Source of the DNA: Leucobacter musarum subsp. musarum
GTDB taxonomy: Bacteria > Actinomycetota > Actinomycetes > Actinomycetales > Microbacteriaceae
Direction: 5' to 3'
Assembly (NCBI RefSeq): GCF_001273845.1
Contig: NZ_JHBW01000062.1
Coordinates: 1 to 64,000 of the forward strand
Length of the DNA stretch: 64,000 bases
Under the pieces are notes generated by a model. That model worked only from the letters and a program-made list of their open reading frames with translations, did not search any database and was not told the DNA's origin. A program made the translations under genes and the position numbers. This document shows, piece after piece, positions 1 through 64,000 of the stretch; the first letter of the stretch is position 1; each line of letters begins with the position of its first letter.

Positions 1-13
1 ACACCGCCGGACA
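1..13 (+). rRNA. rrf: 5S rRNA, 3' end only
   Basis: The first bases match the conserved 3' end of actinobacterial 5S rRNA (ACACCGCCGGACA), and are followed by a U-rich stretch and a strong stem-loop. Only the tail is present, so the body of the gene and the rest of an rRNA operon should lie immediately upstream of the window. The assignment rests on recall of the conserved tail and on the hairpins that follow. Confidence 0.65.
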
Positions 14-21
14 CCTTTTAC

Positions 22-80
22 CGAGGGTCGTATCGGGTTGCACATACCAAGACGGTGTGTGGAACCGGATACGGCCCTCG
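22..80 (+). terminator. Long stem-loop downstream of 5S rRNA
   Basis: Positions 22-34 pair with 68-80 (13 bp, one G-U), 36-39 with 63-66, 41-45 with 57-61 and 46-48 with 54-56, leaving a 5-nt loop (AAGAC). The stem is followed by AACCTTTTCTG. It is probably the rRNA-operon processing stem or first terminator. A small separate RNA is possible but nothing else supports one. Confidence 0.6.
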
Positions 81-110
81 AACCTTTTCTGCACCCGTGC
101 GGGTGCGCGA

Positions 111-146
111 CGAAAGCCCCGCAGGCCTGAGCCTGCGGGGCTTTCG
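111..146. terminator. Bidirectional intrinsic terminator
   Basis: A perfect 16-bp stem (111-126 with 131-146) closes a 4-nt CTGA loop, with A-rich 5' and T-rich 3' edges. It can end the rRNA operon arriving from the left and the GH114-like gene arriving from the right on the minus strand. Confidence 0.85.
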
Positions 147-173
147 TGTTTCACGGCCGGGCGACGTTGCGCG

Positions 174-1040
174 TCACGCGCAGGTCTCAAACACGTACTC
201 CTGATCGTCAGGGGTGCTGAGATCCCGATCACGCAGCACCACCGAAGCCGGCGTCTCAGGGTCCGCGCACATCTCCGCGAAGCTGCGGGGGAGCTCGTCG
301 GCGTACTCGATATCGATCACCGCATCGCCATACACCTCCGTGTAGTCCGCGCACTCCCGGTACGCGCCGCACTCCTCGGACACTGCGAAGTCGAAGCCGG
401 CCTCCGCGTGCAAGAGCTCCGCATCCTCCGCGGCGTTCTTCTGGCCCGCGTCGAGCCCGGCGTCGTGAGCGACCTCTACGTACGCCTGCGCCAGGGCGAC
501 ATTGCCCTCACGCGTCAGCGCACCGTTTGAACGCGTGTACGTGTCGAGATTGTCGAACTCGACGGCGTTGTAGCCATCCTTGGCGCACTTCGTGATCCAC
601 GGAGCGACCACTTCGAGAATCTGGGCGCGCGCAGCCTCGGTGGCGGTGTTCAGCAGCACTTCGTTCGGCCAGTCCGGGTCGATGACCGGCCCGGACTCGT
701 TCGCGAGCAGGGCGTCCTCGGGCCAGTCGCTCAGCTCACCGGGCTGCGTTTGGAATCCGTTGACGTAGCAAATCGAGTAGCGGTCGGGGTCGGGTGCATC
801 CATGCGATCCCGAGAGACGATCTCGACCTCCTGCGCCGGATCGTACGCCCCACCCAGTTGGTAGTCGACGACGCCGCCCGCGGGGAAACCGCGCGGCCTG
901 GCATCGGAGGTTGAGTTCGCGTCAGCGTCTGCCACAGGTGACGCCGTCGGTGCGCAGCCGGCGAGCAGGCCCGCAGTGAGCAGGCCGGCCGAGACCAGCG
1001 CGCCAGCACGCATCACGCGATTCGCGGTGCACTTGCGCAT
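174..1040 (-). CDS. GH114-like TIM-barrel lipoprotein
   Basis: Predicted secreted lipoprotein of about 288 residues: a basic start, a hydrophobic stretch and a lipobox LLAGC near residue 29. The mature part resembles the glycoside hydrolase family 114 (endo-alpha-1,4-polygalactosaminidase-like) TIM barrel: YVNGFQTQPGE, WPNEVLLN and VEFDNLDTY, the last carrying the acidic residues expected at the active site. Such proteins are thought to cut galactosamine-rich exopolysaccharide; substrate here is inference. I start at the ATG at 1040, which has GGGGG about 8 nt upstream; the ATG at 1079 has no ribosome site. Single gene, convergent with the rRNA operon. Confidence 0.75.
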   Translation of the reverse strand: MRKCTANRVMRAGALVSAGLLTAGLLAGCAPTASPVADADANSTSDARPRGFPAGGVVDYQLGGAYDPAQEVEIVSRDRMDAPDPDRYSICYVNGFQTQPGELSDWPEDALLANESGPVIDPDWPNEVLLNTATEAARAQILEVVAPWITKCAKDGYNAVEFDNLDTYTRSNGALTREGNVALAQAYVEVAHDAGLDAGQKNAAEDAELLHAEAGFDFAVSEECGAYRECADYTEVYGDAVIDIEYADELPRSFAEMCADPETPASVVLRDRDLSTPDDQEYVFETCA

Positions 1041-1249
1041 AGTGACCCCCAGAAGCACCCATCGGTGCGTTGTCGACATGCATCCGATGCTAACTGCGCG
1101 TGACGATCGCTGCGAGTCACCGAGCGTCGGTTTCCCGATTCAAACCCGGAAGCGCGCAATACCCGGTGAGACCGCACGGCAGGTCTATGCTCAGCTCGAC
1201 GACGGTATCGAATCCGTCGGGATCAACGTCGATCCGAAAGGAACACATC

Positions 1250-2758
1250 ATGACCGCTCCCTCATCAGACGGGCGCCTCGCCGACGACGAACATCTCGCC
1301 GTACTCGGGTACGAGGGAAAGTTCGACCGCTCGATGAGCCTGTGGGCGAACTTTGCCCTCGGCTTCACCTACCTCTCGCCGTTGGTCGGCGTCTACTCGC
1401 TCTTCGCAGTAGCGCTCTCGACTGGCGGACCACCATCGATCTGGTGGATCGTCATCGTCGCCTGCGGGCAGCTGCTCGTGTCGCTGGTGTTCGGGGAGGT
1501 CGTGTCGCAGTATCCGATCCACGGCGGCATTTATCCGTGGGCGCGGCGACTTTGGGGCCGGCGTTATGCGTGGCTTGCCGCCTGGGTCTACATCTGGGCG
1601 ATGATCGTGACGATCACCTCGGTGGCCGAGTTCGGCGCGGGCTTCGTGACCGCCTTGCTCGGCATCGAGCTCACGCCCGCGTCCACCCTGATCATCTCGC
1701 TCGCGCTGCTGCTGCTGGCCCTCGCGATCAACTTCACGGGCACACGGTGGCTCGCACGTATTGCGCGCATCGGATTGTTCGCCGAACTCATCGGCGTGAT
1801 CGGCATCGGGCTGTACCTGCTCATCTTCCAGCGCAAGCATGACTTCTCGGTGTTCTTCGACACTATGGGCACTGCGGGTGACGGGTCCTACCTGCCCGTG
1901 TTCATTGCTTCGGCGCTGGCCGGGCTTTTCCTCTTCTACGGATTCGAAGCGTGCGGCGACGTCGCCGAAGAGGTCGCCGACCCGGCGAGACGAATTCCGA
2001 AGGCCATGATCATGACGATCCTGGTCGGTGCTGTGTCGGCACTGTTCTCGTTCGGCGGGTACGTGCTCGCGGCACCAAACCTCGAACAGATCGTCGCCGG
2101 TGAGGTCGGTGATCCGATCCCTGAGATCTTGACTGCGACGCTCGGTGCAGTCGGCGCGAAGGTGTTCTTGGCGGTGGCGATCCTCGCATTCATTTCGTGC
2201 GTGCTGAGCCTGCAGGCCGCCGCGAGCCGCCTGCTGTACTCGTTCGCACGCGACGGGATGCTGCCCGGTCACGTGTGGCTGTCGAAGGTGTCGGAGCGCA
2301 GCAAGGTGCCCACGAATGCGCTCATCGTGGCGTGCACGGTACCCGCGCTCATCTGCCTGCTGATCTTCTTCAACGACGGCATTCTGGTCGCCGTGACGTC
2401 GTTCGCGATTCTCGGAATCTACCTGTCGTTCCAGATGGTCGTGTTCGCGAGCCTGCGCCAGCGTCTGCGCGGATGGCGACCGGCCGGACCGTTCTCACTC
2501 GGGGCTCTCGGGCTCGTCGTGAACGTGCTTGCGCTCGCCTATGGGGTGTTCGCCATGGTGCTGCTGGCGATCCCGGGATCGTCTGGAGCATTCCTGACCG
2601 ACTACGTCGTGCTCATCGGCCTCGCCGTGGTACTCGTGACCGGCCTCGTGTACCTGTTCGGTGCGCGGCCGGATGCGCAGTCGAGTGCGCCCGAGGGTGA
2701 TGCGAAGGAGGTCGCCGACGAGATTCGGCGACGCACCGGGCGGGTGACGACGCGCTAG
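1250..2758 (+). CDS. APC-superfamily amino-acid permease
   Basis: About 502 residues with roughly 12 membrane segments. The N-terminus (LGYEGKFDRSMSLWANFALG, followed by FTYLSPLVGVYS) is typical of the GABA/choline-permease-like branch of the amino acid-polyamine-organocation superfamily, and FGEVVSQYPIHGG is the conserved helix-3 region. Start ATG at 1250 has AAAGGAA 7 nt upstream. Likely an inner-membrane uptake system for an amino acid or amine; the substrate cannot be read from sequence. The C-terminus is a charged cytoplasmic tail. It lies on the same strand as the dehydrogenase that follows, but that gene has its own -10. Confidence 0.85.
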   Translation: MTAPSSDGRLADDEHLAVLGYEGKFDRSMSLWANFALGFTYLSPLVGVYSLFAVALSTGGPPSIWWIVIVACGQLLVSLVFGEVVSQYPIHGGIYPWARRLWGRRYAWLAAWVYIWAMIVTITSVAEFGAGFVTALLGIELTPASTLIISLALLLLALAINFTGTRWLARIARIGLFAELIGVIGIGLYLLIFQRKHDFSVFFDTMGTAGDGSYLPVFIASALAGLFLFYGFEACGDVAEEVADPARRIPKAMIMTILVGAVSALFSFGGYVLAAPNLEQIVAGEVGDPIPEILTATLGAVGAKVFLAVAILAFISCVLSLQAAASRLLYSFARDGMLPGHVWLSKVSERSKVPTNALIVACTVPALICLLIFFNDGILVAVTSFAILGIYLSFQMVVFASLRQRLRGWRPAGPFSLGALGLVVNVLALAYGVFAMVLLAIPGSSGAFLTDYVVLIGLAVVLVTGLVYLFGARPDAQSSAPEGDAKEVADEIRRRTGRVTTR

Positions 2759-2838
2759 GGTGCGGGATCGCGGTGCCCCGTGGGATGCAGACCGTCTCGG
2801 GCACCGCGATCCGCATGCGGCTGCAGCGCCACCGTCGA

Positions 2839-2844
2839 TAGACT
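2839..2844 (+). promoter_or_regulatory. -10 element, leaderless promoter
   Basis: TAGACT ends 7 nt before the ATG at 2852, which would place transcription start at or next to the start codon. No ribosome site precedes that ATG. Same geometry as many other genes in the window. Confidence 0.5.
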
Positions 2845-2851
2845 CGCGAGC

Positions 2852-3793
2852 ATGAGTGACTTCGTCGTTTCGCTGCCCACGGACTCCGGCTTGAGCGAGG
2901 CGCTCGCCCATGTGCAGGGAGTCGAGTTCGTGGAGTGGGACCTTGACGGCCCGGCGCCGCGGGAGCGGCTCGACATCGTCGTGCCCCCGTATCTGGGAGG
3001 CAACCGGCCGCTCGCGGCGCTCGAGGGCGTCGATGTTCGCCTCGTGCAGTGGCAGTCGATCGGCTACGACGGGCTCGCGAAGTACGTGAGCGCTGAGCAA
3101 GCCGTGGCCAACGCCGCCACGGTGCACGAGACGTCGACTGCGGAGCTCGCGGTCGGGCTCGCCATCGCGGCCCAGCGCGGGCTGGCGGACTTCGTGCGCC
3201 AGGGAGATGCGGGGGATTGGGCCGGGCGATCGACACCGAGCCTGGCCGACCGCCGGGTGCTGCTCATCGGGTACGGCGGTGTCTCGCAAGCGATCGAAGC
3301 ACGGCTCGCGGGGTTCGAAGTCGAGATCTCGCGCCTGGCCCGAACGGCCAGAGAGCAGCAGAACCTCGCAGGTGGCTCGGTTGCGGTGCAGGGGTTCGAC
3401 GCGCTGCACGCGGCGCTCGCCGACGCAGAGATCGTGATCATCGCGGTGCCGTTGACGGCCGAAACGACGCACCTGCTCGATGCCGAGGCCCTCGCAGCGC
3501 TTCCGGATGGCGCCTTGATCGTGAACGTCGCGCGCGGCCCGGTCATCGACACCAATGCGCTGGTTGCAGAACTCACCGCGGGTCGTCTGCGCGCCGCACT
3601 CGACGTCACAGACCCTGAGCCGCTCCCGAACGACCACCCGCTCTGGAACGCGCCCAACGTGCTGATCACGCCCCACGTCGGCGGCGACTCCAGCGCGATG
3701 CTGCCGCGCGTCGCACACCTCATCGAGCGGCAGATCGCGCATCTGCAGCGCGGGGAGCGCCCTGAGAACCTCGTACTCGGTGAGTGGAACTGA
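2852..3793 (+). CDS. D-isomer-specific 2-hydroxyacid dehydrogenase
   Basis: 313-residue NAD(P)-dependent oxidoreductase of the D-2-hydroxyacid dehydrogenase family. The coenzyme-binding Rossmann turn is GYGGVSQAIEARL (around residue 140), a variant of GxGxxG. The catalytic triad appears as R228 (NVARGPVID), E256 (DVTDPEPL) and H275 (ITPHVGG). Usual family length. It interconverts 2-oxo acids and D-2-hydroxy acids; the substrate is unknown, and the substrate half is divergent. Start chosen at the ATG at 2852 because of the TAGACT -10 just upstream. Convergent with the LysR gene that follows. Confidence 0.85.
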   Translation: MSDFVVSLPTDSGLSEALAHVQGVEFVEWDLDGPAPRERLDIVVPPYLGGNRPLAALEGVDVRLVQWQSIGYDGLAKYVSAEQAVANAATVHETSTAELAVGLAIAAQRGLADFVRQGDAGDWAGRSTPSLADRRVLLIGYGGVSQAIEARLAGFEVEISRLARTAREQQNLAGGSVAVQGFDALHAALADAEIVIIAVPLTAETTHLLDAEALAALPDGALIVNVARGPVIDTNALVAELTAGRLRAALDVTDPEPLPNDHPLWNAPNVLITPHVGGDSSAMLPRVAHLIERQIAHLQRGERPENLVLGEWN

Positions 3794-3810
3794 CCGAATG
3801 CGAGTGCGCG

Positions 3811-4740
3811 TCAGCGCGCCGGTTGATCCTGCGCGATCTCATTCGACGCCGTAAGGAAGCGCAGAAACTCCACTGCGGCCGTGACCGCGGGATCGGGTTT
3901 GCGGCCCACGCGGTACCGGAGCGCGATGTGCCGCACTCCAAGCCCGGGGAGTTCGTGGGTTTCGACGCCGCTCAGTGAGAACTCGCGGAGTGCCAGCTGA
4001 GGAAGCAGTGCGACGCCCTCACCGGCCGAGATGAGCGCGAGCGCCGACTGGTGGCTCGCGTACTGATGCGGCGCGATCGCCGCGTTCTCGATGCGAGCGC
4101 GCACCCGCTGCGAGGCGTGATACACGCCTGAGCCTGGGTCGATCTGCAGCCAGGGGAGTCTCAGACGATCGAGTTCGACCACGCCCATTGCGGCCTGCGT
4201 TCCCGCTGGAGCGACGAGCACCCAGGGGTCGTCGAGGAGCGTGACTTCGCGCACTCCGGGTCCGAGCGGTGGCGGAGGCACCGACTCGTCGCGCTCGATG
4301 GCGATGATGTCGTAAGAGGCCGCGCGGAGACCGCGCAGCGTGACGGGAAGGTCGGCCTCGACAGCTTCCAGATGCACGCCGGCAAGTTCGGTACGCCATC
4401 GCGGGAGCGCCGGAGCGAGCACGCCGCTCATGAAGCTCTGAAACGCGCCGAAACGAACGGTTCCGCTGGGGAGTTCGCTCGCCGCACCGACGCGTAACGC
4501 GGCCTCGTTGACCTCTCGCTCCACGTTCTCGGCCAGCTCGACCAACTCGCGGCCGGCCGCGGTGAGGGTGATGCCGCGCGGGCTGCGCACCACCAGCGGC
4601 ACACCGACTTCTGCCTCGAGTCGTGCGAGCTGCTGCGACACCGCCGACGGGGTCAGCGTCAACGCTTCGGCGGCCGCAAGTACGCCGCCGCTCCGTGCAA
4701 TTTGGAGCAGAAACGGGAGTCGCGAGACTGCGATGCGCAT
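3811..4740 (-). CDS. LysR-family transcriptional regulator
   Basis: About 309 residues, a standard LysR length. N-terminal winged helix-turn-helix (LTPSAVSQQLARLEAEVG, around residues 27-45) followed by the RSPRGITLTAAG wing and a periplasmic-binding-protein-like effector domain. I start at the ATG at 4740, preceded by a TAGAAT -10 with 8 nt between (leaderless); a GTG at 4767 is possible. Divergent from the small membrane protein gene at 4896 and convergent with the dehydrogenase; neither target nor effector can be named. Confidence 0.85.
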   Translation of the reverse strand: MRIAVSRLPFLLQIARSGGVLAAAEALTLTPSAVSQQLARLEAEVGVPLVVRSPRGITLTAAGRELVELAENVEREVNEAALRVGAASELPSGTVRFGAFQSFMSGVLAPALPRWRTELAGVHLEAVEADLPVTLRGLRAASYDIIAIERDESVPPPPLGPGVREVTLLDDPWVLVAPAGTQAAMGVVELDRLRLPWLQIDPGSGVYHASQRVRARIENAAIAPHQYASHQSALALISAGEGVALLPQLALREFSLSGVETHELPGLGVRHIALRYRVGRKPDPAVTAAVEFLRFLTASNEIAQDQPAR

Positions 4741-4895
4741 ATTCAGAAATTCTACACCCTGGATCACGAAAGATTCGATTGTGCTGGATGCGTTCGAGCC
4801 TGAGGATAGTCCTGTCGAGCTGCAGGAGCACCGGCCCGTTCAGCGGCCGAATCTCTGCTCGACCTGCCATACATTGAGCGCGAGAGGAGCAGGCA

Positions 4896-5450
4896 GTGCA
4901 GGAGATCGTCGGGAACATTCTGGGCTGGGTCGGAACCCTGGGCACCTTCACCGCGTACGTGCTGATGCTGCGCGGCACCTGGCTCCCGACGACCAAACGA
5001 TATCTCGTGCTGAACACCGTCGGCGGGTTCCTCGGTGCGGGCGGAGCGATCGCATTTGGTGCCTGGCCGTCATTCGTCTCGAACGTGGTGTGGGCGCTGA
5101 TGGGCGGGTACGGCCTCTTTGTCGCGATCCGCCGCGCGGCGGTCACCAGTACTCCAGACATGATCATCACGCCCACGGCCGCCCTGCCGATTCTGCCCAT
5201 GCCGCACGCGTTGTGGGATCCGTCGAGCACGACGGCCTCCTCGATCAGTCTGCCCTGGCTGCCGCGCGAGGGCGAGCCCACCGTCACTGCAGCTGCCATC
5301 TCGGATGTTGCCGTCGCGACCGGTGGCGATCCCGAGCGCCGCGCAGCGGAGTATCCGCGTGCCGCGCACGAACCTGCCGCGCCCGGAAGCGCCGTCATCA
5401 CCGATCTGCTCGACTGGCGCGAATTCAGCGCTGCAGCACGCTCAGCCTGA
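4896..5450 (+). CDS. CBU_0592-like small membrane protein
   Basis: 184 residues. The first ~80 hold three hydrophobic segments (ILGWVGTLGTFTAYVLMLRG; YLVLNTVGGFLGAGGAIAFG; VVWALMGGYGLFVAIRRA) in the pattern of the CBU_0592 family, often found in proteins related to lipid-A-type or PnuC-like transport modules but without assigned function. The remaining ~100 residues are low-complexity, probably disordered and cytoplasmic. GTG start at 4896 with GAGAGGAG about 6 nt upstream. Confidence 0.6.
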   Translation: MQEIVGNILGWVGTLGTFTAYVLMLRGTWLPTTKRYLVLNTVGGFLGAGGAIAFGAWPSFVSNVVWALMGGYGLFVAIRRAAVTSTPDMIITPTAALPILPMPHALWDPSSTTASSISLPWLPREGEPTVTAAAISDVAVATGGDPERRAAEYPRAAHEPAAPGSAVITDLLDWREFSAAARSA

Positions 5451-5522
5451 CATCACGCGCGTCAACTCCCGACGCCACCTGAGCAGCGGATGAACGCTCC
5501 GGCCCGGTGCCGCCGCGGTCGG

Positions 5523-5528
5523 TAGACT
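5523..5528 (+). promoter_or_regulatory. -10 element upstream of glyS
   Basis: TAGACT inside CGGTAGACTGG. The same 11-base string precedes purA (46943-46953), suggesting a shared housekeeping promoter form. It leaves a leader of about 70 nt before glyS. Confidence 0.45.
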
Positions 5529-5602
5529 GGACCCCTATGCCGCCGCGCCACGAGCGCTGCGGTGCCAAGATCCCCGCTTGCACCTTGGAGTGAATACAGA
5601 AA

Positions 5603-6988
5603 ATGGCTGAGCAGTCTCGCCTCGATAAGGTCATCGCCCTCGCCCGTCACCGCGGCTTCGTCTTCCAGGCCGGTGAGATCTACGGCGGATCGCGTTCCGC
5701 CTGGGACTACGGCCCCCTGGGCACGGCCCTCAAAGAGAACATCAAGCGCCAGTGGTGGAAGGCCGTCGTGCAGAAGCGCGACGACGTCGTCGGCATCGAT
5801 TCCAGTGTGATCCTGCCGAAGCAGGTGTGGGAGGCCTCGGGGCACGTCGAGGTCTTCAGCGATCCGCTCGTCGAATGCCTCCAGTGCCACAAGCGCTACC
5901 GCGAAGATCACCTCATCGAGGCCTTCGAGGAGAAGAAGGGCCGCGCGCCCGAGGGCGGCCTCGCCGAGATCGTGTGCGCCAACTGCGGCACCCGCGGCCA
6001 GTGGACCGAGCCGCGCGCATTCTCGGGCCTGCTGAAGACCTACCTCGGCCCCGTCGACGACGAGGCCGGCATGCACTACCTCCGGCCCGAGACCGCGCAG
6101 GGCATCTTCGTGAACTTCGCGAATGTGCTGCAGGCGGCGCGCATGAAGCCGCCGTTCGGCATCGGGCAGATCGGCAAGAGCTTCCGCAACGAGATCACGC
6201 CGGGCAACTTCATCTTCCGCACCCGCGAGTTCGAGCAGATGGAGATGGAATTCTTCGTCGAGCCGGGCACGGACGAGGAGTGGCAGGAATACTGGATGAA
6301 CGAGCGGATGTCGTGGTACACCGGCCTCGGCATCAACCCCGACAACCTGCGCTTCTACGAGCACCCCGCCGAAAAGCTGTCGCACTACTCGAAGCGCACC
6401 GCCGACATCGAGTACCGCTTCGGGTTCACCGGTGGCGAGTGGGGCGAGCTCGAGGGCATCGCGAACCGCACCGACTTCGATCTGTCGACGCACTCGAAGC
6501 ACTCGGGCAAGGACCTCAACTTCTTCGACCAGACGAAGAACGAGCGCTACACGCCGTACGTGATCGAGCCGGCCGCCGGCCTCACTCGCTCGCTGATGGC
6601 CTTCCTTGTCGACGCCTACCGCGAAGAGGAGGTGCCGAACGCGAAGGGCGGCACCGACAAGCGCACGCTGCTCGCGCTCGATCCGCGCCTCGCACCGATC
6701 AAGGCCGCAGTGCTGCCGCTGAGCCGCAACGAGGCGCTGTCGCCGCTGGCCCGTGAGATCGCGCAGGATCTTCGCGACGACTGGAACGTCGACTTCGACG
6801 ATTCGGGAGCCATCGGCCGCCGCTACCGCCGACAGGACGAGATCGGCACGCCGTTCTGCGTCACCGTCGACTTCGACTCGCTCGAAGACGATGCGGTGAC
6901 CGTGCGCGAGCGCGACACGATGGAGCAGGTGCGCGTGCCGCGTGCCGAGCTGCACGCGTTCCTCGCGGAGCGCTTGCGCGGAGCCTAG
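5603..6988 (+). CDS. glyS: Glycyl-tRNA synthetase, homodimeric class II
   Basis: 461 residues; charges tRNA-Gly with glycine in the cytoplasm. Features of the alpha2-type enzyme: GEIYGG near residue 24, class II motif 2 ([20 protein letters not shown]), motif 3 ([18 protein letters not shown]), and a C-terminal anticodon-binding domain of ~100 residues. Two Cys pairs (CLQCHKRY and CANCGTRG) form the probable zinc site in the insertion. Full length. ATG at 5603, about 22 nt after the nearest in-frame stop, lacks a strong ribosome site. Followed by two hairpins acting as terminators. Confidence 0.97.
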
Positions 6989-7007
6989 CGAAACGCATCG
7001 CGTTTCG
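6989..7007 (+). terminator. Small hairpin after glyS
   Basis: CGAAACGC pairs with GCGTTTCG across a 3-nt ATC loop. It begins right after the glyS stop codon and lies just ahead of the stronger terminator at 7028-7064. Confidence 0.5.
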
Positions 7008-7027
7008 GTCGGCTCCGGTGACGCGTA

Positions 7028-7064
7028 GAAACCCCGTTGAGATCTCGGATCTTGGCGGGGTTTC
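7028..7064 (+). terminator. Intrinsic terminator of glyS
   Basis: GAAACCCCG (7028-7036) pairs with CGGGGTTTC (7056-7064), with an inner AGATC/GATCT stem. A-rich on the left and T-rich on the right. Confidence 0.8.
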
Positions 7065-7225
7065 GTCGTGTGCGGCGCCCGTTTCGGGGTTCGTGCAGGA
7101 GAAATTCGATTGCGCGGATCGCCCTGCAAGTTTTCGACCGCAGGTGCGGAGAACTCCTGCGGTTCGGGAGGCGGTCGCCCGCTCCACTCGGGTGGATGTC
7201 GGCGGCGGCTTCTAGGATGGAGCGT

Positions 7226-8383
7226 ATGACGAGCACCGGTTCCGAGCCCTCCGAGCGCCCAGAATTTTCGGCACCTGCACCAGTGGGTCCGCCACAGTAC
7301 GCGTGGGCGCGCCCCGTGATGCAGCTCCAGCAGGTAGAAACGGAACCGCTCGAGTATCACCGGCTGCTGCGCGGAGTGCAGAACTATCGCTGGTGGAAGC
7401 CGCTGCTGCTTCTGCTGCTCTCCGGGGTGTACTTCGGAGTCTTCACGATCATCGTGAGCGTCGCGTTCCTGCCGCTCCTACTTCAGCACCCTGATTATTT
7501 GAATGGGGTGACAACGGGCACGGGCGCGGCGCTCGATACCCAGGTGCCGGTGTCGGTGCTGCTGAGTCTCGTGTCGATCATCATCATGATTCCCGCGGTG
7601 ATCCTCGCGATGCTCACGCTGAATATGCGGCCCAATGGGCGCGTGTGGTCGGTGGCAGCGCGCATCCGCTGGGGCATGCTCGGCCGACTGTCGCTCGTGG
7701 CGCTGCTCGCTGTCGTGGTGATGAATGTCGCGGCGATCGGGTTCGAGATCGCATTGAACCCGGCATCGCTGAATGATCCCGCCCCGACAGCGGCTGCCGC
7801 AGACTTTGACTGGACCGCAGCGTGGACGTCGCTCGTCATTGTCATCCTCCTCGTGCCGCTGCAGGCGACTGCCGAAGAAGTGGTCTTCCGTGGCCTCTTC
7901 ATGCAGGTGCTCGGTTCGTGGTTGAAGAGCCCGTGGTTCGGCATTCTGATTCCCTCGGTCGGGTTCGCGCTCGCCCACATCTACGACATCTGGGGGCTGC
8001 TCTCGGTCGGCTTGCTCGGGGTCGTCGCCGCCTGGCTCACCTGGCGCACCGGTGGGCTCGAAGCTGCCATCGCGATTCACATCGTCAACAACCTCATCGC
8101 CTTCGGCTTCATGACGTTCAACGTCGGGGGCGAGACCGCCCAGGTCGAGCAGACCGGAGGCGCGGGGTCAATGATTGGCTCTGTGGTTGGGTACGCCCTC
8201 TTTATCTGGCTAGTGATTCGCGTGTTCCGCAAACACGGCTATGGGCGCACGCGCATCGACATCGTGCAGATCCAAGTTCCGATGGCCACGGGTGCGGTTA
8301 CTGGTGCTGCTGTTCCGGGCCCCGCTCCGACCACGCCGGTGACCGGCACGGTCGCGCCGGAAGAGGAGCAGCCGCGTGGTTGA
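7226..8383 (+). CDS. CPBP-family intramembrane protease
   Basis: 385-residue polytopic membrane protein of the CAAX protease/bacteriocin-processing (CPBP, Abi) family. Diagnostic motifs are EEVVFRG (E217, E218, R222), FALAHIYD (H251) and HIVNNLIAF, the metal-binding and catalytic residues in this family. About 55 leading residues are cytoplasmic and proline-rich; the C-terminal ~50 residues are also disordered. Substrate unknown. ATG at 7226, preceded by TAGGAT with 7 nt between, suggests a leaderless transcript (a GGATGGAG is also a possible ribosome site). The stop overlaps the start of the next gene by 8 nt. Confidence 0.85.
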   Translation: MTSTGSEPSERPEFSAPAPVGPPQYAWARPVMQLQQVETEPLEYHRLLRGVQNYRWWKPLLLLLLSGVYFGVFTIIVSVAFLPLLLQHPDYLNGVTTGTGAALDTQVPVSVLLSLVSIIIMIPAVILAMLTLNMRPNGRVWSVAARIRWGMLGRLSLVALLAVVVMNVAAIGFEIALNPASLNDPAPTAAAADFDWTAAWTSLVIVILLVPLQATAEEVVFRGLFMQVLGSWLKSPWFGILIPSVGFALAHIYDIWGLLSVGLLGVVAAWLTWRTGGLEAAIAIHIVNNLIAFGFMTFNVGGETAQVEQTGGAGSMIGSVVGYALFIWLVIRVFRKHGYGRTRIDIVQIQVPMATGAVTGAAVPGPAPTTPVTGTVAPEEEQPRG

Positions 8384-9812
8384 TGTCTATGTCATCGGAG
8401 ACGGAATTCCTGAGCTTGCGGCCGCGCTCGAACTCGCGGAGGTCGGGCTCACGGTGCGAGTTGCGCGAGGCGGGAGCGTGCCTGCCGCCGAAGGCGCAGA
8501 CACGCCGGTAGGCGCGCTGGCGCCGTTTGATCCGGATCGAGTGACCGACCCCGACGGCACACTGCGAGAGTTTCTCACGCACGTCGCTGCACCGCTTTCC
8601 GTTGGGGGTCCGGCGACACCGGGAGCTGCTTCGCGGGCCGCAGCGCCGGAGTCGGTGCTGCTCCGGGGCGCGAAGAGCGACCCCGTTGAACAACCGATGC
8701 CATCGGTCTTCGGAATTCCCGCAGTACCGCTCTCGGAAGCGAGCCTGGCGGTGCTGGGAGGTGCAGGAGCGACTCGTGCCTTTCTTGATCGGGTGATGCC
8801 GTTGCTGACCATCGGCAAAACCCAGCGGCTCGGAAAGCTCGTGCGCGCGCGCATCGGAGCGACCGCACTGCAACGTCTCGTCGAGCCGTTGGTGCGCGAA
8901 AAGTACGGGGTCGCTGCAGACGCCGTCGATGTGGCGATTGCGGCGCCGGGCCTGAACGAGGACGTGACGACCGCAGGTTCGCTCTGCGGCGCCGCTATGG
9001 AATATGCCGCGCGTTCCGTTGCACGTGAAACCTTCGTGCAGCCGGTTGACGGCTGGGAACAACTACGCGAGACGCTGCTCGACCGACTTGCGCTCTACGG
9101 GGCAGAGATCGTCGATGCGGGTGTTGTCGCTGTCGCGGAAGTCACGTTCGATGTGACGGACTCCTCTGCGGCTGCCGCTTCAAATGAGTCGACCTGGCAG
9201 GTCACGGAGCGGGGAGACGCCGCGGTCGATGCCTCCATCGCCGCACGCGCGGTGGTGGTCGGTGAGTCTGCGGTGGGTGCCGATGTGCTTCCGCAGGATG
9301 CAGTAGAGACCTCACACGCGCGATGGGTGGTGACCGCGGAAGTGAGTGCGCCCGAGTGGGCCGGTGCGGCGGCGAATCCGACGCCCGCGAGAGACCTGGT
9401 CGAACTCGCACGTGATGACTCGGGCAGCGTCTGGGCCGTGCGCTGGCAAGCCCCAACGGTGCACAGTGTCGACGGTGCGATCGGAGGTGGCTCGTGGACG
9501 ATCCGGGCGAGCAGCTCGATCGGGGTGGTGTCTGAACTTGAGAGCGATGAGGTCGCAGCTGCGGCACTGGGAGCGGCAGGTGCAGCGCGGGTGCCCGGCG
9601 GTGGTCTGCACGCATTCACCGTGCTGGCTCCGTTCGCCACGAAGAGCGATCGCGACCGCGCGCTGGCGCATACCATGTCGTCACGCGAAGCGAAATCCAC
9701 TTGCTTGAGCGTCGGTACTCATGCGCATAGTGGAGACCTCGCCACTGCGGTGTACGACGCACGTGAGGCGGCGGTGCGGCTGCGCCGACACCTCACGGGA
9801 ATTGCCGAGTGA
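8376..9812 (+). CDS. PPOX-like FAD-dependent oxidoreductase homologue, degenerate
   Basis: 478 residues. The start (VYVIGDGIPELAAALELAEVG) looks like the dinucleotide-binding turn of protoporphyrinogen oxidase/amine oxidase flavoproteins, but the third glycine of GxGxxG is E and the acidic residue ending strand 2 is replaced (VRVARGG). The middle has PPOX-like segments (IGATALQRLVEPLVREKYGV; VDGWEQLRETLLDRL). It may have lost FAD binding. GTG start at 8376 overlaps the protease gene by 8 nt, so the two are probably co-translated. hemD lies 1.4 kb downstream, which fits a haem link but does not prove one. Confidence 0.55.
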   Translation: MVDVYVIGDGIPELAAALELAEVGLTVRVARGGSVPAAEGADTPVGALAPFDPDRVTDPDGTLREFLTHVAAPLSVGGPATPGAASRAAAPESVLLRGAKSDPVEQPMPSVFGIPAVPLSEASLAVLGGAGATRAFLDRVMPLLTIGKTQRLGKLVRARIGATALQRLVEPLVREKYGVAADAVDVAIAAPGLNEDVTTAGSLCGAAMEYAARSVARETFVQPVDGWEQLRETLLDRLALYGAEIVDAGVVAVAEVTFDVTDSSAAAASNESTWQVTERGDAAVDASIAARAVVVGESAVGADVLPQDAVETSHARWVVTAEVSAPEWAGAAANPTPARDLVELARDDSGSVWAVRWQAPTVHSVDGAIGGGSWTIRASSSIGVVSELESDEVAAAALGAAGAARVPGGGLHAFTVLAPFATKSDRDRALAHTMSSREAKSTCLSVGTHAHSGDLATAVYDAREAAVRLRRHLTGIAE

Positions 9813-9911
9813 CGCCTGAGAGATCAGGTATATAACCGAAGGCGCATGCAACGGGCATCGACCCGGAGTAGGCTGGGCGAAGACCAGGAACCGCCACGAA
9901 CTGGAGGCATC

Positions 9912-10322
9912 ATGAAAGGCAAGATCGCATTCGTTCTCGGCGCAGCTGTGGGCTATGTTCTCGGGAGCCGAGCAGGTCGTGAGCGCTACGAGCAGATCAA
10001 ACGGGGCGCTGAGCAGGTGTGGCAGACTGCGCCGGTGCAGCGCGGCATCGACGCCGTCAAAGACGCGACGCGCGGTACGGTCGAGAATCTCAAGGATTCC
10101 GCGCTCCGTGCAGGCAAGAACGCCTTCACCGCGCTGGTGAACCAGCAGGACCGTCGCCCGGACGCCGCGGCTCCGTCAGCGCGAACTGCCGCAGCCGCTG
10201 GCCGGGCGGCCGACCGGGCTGCCGCGACCACCGCGAATCCGCGCGGGGCAACGGCTACGTCGTTGAATGGTGACGGCGGCGCGGCAGACTCCGCAGATAC
10301 CGCTGACGAGGCGCGCGCATGA
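9912..10322 (+). CDS. YtxH-like envelope protein
   Basis: 136 residues. One N-terminal membrane segment (KIAFVLGAAVGYVLGSRAGR) ending in the GSRAGRERYEQI signature of actinobacterial YtxH-domain proteins, then an amphipathic region and an Ala/Asp-rich tail. Function unknown; related proteins are linked to envelope stress. ATG at 9912 with CTGGAGG 6 nt upstream. First gene of a three-gene operon: it overlaps the holin-like gene by ATGA. Confidence 0.75.
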   Translation: MKGKIAFVLGAAVGYVLGSRAGRERYEQIKRGAEQVWQTAPVQRGIDAVKDATRGTVENLKDSALRAGKNAFTALVNQQDRRPDAAAPSARTAAAAGRAADRAAATTANPRGATATSLNGDGGAADSADTADEARA

Positions 10323-10792
10323 GTCGCAAGCGTCGAGACGAAGCCGGCACGTTCGAACTGCTGAGTCGTCTGCCACAGCAGATCGTCGGCCTAGCGCAGG
10401 TCGAGTACCAGAACGCCAAACGCGAGATCGTTTCGAAGGCGAAGAAGGCCGGCATCGGCGCCGGTGCCATCGTCATCGCGCTCTTCTTCGTCTTCTTCAT
10501 GCTTGAGGCGCTCGTGATTGCAGCGATCGCTGCGCTCGCGCTCGTGTGGCCCTGGTGGCTCGCAGCGCTCGTCGTCGCAGCTGGTTTGCTTGTGCTCGCA
10601 GCGCTCGCGATTCTGGCGGGAATTGCGCTCGTCAAGCGCGGCAACCCGGTGCCCGAAGAAACACTCGATCGTGTCGGGGGAGACATCTCTGCAATGGGCG
10701 AGGTGCGCATTAACGCCGAACCCCCGGTACCGCCGCAGCAGCACCGCGCCTCGCGCATGCCTCGCGTCGGAGAAGAAGGGAACTGGCGATGA
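10319..10792 (+). CDS. Holin-X (superfamily III) membrane protein
   Basis: 157 residues with two adjacent hydrophobic helices (roughly 42-64 and 68-92), matching the actinobacterial Holin-X family (PF07332). Despite the name, members are chromosomal genes in nearly all actinobacteria, and nothing phage-like is nearby. Overlaps both neighbours by 4 nt (ATGA), so it is translated with the YtxH-like and DUF3618 genes. Confidence 0.8.
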   Translation: MSRKRRDEAGTFELLSRLPQQIVGLAQVEYQNAKREIVSKAKKAGIGAGAIVIALFFVFFMLEALVIAAIAALALVWPWWLAALVVAAGLLVLAALAILAGIALVKRGNPVPEETLDRVGGDISAMGEVRINAEPPVPPQQHRASRMPRVGEEGNWR

Positions 10793-11049
10793 GCCACGAA
10801 GAGAAGCTGCAGGGCGTCGCAGACGCGGCACAGGCGCGCGCAGAGCTCTACGACACGCTCTCGCAACTGAAGGTCCGTCTGAACTACGCGCAGCGCGTCG
10901 ACGACGCCGTGGACGACGCAAAGCAGCGCATCGTTGCTGAGAAGCGACGCAATCCGCTCGCATTCGCCGCAGGCGTGGCGGGCGTTGCAGTGATCGCCGG
11001 CCTGACCGTCTGGGGCATCGCCACGGTGGTCGCGAAGAAGCTCCGTTGA
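10789..11049 (+). CDS. DUF3618 protein
   Basis: 86 residues: an N-terminal helix (ARAELYDTLSQLKVRLNYAQ, the DUF3618 signature), a basic linker (AEKRRNPLAFAAG) and one C-terminal membrane segment. Third gene of the YtxH-Holin-X-DUF3618 operon, a combination repeatedly seen in actinobacteria; the three small membrane proteins probably act together at the cell envelope. Confidence 0.8.
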   Translation: MSHEEKLQGVADAAQARAELYDTLSQLKVRLNYAQRVDDAVDDAKQRIVAEKRRNPLAFAAGVAGVAVIAGLTVWGIATVVAKKLR

Positions 11050-11245
11050 GCCTTCGCCGCGCGAGCGAGGCCGTCTGAACGCAGGTCACAGTTCGGTTGC
11101 GTTCGTCGATGCAGATGCCGTCATTTTGCTTCCTCGCGGCGGCAAGGTAAGAATAGGGTCAACGGAATTCCGTGAAAGGCCAGGCCGCAGTCTCCGGTAG
11201 ATTGATGTGTCGGCCATTTTTATTGGTGTCGAGTGAGTGGGGTGT

Positions 11246-12037
11246 ATGTCTGCTGAGGCAAAGCCGCTCAGTGGTCTTCGGGTGCTCGTTCCTCGGGGCG
11301 GAACCTGGGGCGATCTGGTCTCGAGGGCTCTCCGTGAGCAGGGAGCGCACACGGTGATCGCGCCGCTCGTTGACTTCGCGCACACGAGCGAAGAAGACAA
11401 GCTGGTCGATGCGCTCAAAGAGCTCGAGGCAGGAAGCTTCGACTGGATGACAGCGACGAGCTCCACCGTCGCCGACGTGCTCAAGCATCACAACGCTGTG
11501 ATTCACCCCGACACGAAAGTCGCGATCGTCGGCGAAGCCACCGCAGTCGCGTTCACGGACGCCGGCTATCCGATCACCCGCACGCCGAGCGAAGAAAATA
11601 GCACGTACGCGCTGCTCGACGAGTGGAGCGAGATCAACACCGACGAGGTGCTGAAGGTGCTCACCCTGCGCTCGGACGTCGCCGTTCCGGTGCTCACCGA
11701 AGGCCTCACCCAACGGGGCCACGACGTGACACAGGTGTTGGCATTCCGCACGGTCGGAGTGCCCGCATCGGTGCACATTCGAGAAGACATTGAGTCGGGC
11801 CGCATCAACGCGCTGCTCGTCGCGTCGGCGAAGATCGCCGAAGAGGTCGCCTCGCAGTTCCCGGACATCCCCGAGAACACCATCGTCGCTTGCGTCGGCG
11901 TCAACACCCTCGAAGTCGCTGCGGCTCTGGGGCTTCCGGACGACGCGAACGATCCCTCGCACCCGGTGTACGCCCCGAAGCGCGCACTGATCGAAACGGT
12001 CGAATCGGTGATCGACCAAAGCGACATGCTGGATTGA
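11246..12037 (+). CDS. hemD: Uroporphyrinogen-III synthase-like protein
   Basis: 263 residues in the two-domain HemD fold: LRVLVPRGG at the start, the first domain to ~115, a swap (SDVAVPVLTEGLTQRGHDV) and return to the first domain (DALLVASAKIAEEVA, ACVGVNTLEVAAALG). HemD closes hydroxymethylbilane to uroporphyrinogen III in tetrapyrrole synthesis. Sequence conservation in HemD is low, so the call rests on fold pattern and length. ATG at 11246 is preferred over a GTG at 11237. No hemABC genes are next to it; the gene that follows starts 4 nt after its stop and is probably co-transcribed. Confidence 0.7.
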   Translation: MSAEAKPLSGLRVLVPRGGTWGDLVSRALREQGAHTVIAPLVDFAHTSEEDKLVDALKELEAGSFDWMTATSSTVADVLKHHNAVIHPDTKVAIVGEATAVAFTDAGYPITRTPSEENSTYALLDEWSEINTDEVLKVLTLRSDVAVPVLTEGLTQRGHDVTQVLAFRTVGVPASVHIREDIESGRINALLVASAKIAEEVASQFPDIPENTIVACVGVNTLEVAAALGLPDDANDPSHPVYAPKRALIETVESVIDQSDMLD

Positions 12038-12041
12038 GCTG

Positions 12042-12461
12042 ATGGCCAGAGTCGAGGTACACCCGGATCGCGTGATCATTCGGCTGACCGCGTCTGAAAA
12101 GATCGCGGCGATGCGCCGACGAGATATCGAACTCGATCGCACCGCGATCACCTCTGCCATCGTCACCGATGACCCCTGGGTCTGGGTACGCGGGGTGCGT
12201 GCACCCGGCGCATCACTCCCCGGAACACTTGCCGCCGGCACCTGGCGCAATTTCACGGGGCGCGACTTCGTGCTCGCTCGACGCGGACGCAAAGCCGTCG
12301 TCATCGATTTCGAGACGCCCGAAGGCGCTGACGAAGATCACGGCTGGCACGGCGAATTCGACCACTTCTCGCGGGTCATCGTGTCGACCGTGCACGCCGG
12401 CGAATTGATTCAGGCCCTGCGCCTCGACGGCGGCGCGACTGCGGTCGACGCCGGCGCCTGA
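12042..12461 (+). CDS. Conserved hypothetical protein, possible PH-like fold
   Basis: 139 residues without signal peptide or membrane segment. The motif GTWRNFTGRDFVLARRGRKA then VVIDFE, with FDHFSRVIVSTVHAGELIQAL near the end, is shared by a set of actinobacterial hypothetical proteins I recognise without a function; a bacterial PH-like beta sandwich is plausible. GAGC 5 nt before the ATG. Co-oriented with the hemD-like gene, 4 nt after its stop. Confidence 0.6.
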   Translation: MARVEVHPDRVIIRLTASEKIAAMRRRDIELDRTAITSAIVTDDPWVWVRGVRAPGASLPGTLAAGTWRNFTGRDFVLARRGRKAVVIDFETPEGADEDHGWHGEFDHFSRVIVSTVHAGELIQALRLDGGATAVDAGA

Positions 12462-12481
12462 CACAGGGCCCGAACTTCGTC

Positions 12482-13057
12482 TTAGTCGCGCACCAGCACC
12501 AGCGACTCGAGATCGATGCGCGTACGCGGAGCGACCTCGCGCTCGCGGAGCACCTCTGACAGGTCATCGACGGAGCCGATCTTGCCGACGACGCTGATCG
12601 AGACGGGGAGCTGGCGATCCTCCAAGCCGAACGCGGCGCGAATCGCATCGCGATCGAACCCGCCGAGCTGGTGCACGTGCACGCCTTCCGCGGTCGCCTG
12701 CACGCTCAGGTGCGCAACGGCCTGGCCGAGATCGTACTCCGCCCACGGGCGAGCGTTGCCCTCGGCATCGGCGGTCTCGGCGATATTCACGATGAACGCC
12801 GCGGCGCTGCCCGCCCACTGGCGGTTGAACCCGGCGAGGGTCTCGGTGATGCGCTCAAAGTTCTCACTGCCGCGGCGGGCCACGATGAAGCGCCAGGGCT
12901 GCGAGTTGTTCGCGCTCGGCGCCCAGCGGGCCGCCTCGAGCAGACCACGAAGAGCCCCCTCGGGGAACGCGTGGGTGGCGTCGAAGGCGCGGGGGCTCCA
13001 GCGCTCGGCGAGGTGTTCGATGACGGGGGCGCTGGTCTGGGCGGTGCGCGGGCTCAC
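12482..13057 (-). CDS. Nitroreductase-family FMN oxidoreductase
   Basis: 191 residues. RWSPRAFD near the start and ARWAPSANNSQPWRFIV around residue 50 are the FMN-contacting segments of the nitroreductase family; DLGQAVAHLSVQATAEGVHV is the conserved dimer-interface helix. Reduces nitro, quinone or flavin-type substrates with NAD(P)H. I start at the GTG at 13057, which has AAGGAG 8 nt upstream; longer starts up to 13144 have no ribosome site. Convergent with the hypothetical gene before it. Confidence 0.85.
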   Translation of the reverse strand: MSPRTAQTSAPVIEHLAERWSPRAFDATHAFPEGALRGLLEAARWAPSANNSQPWRFIVARRGSENFERITETLAGFNRQWAGSAAAFIVNIAETADAEGNARPWAEYDLGQAVAHLSVQATAEGVHVHQLGGFDRDAIRAAFGLEDRQLPVSISVVGKIGSVDDLSEVLREREVAPRTRIDLESLVLVRD

Positions 13058-13144
13058 GGGAGACTCCTTGGATCGTGCGATTGTTTCCGACTCAGCAGAA
13101 CGCCTCGCCGTGACGCGGTATTCCCCAGCGCGAAATGTTTGCAC

Positions 13145-14140
13145 TCAGTGCGAGCCGAGAAGCCACGCGATCGCGGCGATGATGGGCAGTGACGCGAACG
13201 TCGTGAGGAAGACGATGTCGCGGACCATCGTTTCGCCCTGGCGATACGTGGCCGCGTAGTTGTAAATGTTCTGGGCGGTGGGCAGCGCTGCGATGATGGT
13301 CGCGACGAAGACCTCGTGGTCGCCGAGCCCGAAGGCCTTCGCGAGCCCCCAGGCGATGACCGGCATCAGCACGAGCTTGAGGGCCGAAGCGGCGAAAACT
13401 GCTCCGCGACCGGTGCCGGGCTGCAGTGCGCGCTGCCCGCGCAGCGAGATGCCGAAACTGAGGAGCACCATCGGGATGGCGGCGTTGCCGAGCATCTCGA
13501 GCGGTGCCGCGACGATGTCGGGAACACCCCACCCGCAGAGGGCGAAGATCAGGCCGAGCATCGAGGCGATGATGATGGGGTTCGAGGCAGCTCGCCCCAG
13601 CGCGGCGGCGGCACCCCGCATGGCTCCGCCGCTCCGGGCGCGGGGCGGCTCAGCGCCGGCAGCGGCGTCGCCGTCGAACAGCTCGCCGCGCCGACCCCGG
13701 CGCGTGGTTTCGAGCATCGAGAGAATCGTCGGGGCGAAAAAGATCAGCTGCACGAGAATGAGCGGTGCGACGTACGCGGCGTCGCCCAGGATGTACACGG
13801 CGACCGGGAGCCCGAGGTTGTTGGCGTTGACGTACCCCGCCCCCGCAGCCCCCAGCGTGGTGCTCGCGAGGTCGCGACGAAACCACAGGCGCGACGACAC
13901 GACGAACAGTGCGGCCACGATGAGTGCGGCGAGTGTAGTGATCAAGATCACCGGTGAGAGCACGATGGCCGGGTCGCTGGTGCGCAGCACGGTGAAGAGC
14001 AGCGCGGGTGTCGCGACGAAGAAGGCAACGTTGTTGAGTACTCGTCGCTGTTCGCCCTTGACGACGCCGAAGAGGGCGGTGAGGTAGCCGGCTCCGATCA
14101 CTCCGAGAATGAGCGCGAATCCCTGCAGTACCCCGAACAT
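13145..14140 (-). CDS. AEC-family transporter
   Basis: 331 residues, about ten membrane segments in two blocks of five separated by a charged loop (residues 145-180, rich in R, G, A). Typical of the auxin-efflux-carrier/malonate-carrier family: GYVNANNLGLPVAVYILG early and IIAALPTAQNIYNYAATY late. Substrate not predictable; family members move organic acids. Start ATG at 14140 with GGGAGGGA upstream. Ends near the lysG/lysE pair but with no visible link to it. Confidence 0.85.
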   Translation of the reverse strand: MFGVLQGFALILGVIGAGYLTALFGVVKGEQRRVLNNVAFFVATPALLFTVLRTSDPAIVLSPVILITTLAALIVAALFVVSSRLWFRRDLASTTLGAAGAGYVNANNLGLPVAVYILGDAAYVAPLILVQLIFFAPTILSMLETTRRGRRGELFDGDAAAGAEPPRARSGGAMRGAAAALGRAASNPIIIASMLGLIFALCGWGVPDIVAAPLEMLGNAAIPMVLLSFGISLRGQRALQPGTGRGAVFAASALKLVLMPVIAWGLAKAFGLGDHEVFVATIIAALPTAQNIYNYAATYRQGETMVRDIVFLTTFASLPIIAAIAWLLGSH

Positions 14141-14160
14141 TCAGCTCCCTCCCGCTGCTT

Positions 14161-15084
14161 TCATCCTAGGGGCGGAGCGGGCGGTGGCGTCGCGACGGTG
14201 TCAAGCGCCGTAGCAGCCTCCTCGAGTACGACCCGGGTGAGGCCGTCGAGCACGGGGGAGTCGAGCTTCCACCGCTGCCAGTAGAGCGGCATGAGGATCG
14301 GCCGATCTCCGAGGGCGACGAGCCTGCCGTCGGCGAGACCTGCCGCGCATTGCAGCTCGGGGAGCATGCCCCAGCCCATGCCGAGTTCGATCGCGAGCGC
14401 GAACTCGGCGGAGGAGGGGATGAAGTGCTTCGGCGGGTCGATGCGGCTGCGAGTGACGCGGCGGATGAACCGTTGTTGAAAGGCATCGTGCCGGTCGAAC
14501 TCCAGCATGGGTGCCGTCGCAAGCGCGTGCGCGGTGACCCCCTCACTGAAGTGGGTCGCGACGAATTCGGGGCTCGCGACCGCGCGGTAGTGGTCGGTGC
14601 CGACACGTGTCGAGGTGCAGCCCGGAACCGCTTCGGCGGTGGCGGTGAGCGCCGCCACCGCGCCGCCGCTGCGCAAGCGTTCGGTGGAAATAGTCTCATC
14701 GGCGCGCAGCACCTCGAACGTGGCGCCCGTTTCGCGGGCGGCGCGCGCGAGCGCCGGCACGAACCACGTGGCGAGCGAATCGGCGTTGACGACGATGGGA
14801 ATGAGCGCGGCGCTGCGGTCGGAACCGTGCTGCCCGAGTTCATTCGCAACATCTGCGGCGATGCGATGCATCTGCCGTGCGGCGCGCAGCACCACGGCGC
14901 CGGAGGCAGTGACCGAGACCGGTCGGGTGCGGGCGATCAGCACGGTGCCGACGCGCTGTTCCATCGCGCGCACCCGCTGGCTGATGGCGGAGGGCGTCAC
15001 GTGCAGGCGACGCGCGGCGCCCTCGAAGCTGCCCTCGTCGATGATGGCGGCGAAGGTCTCGAGGTGCTCGATTGGGAAGTCCAC
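14161..15084 (-). CDS. lysG: LysG/ArgP-type LysR regulator of lysine export
   Basis: 307-residue LysR regulator with the ArgP/LysG N-terminus (HLETFAAIIDEGSFEGAARR; LHVTPSAISQRVRAMEQRVG). In Corynebacterium, LysG activates the divergent exporter gene lysE when basic amino acids build up, and lysE lies divergent here at 15175. GTG start at 15084 preceded by TAAGGT with 6 nt between, so probably leaderless. The 90-bp gap to lysE must hold both promoters and the operator. Confidence 0.88.
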   Translation of the reverse strand: MDFPIEHLETFAAIIDEGSFEGAARRLHVTPSAISQRVRAMEQRVGTVLIARTRPVSVTASGAVVLRAARQMHRIAADVANELGQHGSDRSAALIPIVVNADSLATWFVPALARAARETGATFEVLRADETISTERLRSGGAVAALTATAEAVPGCTSTRVGTDHYRAVASPEFVATHFSEGVTAHALATAPMLEFDRHDAFQQRFIRRVTRSRIDPPKHFIPSSAEFALAIELGMGWGMLPELQCAAGLADGRLVALGDRPILMPLYWQRWKLDSPVLDGLTRVVLEEAATALDTVATPPPAPPLG

Positions 15085-15090
15085 ATGGCT

Positions 15091-15096
15091 ACCTTA
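15091..15096 (-). promoter_or_regulatory. -10 of lysG, leaderless
   Basis: Minus-strand TAAGGT ends 6 nt before the lysG GTG start. Confidence 0.5.
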
Positions 15097-15162
15097 AGCA
15101 CAGCTCATGCAACTGAAGAGGATTGAGGGACGCTGAAGTGGCGCGGATGCGTCGGCGAGCTC

Positions 15163-15168
15163 TACCGT
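15163..15168 (+). promoter_or_regulatory. -10 of lysE, leaderless
   Basis: TACCGT ends 6 nt before the lysE GTG start; no ribosome site is present. Confidence 0.5.
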
Positions 15169-15174
15169 CGGAGC

Positions 15175-15789
15175 GTGATCATTCCATTTCTCGTCGGTGC
15201 CGGCAGCGGACTCTCGCTCATCGTGGCGATCGGTGCGCAGAACGCGTTCGTGCTGCGCCAGGGCATTCGGCGCGAGCACGTGCTGCCCGTCGTGCTCATC
15301 TGCGGGCTGGCCGACGCGGTGCTCGAGACACTGGGCGTGGCCGGCATCGGCTTCGTCGTGCAGCGCGCGCCGATCCTGCTCGAAATCGTGCGCTGGGGCG
15401 GCGTCGCCTTTCTGCTCTGGTACGCGTGGTCAGCCGCGCGGCGGGCAATGCGCCCCGAAGCGCTGCTCGCGAGTGAAGGCGAGTCGACCACGCTGCGCCG
15501 CACAGTGCTCGCGTGTCTCGCGATCACGCTGCTGAACCCGCACGTGTATCTTGACACGATGGTGCTGATGGGCACCATCGGCAACGCGCAGGGAGATCCG
15601 GATCGCTGGTGGTTCGTGCTGGGTGGCGCGATTGCGAGCCTGTGCTGGTTCTTTCTGCTCGGGTATGGGGCCCGCCTGCTGACCCGGTTCTTCGCGAGCC
15701 CGAAATCCTGGCGCATCCTCGACGGGATCGTCGCGGTGACGATGCTGGTGATCGCCGCGCGCCTCATCTTCGGCGGCATCGCGCACTGA
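15175..15789 (+). CDS. lysE: LysE-family basic amino-acid exporter
   Basis: 204 residues, six hydrophobic segments. GAGSGLSLIVAIGAQNAFVL at the start is the LysE/ArgO signature, with FLLWYAWSAARRAM and LLNPHVYLDT further on. Exports lysine/arginine, protecting the cell from overload when peptides are taken up. Divergent from lysG, the classic arrangement. GTG start at 15175. Confidence 0.92.
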   Translation: MIIPFLVGAGSGLSLIVAIGAQNAFVLRQGIRREHVLPVVLICGLADAVLETLGVAGIGFVVQRAPILLEIVRWGGVAFLLWYAWSAARRAMRPEALLASEGESTTLRRTVLACLAITLLNPHVYLDTMVLMGTIGNAQGDPDRWWFVLGGAIASLCWFFLLGYGARLLTRFFASPKSWRILDGIVAVTMLVIAARLIFGGIAH

Positions 15790-15790
15790 C

Positions 15791-15824
15791 TGCGCAGCGC
15801 ACGGACCGCGCAGCGCACGGACCG
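15791..15824. repeat. Short tandem repeat
   Basis: The 18-base unit TGCGCAGCGCACGGACCG occurs nearly twice in tandem, between the convergent ends of lysE and the response-regulator gene. Probably incidental. Confidence 0.5.
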
Positions 15825-15832
15825 CGCCCGCG

Positions 15833-16579
15833 TCAGCCTTCGGGCGGAGCGGGGACGAGCCGGTACAGCACTTCGGGCCGACCGCGCTTGCCGTACCGGT
15901 GGGCCAAATCGATCGCGCCGATGTCGACGAGGTAGTCGAGGTAGCGCCGCGCGGTGGGGCGCGAAATCTGGCACTGCGCCGCGAGTTCGACCGCGGAGAT
16001 CGGGGTGACCGGATCGAGCGCTTCGAGAACGGACTCCAGCGTCACCTCGGAGATGCCCTTGGGCAGTGACGGCGTTGCACGACCTCGGTCGATTTCGGCG
16101 GGCGACGGCAGGGTGATCCGGCCCGTTGACTGCAGCCGATCGATCTCGCCCTGCGCCAGTGCGAGTTCCCGCGCGCCCCCGGCATCGGTGCGTCGTTCGC
16201 TGCGGTACGCGGCGAGACGCGCCTGCAGCGCCTCTTCGGTGAACGGTTTCACGAGGTACCCGGCGACGTGCGCGGCGAGCGCCTGGCGCACCGTGACCTG
16301 ATCGCGGGAGGAGCTGATCACGAGCACATCGGGCGACGCCTCGTGCAGGGTGCGCAGACGATTCAGCACCTCGATGCCGCTGATATCGGGGAGGCGCATG
16401 TCGAGCAGCACCAGATCGACATCGCCGCGCAGACCGTGCTGCACCGCGGCGCGACCCGTTCCCACGGTCGCGGTCACGACGAACCCCGGAGCGCCGGCGA
16501 CGTATCGGCTGTGCAGCATGCGCGCGCCCGGGTCGTCATCGACGATCAGCACGCGCAGCGGAGATGCGGCAGTGCTCAC
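15833..16579 (-). CDS. CitB/DcuR-type response regulator
   Basis: 248 residues. Receiver domain with D14-D16 acidic pocket, phospho-acceptor D60 (LLDMRLPDISG) and K in VAGYLVKPF; then a linker and a C-terminal helix-turn-helix (CQISRPTARRYLDYLV) of the kind found in citrate/fumarate regulators. GTG start at 16579 overlaps the kinase stop (GTGA). It probably activates tctCBA, encoded divergently 2 kb away, in response to an extracellular di- or tricarboxylate. Confidence 0.85.
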   Translation of the reverse strand: MSTAASPLRVLIVDDDPGARMLHSRYVAGAPGFVVTATVGTGRAAVQHGLRGDVDLVLLDMRLPDISGIEVLNRLRTLHEASPDVLVISSSRDQVTVRQALAAHVAGYLVKPFTEEALQARLAAYRSERRTDAGGARELALAQGEIDRLQSTGRITLPSPAEIDRGRATPSLPKGISEVTLESVLEALDPVTPISAVELAAQCQISRPTARRYLDYLVDIGAIDLAHRYGKRGRPEVLYRLVPAPPEG

Positions 16580-17871
16580 GTGCCCACCTTCAATTCGAAC
16601 CGGAAACGGGCGCCGCCGAGGTCGGAGCGCCCGAGCTCGATCATGCCACCCCGGTCGGCGATCGTGCGGCGTACGAGGTCGAGACCGATGCCGCGCCCGA
16701 AGCCTGTCGCGTCGAGCTTCGACGAGAACCCGCGCGCGAACACCCGGTCTGCGGCGGCGGGGCCGATGCCCGGACCGTCGTCGGCGACCTCCCCGTGGAA
16801 TGCGCCGTCGCGTTCGATGAGCGCGCACCGCACGCGCGTGGCGCCGGCCTCGCCGGCATTGCGGCAGAGGTTGGCGAGTACGAGCACGACGCCCTCATCG
16901 ACATCCGACTCGACCTCGATCGCGGTTTCGAGTGCGGCGCCGAGGCCCCCCAACTCGGCGCGCAGCGCATCGAGCGTGGCGCGGAGCAGAGGAGGCTCGG
17001 TCGTGGCGCCGGTGGTGCCCGCATCGACAGGAGCGGTGCGGTCGATGTAGGCGAGCGCGTCAGCGGTGTCGCCGTGCGAGACGAGGCCGTGAATGACGTG
17101 CAGGCGGGTGTGGAACTCGTGTGTCTGCTCGCGGAGCGCCGCAGCGGTGCGACGGGCGCTCTCGGCTTCGAGCGCGATCGCATCGAGACGACGGAATCGC
17201 CGCTCGAGCAGCGCGGCGAGCAGGGAACTGGCGACGGTTCCGACGAGCAGCGCGCCGAGTGCCCAGGGCAGCAGTTGCCGGAGCGCGGCGTCGAAGTCAG
17301 CGGAGATGCGCGACTCCAAGATGCCGACGGAAAGGGAGCCCACGACGGCTCCGGAATCATCGCGCACCGGCACCTTCGCGCGGAGGGTGCGGCCGATCGT
17401 GCCCTCTTGGGTGCCAAGAAACTCCTCGCCGTCGAGCACGTCATCGAGTGGCGTCGAGACTTCTCCGCCGCGCATGGCGGGGTTCGGGTGCGTGATGCGC
17501 AGCCCACGGTTGTCGGTGATGACGAGGTAGTCGACCCCTGCCGCCTCCTCGACGACGTCGGCGAGCGGTTGCAGTTCGCGGGTCGCCGCGGTGAGATCGT
17601 CGCCCGTGTGGTCAAGTACGCCCCGTACCTGGTCGAGCTGCGCGAGGCTCGTCGCGACATCGCGCACACGGTCTGCGGTCGCCTCACGGATGCTGGTCTC
17701 CTGCACCGAGATCGCGATGCTCGCGGTGACTCCGACGCCGGCGAGCACGAGCAAGGTCGGCAAAGCGAGGATCGCGACGCGCGCCCACCGAGAGGTCGCC
17801 CAGCGTGGAGAGGCGCTGCGTGCAGCCACTCCCGGCGATCCTCCCGTGCTCATCACCGCAGGGCGCCTCAC
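16576..17871 (-). CDS. CitA/DcuS-type sensor histidine kinase
   Basis: 431 residues: membrane helix (~31-55), an extracellular PAS-like sensor (~56-198, with RVRDVATSLAQLDQVR and VDYLVITDNRGLRITHPNP), second helix (~200-222), cytoplasmic kinase. The His box is HEFHTRLHVIHGL (H251), close to the family's HExxNxLHxIxGL but with T in place of N. N box NLCRNAGEA, G boxes DDGPGIGP and GRGIGLDLVR are intact. GTG start at 17871 overlaps the stop of the upstream metallo-hydrolase gene (GTGA); an ATG at 17853 is an alternative. Confidence 0.85.
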   Translation of the reverse strand: MRRPAVMSTGGSPGVAARSASPRWATSRWARVAILALPTLLVLAGVGVTASIAISVQETSIREATADRVRDVATSLAQLDQVRGVLDHTGDDLTAATRELQPLADVVEEAAGVDYLVITDNRGLRITHPNPAMRGGEVSTPLDDVLDGEEFLGTQEGTIGRTLRAKVPVRDDSGAVVGSLSVGILESRISADFDAALRQLLPWALGALLVGTVASSLLAALLERRFRRLDAIALEAESARRTAAALREQTHEFHTRLHVIHGLVSHGDTADALAYIDRTAPVDAGTTGATTEPPLLRATLDALRAELGGLGAALETAIEVESDVDEGVVLVLANLCRNAGEAGATRVRCALIERDGAFHGEVADDGPGIGPAAADRVFARGFSSKLDATGFGRGIGLDLVRRTIADRGGMIELGRSDLGGARFRFELKVGT

Positions 17872-18521
17872 ACGTCGAGTGACTCGCCGTCGGCGAGCGT
17901 GAGCAGTTCCTTGCCGGTGAGCTGCTGAGTGAAGCGCGCGAACGAGCCGCGGCCGAGGTCGCTGAGCATCATGTCGTGGATCTGGATGGTGCGCTTCGGT
18001 GCGACCGCGCGGACGAAGTCGACGAGATGCTCCATCTTCGTCCAGGGCCCCGAGCTCGGAGCGAGCAGCGTGGCGACGCGCGCCTCGGGCACGACGTAGG
18101 AGTCGCCGGGGTGGTAGACCGCGTCGGCGCCGGTGGTGTCGCTCGAGATGAGGTAGCCCACGTTGCTCATGAGCGGAATGTCGGGGTGGATCACCGCGTG
18201 CGCGCCACCCACGACGTCGACGGTGAAGCCGCCCGCGTCGAACTGATCGCCGGGCTCGACCGGCGTGACCTGGCCCCCGTGCGACCCGAGTGCGGCGACC
18301 ACGCTCTCGGGTGCCCAGACGCGCAGCTCGGGGCGGGTGACGAGCGCCGCCTGCAGCACTGCCGGGTCGAAGTGATCGGGGTGGTCGTGCGTGATGAGCA
18401 CGGCATCCGTCGCGGCGATGAGCTCGCCCGCGTTGGCGGTGAACGTGCCCGGGTCCAGCAGCAGCGAGCGGCTGCCGTCAACGAGCGCGATCGTGGCGTG
18501 GGCATGTTTGGTGAGGCGCAT
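17868..18521 (-). CDS. Metallo-beta-lactamase-fold hydrolase, UlaG-like
   Basis: 217 residues. THDHPDHFD (~51-59) is the HxHxDH metal motif; HAVIHPD, YHPGDSYV and a late IQIHDMM supply further ligands. The compact form resembles UlaG-like/YfjG-type metal-dependent hydrolases. Substrate unknown. First gene of a three-gene operon with the sensor kinase and response regulator, joined by 4-nt overlaps, which suggests it serves the same carboxylate response. ATG at 18521, preceded by TAGAGT with 7 nt between. Confidence 0.8.
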   Translation of the reverse strand: MRLTKHAHATIALVDGSRSLLLDPGTFTANAGELIAATDAVLITHDHPDHFDPAVLQAALVTRPELRVWAPESVVAALGSHGGQVTPVEPGDQFDAGGFTVDVVGGAHAVIHPDIPLMSNVGYLISSDTTGADAVYHPGDSYVVPEARVATLLAPSSGPWTKMEHLVDFVRAVAPKRTIQIHDMMLSDLGRGSFARFTQQLTGKELLTLADGESLDV

Positions 18522-18661
18522 GGCGCACACTCTACAACTCCGCCATCTGGCCCGCGTGAGCATCTATGAGCACAAAGCCGGTCACGCGCCTCGACGCTCT
18601 CGCCCGGTGGCATCGTGGTGCAGTCGGCGCGGCACAACGGAGTCCGCGCGAAGGGAATGAC

Positions 18662-19663
18662 ATGACAGAGAAACCGCAAGGACGCACCCGTCGCGCGGTG
18701 CTCCGCGTCGTGGGCGGCGCCATCGCCGCTTCGGCCATCGGAGTCGCCGCCTTCGGATCGATCAGCTCAGCCGCACTCGGCAGCGACATACACTCGTCGC
18801 TCACCATCATCGCCCCGGCGGCTGCGGGCGGTGGCTGGGACACCGTCGCGCGCGAGATGCAGCAGGCGCAGCGCGCCAACGGCCTGAGCGCCAACGTGCA
18901 GGTCGTCAACATGCCGGGCGCCGGCGGCACCATCGCGCTCGGCAACCTCTCGCTGCTCGAGGGCCAGGCCAACACCATGCTCGTCGGCGGCACCGGGTTG
19001 CTCGCCGCGACCATCCAGTACGGCTCGGCCGCGACCCTGGACGACGTCACCTCGCTTGCAGTCGTGTTCGAAGAGTACGACGTGATCGTCGTGCCCGCCG
19101 ACTCTCCCTACGAAACGCTCGACGACCTTGTCGAAGCGTGGAAAGCCGACCCGAAGTCGATTCCGTGGACGGGCGGCGGATCCTTCGATCAGCTCGTCGT
19201 GACCGACCTCGCGCTCGCCGCAGGCATCGACCCTGTGGACACGACCTACATCTCGTCGGACGGCGGAGGCGAGGCCGTGGCGGCGCTGCTCAACGGAACG
19301 GCGAAAGCGGCAACCGGTGGCTACCCCGACAACATCGACCAGATCGAGTCGGGTCGCCTGCGCGCACTCGCCATCGTCGCCGAGGAGCCCGTTGACGGCA
19401 TCGATATTCCGACCGCGCGCGAGCAGGGCTACGACATCACGCTCGCGAACTGGCGCATGCTCGCGGCACCCGCGGGGCTCACCGATGACGAGACCGCGGG
19501 GCTCACCGAACTCGTCGAAGACACGCTCGCCACCGACGAGTGGGCCGAAGCGGTCGAGCGCTACCACTGGACCGACCAAGTGATCACCGGCGACGAGCTG
19601 GAGACGTTCCTCGTCGAGGAACGCGACCGCATCGCCCGCCTGTACGAGGAGATGGGGCAATGA
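18662..19663 (+). CDS. tctC: TctC-type tricarboxylate-binding protein
   Basis: 333 residues. Signal sequence with a twin-arginine-like start (RTRRAVLRVVGG) and a hydrophobic core; mature start near residue 39. AAAGGGWDTVAREMQ, VVNMPGAGGTIAL and LGNLSLLEGQANTM are Bug/TctC-family binding-site segments. Delivers a tricarboxylate or related acid to TctAB. No lipobox is seen, so how it is held at a Gram-positive surface is unclear. ATG at 18662 after GAAGGGAATGAC. First gene of tctCBA; overlaps tctB by ATGA. Confidence 0.9.
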   Translation: MTEKPQGRTRRAVLRVVGGAIAASAIGVAAFGSISSAALGSDIHSSLTIIAPAAAGGGWDTVAREMQQAQRANGLSANVQVVNMPGAGGTIALGNLSLLEGQANTMLVGGTGLLAATIQYGSAATLDDVTSLAVVFEEYDVIVVPADSPYETLDDLVEAWKADPKSIPWTGGGSFDQLVVTDLALAAGIDPVDTTYISSDGGGEAVAALLNGTAKAATGGYPDNIDQIESGRLRALAIVAEEPVDGIDIPTAREQGYDITLANWRMLAAPAGLTDDETAGLTELVEDTLATDEWAEAVERYHWTDQVITGDELETFLVEERDRIARLYEEMGQ

Positions 19664-20331
19664 CGCCTTCGAACAACCCGACCGCGATGTCCGCGGTCGT
19701 CGGCGAGGAGATCCGGCTGGGCGCCGGTGACGGCCGCACCGCCGAGCTGCTGAAACAGCTCATCATGCCCGCGCTGCTGGTCGCCTTCGCGGCCTACCTG
19801 GGCTACGGCATGCTCACGATGCGCGTGCCCGAGGGCACCGCCTTTCCTGGCCCGCACTTCTTCCCCGCCATCATCGCGGGCGGCCTCGTGCTCTTCGCGA
19901 TCCTGCTCGTGCTGTCGGCGCTGAAGCAACGCCGCGCCGCCGATGCCGAGCGCGCCGCGGCGACCCGCGACCTCGGCGACTTCGAGCTGCTGAGCATGGA
20001 GCACGAGACCGCCGCGGGCGGTGTCTCTGAGGGGCTCGCGGGGGTGGACGCCGGTGACGGTGTCGCAGCCCCGACGCGCGCGGTGAAGCTCGACTGGCGA
20101 TCCCTCGCCTGGATCGTGGGCTCGTTTCTCGCGTTCGCCCTGCTGCTCGATGTGCTCGGCTGGATCATCGGCGCCGGGCTGCTCTTCTGGTGCGTGGCGC
20201 GCGGCTTCGGGTCGCAGAAGCCCATCGCCAGCCTCGTCACCGGCCTCACCGTGAGCTCGCTGGCCTACATCGCGTTCGACATGGCGCTCGGCATGTCGCT
20301 GCCCTCGGGCATTCTGGGTGGGGGGTTCTGA
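19660..20331 (+). CDS. tctB: TctB small membrane subunit
   Basis: 223 residues with four hydrophobic segments (about 35-53, 66-87, 148-166, 188-208), split by a long hydrophilic loop. Family-typical: short, poorly conserved partner of TctA in the tripartite tricarboxylate transporter. ATGA overlap with tctC; tctA starts 3 nt after its stop. Confidence 0.85.
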   Translation: MTPSNNPTAMSAVVGEEIRLGAGDGRTAELLKQLIMPALLVAFAAYLGYGMLTMRVPEGTAFPGPHFFPAIIAGGLVLFAILLVLSALKQRRAADAERAAATRDLGDFELLSMEHETAAGGVSEGLAGVDAGDGVAAPTRAVKLDWRSLAWIVGSFLAFALLLDVLGWIIGAGLLFWCVARGFGSQKPIASLVTGLTVSSLAYIAFDMALGMSLPSGILGGGF

Positions 20332-20333
20332 TC

Positions 20334-21875
20334 ATGGAGTCACTGCAGCTTCTCATGGAGGGCTTTGCCGGAGCCCTCACCTGGCAAAACCTCGTCTGGG
20401 TACTCGTCGGCTGCCTGCTCGGCACCGCCGTCGGCGTCATGCCCGGCCTCGGCTCGTCGATGGCGGTGGCCCTGCTGCTGCCCGTCACGTTCTCGCTCGA
20501 ACCCACCGCCGCGTTCATCATGTTCGCGGGCGTCTACTTCGGCGGCCTCTTCGGCGACTCGACCATGGGCATCCTCATGAATACCCCGGGCCAAGCGTCC
20601 GCGATCGCGTCAACGTTCGAGGGCCACAAGATGGCGCTGAACGGGAAAGCGGCGCAGGCTCTGGCGACGGCCGCGATCGGCGCGTTCATCGGCGGCTTCA
20701 TCGCGTCGATCCTCGTCGTGTTCCTCGCACCCGCCCTCGCCGACTTCTCGTCGAGTTTCGGGCCGGCCGAGTTCTTCGCCCTCGCCGTGTTCGCCTTCGC
20801 CGCGACCTCCTCGGTGGTTACCGACAACGCGGTTAAGGGCCTCGCCGCGCTGTTCATCGGGCTCGGGATCGCGGTCATCGGCGTCGACGGCGCCTCTGGA
20901 GCGCCGCGCTTCACCCTCGACTCGCCCTTCCTCTTCGACGGCGTCTCGCTCGTCACCGTGACCGTCGCGGTGCTTGCACTCGGCGAGGTCATCTACGTCG
21001 CCTGCCTCGAGCGCCACATGAGCGACAAGTCTCTCATTCGCCCCAAGGGGCGGCCGTGGCTGTCGAGGGCCGAGTTCAAGGAGGCCGCGCCCGCGTGGCT
21101 GCGCGGCACCGCGATCGGCCTGCCCTTCGGCGTCGTGCCGGCTGGCGGCTCGGAGATCCCGACCTTCCTCGCCTACGGCCTCGAGAAGCGCCTCGATCAG
21201 CGCCGCAAGTCGCCCCGCTTCGGTAAGGGCGCCATCCGCGGCCTCGCCGCACCCGAAGCAGCCGGCAACTCGACCACCGGCATGGCGATGGGCGCCCTGC
21301 TCGCGCTCGGCCTGCCGATCTCCGCGACCGCGGCGATCATGCTCGCCGCCTTCCGCCAGTACGGGCTGCAGCCCGGGCCCCTGCTCTTCGAGCGCGCGCC
21401 CGACCTCGTGTGGGTGCTGCTCGCCAGCTTCTTCATCGCAATGATCGTGCTGCTCATCCTGAACCTGCCTTTCGCGATGCTGTGGGCCAAGCTGCTGCTG
21501 ATTCCGCGCCCGTACCTGTACGCCGGCATCACGCTCTTCTGCGCGCTCGGCATCTACGCCACGTCTGGCTCGGTCTTCGACCTCATCATGCTGCTCGGCA
21601 TCGGCATCGTCGGGTTCCTGATGCGCGCGCTCGACTTCCCGCTCGCACCACTCATCATCGGCATGGTGCTCGGGCCGCTTGCCGAAACCAGTCTGCGCGA
21701 CGCCGCGATGAGCGCCAACGGCGACTTCTCCGTGCTGGTGCACGGGCCGATCGCCCTCACGTTGTATGCACTGCTGCTCGCCGTGCTGGTGTTCGCGGTG
21801 CGCGGGCGGATCGTGGGTCGGCGTCGGGCGAAGGCGGCGGATGCTGCTGCTTCGCGGGAGACTGTCGAGGCGTAA
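20334..21875 (+). CDS. tctA: TctA large permease subunit
   Basis: 513 residues, about 12 membrane segments. GTAVGVMPGLGSSMAVALLL near the N-terminus and LMNTPGQASAIASTFEGH are hallmark TctA motifs; a second half repeats the pattern (PAGGSEIPTFLAYGLEKRL, PEAAGNSTTGMAMGALL). Forms the transport channel with TctB, using TctC-delivered carboxylate and an ion gradient. ATG at 20334 with a G-rich site upstream. Confidence 0.93.
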   Translation: MESLQLLMEGFAGALTWQNLVWVLVGCLLGTAVGVMPGLGSSMAVALLLPVTFSLEPTAAFIMFAGVYFGGLFGDSTMGILMNTPGQASAIASTFEGHKMALNGKAAQALATAAIGAFIGGFIASILVVFLAPALADFSSSFGPAEFFALAVFAFAATSSVVTDNAVKGLAALFIGLGIAVIGVDGASGAPRFTLDSPFLFDGVSLVTVTVAVLALGEVIYVACLERHMSDKSLIRPKGRPWLSRAEFKEAAPAWLRGTAIGLPFGVVPAGGSEIPTFLAYGLEKRLDQRRKSPRFGKGAIRGLAAPEAAGNSTTGMAMGALLALGLPISATAAIMLAAFRQYGLQPGPLLFERAPDLVWVLLASFFIAMIVLLILNLPFAMLWAKLLLIPRPYLYAGITLFCALGIYATSGSVFDLIMLLGIGIVGFLMRALDFPLAPLIIGMVLGPLAETSLRDAAMSANGDFSVLVHGPIALTLYALLLAVLVFAVRGRIVGRRRAKAADAAASRETVEA

Positions 21876-21905
21876 GCGCTTGCTGGGGTCACCTTGGCCC
21901 AGATA

Positions 21906-21969
21906 GCGGAGATTCAGGAAATCGCGGACCGTATTCTGCGGAACGGTCCGCGATTTCCTGAATCTCCGC
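21906..21969. repeat. 27-bp perfect inverted repeat
   Basis: Left arm 21906-21932 is the exact reverse complement of the right arm 21943-21969, around a 10-nt spacer (ATTCTGCGGA). It lies between the convergent ends of tctA and the WYL regulator gene. It could work as a bidirectional terminator, but there is no T tract on either side and the stem is far longer than the other terminators in the window. Confidence 0.9.
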
Positions 21970-22000
21970 GACTTGGAGTAGTGCGGGTGTGGGTGCCGGA

Positions 22001-22693
22001 TCACCCGGCGGATACCGGCCGGGCTGTCTCCGGTGGTGCGCCGACCTCTGCCACCGTGTGGCCGGTGCACGGGGCACTCGTGACACTGGCCCGCTCGATC
22101 CGCGCGAGTGAGAACCAGCGCATCGCGTCGCGCAATCGGCACCAGCCGATGAGATACCACTGGCCGCCCGTGGAAGCGAAGAGCACGGGCTCGACGTCGC
22201 GGTGAGTCGTGACGCCATCGCCGGCGGTGTAGCGGATGCGGGTCACGCGCTGCTCGGCCATCGCCTGCTCCAGCGCCGAACGCACGGCGCGTGACGCGGG
22301 GGCCTCTGCGTCGATCCAGACTCTCCCGGCGAGCTCATCGGCCCGCGCGCGGGTGCGGGGGTCGAGCGTGTCCACGATCTTTGCGGCGCCCGCTGCCGCG
22401 AGGTCTGCATACGGTGCATCACGCGCAGCCGACACCGCGGCGAGCAGAGCGACCGCTTGTGTGGGCGACAGGGTGACGGGCGGCAGCGCCGACCCCGGCG
22501 CCAGGCCGTAACCTCCGCCGGGGCCCGGCCGAGACCACAGCGGTGCGCCGCTGCGCTCGAGCGTGACGAGGTCGCGCTTGACGGTGCGCACGGACACGCT
22601 GAATTCGCGTGCGAGGCGCTCCGCGGTGACGCCGCGCGATCCGGCGCGATGCAGCATCTCCGAGAGCGCATGGAGCCGCTCCGACCGCTTCAT
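22001..22693 (-). CDS. YafY-type HTH/WYL transcriptional regulator
   Basis: 230 residues: N-terminal DeoR-like winged helix (KRSERLHALSEMLHRAG; SVSVRTVKRDLVTLERSG), then a WYL domain with the ligand motif QWYLIGWCRLRDAMRWFSLARI. WYL domains sense small ligands or nucleic acid ends. ATG at 22693. Divergent from the alpha/beta hydrolase gene, which is the natural target. Confidence 0.85.
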   Translation of the reverse strand: MKRSERLHALSEMLHRAGSRGVTAERLAREFSVSVRTVKRDLVTLERSGAPLWSRPGPGGGYGLAPGSALPPVTLSPTQAVALLAAVSAARDAPYADLAAAGAAKIVDTLDPRTRARADELAGRVWIDAEAPASRAVRSALEQAMAEQRVTRIRYTAGDGVTTHRDVEPVLFASTGGQWYLIGWCRLRDAMRWFSLARIERASVTSAPCTGHTVAEVGAPPETARPVSAG

Positions 22694-22727
22694 CGTTTGC
22701 GGCCCGGCAGCGTGCGTGCAAAATTCA

Positions 22728-22746
22728 TGACATAAATAGTGACATA
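22728..22746. promoter_or_regulatory. Direct-repeat operator candidate
   Basis: TGACATA occurs at 22728-22734 and 22740-22746, start to start 12 bp, in the 85-bp gap between the divergent regulator and hydrolase genes. Location and spacing fit a regulator binding site, perhaps for the WYL protein. Confidence 0.35.
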
Positions 22747-22778
22747 CCGTTGCCCGGGGCGCCCCGCAGAGTAGAGGC

Positions 22779-23519
22779 ATGACCACCACACCACACACCT
22801 CACCCATCATTCTGATCGCCGGACACTGGCTCGGCTCCTGGGCCTGGGACTACGTTCTCGCCCACCTCGACACCCCACGCTGCCCCGTCGCCTCGCTGAC
22901 GCTGCCCGGGCTCGACCCAGCCGACCCGCACCGCGAGAGCCGCACCCTCGACGACCAGGCGGTCGCGATTATGCACGAGATGGAGACGCTGGGGGTCGCC
23001 GTGGACCGCCCGGCGATCCTCGTTGCCCACAGCGGAGCGAACGGGCCCGTGAGTCTCGTGCTCGATCGGGCCCCCGAGCTGGTGCGGCGCATCGTGTGGG
23101 TCGATTCGGGGCCGGTGGCCTCCGGGAGTGCGTTCGCGCCGGATCTGGCCGACGAGCTGAACGCGTTGCCGCTGCCGCCGTTCGACGTGCTGGGGCAGCA
23201 GGCGAGCCTGGAGGGGCTCGGCGATGCGGTGCTCGAGCGGTTCCGAGAGCGTGCGGTCGCCGAACCCGGGCCGGTGCTGCGAGCGCCCGTCGTGCTCACC
23301 AACGACGCGCGGCGACGGGTGGCGACGACGCTCGTGTGCTGCTCGATCTCGGGGGAGCAAGTGCTGCAGCTCGCGCGCGACGGGCACCCGATGTTCGCGG
23401 AGGTTGCCGAGCTGTCGCACGTCGACGTCGTGGACCTGCCGACCGGGCACTGGCCAATGTGGAGCCGAGCGCGAGAGCTTGCCGCGGTGCTCGAGGCGGA
23501 GGCCGCTCGCGTGGGGTGA
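22779..23519 (+). CDS. Alpha/beta hydrolase
   Basis: 246 residues, single hydrolase domain. Oxyanion region GHWLGSWAWD near residue 15, nucleophile elbow VAHSGANG (S85, with A-H-S-G-A in place of GxSxG), catalytic His in TGHWPMW near the C-terminus. Resembles EstC/salicylate-esterase-like hydrolases acting on small esters. Substrate unknown. Divergent from the WYL regulator. Confidence 0.8.
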   Translation: MTTTPHTSPIILIAGHWLGSWAWDYVLAHLDTPRCPVASLTLPGLDPADPHRESRTLDDQAVAIMHEMETLGVAVDRPAILVAHSGANGPVSLVLDRAPELVRRIVWVDSGPVASGSAFAPDLADELNALPLPPFDVLGQQASLEGLGDAVLERFRERAVAEPGPVLRAPVVLTNDARRRVATTLVCCSISGEQVLQLARDGHPMFAEVAELSHVDVVDLPTGHWPMWSRARELAAVLEAEAARVG

Positions 23520-23564
23520 GCGGTGGGTGATGGGGCGGCGACGTTCGGTGTCGGTGGCCGCCCA

Positions 23565-23570
23565 TAAGAT
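23565..23570 (+). promoter_or_regulatory. -10 of cytosine deaminase gene
   Basis: TAAGAT ends 7 nt before the ATG at 23578, so the deaminase-codB transcript is probably leaderless; GCAGGT is too close to act as a ribosome site. Confidence 0.45.
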
Positions 23571-23577
23571 TGCAGGT

Positions 23578-24114
23578 ATGCCAATTTCTGCTCAAGACCG
23601 CACATATCTCGACCTCGCCATCGAACAGGCGCAGATCGGTTGGGACGAGGGCGGGGTGCCCATCGGTGCCGCGCTCGTGCGTCACGGGGCAGACGGCGAC
23701 GAGGTGCTGGCCGTCGGCCGCAACCGCCGCGTACAGATGGGCAGCGTGATCCGTCACGGCGAAACCGACTGCCTCGAGAACGCCGGTCGCCTGCCGGCGA
23801 GCGTCTACCGCGAGTGCACGCTCTACACGACGCTGTCGCCCTGCACGATGTGCGCGGGCACGGCCATGCTCTATGACATCCCGCGCATCGTGATCGGCGA
23901 GAACCGCAGCTTCGAAGCGTCCGAGTCATGGCTCGCCAGCAACGGCACCGAGCTCGTCATCGCCGACGACGCGACCTGCATCGGGCTCATGGACCGCATG
24001 ATGAGCGAGCGCCCCGAAGTGTGGGCCGAAGACATCGGGGTCGAGACGAGCGAGCTCGCGGGTGGCGCTGCCGCTGCGACCGACGCTGCGATCGACGCCG
24101 AGGGCGGCCGATGA
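23578..24114 (+). CDS. Cytosine deaminase, yeast Fcy1-like fold
   Basis: 178 residues. Zinc ligands H60 (HGET, with proton-shuttle E62) and C89/C92 (SPCTMC) define the cytidine-deaminase superfamily; ETDCLENAGR, TLYTTLSPC and IPRIVIGENR closely follow fungal-type cytosine deaminase rather than the E. coli CodA fold. Converts cytosine to uracil for pyrimidine salvage. An extra ~20 residue Ala/Glu tail follows the usual end. Overlaps the codB-like permease by ATGA, which strongly supports cytosine as substrate. Confidence 0.88.
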   Translation: MPISAQDRTYLDLAIEQAQIGWDEGGVPIGAALVRHGADGDEVLAVGRNRRVQMGSVIRHGETDCLENAGRLPASVYRECTLYTTLSPCTMCAGTAMLYDIPRIVIGENRSFEASESWLASNGTELVIADDATCIGLMDRMMSERPEVWAEDIGVETSELAGGAAAATDAAIDAEGGR

Positions 24115-25433
24115 GCGGGGAGCGCACTGAGCGCATCGCCGATCCGGCGCCAGCGACCGCCGAAGCTCACGCCGCTGAAGCCGTCATCGACCGCGATTAC
24201 CCGGTCACCCCGGTGCCGCTGCACGCGCGCAAGGGATTCTTCTCGCTCGTCGTCGTGCTGCTCGGCTTCACCATCTTCACGCCGACCATGCTCGCGGGTG
24301 CAGCGCTCGGGCAGTCGTTCGCGCTGAACGATCTGCTCATCGTCATCTTGCTCGGGTCGACCGTGCTCGGTGCGTACGTCGCGGTGCTCGGGTGGATCGG
24401 CGCTCGCACCGGACTCACCACCGTGGTCATGGCACGCTACACGCTCGGCACGCGGGGCGCGAAGCTCGCGTCGATCTTGCTCGGGGGCACGCAGATCGGC
24501 TGGTACGGGGTCGTCATCGGCACCATCGGCGAGCTCACCACGCAGGCGTTCGGCTGGGAGAGTTTCGCCGCGAAGGCCGCCGTGATGATCGTGGTCAGCG
24601 TGCTCATGTGCGCCACCGCCGTGTACGGCTACCGCGGCATGTACTGGGTGTCGCTCATCTCGACGCCGCTCATCTTGATCCTGGCGTTCTGGGTGATGTT
24701 CCGCTCGCTCGAAGAAGTGGGCGGGTGGGCCGGCCTCGCCGCCGTGCAGCCCGACGCCTCCATGCCGATCGCGGTCGCCGTGACCGCGGTCGTCGGCACC
24801 TTCGTCTCCGCGGGCACGCAGGCCCCCAACTGGACCCGCTTCGGGCGCTCGGGTCGCCAAGCCGTGCTCGCGTGCATCATCGGCTTCCTCATCGGCAACG
24901 GCCTCATGATCTTCTTCGGCGCGATCGGCGCCATCACTTTCGGCGAAGGCGACTTCGTGCTCGTGCTCTTCAACCTCGGGCTCGTCGGGTGGGGGCTCTT
25001 CCTCCTCTTCGGCAACCTCTGGAAGTCGAACGCCGACGCGGCGTACTCCTTCGGCGTCGCCGGCGCCGAGCTGTTCTCGAAGCCCAGCAAGACGCGCTTC
25101 GTCATCATCGGGTCGATCATTGGCACCGTGCTCGCGCTCTTCGGGGTGAACGAGCACCTGCCGCAGTACCTCGGGCTGCTTGGCACCTTCATTCCGCCGC
25201 TCGGCGGCGTCATCATCGGCGACTACCTCGCACGCTGGCGCTCGACGCAAATGCCGCAGGGCGAGGCATTGCCCCGGGCGAACTGGGTCAACCTCGGCGT
25301 GTATGCGGTGTCGTGCGCACTCGCATGGGTCGCCGGCGAATTCGGGATCGGCATCCCGCCGATCATCGGCGTCGTCGCGGCGCTGATTCTGTCGGTCGGC
25401 CTGGCACGGCTGTCGCCCCGCCGCATCGGGTAG
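24111..25433 (+). CDS. codB: Cytosine permease, NCS1 family
   Basis: 440 residues, about 12 membrane segments. FTIFTPTMLAGAALGQSF, GARTGLTTVVMARYTLGTRG and GTQIGWYGVV are CodB-type NCS1 signatures; PNWTRFGRSGRQAV and PPLGGVIIGDYLARWR lie in the second half. Imports cytosine with a cation. Translation-coupled to the deaminase (ATGA), forming a cytosine uptake-and-deamination pair. Confidence 0.9.
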   Translation: MSGERTERIADPAPATAEAHAAEAVIDRDYPVTPVPLHARKGFFSLVVVLLGFTIFTPTMLAGAALGQSFALNDLLIVILLGSTVLGAYVAVLGWIGARTGLTTVVMARYTLGTRGAKLASILLGGTQIGWYGVVIGTIGELTTQAFGWESFAAKAAVMIVVSVLMCATAVYGYRGMYWVSLISTPLILILAFWVMFRSLEEVGGWAGLAAVQPDASMPIAVAVTAVVGTFVSAGTQAPNWTRFGRSGRQAVLACIIGFLIGNGLMIFFGAIGAITFGEGDFVLVLFNLGLVGWGLFLLFGNLWKSNADAAYSFGVAGAELFSKPSKTRFVIIGSIIGTVLALFGVNEHLPQYLGLLGTFIPPLGGVIIGDYLARWRSTQMPQGEALPRANWVNLGVYAVSCALAWVAGEFGIGIPPIIGVVAALILSVGLARLSPRRIG

Positions 25434-25450
25434 GTGGCCGGTGGGCGGGT

Positions 25451-26524
25451 TTACGCGCCCCTGAGCGCGGCAAGCAGCGCGTCGACGTCGGCCTCGGTCG
25501 TGTCGAACGCGCACATGAGGCGATAGAGCCCTGGCTGCGTCGGCCACGCCCCGAACACGAACTGCGCCTGCGCCCGGGCAGCGACCTCAGCGGGGAGCTC
25601 TGCGAACACGGCGTTGGATTCGACGGGCTGGGCGATCCGGAGCCCGGGCACGGTGCCCTCGAGCGCACGAAGGCCAGCGGCGAGGCGCTGCGCCATCTCG
25701 TTCGCGCGCGACGCCGACCGCAGCCAGAGATCGCCCTCATAGAGTGCGACGAGCTGCGCTGAGATGAACCGCATCTTCGAGGCGAGCTGCAGGTCGATCT
25801 TGCGTAAGAACGGGATGCCTGAGGCGGCACCCGGGCGCAGCACGACGATGGCCTCGGCGCCGAGCAGGCCGTTCTTCGTGCCGCCGAGGCTGAGCAGGTC
25901 GACGCCGGCCTCGGTGCTGAGTGCGCCGAGCGTCGTGCCGAGATGGGCGGCGGCGTTGGCGAGGCGCGATCCGTCGACGTGCAACACCATGCCGAGTTCG
26001 TGCGCCTGATCGGCGAGCGCGCGGATCTCGTCGGCGGTGTAGACCGTGCCGAGTTCGGTGACCTGCGAGATCGAGACGGCGAGCGGCTGTGAGCGGTGCT
26101 CGCTACCGTAGCCCCAGGCCTCGCGAGACACGAGCTCGGGGGTGAGCTTGCCATCGGGGGTGTCGATGCCGAAGAGCTTGAGTCCGCCGGTCTTCTCGGG
26201 GGCGCCGGCCTCGTCCGTGTTGATGTGGGCGGTGCGCGCACAGATCACGGCGCCCCAGCGAGGCAGCGCCGCCTGCAGCGCGAGCACGTTCGCGCCCGTG
26301 CCGTTGAACACCGGAAAGGCCTCGGCGTCGGCGCCGAAGTGCTGCCGCGCGACCTCCTGGAAGCGTGCCGTGTACGGGTCGCCGCCATAGGCCGCCACGT
26401 GCCCCGCATTCGCCCGGGCAATCGCCTCGATCACCTCGGGGTGCGCGCCCGACCAGTTGTCGGAGGCGAAGGCACGTGATGCCTCGGAGTCGGTGGATTC
26501 GGTGGCGGCGGCGTGCTGGCTCAT
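25451..26524 (-). CDS. ltaE: Low-specificity threonine aldolase
   Basis: 357-residue PLP enzyme of the beta-eliminating lyase/threonine aldolase family: SDNWSGAHPEV at the start, FNGTGANVLAL (phosphate/PLP stacking), HVDGSRLANA (D184, R187) and the PLP lysine in LSLGGTKNG (K217). Splits L-threonine or allo-threonine to glycine and acetaldehyde, a possible glycine source. ATG at 26524, preceded by TAGGCT with 6 nt between. Convergent with codB. Confidence 0.88.
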   Translation of the reverse strand: MSQHAAATESTDSEASRAFASDNWSGAHPEVIEAIARANAGHVAAYGGDPYTARFQEVARQHFGADAEAFPVFNGTGANVLALQAALPRWGAVICARTAHINTDEAGAPEKTGGLKLFGIDTPDGKLTPELVSREAWGYGSEHRSQPLAVSISQVTELGTVYTADEIRALADQAHELGMVLHVDGSRLANAAAHLGTTLGALSTEAGVDLLSLGGTKNGLLGAEAIVVLRPGAASGIPFLRKIDLQLASKMRFISAQLVALYEGDLWLRSASRANEMAQRLAAGLRALEGTVPGLRIAQPVESNAVFAELPAEVAARAQAQFVFGAWPTQPGLYRLMCAFDTTEADVDALLAALRGA

Positions 26525-26530
26525 GGGTTC

Positions 26531-26536
26531 AGCCTA
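26531..26536 (-). promoter_or_regulatory. -10 of threonine aldolase gene
   Basis: Minus-strand TAGGCT ends 6 nt before the ATG at 26524; no ribosome site, so probably leaderless. Confidence 0.45.
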
Positions 26537-26706
26537 CGACTCGGGGGCTGTGGTGCTGGTGGGCGGGGGCTCGGGGCGGGGAGGCTTCGCAGCGGCGTTT
26601 CGTCGCGACGGAGAAATTGTGTCAATCGGAGGGGGAAACCGGTGGAAACCGCACGACGGAATTTTTCCGGTGCGACGGGAGAGGTGCCAGCTCAGAGGTC
26701 GGGGGC

Positions 26707-26732
26707 GGGGGTCCACCGATCGGTGGACCCCC
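26707..26732. promoter_or_regulatory. 26-bp perfect palindrome, operator candidate
   Basis: Five G, then TCCACCGATCGGTGGA, then five C: a palindrome with no spacer, 54 bp before the ABC-transporter start. Odd length of G/C arms and twofold symmetry fit a dimeric repressor or response-regulator site. The rest of the 26525-26785 gap shows the ltaE -10 and otherwise no clear structure. Confidence 0.5.
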
Positions 26733-26785
26733 GAATCAGTCGAACGGTCGTTCCGGGGCGCCGCGCTGCGCGGCAGGCTGGAAGC

Positions 26786-27667
26786 ATGAACGAGAGAACC
26801 GGATCCGCCGTCAGCGTGCGCGGCCTCACGAAGCACTACGGAGACCGCGTCGTGCTCGACGGCGTGGACCTCGACATCGCTCGCGGCGAGACGTACGCGC
26901 TGCTCGGCCCGAACGGGGCGGGCAAGAGCACCACCATCGAGGTGCTTGAGGGGGTGCGCAAGGCGACGCGGGGTGAGGTGCGCGTGCTCGACGAACATCC
27001 GCTCGGCGCGCCGCGCAGTTGGCGGTCGCGGATCGGCATCGTCGCCCAGTCGACGGGCGATCTGGGGCCGTACACGCCGCGCGAGCTCATCACGCATTTC
27101 GCGGCCCTGTACTCGAATCCGCGGGGAGTCGACGAGGTGCTCGATCTCGTGGGACTCACCGAACACGCCAAGACACGTGCGACGAAGCTGTCGGGCGGCC
27201 AGCAGCGGCGACTCGATGTGGCGCTCGGCATCGTCGGGCGACCTGAACTCGTCTTCCTCGACGAGCCGACGACGGGCTTCGACCCCGAGGCGCGACGCCA
27301 GTTCTGGGCAATGCTCGAAGGCTTGACCGTGGAGGGGGCCGCGGTGCTGCTCACCACGCATTACCTCGACGAGGCCGAGTACCTGGCGGATCGCGTGGGC
27401 GTGCTGTCGGGTGGGCGCATCGTGGCCGAGGCGACTCCCGATCAGCTCGGCGGGGCAGATGCACGCACGCCGATCGTGACGTGGCGTGATGCCGCGGGGG
27501 TGCGCCACGAAGAGCGCACGTCGGCGCCGGGGTTGCTCGTCGAGCGGCTCGTGCGCAAAGCACGTGAAATCGGGGTCGAGACGGGCCCCGCGGAGCTCGA
27601 GGTGCGCCGGCCGGCGCTCGAAGACATCTATCTGGAACTGATCGGCGCGAACGGAGCGGAACGATGA
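26786..27667 (+). CDS. ABC transporter ATPase, DrrA-like
   Basis: 293 residues. Walker A GPNGAGKST (~37-45), Q-loop IVAQSTGD, signature LSGGQQRR, Walker B LVFLDEPTTG, switch His in LLTTHYLDEAEYL, and a ~90-residue C-terminal extension ending in RRPALEDIYLELIG typical of drug/antibiotic exporter ATPases. Pairs with the ABC-2 permease (ATGA overlap). The kinase and regulator downstream on the same strand suggest that the exporter and its sensor are controlled together. Confidence 0.9.
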   Translation: MNERTGSAVSVRGLTKHYGDRVVLDGVDLDIARGETYALLGPNGAGKSTTIEVLEGVRKATRGEVRVLDEHPLGAPRSWRSRIGIVAQSTGDLGPYTPRELITHFAALYSNPRGVDEVLDLVGLTEHAKTRATKLSGGQQRRLDVALGIVGRPELVFLDEPTTGFDPEARRQFWAMLEGLTVEGAAVLLTTHYLDEAEYLADRVGVLSGGRIVAEATPDQLGGADARTPIVTWRDAAGVRHEERTSAPGLLVERLVRKAREIGVETGPAELEVRRPALEDIYLELIGANGAER

Positions 27668-28566
27668 GCACGAACGACACGACGGCGCAGGGCGCTCACG
27701 CCGCAGCTCGCTCCGGCTCCGACGCGGGCACCCCCTCGGCGGCCGGGGGTCGGGGCCCAGGGATCCTGCGCGCCGGCATCGCCAACATCGGCTTCGAGCT
27801 GCGCGGCTACTTCCGCACTCCCGACGCCGTCTTCTTCACCTTCCTGTTTCCGCTCGTCATGCTCGGCATTTTCGGGGTGGCGTTCCAGTCGGCGGGCGAC
27901 GTCGGCACCCTGCCCGATGGTACGGGCGGTGTGACGATGGCGGCGTACTACCTGCCGGGCATGGCCGCCGCGGGGCTCCTGCTCATCGGCGTGCAGAACC
28001 TCGCCACCGACATTGCGCGCGAGCGCAGCGACGGCTGGTTGCGCAGACTCGGCGGCACCCCGCTCTCACCCGTGAGCTACTTCATCGGCAAGATCGGCAT
28101 GATCCTCGTCACCGCGCTGGCGCAATTCGCACTGCTCGCCGCGTTCGCGGTTGTCGCCTTCCAGGTCGAACTGCCCACCGACCCCGAACTGTGGCTGCGC
28201 TTCGCCTGGCTGTTCGGGTTCGGGATCATCGCCATGGCCCTGCTCGGTGTCGCGCTGTCGGCACTGCCGCGCTCGTCGCGCAGCGCAACCGCCGTGATTC
28301 TGCCGATCGTGCTGCTGCTGCAGTTCATCTCGGGGGTATATCTGCAGTTCTCGATGCTGCCCGATTGGTTGCAGCAGGTGGCCGGTCTGTTCCCGCTGAA
28401 GTGGCTGGCGCAAGGCATGCGATCCGTGTTCTTGCCCGATCACTTTAAACTGCAAGAGCTTGGCGAATCGTGGGATCTGGGGCTCGTCGCACTGAATCTG
28501 GGCATCTGGCTGGTGGTCGGTCTCGTGCTGAGCCTCGTCACGTTCAGATGGCAGCGCCGCTCGTGA
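27664..28566 (+). CDS. ABC-2 type permease
   Basis: 300 residues. A disordered ~35-residue Ala/Gly-rich start, then six hydrophobic segments of the ABC-2 family; GFELRGYFRTPDAVFFTFLF opens the first. Forms the membrane channel for the adjacent ATPase. Substrate unknown, likely a lipophilic compound or peptide. Confidence 0.88.
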   Translation: MSTNDTTAQGAHAAARSGSDAGTPSAAGGRGPGILRAGIANIGFELRGYFRTPDAVFFTFLFPLVMLGIFGVAFQSAGDVGTLPDGTGGVTMAAYYLPGMAAAGLLLIGVQNLATDIARERSDGWLRRLGGTPLSPVSYFIGKIGMILVTALAQFALLAAFAVVAFQVELPTDPELWLRFAWLFGFGIIAMALLGVALSALPRSSRSATAVILPIVLLLQFISGVYLQFSMLPDWLQQVAGLFPLKWLAQGMRSVFLPDHFKLQELGESWDLGLVALNLGIWLVVGLVLSLVTFRWQRRS

Positions 28567-28604
28567 GCGCCGGTCGTGAGCGCCGCTCGTGAGAGAGTGA
28601 ACGC

Positions 28605-29882
28605 ATGACGGTTCCGGAGGCTCCCACCGCCGCAGAGGCGCATCCGCTGCGGTGGTGGGACGCGGGCGTGGCCCTGACGCTCGTTGTGATGGCGGGCGCC
28701 GGAACGATGGGGCTGTCTCCGGCGACTGAGCTCACGGCGACCGAGGTGGTGCTGACGTTCGGCGCCCTGGTCGCGATCGCGCTCTGGTATGCCGCGGTCG
28801 GCCGCTCTGCGATGCGCCGGGCGATCCGCGATGCGCCGGCGAGCGTCGGCGACACCGTGTTCCTCGTCGGGCTCGTCGTGCTGATGGGCATTGCGACGGC
28901 AATCGTGCCGTCATACGCGACACTGCAAGCGATCGGCTACCCGATCATCTGGACCATCGCGCGAAGCTACCGCTGGGCAGTGCTCTGGTGCGCGGTGCTG
29001 GCGGTGTCGCTCGGCTTCGGTTTCGTGCGTTTCGGCTTGTCGATAGGCGGCGGAAGCAGCATCGGCGCGGCAGTCGCGGTGCAGGCGGTCTCATTCGTGT
29101 TCGCGGTAGCGATGGGCACCTGGATCACGCGCATCTTCGCCGCGGGGGAGCGGCATCGCGAGGTGGCCGAAGCCTTGCGCCGTTCGCAGCGCGAAGTCGC
29201 CTCGCTCTCCGAGGCCGCGGGTGCGGCGGCGGAGCGCGAGCGGCTCTCGCGCGACTTGCACGACACTCTCACGCAGACGCTGACGGGATTGGTCATGCTC
29301 AGCGAGCAGGCGGATCGGGCGCTCGCCGCCGGCGATACGGTCGTGGCTCGGGATCGGCTCGACCGCGTGCGCTCTGCGGCGCGGGATTCGTTGCAAGAGG
29401 CGCGTGCACTGGTCGCGACGACGCAGCCGCTCGGCGATGGTGGGTTGGAAGCGGCGCTCGAGCGCACCGCCGCACGATTGCGGGCCGATACCGATCTCGA
29501 GGTGCGGTGCGAATACGCGATGCCGGGCGGCGTCGCTCTCGACCGTGAGCATCAGGTCATGCTGCTGCGCGCCGCCCAAGAGGGGCTCTCGAATGCTCGC
29601 AAGCATGCCCGCGCAGCTTCGGTGCAGGTGACGCTGGTGTGCATCGACGCTGAAGCGGTGCTGCGGGTCGACGACGACGGGGTCGGGCCGGCTCCAGAGA
29701 GTGCGCGCGGTGCGGAGGTTGGCGGCTACGGGCTGACCGGGTTGGCCGATCGCTTCCGCGGCGCGGGAGGATCCGTGCGCTTCGGCGCGGGCCCGAAGCG
29801 CGGGGCTCGTCTCGAAGCACGGTTGCCGATTGCCACACTCGCACCTCCATCAGACACACGTGAGTCACGGGAGGCCCAGTGA
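28605..29882 (+). CDS. NarL-type sensor histidine kinase
   Basis: 425 residues. About six N-terminal membrane helices with almost no external loop, a short coil, then HisKA_3 box ERERLSRDLHDTLTQTLTGL (phospho-His in RDLHD) and a HATPase domain (EGLSNARKHARAA; DDDGVGPAP; GYGLTGLADRF). The membrane-embedded sensor suggests a cell-envelope or drug signal, as in LiaS/DesK-like kinases. Follows the ABC permease by 38 nt; the response regulator starts at its stop codon. Confidence 0.9.
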   Translation: MTVPEAPTAAEAHPLRWWDAGVALTLVVMAGAGTMGLSPATELTATEVVLTFGALVAIALWYAAVGRSAMRRAIRDAPASVGDTVFLVGLVVLMGIATAIVPSYATLQAIGYPIIWTIARSYRWAVLWCAVLAVSLGFGFVRFGLSIGGGSSIGAAVAVQAVSFVFAVAMGTWITRIFAAGERHREVAEALRRSQREVASLSEAAGAAAERERLSRDLHDTLTQTLTGLVMLSEQADRALAAGDTVVARDRLDRVRSAARDSLQEARALVATTQPLGDGGLEAALERTAARLRADTDLEVRCEYAMPGGVALDREHQVMLLRAAQEGLSNARKHARAASVQVTLVCIDAEAVLRVDDDGVGPAPESARGAEVGGYGLTGLADRFRGAGGSVRFGAGPKRGARLEARLPIATLAPPSDTRESREAQ

Positions 29883-30520
29883 TGGTGCGGATACTGGTCG
29901 TCGACGATCACCCGATCGTGCGGTCGGGGATCTCGGGCTTGCTCGCCACGGAGCCCGATTTCGTCGTCGTCGGCGAGGCGTCCTCGGGTGAGGAGGCACT
30001 CGCACTGGTCGCCGAGGCCGAACCCGATGTGGTGTTGATGGATCTGCGGATGCCCGGTATGGGCGGGGTGGAGGCGACGCGTCGTCTGGTGCATCTCGCT
30101 GATGCGGCGCCACGGGTGCTCGTCTTCACGACGTATGAGGAGGACGATCAGATTCTGGCCGCGATCGAGGCCGGGGCGAACGGATACCTGGTGAAGGCGG
30201 CACCCGCTGAGGAGCTTGCGGCCGGGGTGCGCGCGGTGGCGGCGGGGCAGACGGTATTGGCCCCGTCGATCGCCGCGCAACTGGTGCTGCGCGCAGCAGG
30301 CGGAGCGCCGGGCAACGCAGGTGCGCCGATTCGGTTGACGCCTCGAGAGACCGAGATTCTGCGCCTCGTCGCCGAGGGGCTCAGCAACCCCGCGATCGCT
30401 GGTCGATTGTTCATCGGCGAATCCACGGTCAAGACCCACCTGCTGCGGATATACGAGAAGCTTGGCGTATCTGATCGCACGCGGGCGGTCACCCGCGCGA
30501 TGGAGCTTCGCCTCATCTGA
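29882..30520 (+). CDS. NarL/LuxR-type response regulator
   Basis: 212 residues: receiver domain (D8, D9, phospho-acceptor D54 in VVLMDLRMPGMGG, K in NGYLVKAAP) and a LuxR-type helix-turn-helix (LTPRETEILRLVAEGLSNPA; TVKTHLLRIYEKLGV). Partner of the kinase just upstream. ATG at 29882 shares a base with the kinase stop; a GTG at 29879 would give a 4-nt overlap. Likely controls the ABC transporter, perhaps through the palindrome at 26707. Confidence 0.9.
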   Translation: MVRILVVDDHPIVRSGISGLLATEPDFVVVGEASSGEEALALVAEAEPDVVLMDLRMPGMGGVEATRRLVHLADAAPRVLVFTTYEEDDQILAAIEAGANGYLVKAAPAEELAAGVRAVAAGQTVLAPSIAAQLVLRAAGGAPGNAGAPIRLTPRETEILRLVAEGLSNPAIAGRLFIGESTVKTHLLRIYEKLGVSDRTRAVTRAMELRLI

Positions 30521-30552
30521 CGCGGGCGCGCGGGAGGGCGGCCGACGCCCGG

Positions 30553-30739
30553 TTATCCCCACACACTCCCTGAGCACGCACCCGGCGCTGTGAGTAATTA
30601 CACCCATGTAATTCACATCCTGCGATGGGTCAACAACCCCGGAATGATGCGGATCTCGACGTAATTCGGCGAGGTGCTCTCCCAGAGTTATTCACAGTCA
30701 TCCACACCCCTGTGGAGAATTACGCCGATGTTATTCACA
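30553..30739. other. Cluster of DnaA-box-like 9-mers
   Basis: Seven matches to TTWTNCACA within 187 bp. Perfect: TTATTCACA at 30688-30696 and 30731-30739. One mismatch: TTATCCCCA 30553, TAATTCACA 30609, TCATCCACA 30698 (plus strand); TTACTCACA at 30589-30597 and TTCTCCACA at 30711-30719 (minus strand). The two opposed pairs (30589/30609 and 30711/30731) lie in a duplicated ~31-bp unit with 23 identical positions. The region lies between convergent gene ends, so it is not a promoter. No dnaA or dnaN is near, so oriC is unlikely; a DnaA-titration or reactivation site is possible. Confidence 0.55.
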
Positions 30740-30750
30740 CCTTGAGTCCG

Positions 30751-32076
30751 TCAGTGCGTGAACGCGGGGTGCGCGGTGGGGCGAGGCAGCGGGGCCTCAA
30801 GCGAGTCGAGATACGCGGTCTCTTCCCGGATCACGTCGAGCAGTGACTCCGCAAGGTCGAGAGTGAGCCCGTGTCGCACAACGATGCGCTGCACCGTCAC
30901 CTCCCCGAGATCAGCCGGGAGCGGGTACGCCGGCACGAGCCATCCGCGCATGCGGAGGCGATCGGAGAGATCGTAGAGCGTCCAGCGATCGGTGTGCCCC
31001 TCACGCAGCTTCCAAGCGAACACCGGGATCGTCGACCCGTCGCTGACGAGCTCGAACGCCGGCATCTCGCCGATGGCGTGGGAGAGGTGCAGGGCGACTC
31101 GCTGCGAGCCCTCTTGTACCTCGGTGTAGCCGGCTCGGCCGAGACGCAGAAACAGGTAGTACTGCAGCAGTACCTGCGCCCCGGGGCGCGAGAAGTTGAG
31201 CGCGAGCGTCGGGGTGTCGCCGCCTAAGTAGCTGACGCGGAACACCATCGACTCGGGCAGCGCTTCGGCGTCGCGCCAGACCACCCAGCCGAGGCCGGGA
31301 TACACGAGGCCGTACTTGTGGCCCGACGTGTTGATCGATGCGACTCGGGGCACGCGGAAGTCCCACTCGAGGGGCGGCTGCACAAACGGCGCGACCATGC
31401 CGCCCGACGCGGCGTCCACGTGAATCGGCACGTCGATGCCTCGCGCGCGTTCGATCTCGTCGAGCACCGCCGCGATCTCGGCGATCGGCTTGTACGCTCC
31501 GGTGTAGGTCACGCCGAGGATGCCGACGACGCCGATCGTGTGCTCGTCGACGACCGCGTCGAGCGCGCTGCCGTCGAGGGCCGGGTGATCCGCCGATACC
31601 GGCACATACCGCGCCTCGACCTCGAAGTAATTGCAGAACTTCTCCCAGCACACCTGCACGGCGCTCGACATCACCAGGTTCGGCCGAACGGTGTCGAGCC
31701 CGGCATCCTCGCGCCGATGCTGCCACCGTCGCTTCAGGGCGATGCCGGCGAGCATGCACGCCTCGCTGGAGCCGATCGTCGAGGTCGCCGGTGCCGCATC
31801 GGGGTCAGGGGCATTCCAGAGGTCGGCGATGATGCGCTGGCAGCGCTGCTCGATCTCGGCGGTCTGCGGGTACTCGTCTTTGTCGATCATGTTCTTGTCG
31901 AACGCGTCGCGGTAGAGTTCGGCGGCTTCGTCTTCCATCCAGGTGGTGACGAACGTGGCGAGATTCAGGCGTGCGTTCCCGTCGAGCATGGTCTCGTCAT
32001 GCACGGCGTGGTAGGCGTCGCGTGGCTCCATGCCGCGATCGGGAATGCGTCGTTTCGGTGCGGCATCGCGGAACAT
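30751..32076 (-). CDS. gadB: Glutamate decarboxylase
   Basis: 441-residue PLP enzyme that converts glutamate to GABA, consuming a proton. IGSSEACMLAGIALKRRWQ, HVDAASGGMVAPF (D221) and the PLP lysine in INTSGHKYGLVYPG (K254) are those of bacterial GadB. Slightly shorter than E. coli GadB (466). ATG at 32076 with AAGGAG 8 nt upstream. No GABA antiporter gene is next to it, unlike the usual acid-resistance pair. Confidence 0.93.
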   Translation of the reverse strand: MFRDAAPKRRIPDRGMEPRDAYHAVHDETMLDGNARLNLATFVTTWMEDEAAELYRDAFDKNMIDKDEYPQTAEIEQRCQRIIADLWNAPDPDAAPATSTIGSSEACMLAGIALKRRWQHRREDAGLDTVRPNLVMSSAVQVCWEKFCNYFEVEARYVPVSADHPALDGSALDAVVDEHTIGVVGILGVTYTGAYKPIAEIAAVLDEIERARGIDVPIHVDAASGGMVAPFVQPPLEWDFRVPRVASINTSGHKYGLVYPGLGWVVWRDAEALPESMVFRVSYLGGDTPTLALNFSRPGAQVLLQYYLFLRLGRAGYTEVQEGSQRVALHLSHAIGEMPAFELVSDGSTIPVFAWKLREGHTDRWTLYDLSDRLRMRGWLVPAYPLPADLGEVTVQRIVVRHGLTLDLAESLLDVIREETAYLDSLEAPLPRPTAHPAFTH

Positions 32077-32194
32077 GGCGGATCTCCTTCTGCCCGGTGT
32101 GGTCGAGGCACTGGGAGGAGCCTCGCCGTGCTGCTCACCCTAGTGAGGCAAGCGACCGGGAATCCAGAGGCGGGTGGTGAACCGGAGGCGATGC

Positions 32195-33013
32195 TCAGCG
32201 ATCGCGCCAGTATCCGCAGAAATCGATGGCCTGCTTGGCGACGCCGCGCTCGCCCACGAGGAAGCGGCGCCCGCCAGTGGCGAGCTGCTGCTCTCCGGCG
32301 ACGAACGCCGATACCGTGCCCTCGGTCGCCTCGACGGGGAGCGCCCGCAGCGCGTCGAGCGCCGCGGCGCCGGGGCGCGCGCCGTGCTCGCGCACGAGCC
32401 ACTGCACCGAGACGCGGCTGGGAGCTTCGACTGGCTGGCGATCCTCATCGCTCGGTACCTCGATGATGGCGTGCCCGACCGCGTCTCGCGGCAGATCGCG
32501 CAGGATGCCGAGCACCGCGGGCAGCGCGCTCTCGTCGCCGACGAGCACGACGCGGTCGGCGTTCTCGACGGTGCGGTACCCGCAGCCCTGGTCGATGAGG
32601 GCGACGCGCGCGCCGATGGGCAGCGACGCGGCCCAGGGTGCGGCGACGCCCGCGTGCGAGGGATCATCGGATTCGTGCACGACGAAGTCGATGTCCATCT
32701 CGCGCGCATCGGCGCGGAACTCGCGCACCGTGTAATTGCGGATCTCGGGACGCGTGGCCTTCGGAAGGGTGAGGAACTTCAGGTACCCGCGCATGTCGAA
32801 CTTGTCGGCCATGCGATCGAAGCGCGTGGCGTCGCCGGCGACCGGGATCGCGAGGCGGAACCACTGATCGAAGCCGAGGTCGCGCCACCGTGCCAGCTCA
32901 TCGCCGGCGACCGTCAGCCGCACGAAGTTCGGCGAGATGCGATCAGCCCGCACGACCTCGGCGGTGACGAGTCCGGTGTCGGCGTGGGCGACGGCGATAT
33001 TGCTGGCGGGCAT
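32195..33013 (-). CDS. Siderophore-interacting flavoprotein (SIP family)
   Basis: 272 residues. FAD-binding motif RNYTVREF (around residue 92), an NAD(P)H-binding C-terminal half (VVLVGDESALPAVLGILRDL), and FVAGEQQ near the end match the ferric-siderophore reductase family that releases iron in the cytoplasm by reduction. ATG at 33013 with GAAGGAC upstream. Divergent from the GntR gene. No DtxR-type iron box is recognised in the gap. Confidence 0.87.
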   Translation of the reverse strand: MPASNIAVAHADTGLVTAEVVRADRISPNFVRLTVAGDELARWRDLGFDQWFRLAIPVAGDATRFDRMADKFDMRGYLKFLTLPKATRPEIRNYTVREFRADAREMDIDFVVHESDDPSHAGVAAPWAASLPIGARVALIDQGCGYRTVENADRVVLVGDESALPAVLGILRDLPRDAVGHAIIEVPSDEDRQPVEAPSRVSVQWLVREHGARPGAAALDALRALPVEATEGTVSAFVAGEQQLATGGRRFLVGERGVAKQAIDFCGYWRDR

Positions 33014-33087
33014 GCGGGTCCTTCGTCGTGCGGGGAAGCGTTGGCGCCCGGGCGCGCTGCACACGCGCCGAGGCACCCCCACGCTAG

Positions 33088-33100
33088 TTCATCAGATGAA
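33088..33100. promoter_or_regulatory. Short palindrome upstream of SIP gene
   Basis: TTCATC-A-GATGAA, 75 bp from the SIP start. On the minus strand it lies between TTGCGC (33105-33110) and a TAGCGT-like -10, so it may be the SIP operator. Confidence 0.3.
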
Positions 33101-33116
33101 TATTGCGCAAGGGTGC

Positions 33117-33145
33117 TTGACAATGTGTTGCTTGGTGCCTAGGTT
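33117..33145 (+). promoter_or_regulatory. Promoter of the GntR-ABC operon
   Basis: TTGACA (33117-33122), 17-bp spacer, TAGGTT (33140-33145). This is the best sigma-A-type promoter seen in the window. Confidence 0.7.
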
Positions 33146-33147
33146 CA

Positions 33148-33163
33148 TTAGTGAAGTAACTAA
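33148..33163. promoter_or_regulatory. Likely GntR autoregulatory operator
   Basis: TTAGT-N6-ACTAA, directly downstream of the -10 and over the expected start of transcription. YtrA-type regulators commonly repress their own operon from such a site. Confidence 0.5.
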
Positions 33164-33224
33164 CCCAGGAAGTTGCGATGTCGGGCCCGACGTCGCAGCG
33201 GCCCCGACCGAAACGAGGTGAGGA

Positions 33225-33584
33225 GTGTTCGACGACAATCGACCGATCTTCCTCCAGCTCGCCGACCGCCTCGCCGACGACATCTTGCGGGGCACCTACG
33301 ACGAAGACGAACAGGTTCCCTCGACGAACGAACTGGCCGCGCACATGCGCATCAACCCCGCCACGGCGGGCAAGGCGCTCGGCCGGCTCGTCGACGAGGA
33401 GATCCTCTACAAACGACGCGGCATCGGCATGTTCGTGTCGCCGGGCGCCCGCGCCCGCATCGCCGCAGAACGGCAGGAAGGGCTCGCCGAACGCTTCGTG
33501 CGCCCACTGCTCACCGAAGCCGCAGCACTCGGCCTCGGCCCCACCGACGTGATCCGACTGATCGAACAGGAAACGGAACAATGA
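33225..33584 (+). CDS. YtrA-type GntR regulator
   Basis: 119 residues, short for GntR, as in the YtrA subfamily: winged helix only (PIFLQLADRLADDILRGTYD; VPSTNELAAHMRINPATAGK; LGRLVDEEILYKRRGIGMFV) plus a ~40-residue dimerisation helix. GTG at 33225 with GAGG 6 nt upstream. Translation-coupled (ATGA) to the ATPase gene. Probably a repressor released by a cell-wall-active compound. Confidence 0.9.
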   Translation: MFDDNRPIFLQLADRLADDILRGTYDEDEQVPSTNELAAHMRINPATAGKALGRLVDEEILYKRRGIGMFVSPGARARIAAERQEGLAERFVRPLLTEAAALGLGPTDVIRLIEQETEQ

Positions 33585-34495
33585 ACCAGATCGCCATCGA
33601 CACCCGCGGCCTGACGCGCAGGTACCGCGGCGGCACCGCGCTCGACGACGTCACGGTGCAGATTCACGCCAACACCATCACCGGGCTGCTCGGCCGCAAC
33701 GGCGCGGGCAAGACCACGCTCATGTCACTCATCACCGCGCAGGATCGCCCCAGCTCGGGCAGCGTCTCCGTCGGCGGGCACGACCCGTTCGAACGCGCCG
33801 AGACGATCGAGCAGATGTGCTTCGTGCGTGACAACCAGCGCTATCCCGACGACTACACGCTCAAGCAGGCTATTCGTGCGGCGCGCTTCTCGTACCCCAA
33901 CTGGGAGCAGGCCACGGCCGACCGCCTCATCGAGGCATTCCGCATCCCGGAGAAGCCGGTGATCAAGAAGTTCTCGCGCGGTCAGCTCTCGGCGCTCGGC
34001 ATCGTGCTCGGTTTGGCCTCACGCTCACCGATCACGTTCTTCGACGAGCCGTACCTCGGACTCGACGCGACCGCCCGAGCGATCTTCTACGATGAGCTGC
34101 TGCACGACTATGCGGAGCACCCGCGCACCATCGTGCTGTCGACGCACCTCATCGACGAGATGGACCGACTGCTCGAACGAGTCATCGTGATCGATCAGGG
34201 TCGCGTCGTGCGGCACGACGACGTCGATGAGATGCGGGGGAGCGCCTTCCAGGTCGCGGGCAAGTCGAGCGAGGTCGACGCCTTCCTCGTCGGGCGTCCG
34301 GTGCTCTCGCGGCGACGCATCGGCGGTCTCGCGACCGCGGTCGTCGATGAGAGCCTCACCGCCGACCATCGCGCCGCCGCGGGCGGCCTCGAACTCAGCT
34401 CCGTCTCACTGCAAGATCTTGTCGCCGCGTACGGCCTCGGCGACACCGCGACGGACGCCCCGGCCGAACTGCACACAGAACGGAGCGCAGCATGA
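33581..34495 (+). CDS. ABC transporter ATPase, YtrB-like
   Basis: 304 residues. Walker A GRNGAGKTT (~39-47), signature FSRGQLSALG, Walker B ITFFDEPYLG, switch region VLSTHLIDEMD. The ~90-residue C-terminal part is variable. Middle gene of the GntR-ATPase-permease operon, with 4-nt overlaps on both sides. Confidence 0.9.
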   Translation: MNQIAIDTRGLTRRYRGGTALDDVTVQIHANTITGLLGRNGAGKTTLMSLITAQDRPSSGSVSVGGHDPFERAETIEQMCFVRDNQRYPDDYTLKQAIRAARFSYPNWEQATADRLIEAFRIPEKPVIKKFSRGQLSALGIVLGLASRSPITFFDEPYLGLDATARAIFYDELLHDYAEHPRTIVLSTHLIDEMDRLLERVIVIDQGRVVRHDDVDEMRGSAFQVAGKSSEVDAFLVGRPVLSRRRIGGLATAVVDESLTADHRAAAGGLELSSVSLQDLVAAYGLGDTATDAPAELHTERSAA

Positions 34496-35202
34496 ACCGC
34501 GTTGTGAAAGTCACGAGGCTCCACACCAACAAGCTCGGGAGCTTCATCGGAGTTCCCGTCGTGATTCTCGCGCTGGTGATGGTCGTCTCGGTCGTCATCG
34601 CGCTCGCCATTCAGCGCGCGGGCGGTGCGACCAGCACCGCCGACTACATCGAGGGTGCGCGCTGGAACAGCGGAATCGTCTGGTCGCTGCCCGGATTCCT
34701 CATCTACTACGGCGTGCAGGCCGTCGCAACGACCTACCCGTTCGCGCTGGCACTCGGCACGACGCGGCGCAACTTCATTCTCGGCACGGCGCTCGCGAAT
34801 CTGCTGCAGTCGCTCTACATCGCGGTGCTGCTGGTGGTGCTGCTCGGCATCGAACTCGCCACGGGGCACTGGTTCGCCTCGGTGTACGTGCTCGACACTT
34901 ACGCGGTGGGTGCCGGAAACCCGTGGGTGCTCGGCGTGACCGCGTTCTTGGGTGTGTGGTTCTGCCTGACGATCGGCGGATTCTTCGGAGCGATCTGGGT
35001 ACGCTTCGGCGCGAAGGGGCCCGCGATTGTCGGGGCGAGTCTCGGCCTCGTGCTGGCGGTGCTGCTGTTGCTGCTCGCGCCCCAACTGCCCGAGCTGATC
35101 GCCGGCGTCACTCGCGGCGGGCTCGCCATCGGAGCGATCGCCGTGATCGTCGCGGCGCTCGCCGTCACCTGGTTCGCGATGCGACGGGCTGCCGTGCGCT
35201 GA
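34492..35202 (+). CDS. ABC transporter permease of the GntR operon
   Basis: 236 residues, six hydrophobic segments, no recognisable substrate motif; LALGTTRRNFILGTALANLL is the coupling-helix-like part. Partner of the preceding ATPase (ATGA overlap). Confidence 0.8.
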   Translation: MNRVVKVTRLHTNKLGSFIGVPVVILALVMVVSVVIALAIQRAGGATSTADYIEGARWNSGIVWSLPGFLIYYGVQAVATTYPFALALGTTRRNFILGTALANLLQSLYIAVLLVVLLGIELATGHWFASVYVLDTYAVGAGNPWVLGVTAFLGVWFCLTIGGFFGAIWVRFGAKGPAIVGASLGLVLAVLLLLLAPQLPELIAGVTRGGLAIGAIAVIVAALAVTWFAMRRAAVR

Positions 35203-35228
35203 GCGAACGGCAGCCGCCTCGCGGGTGA

Positions 35229-35271
35229 GATCGAGCAGGGTCAGTGCGCGTCAGCCTGGCCCTGCTCGATC
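35229..35271 (+). terminator. Terminator of the GntR-ABC operon, inside the opposite gene
   Basis: GATCGAGCAGGG (35229-35240) pairs perfectly with CCCTGCTCGATC (35260-35271), then CATTCCTTTTCTTTC. The right arm is coding sequence at the 3' end of the convergent YCII gene. Confidence 0.6.
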
Positions 35272-35663
35272 CATTCCTTTTCTTTCTGCACCCACTCGTT
35301 GTCTTCGGGGAACTCGTCGGCCCCGGGAATGCGGCGCACCTCGAGCTGATTGCCCGGGTCGAGCGGAGCGCGCGCGGCCCACTCGGCCGCGTCGTCAATG
35401 TTGGGCACATCGATGATCCAGTACCCGTTGAAGCGGGACTCCGTCGTGCCGTACCCGCCCTCGATGATGGTGGGCGGGGTGGTGGAGAAGTCGACGACCC
35501 GGCCCTCTGCGGCCGGTGCAAGCCCGCCGCCGCCGGCCATGACGCCCGCCTCGATCATGGCCTCGTTGAAGCGGCCGACCCGCTCGATCATCTCGGTGAA
35601 GGGAACCTCGGCCGCGGCGGCCAGGGCTTCGTCGGTCGCACGCATGATGAGCATGAACTGCAT
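35241..35663 (-). CDS. YCII-related (DGPF-type) protein
   Basis: 140 residues, soluble. MQFMLIMRATDEALAAAAEV, GGGLAPAAEGRVV and NGYWIIDVPNIDDAAEWAAR follow the YCII-related family often found beside ECF sigma factors; none is seen here. A ferredoxin-like fold with a His/Asp site is known for the family; function unknown. Confidence 0.8.
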   Translation of the reverse strand: MQFMLIMRATDEALAAAAEVPFTEMIERVGRFNEAMIEAGVMAGGGGLAPAAEGRVVDFSTTPPTIIEGGYGTTESRFNGYWIIDVPNIDDAAEWAARAPLDPGNQLEVRRIPGADEFPEDNEWVQKEKEWIEQGQADAH

Positions 35664-35782
35664 GGGGTCTCCGTTCGGCTGGGGCCACGCCCGTGGTCGG
35701 TGGTTCTGACTCTGACACGGACCACCGACACTGGCAAGGCTCTGAACGCCAGAGTTGCACCGGCGCCTCGAGCGCGACGCCG

Positions 35783-35788
35783 TACAGT
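35783..35788 (+). promoter_or_regulatory. -10 of mtlR, leaderless
   Basis: TACAGT ends 6 nt before the GTG at 35795. GGAGG lies only 1 nt before that GTG, too close to be a ribosome site, which supports a leaderless start. Confidence 0.5.
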
Positions 35789-35794
35789 GGAGGG

Positions 35795-37720
35795 GTGGCG
35801 ACCATCTCGGACAAGCACAGCCGCCTGCTGCGGCTGCTCGCCGACCGCGACGACTGGGCCGGGGCGCTCGAACTCGCCGATGCGCTCGGCGTCAGCACTC
35901 GCACCGTGCGCAACTATGTCTCGACGCTGAAGCAGGATCACGGGGACGCACTGATTGCATCGTCGGATCGCGGCTACCGCATCGAAGCCGCTGCGTTCGC
36001 GGCACTATCGCTGCCTCGAGAAGACGGCGCCCGACGCCCGGTGCGCACACTGCAATTCGCTCAAGCGCTGCTCGATCCGACGGACGACCAGGCGCCGACC
36101 GTCTCAGACCTGGCCGAGCGGTTCCACGTCAGCGATCCAACTGTCGAACTCGAACTCCCGTCGCTGCGCTCCCTCCTGGCCGAGCACGGCCTTTCCCTCG
36201 CGCGTGTCAGCGGGCGATTGGTGGTGCGCGGCGACGAGCCGGAGCGCCGTCGCCTCATCGCTCGGATGCACCGCGACGCGCACGCCTCGGGGTACCTGAA
36301 TCTCGCGCAGATCGCTGCCGAGTTCGGCGTTCCCGGTCTCCCCGCTCTGAACCGCGAGTTGAGTGCGGCTCTCGACGCCAACGGCTTCCAAGTCAACGAG
36401 TTGACGCTGCCCGACGTACTCCTTGAATTCGTGGTCGCTGCGGTGCGCATCCGTGCGGGGCGCGTGCTCGATCGGCCGGTGCGCGAGGAACTGGCGCCGC
36501 ACGAGCAGCTGCTGCGCGAGATCTTGCAAACATTGCTGGAGCGCCACGTCGCGCCAGCAATCCCGGAGGCCGAGCTCGTGCAGGCCACGGTGATGCTGAG
36601 CTCGCGGGCCGCGACTCCGACGGTCGCGCGTCACCTGGGGGCCGGGGGCCCGTCGCCCGAGGTCGAGCACGTCGTTCGCGACGTCGTCGCCACGGCCGCG
36701 CGCAACTATTCGGTGCCGCTCGACGGCGAGGAGTTCTTGCAGCGCCTGACCGCGCACGTGTCGAACGTGCTCGCCCGATCCCGCGATCGCGCCGTGCAGC
36801 ACAACCCGGTGACGGCTGCGATCAAATCGGGGTACCCCGTGGTCTACGACGTCGCCGTCTACATCGCGAGCGGTTTGCAGCAGGCCTTCGACGTGTCGCT
36901 CGACGACGACGAGATCGCCTATATCGCGCTGCACGTCGGTGCGCACATGATGCGCGACGCCGGCGACGAGTGGCCGGTGAGCTGCACGCTCGTGTGCCCG
37001 AACTACTACGGCATGCACCAGCTGCTGCGCGACCGCATCGAGGCCGCGTTCGGCACCGAGATCGAGATCGCGGCGGTCGTCTCGAGCGCCGAGGCTTCGT
37101 GGGAGCAGCTCAGCACTGAGCTGATCGTGACCACGGTTCCCCCGTCGGCCTACAAAGACTCGGTGCTGCTCATCGAACCGTTCTTCTCAGACACCGACGT
37201 GCAGCGGCTGCGGCGCATGATCCGCGGCGTGAAGCGCCGTCGTCGGCGTGAGAGCACCCGACTGCACCTGCTGCAGCACCTCAGCCCCGACATGTTCTTC
37301 CGCAACCCGCCGGGTGTCGCGGATGCGACCGAGGCGATCACCGCGCTCGGGGCGTCGATGGCGGCCGCGGGCGTCGTGGACGAGCACTTCGTGCCGGGCG
37401 TGCTCGAACGCGAGCGCATGTCGTCGACGGTGTTCGCCGACGCCGTCGCGGTGCCGCACACGATGACGATGGAGGCGCGGCGCACCGCGATCGCCGTGCT
37501 GCTCTCGGATACGCCGATCGCGTGGAATGGTGCCGAGGTGCACCTGGTGTGCCAGATCGCGTTCGCCCGGGCCGATCGCGGCCTGTTCCAAAGCCTGTTC
37601 GAGCAGCTCGTTGGCGTGTTCTCCCAGCCAGGTCGCGTGACGCACCTGCGGCGCACGGTCACCGACTTCGAGAGCCTCGTCGAACAACTGGCGCTGCTCA
37701 TCGACGAGCCGGAACCCTAG
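35795..37720 (+). CDS. mtlR: MtlR-type PRD transcriptional activator
   Basis: About 641 residues: N-terminal helix-turn-helix (LADALGVSTRTVRNYVSTLK), a second HTH, two PTS regulation domains (~170-390; HVGAHMMRD in the second), a GatB-type EIIB-like domain with Cys (TLVCPNYYGMHQLL, ~395-480) and an EIIA-like domain with its His in AVPHTM (H555). In firmicute MtlR, phosphorylation of these domains by HPr/EI and the mannitol PTS sets activity. Convergent with the mtl operon, which it should control. Confidence 0.9.
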   Translation: MATISDKHSRLLRLLADRDDWAGALELADALGVSTRTVRNYVSTLKQDHGDALIASSDRGYRIEAAAFAALSLPREDGARRPVRTLQFAQALLDPTDDQAPTVSDLAERFHVSDPTVELELPSLRSLLAEHGLSLARVSGRLVVRGDEPERRRLIARMHRDAHASGYLNLAQIAAEFGVPGLPALNRELSAALDANGFQVNELTLPDVLLEFVVAAVRIRAGRVLDRPVREELAPHEQLLREILQTLLERHVAPAIPEAELVQATVMLSSRAATPTVARHLGAGGPSPEVEHVVRDVVATAARNYSVPLDGEEFLQRLTAHVSNVLARSRDRAVQHNPVTAAIKSGYPVVYDVAVYIASGLQQAFDVSLDDDEIAYIALHVGAHMMRDAGDEWPVSCTLVCPNYYGMHQLLRDRIEAAFGTEIEIAAVVSSAEASWEQLSTELIVTTVPPSAYKDSVLLIEPFFSDTDVQRLRRMIRGVKRRRRRESTRLHLLQHLSPDMFFRNPPGVADATEAITALGASMAAAGVVDEHFVPGVLERERMSSTVFADAVAVPHTMTMEARRTAIAVLLSDTPIAWNGAEVHLVCQIAFARADRGLFQSLFEQLVGVFSQPGRVTHLRRTVTDFESLVEQLALLIDEPEP

Positions 37721-37733
37721 TGGCTCCGGCTCG
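37705..37733. terminator. Hairpin between convergent mtlR and mtlD
   Basis: CGAGCCGGA (37705-37713) pairs with TCCGGCTCG (37725-37733); it starts within the last codons of mtlR. No T tract. Confidence 0.35.
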
Positions 37734-37747
37734 CCGACGGGGGAGCG

Positions 37748-38896
37748 CTATGTGGCGGCGGATCCTGCCACGACCGCGACGAGCTCCGCGAACAGGGGGT
37801 CTCCGCCGGTGATGCCGGTCGTGCGTTGCACGAACTCTGCGGGTGCGAGCTCGGTGCGCAGGCGCTGCAGCTCGACGCTCTCGGGGTCGTCTGCGACGTC
37901 GAACGCGAGGAGCGCGTCGACGGCGGCGAGGAGACCCGTGGGCTGCACGCCGAGCGCCGCGAGTCGACTCGCCGGTTCGATGAAGCGCTCGTGGCGCGAG
38001 AGCTTGCGCAGCGGCTGCCGCCCAACGCGCTGCACGGTGTCGGTGAGGTGCGGGTTCTCGAAGCGCACGAGGATGCGCTGCAGATAAGCCTCCTGCTCGT
38101 CGGGGTCGAAGCCGTGCTCGCGCACGAGCAGCTCTTTCGTCTCGCGCAGTGCGGCGAGCACTCGCTCGCGCACCTCCGGGGCGACAATCGCCTCAGAGAT
38201 CGCTGAGTACCCAGCGCGACGCCCCACGTATGCGGTCGTCGCGTGGCCCGTGTTCACGGTGAACAGCTTGCGCTCGATGTACGGCTCGAGGCGCTCGACC
38301 CAGGTGACGCCGGGGATCTCGGGCCGGCCGTCGCCGAACGGACCCGACTCGATCGCCCACTCGAAGTAGGTCTCGACGGTGACGTCGAGGCCCGCGCCCG
38401 GATCTTGCACGGGTACGATGCGGTCGACCGCCGTGTTCGCGAAGACGGCCCGCGCGGCGAGCGCATCCCACTCATCGGCGGGCACGAGCGCCCGCATTTG
38501 CTCGACCAGCAGGTCGGTCGCGCCGATCGCGTTCTCGCACGCGAGCACGGCGAGTCGGGGAGCGTCAGCGGGCCGCTCGCGCAGGCCCGCAATGATGTGC
38601 GGGGCGATGAAGCGCAGAATGTTCGGGCCCACCGCGGTGGTGACGATCTCTGCTGCGGCGATCTCGCGCGCCACCGCACCGGCGTCGGCGCTGCTGTCGA
38701 TTGCCCGGAAGCCCGTCACCTCGTGGGTCTGCGACTCCGCGCCGACCTCGTGCACTCGGTAGCTTTCGGCGGCGGCCAACGCCCCGATCAGCTCCGCGTT
38801 GACGTCGGCGAAGACGAGCTCGTACCCGGCGCGGCCGAGCAGGAATCCGACGAAGCCGCGACCGATGTTGCCGGCGCCGAAGTGGACGGCGGTCAC
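37748..38896 (-). CDS. mtlD: Mannitol-1-phosphate 5-dehydrogenase
   Basis: 382 residues. [20 protein letters not shown] is the NAD-binding turn with the family's [24 protein letters not shown] near residue 215 carries the conserved K and H of the catalytic domain. Oxidises mannitol-1-phosphate to fructose-6-phosphate. Last gene of the PTS operon, ATGA overlap with mtlF. Confidence 0.95.
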
Positions 38897-39330
38897 GCCG
38901 CATTCACCTCGCTCAGTGCGGCGGTGAGCGACTCGGCGTCGGGCAGTGCGAGCAGGCGCTCGACCGCGTCGGCATCCGAGAACAGCACCGCAATCTTCGA
39001 CAGGATCTCGAGGTGCTCATCGCCCTGGCCGGCGATGCCGACGGCGAACCGCACGTCGTTGCCATCCCAGTCGATGGGCTCCGCGTACCGCACGAACGAG
39101 AGCGCCGAGCGACGAATCTCGCCCTTCGCCTCGTTCGTGCCGTGCGGGATCGCCAGGAAGTTGCCCATGTAGGTCGACACGGAGGCCTCCCGCTCGAGCA
39201 TCGCGTCGATGTACGCCGGCGAGACGGCGCCCGCCGACTCGAGCAGCGCACCGGCTTCGCGGATCGCGGAGTCACGGTCGCGCGCGGTTCCGGCGGCGAC
39301 GACGCTCTGCGGGCTCAGAATCTCAGACAT
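38893..39330 (-). CDS. mtlF: Mannitol PTS EIIA
   Basis: 145 residues. The phospho-His is in [11 protein letters not shown] (around residue 68). Passes phosphate from HPr to the EIIB domain of MtlA. Separate EIIA plus EIICB is the Gram-positive form of the mannitol PTS. Confidence 0.95.
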
Positions 39331-39362
39331 GGGGTGGTTCCTTTCGTAGCGGGTGCGGGCGC

Positions 39363-40922
39363 TCAGGCCTGGTCGGCGGAGGATCGCCCGACCAGGTTGA
39401 TCACGTCGTCATAGCGGGGGCTCGCCATGAAGTTCTCGACCGACACGTGCAGCGCCTCCGGAATGCGGGTGCGTGCGCGCTCGGTGAGGTCGCGGTGGGT
39501 GACGACGAGCTGCGCGTCGCCGGGGTTCAGGCTCGCGATGGCACGGTTAGTGACCTCGACGCCGGTGATCCCGGCCGACTTCAGCTTGTTACGAAGCACG
39601 GTGGCACCCATGGCACTCGATCCCATGCCCGCATCGCAGGCGAAGATGATCTTCGAGATCGGGGCGCTCGGGGCGTCTGCGCCCGCGGCGTCGGCCTCAG
39701 CCACGGCGACCGCAGCCGGAGTCGATGCGGCGGCAGTCGCGGCGCCGGAGCCCGCGAGGCCGCCGAGCACCGAGCTCTCCTTGCCCTTGTTGGCCTGCGT
39801 CTGGGCGATGGCCCCGCTCAGGTCGCCCGCGCCCTCCGTAGCCAGGTCGCGCTTCCGCGAGGCGCGCAGGATCACCGCGGCGATCAGGAACGACACGAGC
39901 GTCGACAGCACGACCGAGAGGATCACACCGACGTAGCTGTCGCTGGCGGTCTGGGCGAGTACCGCGATGATCGAGCCGGGCGCTGCGGGGGCGCGCAGGC
40001 CGCTGCCGAAGAGCGCGTTGGTCGCGACACCCGTCGCACCGCCGGCGATCGCAGCGATGATCATCATCGGCTTCATGAGGACGTAGGGGAAGTAGATCTC
40101 GTGGATGCCGCCGAAGAAGTGGATGATGGCGGCTCCCGGAGCCGAGGCGCGGGCCATGCCGACGCCGAAGATCGAGAAGGCGAGCAGGATGCCGAGGCCC
40201 GGGCCGGGGTTCGCCTCGACGAGGAAGAGGATCGACTTACCGGTCTCGAGGGCCTGCTGCGTGCCGATCGGGGTGAAGACGCCGTGATTGATGGCATTGT
40301 TGAGGAACAGCACCTTGGCGGGCTCGACGATGATCGAGAGCAGCGGCAGCAGCCCCATGCCGTAGAGCCAGTCGACCGCCGTCTCGAGCCACTTCGACAC
40401 CGCGGCGAACGCCGGGCCGAAGGCGAAGAAGCCGACGATGGCCAGCAGCATGCCGAGGATGCCGGCGGAGAAGTTGTTCACCAGCATCTCGAAGCCGGCC
40501 TTGATCTTGCCGTCCCAGATCTTGTCGACCTGCTTCATGAGCCAGGCCGCGAGGGGACCCATGATCATGGCGCCGAGGAACATGGGGATGTCGGAGCCCA
40601 CGATGACGCCGACGGTGGCGATCGTGGCGACCACGCCGCCGCGGGTGTCGTAGACCATGCGGCCGGCGGTGTTCGCGATGAGGAGGGGCAGCAGATAGGT
40701 GATCATCGGCCCGACGAGGCCGGTGTGCTCAGTGCCATCGGCGCTGGGGAAGCCGCCGAGCTCGGGAACGGGGAGGAAACCGTCCTTGATGAACAGGGCG
40801 GTGATGAAGCCCCAGGCGATGAACGCCGCGATGTTCGGCATGATCATGCCGGAGAGGAAGGTGCCGAATCGCTGCACTGCGATTCGGGTCCCGCCGCTGG
40901 CGGGAGTGGTCTGGGTGGTCAT
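39363..40922 (-). CDS. mtlA: Mannitol PTS EIICB
   Basis: 519 residues: EIIC membrane domain (~1-345; RFGTFLSGMIMPNIAAFIAW, NNAINHGVFTPIG, GGIHEIYFPYVLMKP), an Ala/Gly-rich linker and an EIIB domain with phospho-Cys C429 (IIFACDAGMGSSAMGA). Imports mannitol and phosphorylates it to mannitol-1-phosphate. No EIIA domain, supplied by mtlF. ATG at 40922 overlaps the ptsI stop. Confidence 0.96.
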   Translation of the reverse strand: MTTQTTPASGGTRIAVQRFGTFLSGMIMPNIAAFIAWGFITALFIKDGFLPVPELGGFPSADGTEHTGLVGPMITYLLPLLIANTAGRMVYDTRGGVVATIATVGVIVGSDIPMFLGAMIMGPLAAWLMKQVDKIWDGKIKAGFEMLVNNFSAGILGMLLAIVGFFAFGPAFAAVSKWLETAVDWLYGMGLLPLLSIIVEPAKVLFLNNAINHGVFTPIGTQQALETGKSILFLVEANPGPGLGILLAFSIFGVGMARASAPGAAIIHFFGGIHEIYFPYVLMKPMMIIAAIAGGATGVATNALFGSGLRAPAAPGSIIAVLAQTASDSYVGVILSVVLSTLVSFLIAAVILRASRKRDLATEGAGDLSGAIAQTQANKGKESSVLGGLAGSGAATAAASTPAAVAVAEADAAGADAPSAPISKIIFACDAGMGSSAMGATVLRNKLKSAGITGVEVTNRAIASLNPGDAQLVVTHRDLTERARTRIPEALHVSVENFMASPRYDDVINLVGRSSADQA

Positions 40923-42595
40923 GCGTCGGTTCCTTCGTGATGGGTGTGGGTGATGGCGGCGCGGACCGCCGCCTGCGCCTCGGCTGCGCCGGACGCCTGC
41001 AGAGCGAGGGCCGCGAGGGCCTGCGCCTGGGTCGGGGTGTGCAGCGCCAGTTCGGCGCGCACATCTGCGAGCGCGGCCGGGGACATGGACAGCGAGGTGG
41101 CGCCGAGGCCGACGAGCACCACGGCGAGCAGCGGATCGGCGGCGGCTTCGCCGCAGACACCGACGGGCTTGCCGTGCGCGCGTCCTGCAGCGCCGACGCG
41201 AGCGACGAGCTGCAGCACGGCGGGGTGCCACGGATCTTGGAGCTGCGCCACCGAACCGAGCACGCGGTCGGCGGCGAGCGTGTACTGCGTCAAATCGTTC
41301 GTGCCGATCGATGCGAAGTCGGTGGCCGCGAGCACATGGTCGGCGAGCAGTGCTGCCGACGGCACCTCGACCATGACGCCGGCCGTGCGTAGGCCGAGCT
41401 CGTGGGCGAGCGCGGTGATGTACTCGGTCTCTTCGACCGTCGCGACCATGGGCGCCATGACCCACAGATCGGCGTCGGTCTCGGCATCGGCCGCCGCGAG
41501 TGCCGTGAGCTGGTCGCGCAGGATCGACTCGTGGGTGCGCAGTGCGCGAAGCCCGCGGACGCCGAGTGCCGGGTTCTCTTCGTGCGCGTCGTTCAAGAAC
41601 GCGAGCGGCTTGTCGGCGCCGGCGTCGAGCAGGCGCACGACCACCTTCTGGCCCGGGAACCCGGCGAGCACGGCGCGATACTGCTCCTGCTGCTCGGCGA
41701 CGGTCGGGGCGCGGTCGGCGTCCAAGAAGAGGAATTCGGTGCGGAAGAGGCCGACGCCCTCGGCGCCGAGCTCGACGGCGCGGGCGACACCCGAAGGGTT
41801 GCCGAGGTTCGCGAGCAGTGGCACGAGGGTGCCGTCGGCGAGAGCGCCCGGTGTGATGGGGGCCGAGGCGGCCTCGTCGAGTGCGCTGATGCGATCCTGC
41901 GCCGCCGCGACTTCTGCGTCTGTCGGATCGACGACCACGGTGCCTGCCGCCGCGTCGACGATCAGCGTCTGACCGTCGGTGATGCCCTCGGCGCCGCTGA
42001 CCCCGACGAGCGCCGGGAGCGACTGCTCGCGGGCGAGAATCGCGGTGTGCGAGGTGGGCCCGCCCTCGCTGGTCACGAGGCCGAGCACCTGCGCCAGGTC
42101 GAGCAAGGCGGTGTCGGCCGGCGCGAGGTCGGTCGCCACGAGCACGAACGGGTGGCCCGGATCGGGAACGCCGGGTGCCGGGAGACCCTGCAGGCGAGCG
42201 CGCACCCGCTGCGAGATGTCGTCGAGGTCGGTCGCGCGCTCGGCGAGATAGCCGCCGAGGCCGAGCAGCATGTCGCGGTAGGCGGCGAATGCGGTGAATA
42301 CGGCTGACTCGGCGGTGGCTCCGCCGTCGAGCAACTGCTGCACCTCAGTGCGCAGCGCGGGGTCGTTCGCCATCTGCGATTGCGCGAGGAGCACGCCCTG
42401 CGCGGCACCGCTGACGCGATCAGCGCGCTCGGCGAGCTCGGCTGAGACCCCGGCGAGTGCGTCGGTCGCGCGGCCGAGCTCGGCCTCCGCTCCGAGCGTG
42501 CTCGGCGTGCTCGCCGGAGCGGGCAACGGGTCGGGCATCCGGACGGCCGGGCCGGTGATGGTGCGGCGTCCGATGCCGGTGCCGGTCAGCTGCAT
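40919..42595 (-). CDS. ptsI: PTS enzyme I
   Basis: 558 residues. Phospho-His H183 in GGPTSHTAILAR; PEP-binding signature FRTEFLFLDAD; SIGTNDLTQYTLAADR and the active-site Cys segment VGVCGEAAADP in the C-terminal barrel. Takes phosphate from PEP and passes it to HPr. The N-terminal half is variable but full-length. ATG at 42595 with GAGGAC upstream. Its place inside a sugar-specific operon is notable. Confidence 0.95.
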   Translation of the reverse strand: MQLTGTGIGRRTITGPAVRMPDPLPAPASTPSTLGAEAELGRATDALAGVSAELAERADRVSGAAQGVLLAQSQMANDPALRTEVQQLLDGGATAESAVFTAFAAYRDMLLGLGGYLAERATDLDDISQRVRARLQGLPAPGVPDPGHPFVLVATDLAPADTALLDLAQVLGLVTSEGGPTSHTAILAREQSLPALVGVSGAEGITDGQTLIVDAAAGTVVVDPTDAEVAAAQDRISALDEAASAPITPGALADGTLVPLLANLGNPSGVARAVELGAEGVGLFRTEFLFLDADRAPTVAEQQEQYRAVLAGFPGQKVVVRLLDAGADKPLAFLNDAHEENPALGVRGLRALRTHESILRDQLTALAAADAETDADLWVMAPMVATVEETEYITALAHELGLRTAGVMVEVPSAALLADHVLAATDFASIGTNDLTQYTLAADRVLGSVAQLQDPWHPAVLQLVARVGAAGRAHGKPVGVCGEAAADPLLAVVLVGLGATSLSMSPAALADVRAELALHTPTQAQALAALALQASGAAEAQAAVRAAITHTHHEGTDA

Positions 42596-42656
42596 GGGGT
42601 CCTCCTCGGAGACGGATGGATGGGGCCGCTGTGCGCGGCCCGGTGCGGGATCGGCC

Positions 42657-42926
42657 TCAGGCCTCGTCGTGGTCGGTTTCGAGCAGCGCGATGAGCGTGT
42701 CGAGCGCCGCCTCCTCGTCGCCGCCCGTGGCGGTGAGCACGACCTCGTCGCCGTGGTTGATGCCCTGCGAGAGCACACCGAGAATGCTCGCCGCGTCAAC
42801 GGGTGAGCCGCCCGCCTTCTGGATGGTGACTGCGGATCCGGTCGCGGCGACCGCCTGCGTGAAGAGGGCCGCGGGGCGGGCGTGGAGGCCGTGTGCGGAT
42901 CGGACGGTGGTGCTGCGTTCAGCCAT
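42657..42926 (-). CDS. ptsH: HPr phosphocarrier
   Basis: 89 residues. H15 in HGLHARPAALF is the phospho-acceptor; SILGVLSQGI holds the Ser-46-equivalent region, which in firmicutes is phosphorylated by HPr kinase. Starts inside the end of the EIIB gene (8-nt overlap). Confidence 0.95.
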   Translation of the reverse strand: MAERSTTVRSAHGLHARPAALFTQAVAATGSAVTIQKAGGSPVDAASILGVLSQGINHGDEVVLTATGGDEEAALDTLIALLETDHDEA

Positions 42927-43278
42927 GATCGGTGCTTTCTCGAGGGGAGCGGGGGTCGGGGAGGTGAAGTTCTGCGGCGATGCGTTGATGCGGCAGTGCG
43001 CCGGTCGCGTCGCCGTACTCGGCGTCGGTCATGACAATGACGCGTGCATCGGGGTGGGCCGTGCGCAGCGCGGTGGCCTCGGGCGCGAGATGCGGGCCCA
43101 GATAGACGAGCGCGGACGCGGTGCTTGACGAGAGCTGCTCGGGCAGCAGATCGAACGGGATCGCCGTGACGGAGATGGCCGGATCGTGCTCAGCAAGTCG
43201 GCCGCGGAGACGCAGGGCGATGAACTGGCTGGACGCGCCAGCGCCGCACACGAGCAGTACGCGCGCTTTCTCCTGCAT
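42919..43278 (-). CDS. Stand-alone PTS EIIB, lactose/cellobiose type
   Basis: 119 residues. LLVCGAGASSQFIALRLRG places the phospho-Cys near residue 11 in the Lac/Cel-type EIIB loop. No matching EIIC or EIIA of this class is in the window. First gene of the six-gene PTS operon; ATG at 43278 has a perfect AAAGGAGG at 7 nt. It may have a regulatory role or serve an EIIC elsewhere. Confidence 0.85.
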   Translation of the reverse strand: MQEKARVLLVCGAGASSQFIALRLRGRLAEHDPAISVTAIPFDLLPEQLSSSTASALVYLGPHLAPEATALRTAHPDARVIVMTDAEYGDATGALPHQRIAAELHLPDPRSPRESTDHG

Positions 43279-43346
43279 GATTCCGCCTCCTTTGCCAGGG
43301 TCGACCTCATTGTGCTGCCGGTGCGGCGATGCTCGCCAATAAGGTC

Positions 43347-43366
43347 TTTTCCGCGCGGGCGGAAAA
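43347..43366. other. Hairpin in the PTS operon leader
   Basis: TTTTCCGC pairs with GCGGAAAA across 4 nt, 69 nt before the EIIB start. Could be part of a leader control element, or a second terminator for the symporter gene on the same strand. Confidence 0.45.
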
Positions 43367-43382
43367 TCTTCCGGAAACGACG

Positions 43383-43418
43383 GAAGCCTCGTTCCGGCGG
43401 TGGCCGGAACGAGGCTTC
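43383..43418 (-). terminator. Terminator of the symporter gene
   Basis: A perfect 15-bp stem (43383-43397 with 43404-43418), loop of 6 nt, 24 nt after the minus-strand stop at 43442. Confidence 0.7.
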
Positions 43419-43441
43419 GAGGTGGTGCGTCGCCGGAGCGC

Positions 43442-44872
43442 CTACGCGCGGGTGGTCTCCCGTTCGGCGGCTGCAGACTGCTCAGCGGCGTCTGCCTGCG
43501 TGCCCTCGCGCTCGTCAGCGTCGTCGTTGCTGAATGCGACTCCCTGGCGCGGTGCGTTGTAGAGGTCGAGATCGAGGATGCCCTCGCGCTTGGCGACGAT
43601 CGTCGGCACGAGCGCCTGGCCCGCGACGTTCACCGCGGTGCGGCCCATGTCGATGATCGGGTCGACCGCGAGTAGCAGGCCCACGCCCTCGAGCGGCAGG
43701 CCAAGCGTCGACAGCGTGAGCGTCAGCATGACGGTGGCACCGGTGGTGCCGGCGGTAGCTGCGGAACCCACGACCGAGACGACCACGATGAGTAGGTACT
43801 GCACGATGGTGAGATCGATGCCGAAGAACTGCGCAATGAAGATCGCAGCAACTGCGGGGTAGATCGCGGCGCAACCGTCCATCTTGGTGGTGGCGCCGAG
43901 CGGCACCGCGAAGGACGCGTACCCGCGGGGCACGCCGAAGTTGCGCTCGGTCACGCGCTGCGTCAGCGGCAGCGTGCCGATCGAGGAGCGGCTCACGAAC
44001 CCGAGCTGCACTGCGGGCCAAACTCCCGAGAAGTACTGCTTGACCGAGAGGCCATGCGCCTTCACCAGGATCGGGTAGACGACGAACAGCACGAGCGCGA
44101 GACCGATGTAGAGCACGGCGACGAACCAGGTGAGCGACCCCATCTTGTCCCAGCCGTACTCGGCGACGGCGTTGCCGATGAGGCCGATCGTGCCAATGGG
44201 GGCGATGCGAATGATCCACCACAGCACCTTCTGGATGATGGCGAGCGCCGATTCGGTGAGTGCGATGAACGGCTCGGCCTTCTCGCCGATCTTGAGTGCG
44301 GCGATGCCGACCGCGACCGAGATTACGATGATCTGCAGCACGTTGAAGCTGGCGCTGCCGCTGAACGCGCCTTCGGTGACGCTGCCCGATACCCCGAGGC
44401 CGAGGAAGTTCGACGGGACAAGGCCGATCAGGAAGTTCCACCAGGTGCCGACCGAGTGCGGTGCCTCAGGGGTTAGTGCCGTCTGCGAGGCCGAGGCGCC
44501 CGGGCGGAAGGTCACGCCGAGCACGATGCCGATGGTCACCGCGATGAGGGCGGTGATCGCGAACCACAGCAGCGTCTGACCGGCGAGACGCGCGGCGTTC
44601 GTCACCTTGCGCAGACCGACGATGCTCGACACGATCGCGGTGAAGACGAGCGGAATGACTGCCGCGCGCAGCAGCGAGACGTAGCTGCTGCCGATGGTCG
44701 AGAGCGTCGCGTGCAGCCCGTTGGGGTTGCCCTCGGCATCGGGGCCGAGCGACATCGCGATGCCACCGAGCACGAGGCCGACGACGAGGGCTGCGAGGAT
44801 CTGCCAACCGAAGTTGGTCATCCAGCGCGGAAAGCGGCGTGCCTGCTGAGGGGCTGCCTGGGTGGTGGACAC
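43442..44872 (-). CDS. Dicarboxylate/amino acid:cation symporter (DAACS)
   Basis: 476 residues with eight to ten membrane segments. [20 protein letters not shown] is the serine-rich reentrant loop; [20 protein letters not shown] and [19 protein letters not shown] carry the ion and substrate residues of the GltP/DctA family. Imports glutamate, aspartate or C4-dicarboxylates. GTG at 44872 with AAAGGA 10 nt upstream is preferred over an ATG at 45001. A disordered acidic tail of ~40 residues ends the protein. The 44873-45104 gap holds only the two divergent promoters. Confidence 0.9.
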
Positions 44873-45092
44873 GGTGAAGAATCCTTTCGACTGCGGGCGC
44901 GGGGAACCGCCGGCCGGTGGGCCGGAGAGCGCGCTCTCGCCAGTGACGGCGGTGCTGCGGTGTTCCCCCGATGAACCCCAACAGCCTAGCAACTCATTCA
45001 AGATTTTTATAGTTCACATCACCTTTGCTGATTCAATGCGCACTGGAATCGCGTGTGGTCGGTGCCGGGTACAGCGCGACGCGCAATTCGAT

Positions 45093-45098
45093 TACTCT
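45093..45098 (+). promoter_or_regulatory. -10 of yajQ, leaderless
   Basis: TACTCT ends 6 nt before the ATG at 45105; no ribosome site. Confidence 0.5.
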
Positions 45099-45104
45099 GG
45101 TCGC

Positions 45105-45593
45105 ATGGCTGATTCTTCGTTTGACGTGGTGAGCAAGATCGACTCGATGGAGGTCGAGAATGCGGTGAACCAGGCCCGCAAGGAAGTCGAGCAGCGCTAC
45201 GACTTCAAGGGCGTGGGTGCCGACGTGACCCTCACGGGCGAGAAGATCCAGATCAAGGCGAACACCGAAGAGCGCGCGAACGCGGTGCTCGACGTGCTCC
45301 ACTCGAAGTTCATCAAGCGGGGCCTCTCGCTCAAGTCGCTCGACACCGGCGAGCCTTACGCCAGCGGCAAGGAGTACCGCATCGATTCCCAGCTCAAGGA
45401 GGGCATCGATCAGGCGACCGCGAAGAAGCTCAACAAGCTGATTCGCGACGAGGGGCCGAAAGGTGTGAAGTCGCAGATTCAGGGCGACGAGCTTCGCGTG
45501 TCCTCGAAGAGCCGAGATGATCTTCAGGCGACGATGGCGCTGCTCAAGGGCGCCGATATCGACGTCGCGCTCCAGTTCGTCAATTACCGCTAG
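45105..45593 (+). CDS. YajQ-family nucleotide-binding protein
   Basis: 162 residues, close to the usual 163. [20 protein letters not shown] at the start, RYDFKG and the ending [13 protein letters not shown] are diagnostic for YajQ/UPF0234, two RNA-recognition-like domains; homologues bind cyclic di-GMP. Probably its own transcript. Confidence 0.95.
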
Positions 45594-45621
45594 TCCCTCC
45601 CCACGTTGAGCCCGCGCGCGT

Positions 45622-45627
45622 TACGGT
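45622..45627 (+). promoter_or_regulatory. -10 of lipoprotein gene, leaderless
   Basis: TACGGT ends 6 nt before the ATG at 45634; no ribosome site. Confidence 0.5.
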
Positions 45628-45633
45628 GAGCGC

Positions 45634-46398
45634 ATGCGAATCTCTTCTGTTTGCGCTGCGCTGGCGCTGAGCGGCGCGATCCTGCTCGCCGGCTGTGCAG
45701 CCGAACCGACGCCCGATCCCGTAGCGACCTCGGCGCCGCCGACGTCGGAATCGCCGTCGGTCACTCCGACCGCAACCCCGGAACCCACGCCGGAGCCCAC
45801 GCAGACGCCCGCGCCCACACCTGATTCGTGGGTGCGTTCGGGTGACGCCCGTGGCCCGGTGAGTTTCGAGCTGCCACCGGGGTGGTCGCTCGTGCATCTG
45901 CCCTCGGCCTATGACGACATGGGGTTCTTTCAGGCACAGATCGTCGATGCGGCCGGTGTCGGCCAGCTCTACTTCTCCAACCGAGTGACGGGGATCGGTG
46001 GCGCATGCACGGGTGAAATGGCGACGCTGCACCTCGAGGAACTCGATTCGGCGCCGGTCGAGATCGCCGGGTTCGCCCCGGCCGCGGCCGATCCGGCCGG
46101 TACGCCGACCACTCCCGTGCGTTTCGTGTACCGGGTCTCGAACCTCGGTGACGGTGCCGTGGCCAGTCTGTCGCTCGCGAACTCGACTCCGCGTGATGCC
46201 TGCATGTACTACAACCTGCTGCTCGGGGGAGCGGTGGGCAGTGAGTCCACGATGGTGGTGGCAGCCGACTTCATGCAGGTCGACAGCACCTCGAGTGGTC
46301 GGAGTTTCGCGACGCGCGCTGAGGCCGAGGCATTCATGCAGTCCGAGGAATATGCGACGCTCAAGCGCATCTTGATGTCGATCCAGTTGCAGGCCTGA
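45634..46398 (+). CDS. Lipoprotein of unknown function
   Basis: 254 residues. Signal peptide with lipobox LLAGC (Cys ~21), then a Thr/Pro/Glu-rich spacer (~22-66) likely to span the wall, then a globular domain with two Cys (GGACTGE, PRDACMYY) that may form a disulfide. No family recognised. Leaderless promoter; no evident partner. Confidence 0.75.
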   Translation: MRISSVCAALALSGAILLAGCAAEPTPDPVATSAPPTSESPSVTPTATPEPTPEPTQTPAPTPDSWVRSGDARGPVSFELPPGWSLVHLPSAYDDMGFFQAQIVDAAGVGQLYFSNRVTGIGGACTGEMATLHLEELDSAPVEIAGFAPAAADPAGTPTTPVRFVYRVSNLGDGAVASLSLANSTPRDACMYYNLLLGGAVGSESTMVVAADFMQVDSTSSGRSFATRAEAEAFMQSEEYATLKRILMSIQLQA

Positions 46399-46426
46399 GA
46401 GTGGCACGACGCAAGCGCGGCGTCGC

Positions 46427-46432
46427 TACACT
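46427..46432 (+). promoter_or_regulatory. -10 of DUF3151 gene, leaderless
   Basis: TACACT ends 6 nt before the ATG at 46439; no ribosome site. Confidence 0.5.
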
Positions 46433-46438
46433 GACTGC

Positions 46439-46855
46439 ATGATCGGCACCAATCTTCTCGGCCCCGAACCCACGTTGCTCGCTGCTGACACCGCGGTCGA
46501 CGCCGCGCTCGAAGCGGGCCAGCCCGTCGAAACGGTCGTGCGGTCGCACCCCGAATCACCGCTGGCCTGGGCGCTGCTCGCCGAAGCCGCTGATGCTGAC
46601 GGGCGTGAGCTCGAGTCGTACGCCTTTGCGCGGGTGGGGTACCATCGCGGGCTCGATGCGTTGCGCAAGTCGGGGTGGCGCGGTGCGGGTCCCGTGCCCT
46701 GGTCGCATGAGCCGAATCGTGGGGTGCTGCGCGCACTGTACGCGTTGCGCCGAGCCGCGGGGCGCATCGGTGAGCAGAGCGAGGTCGAACGCCTCACCGA
46801 GTTCTTGAACGGGGCTGACGACTCGGCGATCGACCGCATCGAAGCCGGAGACTGA
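46439..46855 (+). CDS. DUF3151 protein
   Basis: 138 residues. NLLGPEPTLL, SPLAWALLAEAADADGRELE, YAFARVGYHRGLDALRKSGW and VPWSHEPNRGVLRAL are the conserved blocks of DUF3151, a soluble actinobacterial family of unknown function. It lies just upstream of purA, which has its own promoter. Confidence 0.9.
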   Translation: MIGTNLLGPEPTLLAADTAVDAALEAGQPVETVVRSHPESPLAWALLAEAADADGRELESYAFARVGYHRGLDALRKSGWRGAGPVPWSHEPNRGVLRALYALRRAAGRIGEQSEVERLTEFLNGADDSAIDRIEAGD

Positions 46856-46945
46856 CGGTTGCGCGACGCGCGCTGATCCCGCACCCCGACCGTGCCCGTC
46901 GCACCGCCCAGGTCGGCGAAACCTCGCGTCTCGACGCCCCTTCGG

Positions 46946-46951
46946 TAGACT
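46946..46951 (+). promoter_or_regulatory. -10 element upstream of purA
   Basis: TAGACT in CGGTAGACTGG, identical over 11 bases to the element before glyS. Leader of about 30 nt. Confidence 0.5.
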
Positions 46952-46988
46952 GGCTCGGTAACTGCCGATGTCGAAGGAAGGGGCTGAA

Positions 46989-48275
46989 ATGCCCGCAGTG
47001 CTCATCACCGGTGCCCAGTGGGGCGACGAGGGCAAGGGTCGGGCGACCGACCTCCTCGGCAGCCGCGTCGACTACGTCGTCAAGTTCAACGGCGGCAACA
47101 ACGCCGGCCACACGGTCGTGGTCGGTGACGAGAAGTACGCGCTCCACCTGCTCCCGTCGGGCATTCTCACCCCGGGTGTCACCCCCGTCATCTCGAACGG
47201 CGTCGTCATCGACCTCGAGGTGCTGCGCGGCGAGCTCGAAGCGCTCGGTGGTCGCGGCGTCGACGTCTCTCGTCTCAAGGTGAGCGCCAACGCGCACGTC
47301 ATCACCGCCTACCACCGCACGCTCGACAAGGTCACGGAGCGGTTCCTCGGGAAGCGCCAGATCGGTACGACGGGGCGCGGGATCGGCCCGGCGTACGCCG
47401 ACAAGATCAACCGCGTCGGCATCCGCATCCAAGACATCTTCGATGAGGGCATCCTGCGTCAGAAGGTCGAGGCCGCGCTCGAGTTCAAGAACCAGGTGCT
47501 CGTCAAGATCTACAACCGCCGCGCCATCTCGGCCGACGAGGTCGTCGAAGATCTGCTGAGCTACCGCGAGATGCTCGAGCCGATGGTCTGCGACACGGGC
47601 CTCCTGCTGCACGAGGCAATGCAAGACGAGAAGACGGTGCTCTTCGAGGCCGGCCAGGCGACGATGCTCGACATCGACCACGGCACGTACCCGTTCGTCA
47701 CGTCGTCGAACGCGACCGCCGGCGGCGCGAGCACGGGCTCCGGGCTGCCCCCGCACGCGATCGACCGCGTGATCTCGGTCGTCAAGGCCTACACGACGCG
47801 CGTTGGTGCCGGCCCGTTCCCGACCGAACTCTTCGACGAGTCGGGCGACTACCTGCGGAAGCAGGGCTTCGAGTTCGGCACCACGACCGGTCGCCCGCGG
47901 CGATGCGGCTGGTACGACGCTCCGATCTCGCGCTATGCAGCACGCATCAACGGGGTGACCGACTTCGTGCTCACCAAGCTCGACGTGCTCTCGGGGCTCA
48001 AGACCATCCCCGTGTGCGTCGCTTACGACGTCAATGGCGTGCGGCACGATGAGATGCCGGTGAACCAGAGCGACTTCCATCACGCGAAGCCGATCTACGA
48101 GGAGTTCCCGGGCTGGAACGAGGACATCTCGGGTGCGCGCCGCTTCGAAGACCTGCCGCAGAACGCGCAAGATTACATCGTCGCGCTCGAGCGCATCAGC
48201 GGTGCGCGCATCTCGGCCGTCGGTGTCGGCCCCGAGCGGGAGCAGGTCGTGGTGCTCCACGACCTGCTCGATTGA
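46989..48275 (+). CDS. purA: Adenylosuccinate synthetase
   Basis: 428 residues. GTP-binding [10 protein letters not shown] at the start, [25 protein letters not shown], and the closing [12 protein letters not shown]-type region. Joins IMP and aspartate using GTP in the first step from IMP to AMP. ATG at 46989 with AAGGAAGGGG upstream. The chorismate mutase gene follows within 11 nt. Confidence 0.97.
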
Positions 48276-48286
48276 GCGGCGGCGCG

Positions 48287-48592
48287 ATGAGCGCGCACTC
48301 TCCGCAAGAGCGGCTGGATCGCCTGCGGTCGAGCATCGACAACATCGACGCGGCACTGGTGCACATGCTGGCCGAACGCTTTCGCTGCACCCAGGAGGTT
48401 GGGCAGCTGAAGGCCGAGCACGAGATGCCCGCCGCTGATCCCGGTCGTGAGGCGCGGCAGATCGAGCGGCTGCGATCGCTCGCTGCAGACGCCCACCTCG
48501 ACCCCGAGTTTGCCGAGAAGTGGTTCAACTTCGTCGTCGCCGAGGTGATTCAGCACCACACGCAGATCGCCGACGAGCGCAATTCCGCATAG
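48287..48592 (+). CDS. Chorismate mutase, AroQ class
   Basis: 101 residues, all-helical AroQ type: RLRSSIDNIDAALVHMLAER with the active-site Arg, RFRCTQEVGQLKAEH with the second Arg/Lys, and an Arg/Glu-rich third helix. Converts chorismate to prephenate for Phe/Tyr. ATG at 48287; a TTG at 48272 would overlap the purA stop by 4 nt. Confidence 0.88.
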   Translation: MSAHSPQERLDRLRSSIDNIDAALVHMLAERFRCTQEVGQLKAEHEMPAADPGREARQIERLRSLAADAHLDPEFAEKWFNFVVAEVIQHHTQIADERNSA

Positions 48593-48614
48593 TTGCACTG
48601 CGGCGCGCTTGCGC

Positions 48615-48640
48615 ATTATTCGAACATATGTTCGAATAAT
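48615..48640. promoter_or_regulatory. LexA (SOS) box, perfect 26-bp palindrome
   Basis: Core TCGAACATATGTTCGA matches the actinobacterial LexA consensus (TCGAAC-N4-GTTCGA) exactly; symmetry extends to ATTATT/AATAAT on the flanks. It ends 4 nt before the next start codon, so LexA bound here would cover the promoter. Confidence 0.9.
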
Positions 48641-48643
48641 GAC

Positions 48644-49696
48644 GTGAGGTGGAGCGGACAATCAGTGGCGGCGTCGTCAGATGACGGCGCGTTGCCCGGC
48701 ATGGAAGTGGGGCAGCTCGCCGCACTCCCCGGGCACCTGCGCACCGTGCGCGCGCCCGAGTTCGCGGGCGCGGTGTTTCACGAGGTGCTCGCGAAAAGCG
48801 CACTGAATCGGGTGCCCGGCGCCTCATCGATGCCGTTCTCCTGGACGGTGAACCCCTATCGGGGCTGTTCGCACGCGTGCGTGTACTGCTTCGCGCGCGG
48901 ATCGCACCGGTATCTCGACTTCGACACCGGTCGAGATTTCGATGCGCAGATCGTGGTGAAGGTGAACGTTGCCGAGGTGCTCGGGCGCGAACTGATGCGC
49001 CCGAGCTGGCAGCGCGAGTGCGTAGCGCTCGGCACCAATACCGACCCGTACCAGCGCGCCGAAGGCCGGTATCGGCTGATGCCCGGCATCATCGCGGCGC
49101 TCGCGCGCAGCGGTACACCCATGTCGATTCTGACGAAGGGCACGCTGTTGCGCCGTGATCTCCCGGCGCTGGCCGAGGCGAGTGATCGTGTGCCCGTCGA
49201 GCTCGCGATGTCGATCGCGGTCGGCGACGATGCGCTGCAGCGATCCATCGAGCCGGGCACCCCGTCGACGCGGGCGCGACTCGACACCATCGCCGCGGCA
49301 CGCGATGCCGGTCTCATCCCAGACGTCTTTCTGATGCCGGTGCTGCCCGGCCTCACCGACGGGATCGCACAGTTGCGCCCGCTGCTGCGCGACATTCGCG
49401 ACGCAGGGGCTCGATCGGTCGTGTACGGGGCGCTGCACCTGCGATCGCACGCGAAGCCGTGGTTTATGAGCTGGGTCGAACGCGAGCACCCCGAGTTGCT
49501 GCCGCTCTATCGCTCGCTCTACCCGGGCACGGCGAGCCGAGCACCGCAGGCCTACCGCATGGAACTCGCCGGCCGCATTCGACCGCTCATGCGCCAGTAC
49601 GGGCTTGACCGCAGCGGATCGTCGCGATCCGTCACGATGCCGGGCCCGCGCGACGCCGTGACAACGCCCGGCGCACCTACCCCGACACTGTTCTGA
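48644..49696 (+). CDS. Rv2578c-family radical SAM protein
   Basis: 350 residues. CSHACVYC near residue 73 is the CxxxCxxC [4Fe-4S] motif, followed by FARGSHRYLD; SILTKGTLLRRD, IEPGTPSTRARLD and FLMPVLPGLTDG match the Rv2578c branch, related to spore-photoproduct-lyase-type radical SAM. Function unknown; SOS control (box at 48615-48640) suggests DNA damage. GTG at 48644 matches the VRW...ALPG start of homologues and would make the transcript leaderless; a GTG at 48665 with GGTGGAG upstream is the alternative. Confidence 0.85.
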   Translation: MRWSGQSVAASSDDGALPGMEVGQLAALPGHLRTVRAPEFAGAVFHEVLAKSALNRVPGASSMPFSWTVNPYRGCSHACVYCFARGSHRYLDFDTGRDFDAQIVVKVNVAEVLGRELMRPSWQRECVALGTNTDPYQRAEGRYRLMPGIIAALARSGTPMSILTKGTLLRRDLPALAEASDRVPVELAMSIAVGDDALQRSIEPGTPSTRARLDTIAAARDAGLIPDVFLMPVLPGLTDGIAQLRPLLRDIRDAGARSVVYGALHLRSHAKPWFMSWVEREHPELLPLYRSLYPGTASRAPQAYRMELAGRIRPLMRQYGLDRSGSSRSVTMPGPRDAVTTPGAPTPTLF

Positions 49697-49735
49697 AGCA
49701 GCGAGCAGAGTGGTGCGGGCGCGGAATCGGACGCG

Positions 49736-50650
49736 TCAGGCCGTTTGGCGTGTTTCCGCGTCGAGCGCCGCGCGGGCCCGAGTAATCGCGTCGAGCACTC
49801 GAACGCGTAGCGCATCGCCCCGCTCCGCGAATGCGCGTTGCAGCTGTGTGTACTCGCGCTTGCCCGCGGCGGTCTCGATCGCGACCGGAGTGAGGGAGTG
49901 CCCGTCGGTGCCGGAGAACGCGCTCACGTCGTAGGGCGAGGCCCGCATGTCGACCTCGCGAATGTCGCGTGCGAGTTCGAACGCGTCGAGCAGCACGTCG
50001 CCCGGCACGATCGGCCCCAGCTTGCCGGCCCACTTGTAGAGGTCCATGCCCGCGTGCAGGCAGCCCGACTGTTCGGTTTCGACCTGGTTCGCGCGCGTCG
50101 GCTGCATCGTGTTGAGCGGGTGCGCCTCGTCGGTGAAGAAGCGGTACGCGTCGAAATGCGAGCAGCCGATGGTGTGCGTCTCGACGACGGCATCGGTGGC
50201 GGCGTGACCGATGCGCAGCGGCAGTCGCGTGTGCCGCAACTGTTCGGGAGTCATTCGGTAGACCATCGCCCACTCGTGCAGCCCGAAGCAGCCGAAGCGC
50301 GGTGTGCGTTCGCGCGTCGCGGTGAGCAATTGTTCGATGTAGTCGACCGTGCCGCCGCGCTTTGCGAAGAAGGCGATGACGTCGACCGACGCGACGCCGC
50401 CCTCGACTCGGTAGTGGCGCCAGGAGGCGCGATCCGGAGCCTCAGAGAGAGACACCCCGGCCCCGGGATGCCAGCGGCGCAGCTCACTCGGCTTCACGGA
50501 GTAGTACGTCCAGAGAAAGTCTTCGACCGGGTGCGATTCACGCCGCAGGCGGCGATCGCGATGCGCAGCCGTGAGCGCGTCGGTGCGGGCCTCGTGCGCA
50601 GCGGCCCGGGGGTGCCAGTCGTCGAACAGGAGCGGAGCGGGGCGGGGCAC
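49736..50650 (-). CDS. Putative 3-methyladenine DNA glycosylase
   Basis: 304 residues, soluble. SHPVEDFLWTYYSVKPSELRRWHPG and FGCFGLHEWAMVYRM are the blocks shared by an actinobacterial family that databases label 3-methyladenine DNA glycosylase; I see no helix-hairpin-helix or AAG motif to prove it, so the label is inherited. Convergent with the SOS-boxed radical SAM gene. GTG at 50650, with TACACT ending 6 nt before it, so leaderless. Confidence 0.5.
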   Translation of the reverse strand: MPRPAPLLFDDWHPRAAAHEARTDALTAAHRDRRLRRESHPVEDFLWTYYSVKPSELRRWHPGAGVSLSEAPDRASWRHYRVEGGVASVDVIAFFAKRGGTVDYIEQLLTATRERTPRFGCFGLHEWAMVYRMTPEQLRHTRLPLRIGHAATDAVVETHTIGCSHFDAYRFFTDEAHPLNTMQPTRANQVETEQSGCLHAGMDLYKWAGKLGPIVPGDVLLDAFELARDIREVDMRASPYDVSAFSGTDGHSLTPVAIETAAGKREYTQLQRAFAERGDALRVRVLDAITRARAALDAETRQTA

Positions 50651-50656
50651 CCAGCG

Positions 50657-50662
50657 AGTGTA
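50657..50662 (-). promoter_or_regulatory. -10 of putative glycosylase gene
   Basis: Minus-strand TACACT ends 6 nt before the GTG at 50650. The rest of the 50651-50887 gap holds a GCATG-N6-CATGC repeat (50727-50742) and no clear promoter for the giant gene. Confidence 0.45.
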
Positions 50663-50887
50663 ACGCGGCGGGTGCGCTCAAGCCGCGGCCGAGATCACCC
50701 GCGGGTGAAAAGCCGGGTGAAGTCTTGCATGTTTACGCATGCGATAGGTCGACTCTCTGGTTGGGTTGAGGAGTTTGCGGCTCGCGCACGCGCGGATGCC
50801 GCTGGGGGTTCTGGGGTTGACCCGAACGCGCCCGATCGTCGCCGACCAGGCGCGCAGACGTGCGCGCGAGGGAGTACAGAACGCATC

Positions 50888-53800
50888 ATGGTGGAAGCTG
50901 CAGTCGCACCGAAGCGCAATCGAATGGCGTCGCTGATCGCGGGGCTCGTTACCGGGGCGGTGGTTGCGGGATCGCTCGTCGCCGTCGGGGTCGGTGCGAA
51001 TCAGGCGGCTGCGGCAGAGTGGGCTCCGACGGTCGAGGTGCAGAGCACCGGCACCGGCGGCAAGGGCTTCATTCTCGCGGGAGAAGACGCCAGCTTCCGT
51101 GTCAATGTGTCGAACCCGGCGAACGGAGGCGGCGGCAAGCAGTTCAACCTGGGGGTGTCGGCGCTACTGCCGCTTTCCGTGTCGTACGTGAGTGGCACTG
51201 CGGCGCCCACGAAAATCTACCGGGCCCTTGAGGAAGTGCCGAACGAGACGCGCACCGCGCCGGCGACGGCCGAGAGCTGCGCGGCGAGCGGACTCATTCC
51301 CGCCTCGACGCTGACACCTCCCGGCAAGGCCAACCGTTGCGCGGTGCCGGAGGGGCAGCAGCTGTGGGTGTGGTCGAACATCAATGATCTGCCCGAGGGC
51401 GGCACCGTGCCGCTCGACGTCACGGTGCGCCCCGATACCGGGACCTACCCGGTCGGCAGCACGATCAACTTTGATGCGACCGCCTACACGAGCAACGATC
51501 CTTCGCGTTTGCCCACGTTCGACGGATCGACGAGCAAGGCAGTCACCGCGACGCACTCCTCGAAGCCCGGCACCGATGCCGGGTTCACTCAGCCCGACGT
51601 GCGAGCGATTCGCGTGAGCAAGTCGGAGCCCAGCCCCGAAGACGAACTGCTGCGCGGTGTGCACTCGCACCCCACGGTGTACACGATCAAGATCGAGAAC
51701 ACCGGTCAGGCGCCGACCGAAGACGTGACCGTCGTCGACTACCTGCCTGCAGGGCTCGAGTTTCTCGGTACCGCAGGCGGCGACAACTCCGCGCCCGGCA
51801 CAGGCGAGTACCTCGTGGACGGGCAGCCGATGCGCATGGGCGCTCAGCCACAACTGGCTTCGCCCGAGGCATCGCGCGTCGAGACCGTGCAGCTCGGGGC
51901 AGCCGAGGCGGCCCAGCTCGGCCTCGCCGGCGCGGGCGTCTACACCAAGGTCACCTGGGTGCTCGGGGCGCTGTCGGGCGGCAGCGCGCAGGTGCTGCCG
52001 ACGGCGGCGGCGACGGCCGGCGTGAGCGAGTTGAAGTACTACGCCGCTGTGCCGCTGTTCGAGAACGCACTCTGGCAGGGAACTGCGCCCGCCGCCGAAT
52101 CCGGTCTGCAGGGGGCGAACCTCGACAACAACACCGGGCCCTCGACGCGACACGGCTCGGAGAGCGCCTCGGCGCCCGCCAATGCGCAGGCTTTGGTGAA
52201 CGCCGCGACGGCCTCGGGAGCCTTCACCGGCCCGGTGCTCGACGACAATGACGCCCTGCGCACGACCAGCGACTCGGATACCGAATCAGTTGATGCCGTC
52301 GATCTGCACGTGATCAAGAGCGTGCAGGAGGACGCCTTCAAGACGGGTGCGCTCGCCGAATACACGTTGAACGTGCGCACGAGCGAGTACGTCGACGCCG
52401 ATGACATCCGTCTCACCGATGTCATTCCGAACGGTCTCTGCCCCGCCTTCCCGGCGCAGCAGACGCAGCCCAAGCTCAGCGTCACGACGAACGGCACGAC
52501 AGCGCCCTACACCGATGCGGCCGAGTGGAGCCAGATTGTCACGCCCGGTTCAGCGTGCAACTACCCCAATACCGAGACCGGGGCGAACGTCAGCGACGCG
52601 ACGGTTGAGTCGATCGACTTCAACGCGAGCACCGGCGCATTCACGGTCGTTTTCGCGGTCGCAGAGATGACGGCGAACGACCACGCCGAGGTGCGCTACA
52701 CCCTGATGCAGCGCCCGAACTACACCGGGAGCAAGGGCAGCACGAGTTCGGGTGACCGGCTGACGAACCGGGTGTCGATCACCGGAACCACGACGTCAAC
52801 CGCCGATATTGAGGCGACGCCAGGGCTGCCGGCGAAGGTGGGCGGCGAGCGCTATCCGCTCGACGACTCGAGCGCCACCATCTCGTCAAACTTCTCGCAG
52901 CTCGTGAAAGAGGTGCTCGATCGCGGCAAGACGATCGCAAACGCGCAGCCGGTGAATTGGAGTGCGGCCGCGCAGACCCCGTTTTCGCCCGGCGACCACG
53001 TCTGGTACCGCATTCAGGTGCCGTTCGCAGAGGGCATCGATACGCGCAACCCGGTACTCGATGATTACCTGCCCGAGGGCGTCGCGTTCGTCGGGGCGAC
53101 ATATGCATACTCCGGTATCACGGGCGTCGCTGATGCCGAGACCCCCGTCGATCGTTCGGCGCCGGGATTCCCCACCGCGTATATTCCCGAGCCGACGGTG
53201 TCTGGCAGCAGCCTCAGCTGGGAGCTCGGCGAGCGTCGCGGCGACTACCGTTTCATGCCGCTCGATAGCACGGTGACGGTCTACCTCGAAGGCGTGGTGC
53301 AGCAGCAGTCTGCATCGGCCGACGACGTCGACAGCCCCGCGAACCATGCCAAGTACCAGCAGGTGAATGTCGATGGTGACCTCACCTTCTTGCGCGACGA
53401 CGCGACCGTCACTCTCGACTGGGGCGCGACGCTGCAGAAGAACGTGAAGTCGATCGGCGATGGCGCATCGCGCACCTTCGGACAGGAGGGGCCCGCCGCC
53501 GGCGAGATCGTGCGCCAGGGCGATGCAGTGACGTATCGCATCGATGTGACCGCACCGCAGAACACCACCGACGATTACGTGATCTGGGACGTGCTGCCGA
53601 AGGGCGTGCGCGCCGCTGACGTTTCGGCGTTCACCGCCGCGACCTACGACGGTGCTGCGGCGAGCTCCGGCACTGGCGAGACGCCGCTCGCTTCGGGCGA
53701 CTTCACTGCCCTCGCGACCGACAGCCCGGCCGGCTCGCCGCAGTTGAGCGCGGCCTACGCCGGGCGATCCGTCATCGTCTGGAAGATCTCGAAGGACATC

Positions 53801-56800
53801 GCCGGATCGACTGCTGCCGCGGGCTCGACGCCGGGGGTCACTCGCGGGTTCACCGTGGGCTATACGCTCACCGTGCCTGCCGGATCCGCCGATGGCGGGG
53901 ACGCCGCGCAGATCACGCAGAGCTTCGAGAATACGGCGGGCATCGTCAGCTACGAGATCCCGAACCCGGGCACGGAAGGTGCGACAACGGTCGTGCCGCA
54001 GCGCGAGGGCGGCGGGCAGCAGCTCACCGATCGCGCGCCGGATACGAACGCCGGTGAGATCGGTTTCGATGACACCGACACCTTCGATTCCGCAGAGGTG
54101 CACCTGCCCGATGTCTCGGTCGCGAAGAAACTCGTCTCGACCGAGATCGCCGGCAGCGGCACCACGCCGACCGACGCGAATAACGGTGCTGGGGCGATCG
54201 TGCAGGGCGAGTACGCGACCTTTGAATACGCGGTGACGATTCCGGCGAAGACGACCGTGGCGAACGCGACTCTTTCGGACCGCGGCGTGCTCACCAACAC
54301 GTCGGGCCAGAACGTTGATACGCACTACCGGGCCGGAAGCGCGCGCTTCTTCGGCCCCGGCAATACGAGCGAGACCGCGGATTCCTGCGGCAGCGGAACG
54401 CTCGCCGGATTCACCTGCGATGATGACGCGCGTGCCACACTCGCATTCCCGGCGAGCTACACGAACGCGACGAACGCCGACCAGACGTTCCGAGTACAGG
54501 CGACGTACTGGGTCGGTCAGACGAACCCCGGTCAGCTCACCAACCGTGCCACGTTTGCCACCGACAACCCGAACGGTGGAGCGCAGATCACGCACGCTGC
54601 CAACGCCACCGTCGACTCTGTCACTCCCGCGCTCTCGGTGACGAAGACGTCTGATGCGACGGGGCCGGTGGCCGCGGACGCTCTGGTCACCTACAAGATT
54701 GTGGTGGGAACCGGGGCGTCGTCGCCGAAGAGCTACGACAACGTGGTGCGCGACGACGTTCCCGAGGGGCTGCACGTGGTCGCGGGGTCGTTCCGCGTCA
54801 ACGGGGACCCGATCGCTGACGACGCGGTCTCTGTTGCGGCCGGGGCACTCGCCGGAGATGGCGGGCGGATCACCTGGACGCACGCGCAGATCCCCGCGCT
54901 CGCCGAGGTGCGACCCGCAGTCGAATTGACCTATCAGGCCACCATCGATCCCGCTGCCGGTGCCGGTCAGGAATACGTCAATACCGCCGCAGTTGCGGGA
55001 GCGACGCTGCCTGCCGCGATCCAGCCCGATGCGGAGCGCAGTGGCGACCTCTCGGCGCAGACCACCGCAACGATCAAGACCGACACCGCAGGCGTGACCA
55101 AGCGCGTGCGCTCTGCGGGTTCGACCGCGTTCTCGGAGAGCATCAGCGCACCCGTGGGTACCACGGCGGAGTACGAAGTGCGCGTCGAGCTGAAGCCCAG
55201 TATTAATTACTACAGCGTGCGCATCGATGACTCGGGTTTGAAAACCAGCCAGCCGATCACCGGCGTCCAGGTCTCGATCGAGTCGGGCAATACCTCGACC
55301 GACGACACGGCTAACTGGTCGTTGCAGACCACCGGGGCGGACTCGCGCTCGTGGACCTACACCGCAAATGGTGGCACGATCGCGAGCAATGCGAGCACGC
55401 GCTTCATCGTGCTGCGCTACAACGTCGTCGTCACGAAGGACATGGTCGCGAGCAATGCGGTCGCGAACACGGCGAATTTCCGTTGGAAGGCGAGCACCGC
55501 GCAAAACGCCATTCTGCAGAACCTCGACGATGACGCGAACGTCAGCATTCTGCGACCGACCCTGGGCCTCACGAAGGGTGTGCGCATCGCAGGAACAACT
55601 GGTTCGTATGCGACATCCGTGAATGCGGATGTGGATCAACGCCTCGAGTACCGGGTCCGCGCCACGAACGCGAACAGCGCCTCGAGCAGTGCGGCGTACA
55701 ACGCGACGTTCACCGACCAGCTGCCGGCCGGCATCGTGCTCGACGCGTCGTCATTCACGCTCGATGGAGTTGCCGCGCCGGCGGGGGCCGTGCAGGTCGA
55801 CGGGCGCACGATCACGTGGACGATTGCCGGCCCGCTGCAGCCGGGCGCGACCTCGACGCTGGGGTACCAGGCAACGCTCGCCGCATCAGCGCAGTTGACG
55901 GCCTCAGCGCAGCAGAACACGGCGAAGATCTCGGAGTACTTCTCGTACACGACCCCCGAGGCCGAACGCTTCACGTCGACGTCTCAGGCGCAGGCGAATG
56001 TCACGCCGAAGTTCCCGAAGATCGCGCTCACCAAGGCGGCCGCGGCGAGCCCCGCGAACGCGTATGCCGGTGAGCCCTTCGAATGGGTGGTCACCGCGAC
56101 GAACACGGGCAACGGCGGTGCCCAGCGCATCACGCTCTCGGACGCGCTGCCGAAGAACTGGGAGTTCGACCGGGTGATCAGCGTGACCGGAGCGACTGCC
56201 GCGACGCAGCCGTCGGCCGGCGCTACCGGCACCATCGAGTGGACGTTCGGCGCCGATGCGGTGAGCGGTGCGCCCGCTGCAGTGCTGGCTCCGGGCGCGA
56301 AGATCGAAATCCACTACACGGCGATTCCGAAGGACCCCGAGGCGATTTCCGACCCCGGCACCGCGCGTGCGCACACCAACACGGTCAGCGCCAGCGTGAC
56401 CGACCGCCGCGGCGAGACCCGGAACCAGACGGCAACCTACGCCGGCGATCCGAAGTCCGCAGACGCGCGAATCGGCGAAGCCGACCTGCTGCTTGAGAAG
56501 GATGCGATCGGTGGCGTCACCGAGAGTGGAGCTGCGCAGTTCGATGCAGAAGCTGGAGCGTGGATCCCGGGCGCGAGTGCCTCGACCGCGTACGCGCAGC
56601 CGCAGTGGCGCATCACGGTGAAGAATGCTGGCACGAGTGACGGCTACGGCCCCTTCGTGATCTCCGATACGGTGACACAACCGGTCGGTGTCACGACGGG
56701 CGCGTTCACCGCTCGGTACTACTCCGGAAGTACTGACGTGGTCGGTACCCCGTTGGCGGTCGCGACCGACGGCGCGGGAAAGCTGACGGTGGGAACACGC

Positions 56801-59800
56801 TCGACGTTCCTCAAAACCGGATCGGCCGATCGGATCGTGCTGACCGCGAATGTGGACATTGCTGCGACTGCGACCGCGACGGTGGATCAGCTCGCGAACA
56901 CGGCGACCGTCACGGGCCGCACGTACGAGAACCCGTCGAACCTCGGCAACAACACGGATGACGCGAGCCGAGAGCTCACGCCCGTGGCCGATCTCGCCAT
57001 CGCCAAGACGGTGAATTCGTCGACCGTTGTCGTCGGCTCCCCGGTGACCTGGGGCATCACGGTGCGTAACAATGGGCCGTCGGTCTCCGCCGCGACGACC
57101 GGCGCACCGATCACGATCACGGACACGGTGCCCGAGGGCGTGACGGGAGTGACCGCGACGAGCACGAGCGACTGGACTGTCTCGCTCGCCGATGGCAGTC
57201 CGCTGCCGGAGGGTGGGGTCGATCCGGGCACCGAGCTCACCTGGACCTACACCGGAGCGACGCTGCCCCTCGGCGCATCCTCGCAGGTGACGCTGACGGG
57301 AACGATCCTCACCGCGCACACCGGTGAGCTCGTGAACGTCGCGACCGTGCACCCGGGCGCGACGCCCGAGCCCGCGAACGCAACCGCGAATAACAGCGCG
57401 GAGGTCAGCGTCACCCCCGACGACAGCACCACGCTCGCCGTGACCAAGACGCGAGTCGTGAATGATGACGGCGACTGGCGCCCGGCCACCGAGAGCGAGC
57501 CCTACGTGCCCGGCTCTCCCGTGAGCTACCTGGTGCGCATCGCGAACCACGGCCCGGCCGACGCTCGCAACGTGCACGCCGTCGATCAGCGGCCTGCGGG
57601 CCTGACCTACGCGAGCCACGAAGGGCTCGACGAGACCGCCTGGACCGACGCGCACGACTCGAGCGCCGACACCTTCACGCTCAACGGCACCCAGGCGCCC
57701 GGCACGACGGTCGGCTTCGTCGTGACGTACGACACGGCGTCGACATCGATCAACGGCGCGCAGATCACGAATACCGTGACGGCGCACGCCGATAACTCGA
57801 CGAACGACCCCGATGCGAGCAGCGTCAGCGACGCCGAGCGCAACGCCGATCTCTCGATCGCGAAGTCGCACGTGCTCCCCGACGGTGCGACTGCGGCGGC
57901 AGCCGGTTCCACGTTCACCTATGTGCTCACCGTGACGAACGAGGGGCCGAGCGACGCCTCGGCCGAGATCGACGTGGTCGACGAGCTGCCCGTGGGTCTG
58001 AGCTATGCCGGTGGCGCGCAACTCGCCTTCGGCGGCGCGACGACGGCATTCGAACCCACTGTGGAGGGCCAGACGTTGTCGTGGAGGAACCTCACCTCGA
58101 ACGCCGATCTGCCGAACTCGGGGACCGCGATTATCACCTTCTCGGTGACCGCCGACCCGACGCTCGGTGCGCAGTCGCTCGTGAATACGGCGAGCGTGCA
58201 GAGCGACGACGACACCGACCCGGGCAATGACGTCGCCACCGATACCGTCGATATCGTGCGTGAGGCCACGATGCGCATCGAGAAGCGCGCAGCTGCCGAG
58301 ACCGGCATCGCCGGTGGCGAGATGCAGTACGAGCTCACCGTCACGAACGATGGGCCCTCGGCCGCTCCGGCGATGGTCGCCGATGCGCTGCCGTCGGGCA
58401 TGTCGCTCGTATCGATCTCCGGCGATGGCTGGGATTGCAGCGCATCGAACGCCGGGTCGCAGAGCGCCCAGTGCGAATACACCGATGCCAATGGTCTGCT
58501 CGCGGTCGGATCGCCCACGGTCGTCACCGTGACGGCGGCGATCGCACCGACCGTGCTCGACGGCACCGAGCTGGTGAACACCGCAACGGTGACCTGGAGC
58601 GACACCGCGGGCTCGCATTCCGACGACGAGGCAGCGATCACGGTGCGCGCCGAGGCAGATCTCGGTCTCGAAAAGATGGTCATCGACGGGGCCGGCGGCA
58701 AGACCGTCGACCCGGGTACCGGGGTGGCCGGCACCTCGGTCTGGTTCCGGTTGCAGGCTCACAACTACGGCGCGAGTGACGCCGCGGGGCCGGTCGTCGT
58801 GACCGACACGCTGCCACTGGGCGTGACGGTGCCCGCGTCGCTCACGCAGGCTGGCGAGTGGCAGGTCTCGGCGACGGAGGCAGACCCCGCCACCCCGCAG
58901 ATCGTCACGTTCACACTCGCATCGGGCCTCGCAGCCGACACCGCTGGCGACCCAGACCGCGGCGTGGCTCCGGTCATCGAGTTCGAGGCGCAGCTCGCCT
59001 CGACACTCTCGGGCACGATCACGAATACTGCCGTGGTGGCTTCGGCCACAGCGGAGCCCGTGGACGACCCCCATTCGAACGAGGCCTCGGCCGACATCGC
59101 GCTCGTACGCACTGCGGAACTCGGATTCGAGAAATCGCACGTTGCCACGGAAAGCGACGCGTACCGCATCGGCGACGAAGTCACCTTCGTGTTCGACGCG
59201 ACCAACGAGGGCCCGTCGGCGGTCTACGGTGTGACGCTGACGGACACGCTGCCCGCCGGTCTCAGCTATGTCGATGGCACGCTGTCGGGCGACGGTTGGG
59301 CGTTTGACTCGGCGACGGAGCACGCAGACGGCTCCACGACCGTTGTGGCCGCGTACGCGCGTACCGTGCTGCCCGGTGAAGCTGTGCCGACTGCGCGCCT
59401 GACGGCAACCGTCACGGTGGAGATCGGCACTGCCGATGAGGTGACGAACTCGGCTCAGGTCGTACCCGACACCGACGATCCGCGCGCTGCGGAAGACGAT
59501 GATCAGGTGACGGTCGTGCCGCTCGCCGACCTGCAGGTGCGCAAGTCGGTCGAGAACACCATCCTCGACGAGGCGGTGACCGCCGGTAAGCCGCTGACGT
59601 GGATCATCGCGCCGCGCAACGCCGGCCCATCGGTATCGCTGAACTCGTCGGCCGACCCGATCACGCTCATCGACCGTCTGCCTGCGGGCATTCACGGTGT
59701 CGCCGATCCGTCGACCGAACTCTGGACCGCCACCGTGACGCGAGCCGGTGCCCCCTCGACGTTCCCGGCGCGCGCCGGAGATGTCGTGACCTGGACACTG

Positions 59801-62737
59801 GACCCGAGCGTCTCGGAGTTCCCGGTCGGCACCGATGCACTCGCCGACCCCACGCTCACCCGATTCGATATTCGCATTGCGGGCGACATCGACGCGGGCT
59901 GGACCAGCGGCGACATCACCAACTCGGTCGATATCGTGGCCGGAAAGACGGTCGACCCCGATCAGCCGAACAACGTCGATCAGGTGACGGTCGCTCCCGG
60001 TGACGACACGTCGCTGCGCGTCGATAAGACGCGCGTCGTGCGCGTCGACGATGCGTGGGTGACCGCCGTCGATCAGGATCCCGTGCCCGTCTTCCAGCCC
60101 GGCGATGATGTGAGCTACCGCGTCACCGTCGTGAATGACGGGCCCGCGGACGCCCGCGACGTGAGCGTCGTGGATGAAGTGCCCGAGGGGCTGAGCTACC
60201 GCTCCCACGAGTCCGAGGGCGTGAGTGACTGGGCGCACACGGCGGGCGGCACCAGCAGCGCCGGCACCCGACCCGACTGGGATACGTTCTCGCTGAGCGG
60301 CTCGCAGCAGGTGGGCGCGGACGCGGCGCGATCGTTCGTGGTCACCTATCGCACCGACCCGGCCATGCCGAACGGCGATTCGTTCACCAACTCCGTGGAG
60401 GCGACGGCGACCAACTGGGTCGTCGGCGACGGCGATCCGGGTCGTGCACGCGACGACGATCACATCGCGTCGACGCGCAGCGCTGATCTCGAGATCACGA
60501 AGACGCACGTCGTGCCCGAAGCGGGGGCCGCGATCGCGGGCGAGACGGTGACGTACGAGCTGGTCGTCGAGAATCACGGTCCGAGCGTCTCGAGCCCCTC
60601 GATCGACATCAGCGACGTGTTGCCTGAAGGCCTGAGCTACGTCGCAGACTCGTCGACGATCTCGATCGACGACTCCGAACCGGTGCCATTCGCACCCGTC
60701 GTCGACGGACGCGGACTCACCTGGGTGAACACGACCGCTGATGCGACCCTCGCGCCTGGGGCACAGATCGTCGTGCGTTTCGACGCGCTGATCGATGCTT
60801 CCTACGAGCAGAGCACGTCGGCGGTGAATACGGCGACCGTTGCCGGCCCTGACGACCACAACCCGTTGAACGACATCGATACCGATGCCGTGGACGTTGA
60901 CGGATCAGCCGATCTCGCACTCACCAAGCGCGTGCAGACGTCAGTCGACGACATTTCGGCGGGCAAGACGGTGACCTGGGTCATCGAACCCCGTAATCTC
61001 GGACCGTCGATCTCGGTGAGCTCTGACGCGACGCCCATCACCGTGACCGACACGTTGCCCGCAGGAATTCGTGCACTCGCTTCGGATCCGTCGAACGACT
61101 TGTGGCACGCGACGGTGTCGAACGACGGAGGCTGGAGCGCCGCGACCGCAGGTGACACGGTGACGTGGACGTATCTCGGTGCGTCGATCCTTGTGGGAGC
61201 GACGCCGGATATCGAGTTGACGGCGGTCGTCGATCCGGCGTGGACCAGTGGCACGATCACGAATACGGCCGCGGTCGACGCGGGCGGCACCCCCGACCCG
61301 AACACCGAGAACAACCAGAACGGGGTGCAGATCACCTCGCCCGGCGACGCGACCGCAATCTCGCTCGCAAAGCACCGCGTCGTGCAGCAGAACGGGGTCT
61401 GGATCGGAGCCGCGGAGACCGATCGAGTAGTTCCCGGCACGGAGGTCTCGTATCGCTTCACCGCGCTGAACGAGGGGCCGGCCGATGCCCGTGCCGTGCG
61501 GGTCGTTGACCGTGTGCCGGCCGGGCTGACCTACCAGTCATTCGTCAGCGAGACCGGAGAGTGGTCACGCACCGCGGGTGGGGCGGATGAGACGGGCGCG
61601 ACGAACGCGGCGTGGGACACGTTCGAGCTCTCGGGTACCCAGCAGGTCGGCCAGGAGCACGCACGCTCATTCGTCGTCACGTACTCGACGGATCCCGCCC
61701 TTGACGTCACCCAGCCGCTGGTAAATACGGCTGAGGCGACCGCTGAGAACGCCGTGGATCCAGCCGAGGCAGTCGATTCGAGCGATCAGTCGGCGAGCGC
61801 CGACCTGTCGATCGTGAAGACGAGCGATCAGGATCGCGTGAACGCTGGGGGCACGATCGCCTACCGTCTGCTCGTCTCCAACGAGGGCCCGAGCGTCTCT
61901 CGCGGCCCCATCGACATCGTGGACGCGCTGCCGACCGGCCTGCACTACGTGCCTGGCAGCGCGCGGGTTGCCGTGGCGTCTGGCGACGTGCAATCGACTG
62001 AACCGCGCATTGAAGCCGTGTCGGGCGCCGAGCGGTTGACGTGGACGCCGGTCGACGGTGGGGCGAGCCTCGCCGTGGACGACACCATTGCGGTCGACCT
62101 GCAGGTGCGCGTGGACGACACGCTCTTCTCAGCCCAGGGCGTCACGAATGTCGCATCGGTGCGTTCGGACGACGACGCGAACCCGGCGAACAACGTCGCC
62201 GACGCGACCGTGGTCATCGACCCCGTAGCGACGCTCGTGGTTGAGAAGACCGCGGTGGGCGACTTCCAGGTCGGCGGAACGGGCGAATACCGCATCACCG
62301 TCGAGAACCAGGGCCCCACTGCGGACCCCGGCCCGATCACGGTGATCGATCAACTGCCCGATGGGCTGCGGTTCGCTTCGTCGCCGTCTGCCGAGGTCTC
62401 CGTCGACGGACAGCGCGTTGCCTGGACGATCGAGCACGGGTTGCAGGTGGGCGAGCGCGCGGAGTTCACGCTGTTCGTGCACGTGGATCAGGGGGCCTAC
62501 CCATCGGTGACGAACACGGTCACCGTATCGAGTCAGACCACGCAGACCGATGGAGCTCGGTTGACCGACGACGCCACCGTCGAGGTGCGCGCCGCTGACG
62601 GGCTGGCGACGACGGGAGGCGACGCGGCACCCCTGGCTGCGCTGGCAGCCTTGCTCCTCCTGGTCGGTGGAGCGGTCGCCCTGATGCTCGCTCGCCGCCG
62701 TCGTGGTCGAGCCGCCGCTGAGGTGACGACCGCCTAG
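50888..62737 (+). CDS. Giant DUF11-repeat surface protein with LAXTG sorting signal
   Basis: 3949 residues, the largest gene here. Signal peptide (~1-42, AAAAEW cleavage region). The body is about 23 DUF11-like Ig-fold modules of 110-200 residues, each opening with an L-x-V-x-K-T/S strand and containing D-x-L-P-x-G-L and N-T-A-x-V; modules begin near residues 241, 472, 671, 848, 1075, 1249, 1402, 1560, 1711, 1866, 2035, 2182, 2321, 2461, 2591, 2744, 2881, 3041, 3200, 3342, 3490, 3639, 3782. The end is LATTGG (3906-3911), a hydrophobic helix and RRRRGR: an LAXTG signal of the class E sortase type. Conserved Lys and Asn suggest isopeptide bonds. Probably a long cell-wall-anchored stalk or adhesin. 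ATG at 50888 has only a distant GAGGGAG. Confidence 0.9.
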   Translation: MVEAAVAPKRNRMASLIAGLVTGAVVAGSLVAVGVGANQAAAAEWAPTVEVQSTGTGGKGFILAGEDASFRVNVSNPANGGGGKQFNLGVSALLPLSVSYVSGTAAPTKIYRALEEVPNETRTAPATAESCAASGLIPASTLTPPGKANRCAVPEGQQLWVWSNINDLPEGGTVPLDVTVRPDTGTYPVGSTINFDATAYTSNDPSRLPTFDGSTSKAVTATHSSKPGTDAGFTQPDVRAIRVSKSEPSPEDELLRGVHSHPTVYTIKIENTGQAPTEDVTVVDYLPAGLEFLGTAGGDNSAPGTGEYLVDGQPMRMGAQPQLASPEASRVETVQLGAAEAAQLGLAGAGVYTKVTWVLGALSGGSAQVLPTAAATAGVSELKYYAAVPLFENALWQGTAPAAESGLQGANLDNNTGPSTRHGSESASAPANAQALVNAATASGAFTGPVLDDNDALRTTSDSDTESVDAVDLHVIKSVQEDAFKTGALAEYTLNVRTSEYVDADDIRLTDVIPNGLCPAFPAQQTQPKLSVTTNGTTAPYTDAAEWSQIVTPGSACNYPNTETGANVSDATVESIDFNASTGAFTVVFAVAEMTANDHAEVRYTLMQRPNYTGSKGSTSSGDRLTNRVSITGTTTSTADIEATPGLPAKVGGERYPLDDSSATISSNFSQLVKEVLDRGKTIANAQPVNWSAAAQTPFSPGDHVWYRIQVPFAEGIDTRNPVLDDYLPEGVAFVGATYAYSGITGVADAETPVDRSAPGFPTAYIPEPTVSGSSLSWELGERRGDYRFMPLDSTVTVYLEGVVQQQSASADDVDSPANHAKYQQVNVDGDLTFLRDDATVTLDWGATLQKNVKSIGDGASRTFGQEGPAAGEIVRQGDAVTYRIDVTAPQNTTDDYVIWDVLPKGVRAADVSAFTAATYDGAAASSGTGETPLASGDFTALATDSPAGSPQLSAAYAGRSVIVWKISKDIAGSTAAAGSTPGVTRGFTVGYTLTVPAGSADGGDAAQITQSFENTAGIVSYEIPNPGTEGATTVVPQREGGGQQLTDRAPDTNAGEIGFDDTDTFDSAEVHLPDVSVAKKLVSTEIAGSGTTPTDANNGAGAIVQGEYATFEYAVTIPAKTTVANATLSDRGVLTNTSGQNVDTHYRAGSARFFGPGNTSETADSCGSGTLAGFTCDDDARATLAFPASYTNATNADQTFRVQATYWVGQTNPGQLTNRATFATDNPNGGAQITHAANATVDSVTPALSVTKTSDATGPVAADALVTYKIVVGTGASSPKSYDNVVRDDVPEGLHVVAGSFRVNGDPIADDAVSVAAGALAGDGGRITWTHAQIPALAEVRPAVELTYQATIDPAAGAGQEYVNTAAVAGATLPAAIQPDAERSGDLSAQTTATIKTDTAGVTKRVRSAGSTAFSESISAPVGTTAEYEVRVELKPSINYYSVRIDDSGLKTSQPITGVQVSIESGNTSTDDTANWSLQTTGADSRSWTYTANGGTIASNASTRFIVLRYNVVVTKDMVASNAVANTANFRWKASTAQNAILQNLDDDANVSILRPTLGLTKGVRIAGTTGSYATSVNADVDQRLEYRVRATNANSASSSAAYNATFTDQLPAGIVLDASSFTLDGVAAPAGAVQVDGRTITWTIAGPLQPGATSTLGYQATLAASAQLTASAQQNTAKISEYFSYTTPEAERFTSTSQAQANVTPKFPKIALTKAAAASPANAYAGEPFEWVVTATNTGNGGAQRITLSDALPKNWEFDRVISVTGATAATQPSAGATGTIEWTFGADAVSGAPAAVLAPGAKIEIHYTAIPKDPEAISDPGTARAHTNTVSASVTDRRGETRNQTATYAGDPKSADARIGEADLLLEKDAIGGVTESGAAQFDAEAGAWIPGASASTAYAQPQWRITVKNAGTSDGYGPFVISDTVTQPVGVTTGAFTARYYSGSTDVVGTPLAVATDGAGKLTVGTRSTFLKTGSADRIVLTANVDIAATATATVDQLANTATVTGRTYENPSNLGNNTDDASRELTPVADLAIAKTVNSSTVVVGSPVTWGITVRNNGPSVSAATTGAPITITDTVPEGVTGVTATSTSDWTVSLADGSPLPEGGVDPGTELTWTYTGATLPLGASSQVTLTGTILTAHTGELVNVATVHPGATPEPANATANNSAEVSVTPDDSTTLAVTKTRVVNDDGDWRPATESEPYVPGSPVSYLVRIANHGPADARNVHAVDQRPAGLTYASHEGLDETAWTDAHDSSADTFTLNGTQAPGTTVGFVVTYDTASTSINGAQITNTVTAHADNSTNDPDASSVSDAERNADLSIAKSHVLPDGATAAAAGSTFTYVLTVTNEGPSDASAEIDVVDELPVGLSYAGGAQLAFGGATTAFEPTVEGQTLSWRNLTSNADLPNSGTAIITFSVTADPTLGAQSLVNTASVQSDDDTDPGNDVATDTVDIVREATMRIEKRAAAETGIAGGEMQYELTVTNDGPSAAPAMVADALPSGMSLVSISGDGWDCSASNAGSQSAQCEYTDANGLLAVGSPTVVTVTAAIAPTVLDGTELVNTATVTWSDTAGSHSDDEAAITVRAEADLGLEKMVIDGAGGKTVDPGTGVAGTSVWFRLQAHNYGASDAAGPVVVTDTLPLGVTVPASLTQAGEWQVSATEADPATPQIVTFTLASGLAADTAGDPDRGVAPVIEFEAQLASTLSGTITNTAVVASATAEPVDDPHSNEASADIALVRTAELGFEKSHVATESDAYRIGDEVTFVFDATNEGPSAVYGVTLTDTLPAGLSYVDGTLSGDGWAFDSATEHADGSTTVVAAYARTVLPGEAVPTARLTATVTVEIGTADEVTNSAQVVPDTDDPRAAEDDDQVTVVPLADLQVRKSVENTILDEAVTAGKPLTWIIAPRNAGPSVSLNSSADPITLIDRLPAGIHGVADPSTELWTATVTRAGAPSTFPARAGDVVTWTLDPSVSEFPVGTDALADPTLTRFDIRIAGDIDAGWTSGDITNSVDIVAGKTVDPDQPNNVDQVTVAPGDDTSLRVDKTRVVRVDDAWVTAVDQDPVPVFQPGDDVSYRVTVVNDGPADARDVSVVDEVPEGLSYRSHESEGVSDWAHTAGGTSSAGTRPDWDTFSLSGSQQVGADAARSFVVTYRTDPAMPNGDSFTNSVEATATNWVVGDGDPGRARDDDHIASTRSADLEITKTHVVPEAGAAIAGETVTYELVVENHGPSVSSPSIDISDVLPEGLSYVADSSTISIDDSEPVPFAPVVDGRGLTWVNTTADATLAPGAQIVVRFDALIDASYEQSTSAVNTATVAGPDDHNPLNDIDTDAVDVDGSADLALTKRVQTSVDDISAGKTVTWVIEPRNLGPSISVSSDATPITVTDTLPAGIRALASDPSNDLWHATVSNDGGWSAATAGDTVTWTYLGASILVGATPDIELTAVVDPAWTSGTITNTAAVDAGGTPDPNTENNQNGVQITSPGDATAISLAKHRVVQQNGVWIGAAETDRVVPGTEVSYRFTALNEGPADARAVRVVDRVPAGLTYQSFVSETGEWSRTAGGADETGATNAAWDTFELSGTQQVGQEHARSFVVTYSTDPALDVTQPLVNTAEATAENAVDPAEAVDSSDQSASADLSIVKTSDQDRVNAGGTIAYRLLVSNEGPSVSRGPIDIVDALPTGLHYVPGSARVAVASGDVQSTEPRIEAVSGAERLTWTPVDGGASLAVDDTIAVDLQVRVDDTLFSAQGVTNVASVRSDDDANPANNVADATVVIDPVATLVVEKTAVGDFQVGGTGEYRITVENQGPTADPGPITVIDQLPDGLRFASSPSAEVSVDGQRVAWTIEHGLQVGERAEFTLFVHVDQGAYPSVTNTVTVSSQTTQTDGARLTDDATVEVRAADGLATTGGDAAPLAALAALLLLVGGAVALMLARRRRGRAAAEVTTA
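56990..58258 (+). repeat. Cassette ABC, copy 1, in the giant gene
   Basis: Three successive modules: A (from 56990, VTWGITVRNNGPSVS), B (57431, KTRVV...VSYLVRIANHGPADAR), C (57848, IAKSHVLPDG...LTVTNEGPSD). Same order and motifs recur at 59528 and 60911; similarity is at protein level. Confidence 0.75.
59528..60907 (+). repeat. Cassette ABC, copy 2
   Basis: A from 59528 (LTWIIAPRNAGPSVS), B from 60008 (KTRVVRVDDAW; VSYRVTVVNDGPADAR), C from 60485 (ITKTHVVPE; VENHGPSVSSPSIDI). Adjacent to copy 3 without a gap. Confidence 0.75.
60911..62226 (+). repeat. Cassette ABC, copy 3
   Basis: A from 60911 (VTWVIEPRNLGPSIS), B from 61355 (KHRVVQQNGVW; VSYRFTALNEGPADAR), C from 61802 (IVKTSDQD; LVSNEGPSVSRGPIDI). 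Confidence 0.75.
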
Positions 62738-63114
62738 TCGTCGGACTCCCGGCCTCGGAGCCGATCGATCTCGCGCCGTTCGCGCTTGGTCGGTCGGCCC
62801 GCGCCGCGATCCCGAATGATTTCGGCGGGCCGCTCGACGCGAGGCGGCGGGGGCGGCGTGAGATCTTCGAAGTGCTTCGCCGCTTCGGCAGCGCTGCCCC
62901 GGCGCACGGGCAGGCCGGTCGCGCGGTAGATCGTGTCGAAGCCGTGCTGACGCACGCGCACCTCGTCGCCGATGCGCACCGGCTGGGCGGCCTTCGCGGT
63001 CACACCGTTGACACGGACGTGGCCGGCGCGGCACGCCGTCGTCGCCTGGCTGCGGGTCTTTGCGAGGCGCACGCCCCAGACCCAGGTGTCTACCCGTACG
63101 CTCTCGCCCGCCAT
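62734..63114 (-). CDS. S4-domain RNA-binding protein, Hsp15-like
   Basis: 126 residues. RVDTWVWGVRLAKTRSQATT followed by CRAGHVRVNGVTAKAAQPV is the S4 RNA-binding domain of the heat-shock protein 15 (HslR) family, which recycles stalled 50S subunits in E. coli; the basic tail (RGAGRPTKRERREIDRLRGR) likely adds RNA contacts. ATG at 63114, TACGAT 7 nt upstream. Its stop codon overlaps the giant gene's stop in CTAG. Confidence 0.88.
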   Translation of the reverse strand: MAGESVRVDTWVWGVRLAKTRSQATTACRAGHVRVNGVTAKAAQPVRIGDEVRVRQHGFDTIYRATGLPVRRGSAAEAAKHFEDLTPPPPPRVERPAEIIRDRGAGRPTKRERREIDRLRGRESDD

Positions 63115-63121
63115 AGACTCG

Positions 63122-63127
63122 ATCGTA
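63122..63127 (-). promoter_or_regulatory. -10 of S4-domain gene
   Basis: Minus-strand TACGAT ends 7 nt before the ATG at 63114. Confidence 0.4.
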
Positions 63128-63165
63128 GTCGGCGCTGTCGGGGCGCTGCATGAGATCGAGGGGCT

Positions 63166-63810
63166 ATGGAGTACGAGACGATCGTCACGGCCGTGGACGC
63201 CGAGCAGGAGATCTCGCGCTCCCGGTTTCTGGTGCGGCTCGAACGCGTCGCCGATGAGGCCGAAGCACGCGAGGTGATCGCCCGGGTACGCGCCGAGCAT
63301 CCGCGCGCCCGCCACCATTGCTCAGCGTTCGTGCTGGGGCCAGACGGGCGTGTGCAGCGCTCGAACGACGACGGTGAGCCCAGCGGTACGGCGGGCGCTC
63401 CCATGCTCGATGCGCTGGTTTCGGCGGGGCTCAGTGACGTCGTCGCTGTCGTCACTCGCTACTTCGGCGGTGTGCTGCTGGGGGCAGGTGGCCTGACCCG
63501 CGCGTATCGCTCGAGCGTCGCGAGCGCCACGCAGCGGGCGCGACGTCAGCCGCGCGGGCTGCGACGATCCGTCACCGTGCACTGCGCCTACGACATCGCG
63601 CCGCAGATCGAGGCCGAGGCGCGTCGTCGCGGGTACGGGATCGGCTCGGCCGAGTACACCGATCGCGTGGCGCAGCGCTTCGCGCTCGCTGAAGACGAGG
63701 TGTCTAGGCTCGCCGCACTCGCCGCCGAGGTGAGTGCCGGTTCGGCCGAACTCGAGACGGGTGCCGCCGAGTACGTCGACCTGGAACGCCCGGTCGGCGC
63801 TGCGCGGTAG
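63166..63810 (+). CDS. YigZ/IMPACT-family protein
   Basis: 214 residues. ARHHCSAFVLGPDGRVQRSN, DDGEPSGTAGAPML and VTRYFGGVLLGAGGLTRAY are the UPF0029 N-terminal signature; a ferredoxin-like C-terminal domain follows. Cytoplasmic, function unresolved (translation-linked in eukaryotic IMPACT). Divergent from the S4-domain gene, so both could share the 51-bp gap. Confidence 0.92.
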   Translation: MEYETIVTAVDAEQEISRSRFLVRLERVADEAEAREVIARVRAEHPRARHHCSAFVLGPDGRVQRSNDDGEPSGTAGAPMLDALVSAGLSDVVAVVTRYFGGVLLGAGGLTRAYRSSVASATQRARRQPRGLRRSVTVHCAYDIAPQIEAEARRRGYGIGSAEYTDRVAQRFALAEDEVSRLAALAAEVSAGSAELETGAAEYVDLERPVGAAR

Positions 63811-63845
63811 TCGAGGGCGCGCGCCTGTTGCACGTCTCGGGCACG

Positions 63846-63883
63846 AAAAAGCCCCCGGTAGCCTGGGGGACAGGTCCGGGGGC
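63846..63883 (-). terminator. Intrinsic terminator of a gene beyond the window
   Basis: On the minus strand GCCCCCGG (63883-63876) pairs with CCGGGGGC (63858-63851), with an inner CCTG/CAGG stem, then TTTTT. It ends a minus-strand transcript coming from past position 64000. Confidence 0.7.
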
Positions 63884-63887
63884 ATGC

Positions 63888-63921
63888 CTCCCGCGTGGTA
63901 GGGGAAGTACCGTTGCGGGAG
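63888..63921. other. Hairpin near the window end
   Basis: CTCCCGC pairs with GCGGGAG and GGTA with TACC, loop GGGGAAG. The surrounding 63884-64000 region has no convincing coding frame; it may be a structured RNA leader or the 3' part of a minus-strand transcript. Not identified. Confidence 0.35.
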
Positions 63922-64000
63922 ATGGTTTGAACTCGGGGGAACGAATCTTCAACCACTGAAGAGCTTATGCGTCGTGTGCCGACCGTGGGTGTGATTCACC

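Follow-up and report, generated by a model that had tools for sequence, protein, structure and literature searches.

DnaA-box-like sites coupled to a conserved palindrome in Leucobacter musarum and beside crgA in other actinomycetes

The gap between the response regulator and decarboxylase genes

The window, by which we mean the whole 64,000-nucleotide stretch analysed from Leucobacter musarum subsp. musarum (on contig C90 of the draft genome), holds an intergenic gap at 30521–30750 between two convergent genes. The gap is bounded by a LuxR-type response regulator (RR) gene with a receiver and a GerE/LuxR helix-turn-helix domain (29879–30520, plus strand) and by a glutamate-decarboxylase-type gene (Pyridoxal_deC; 30751–32076, minus strand), both recognised by Pfam match. 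A sequence-only reading of this DNA had described seven DnaA-box-like sites (consensus TTWTNCACA) within 187 bp, two of them exact and in both orientations, lying between convergent response regulator and glutamate decarboxylase genes and away from replication genes. All of this was confirmed: the whole cluster is contained in the gap, its sites fall in 30553–30739 with five on the plus and two on the minus strand, and the flanking genes are non-replication genes. Boxes beside dnaA or dnaN, as at an oriC, are not what is found here, dnaA being located on another contig (C91:58730–60061); the cluster is rather of the non-oriC kind, with several closely grouped DnaA-box matches.

Across the whole window, 11 sites depart from TTWTNCACA by no more than one base, which is the number expected by chance (shuffle mean 11.0), and 7 of these 11 are those of the gap. 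The best 187-bp stretch in 300 first-order shuffles of the window held three such sites, and shuffling the gap alone (58.7% GC) 2000 times produced 0.20 on average and never more than three, against the seven observed. The sequence-only reading had stated that many equally dense clusters elsewhere in the genome would refute it; counted by exact matches only, such places are few. There are 35 exact matches to TTWTNCACA genome-wide, and at least two lie within 250 bp at five places, namely the window gap, the one that lies downstream of dnaA (C91:58.5 kb), the rplI–dnaB gap (C91:76.7 kb), C96:32.4 kb and C100:29.2 kb. The rplI–dnaB gap (C91:76624–76827; L012–L014, L126) has seven DnaA-box-like sites of its own, three of them exact, at a density almost that of the window cluster, and is situated about 17 kb from dnaA on the side opposite to crgA. 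As a structured RNA, the window gap gave no Rfam match and an ordinary fold stability (z −0.30), and an RNA element was rejected on these grounds.

The gap contains a duplicated unit, which the sequence-only reading had put at 31 bp; the duplication is real, with a length of 35 nt and 77% identity between the copies. Unit 1 (30588–30622, plus strand) matches the unit model R1 at E 1.4e-5, being itself among the inputs of R1, and unit 2 (30710–30744, plus strand) follows at 122 bp start to start, a distance that is mostly 130–136 bp in relatives. Each unit includes a palindrome of the form AATTACA-N4-TGTAATT, with zero mismatches in unit 1 (palindrome 1, 30596–30613) and two in unit 2 (palindrome 2, 30718–30735). 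Unit 2 displays the fuller pattern. Box A (TTATTCACA, 30688–30696, plus strand), an exact DnaA-box match that starts 30 bp upstream of palindrome 2, and box B (TCATCCACA, 30698–30706, plus strand, one mismatch) are direct, box C (TTCTCCACA, 30711–30719, minus strand, one mismatch) is inverted and abuts the palindrome, and the order is A+, B+, C− and then the palindrome. A second, likewise exact TTATTCACA site (30731–30739, plus strand) is on the right arm of palindrome 2 and may be a by-product of that arm. In unit 1, TTACTCACA (30589–30597, minus strand, one mismatch) takes the box C position and overlaps the left end of palindrome 1, and TAATTCACA (30609–30617, plus strand, one mismatch) overlaps its right arm. 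The remaining site, TTATCCCCA (30553–30561, plus strand, one mismatch), lies 43 bp upstream of palindrome 1, outside the register of 29–32 bp described below, in which unit 1 has no box upstream of its palindrome. Because the sites at 30589–30597, 30609–30617 and 30731–30739 overlap palindromes, the seven 9-mers need not all be DnaA boxes; the sequence-only reading of a non-oriC cluster of DnaA boxes is partly supported, the cluster holding more than boxes. In the spacer between the units, the 24-bp stretch AACCCCGGAATGATGCGGATCTCG (30635–30658) recurs with a 96% match at a different place in another Leucobacter genome (L034 in G031) and may be a separate site in its own right.

The composite module in Leucobacter and beside crgA

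The 38 Leucobacter units compared, all picked by their palindrome, have the form CTGTGGAT, 0–3 nt, and AATTACA-N4-TGTAATT-C. Ten of the 14 palindrome arm positions and seven of the eight positions of CTGTGGAT are invariant or nearly so, and the central four bases are variable; palindrome and adjacent box are about equally conserved in these 38 units. The right arm usually reads TGTAATTC followed by G or A (26/38). Conserved arms around a variable centre would be expected where a dimeric DNA-binding protein adjoins a DnaA box, and the palindrome resembles a binding site for a dimeric protein of the helix-turn-helix type. A second protein is implied, since the palindrome is no DnaA box, is conserved to the same degree as the adjoining box and keeps a register with other boxes. 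The alternative offered by the sequence-only reading, sites of another regulator, would therefore also be partly right. BldD, WhiA and MtrA were considered as candidate partners by their known motifs, and no partner is named here. Some Leucobacter (L066, L067, L040) carry a near-perfect double module, which consists of a palindrome-like stretch, TTATCCACATGTGGATAA and the palindrome, and beside L040 there is a gene reading like an AMP-ligase.

An RR match at E ≤ 1e-40 was obtained in 52 of the 54 genomes of the genus, paralogues counted. RR loci were inspected in 38 cases, and, with one lacking a 3′ end (L115) left out, 37 orthologous loci with a readable 3′ flank were compared (29 of 30 from the RR search, seven further ones and one MAG contig). 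Between one and four units lie within 500 bp of the RR stop codon at 16 of these 37 loci, and none there at 21; L. chironomi DSM 19883 has four. Unit spacings are 130–136 bp in 16 of 22 cases, 225–226 bp in three, 121–122 bp in two (the window included) and 89 bp in one, and since the 130–136 bp spacings are not consistently multiples of three, a coding array was rejected. Of the 21 loci with none, those of G005 and G032 are preceded by a unit lying about 3.4 kb upstream of RR, and those of G016 and G023 are followed by units about 4 to 5 kb downstream. In G015, also among the 21, one unit (L151) sits behind the glutamate decarboxylase gene, there 22 kb from the RR gene. Other inverted repeats were seen behind the RR gene as well, without an array at L110, L111 and L119 and after the array at L122.

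The spacers between units are homologous and strongly diverged (mean alignment z 4.1 within and 2.95 between genomes), and they retain a degenerate GGATCCGCGTGAATYCGC and a GTTTCCCACAGG shortly ahead of the next CTGTGGAT, the degenerate GGATCCGCGTGAATYCGC at a place similar to that of the 30635–30658 stretch in the window. As plain DNA, the gap matches 5 of 60 genomes including its own, the other four by short stretches only. Because so few genomes match in this way, it is the motif that is conserved and not the sequence, and the conservation in relatives that the sequence-only reading looked for is found at the level of the motif. The far-side neighbour of the array differs among species (GAD, SIP, GntR, another regulator or a PfkB-like kinase), which argues against the array serving one promoter; neighbour genes were read by eye from open reading frames, save those with a Pfam or tblastn match. 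Regulation of the decarboxylase gene as the main role was rejected because other RR arrays have a different neighbour, although the unit in G015 sits behind the decarboxylase.

Outside the genus, the pattern GTGGATAATTACA-N4-TGTAATT was scanned in one genome per species across 84,980 species. It gave 26 records, comprising 19 non-Leucobacter actinobacterial-type contigs, five Leucobacter and two from other phyla. For 18 of the 19 non-Leucobacter actinobacterial-type records, no more than 334 bp separate the match from the end of crgA, and the remaining one has its match at most 341 bp from a rhomboid gene. Records without crgA (7/26) are the five Leucobacter ones and the two non-actinobacterial ones, and these last two are probably due to chance. 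Two of the 19 are MAG contigs labelled Candidatus Fonsibacter lacus (L068) and Bifidobacterium breve (L075); they resemble freshwater actinobacteria in their crgA locus and probably result from mis-binning.

Flanks of crgA were then chosen by crgA, independently of the element. At the order level, a CrgA match was present in 118 genomes, of which 91 were used, the 27 weakest-scoring ones, including all of family f10, being left out, and one flank of 2 bases (G083) was dropped; for other orders of the class, the 30 best of the CrgA matches in 93 genomes supplied 26 loci, of which two short ones were dropped. A palindrome with at most one mismatch is present in the 3′ flank at 31 of 90 order-level loci (0.16 expected), and one with at most two mismatches at 49 of 90 (2.7 expected). 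The corresponding figures for the other orders are 9 of 24 (0.01 expected) and 18 of 24 (0.7 expected). At the level of one mismatch it is missing from 59 of the 90 order-level flanks, with families f8 (0/8) and f15 (0/6) having none.

DnaA boxes accompany the palindrome at these loci. Within 60 bp of it there are 40 exact TTRTYCACA boxes, in 27 of the 32 palindromic crgA loci of the order, against 0.12 expected, and a box starts 29–32 bp upstream of the palindrome in 21 of the 32 (shuffles mean 0.10, maximum 2); the 32 loci were counted on longer flanks than those of the 31/90 count, and the genome of the window (G000) was left out of the register count. The same register recurs in 15 of 19 named loci, as well as in all 17 of the Leucobacter crgA loci compared, the latter having been picked for a palindrome with CCACAG nearby, so that they show the register and not its frequency. 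The own genome has a module beside crgA at C91:41.9 kb (L125), 17 kb from dnaA, and the window array is best taken for the second locus of a more widespread module.

Position relative to dnaA and palindromes elsewhere

In the draft genome the window (C90) and dnaA (C91) are on separate, unjoined contigs, and origin proximity is taken from closed relatives. In 14 closed Leucobacter genomes, R1 finds 18 loci at E ≤ 0.002, distributed over 13 genomes, all of which are 0.5–6.3% of genome length from dnaA, 13 of them within 5%. Ten are of the crgA type at 19–39 kb from dnaA (seven seen beside crgA, three assigned by distance), six are the RR locus at 127–223 kb, and two are elsewhere, 22 kb from dnaA; five of the RR-locus matches (G004, G017, G026, G028, G074) had contributed units to the model. 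Orthology to two syntenic places accounts for most of these origin-near loci, which therefore represent few independent events. R1 matches at E 0.002–0.006 include far loci, at 703 kb (G004), 566 kb (G005), 585 kb (G028) and 342 kb (G061) from dnaA. Further origin-near palindromes (L304, L305, L306, L307), 17–32 kb from dnaA, have TTATCCACA within about 30 bp and are at places that look unlike the crgA gap.

Palindromes with at most one mismatch number 0–6 per genome in 46 genomes, and the reversed-pattern control gave 0 in all of them. Taken alone, 25 of 42 such palindrome loci in closed Leucobacter lie within 8% of genome length of dnaA and 17 beyond. Eight of the 17 far loci carry the AATCACAACGGTGTAATT form, which in the loci inspected overlaps promoter-like sequence upstream of a whiB-type gene. 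At C19:49350–49367 of the own genome G000 (L049), and at L038 and L284, a promoter-like sequence precedes such a gene and shares its −10 region with the palindrome; at L049 this sequence reads TTGACT, 17 bp, TGTAAT. The whole WhiB from L038 has a Pfam match, and a 60-residue WhiB piece has none. An exact AATTACA-N4-TGTAATT also occurs about 140–160 bp upstream of the thymidine kinase gene in G006 (L285) and G003 (L286). Upstream of nrdH the own genome carries a palindrome with two mismatches, but the NrdR consensus is of other symmetry.

A candidate control site for DnaA

Clusters of DnaA boxes near oriC are a known kind of element, and those of Streptomyces coelicolor and Bacillus subtilis were reportedly described by Smulczyk-Krawczyszyn in 2006 and by Okumura in 2012, respectively. 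According to excerpts of two reviews, these clusters repress untimely initiation (PMC4585315, PMC5742627), and an excerpt of a further review states that initiation is early after deletion of six B. subtilis clusters, which are yet said to play no significant role in initiation (PMC5295017). The suggestion of the sequence-only reading that such control would be new for this group needs to be narrowed accordingly, near-oriC clusters having already been reported in these two species (PMC4585315 and PMC5742627, as excerpted). They resemble the present module as clustered DnaA boxes outside but near oriC in Gram-positive bacteria, whereas the excerpts describe no second-protein palindrome (PMC4585315, PMC5742627, PMC5295017), and here the boxes are in register with one. 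The composite module, its place beside crgA and the Leucobacter array would be the new aspects, and in the open-licence PMC literature we recognised no description of a DnaA-box/palindrome element in the crgA gap or of the array.

Among the control loci of E. coli, datA is placed at 94.6 min, about 10% of the map from the origin at 84.6 min (PMC4585315, in excerpt). Like the module, which in closed relatives lies at 0.5–6.3% of genome length from dnaA, it is non-coding and origin-near and combines DnaA boxes with a site for a second protein (IHF in datA, a putative partner here), but the partner site and the sequence differ, the second site of the module being a palindrome. The DARS loci are farther from the origin, at 17.5 and 64.0 min (PMC4585315, in excerpt), and have a core of three boxes, one opposed to two, with conserved spacing, to which DARS2 adds sites for other proteins (PMC5742627, in excerpt). 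The orientation pattern of the module (A+, B+, C−), with box A in a common register to the palindrome, may be compared with that of DARS1 and DARS2; on the other hand, DARS2 requires IHF and Fis, and both DARS loci are farther from the origin than the module. The palindromes of parS and of nucleoid occlusion are likewise short, few in copy and in many cases origin-near, but the module differs from this type in its four free central bases and in the DnaA boxes attached. Its palindrome sequence is also unlike the known parS or Noc sites.

Taken together, the register of box and palindrome, the position in convergent gaps and the location near the origin are best read as a control site that would bind DnaA and a partner protein. 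To the proposal that the cluster is an origin-near control site of this kind, comparable to datA or to the DnaA-box clusters and served by a putative partner, we give an even chance of being right, on sequence grounds. The gap cluster forms an array in which a composite module, made up of DnaA-type boxes abutting AATTACA-N4-TGTAATT, occurs in two diverged copies. We infer that DnaA and a putative dimeric partner protein bind the module jointly, with an effect on initiation: modules near the origin would be duplicated soon after initiation, and the duplicated modules would take up or inactivate DnaA and thereby help prevent re-initiation, for which datA in E. coli and the oriC-proximal clusters in B. 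subtilis and Streptomyces offer a parallel. Leucobacter has one such module beside crgA, about 20 kb from dnaA, to which many species add units behind or near RR, 127–223 kb away. Placement beside the origin would make titration or a datA-like action likelier than reactivation. The control of DnaA supply after the manner of datA or DARS, which the sequence-only reading had proposed, would still be the best single reading, but it had foreseen neither the palindrome for a second protein nor the module beside crgA in other families and orders.

The same observations can be arranged around the palindrome instead, as the site of an origin-domain DNA-binding protein that serves segregation, nucleoid layout or division control, with the boxes as accessories that couple it to initiation. 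A palindrome conserved as strongly as the adjoining box (in units picked by the palindrome), box-bearing sites that cluster near the origin, many of them in the gap beside the cell-division gene crgA, and the low palindrome count per genome against an empty reversed-pattern control would all suit such a protein. Its role does not, however, require the coupling and register of the DnaA boxes, and 17 of the 42 palindrome loci in closed Leucobacter are beyond 8% of genome length, some of them on promoter-like sequences; we regard this explanation as unlikely, though a serious contender. For the palindrome taken alone, an ordinary transcription factor is favoured by the copies that precede whiB-type genes in this genome and in relatives, and the thymidine kinase gene in G003 and G006; such a factor, with DnaA as co-regulator, would act through operators on crgA, on RR, or on an antisense or 3′ transcript, and some Leucobacter arrays do lie upstream of a GntR gene or another response regulator gene. 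Yet the far-side neighbour changes while the array stays, the gap shows neither an RNA family nor an unusual fold, and, being convergent in the window and where crgA faces a rhomboid or isomerase gene, it offers no ordinary promoter; operators of this sort are likewise unlikely as the main explanation.

A dispersed or mobile repeat without host function would account for tandem homologous units, for their patchy presence behind RR and for the displaced unit of G015, but the copies are few, occupy syntenic places and have a similar anatomy in different orders, and one exact pattern matched 0 viral contigs; we hold this to be very improbable. A phage or mobile element was rejected on the absence of that pattern from viral contigs and on the 0–6 palindromes (at most one mismatch) per genome. 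A chance pile-up of AT-rich 9-mers, which would agree with the lack of any excess across the whole window, is refuted by the shuffles, none of which went above three, and by the conservation of the motif in relatives, and we attach practically no probability to it.

Returning to the DnaA-binding control site, a wider proposal can be put forward tentatively, with distinctly less than even confidence. Actinomycetes may possess their own counterpart of datA and DARS in a conserved origin-near element beside crgA, in which DnaA boxes are in fixed register with a palindrome for a putative dimeric protein; Leucobacter would have multiplied this element into arrays of units of about 132 bp behind the RR gene, and the same protein would read the whiB promoter, tying initiation to division control. 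The loci datA and DARS and their partners IHF and Fis are known from proteobacteria, and, to our knowledge, the means by which actinomycetes restrain DnaA once initiation has occurred are poorly understood. The Leucobacter arrays provide natural copy-number variants, from 0 to 4 units, for comparison, and the recurrent crgA-side module, with its boxes and one palindrome, presents a defined target of about 50 bp, from which a result could extend to many genera.
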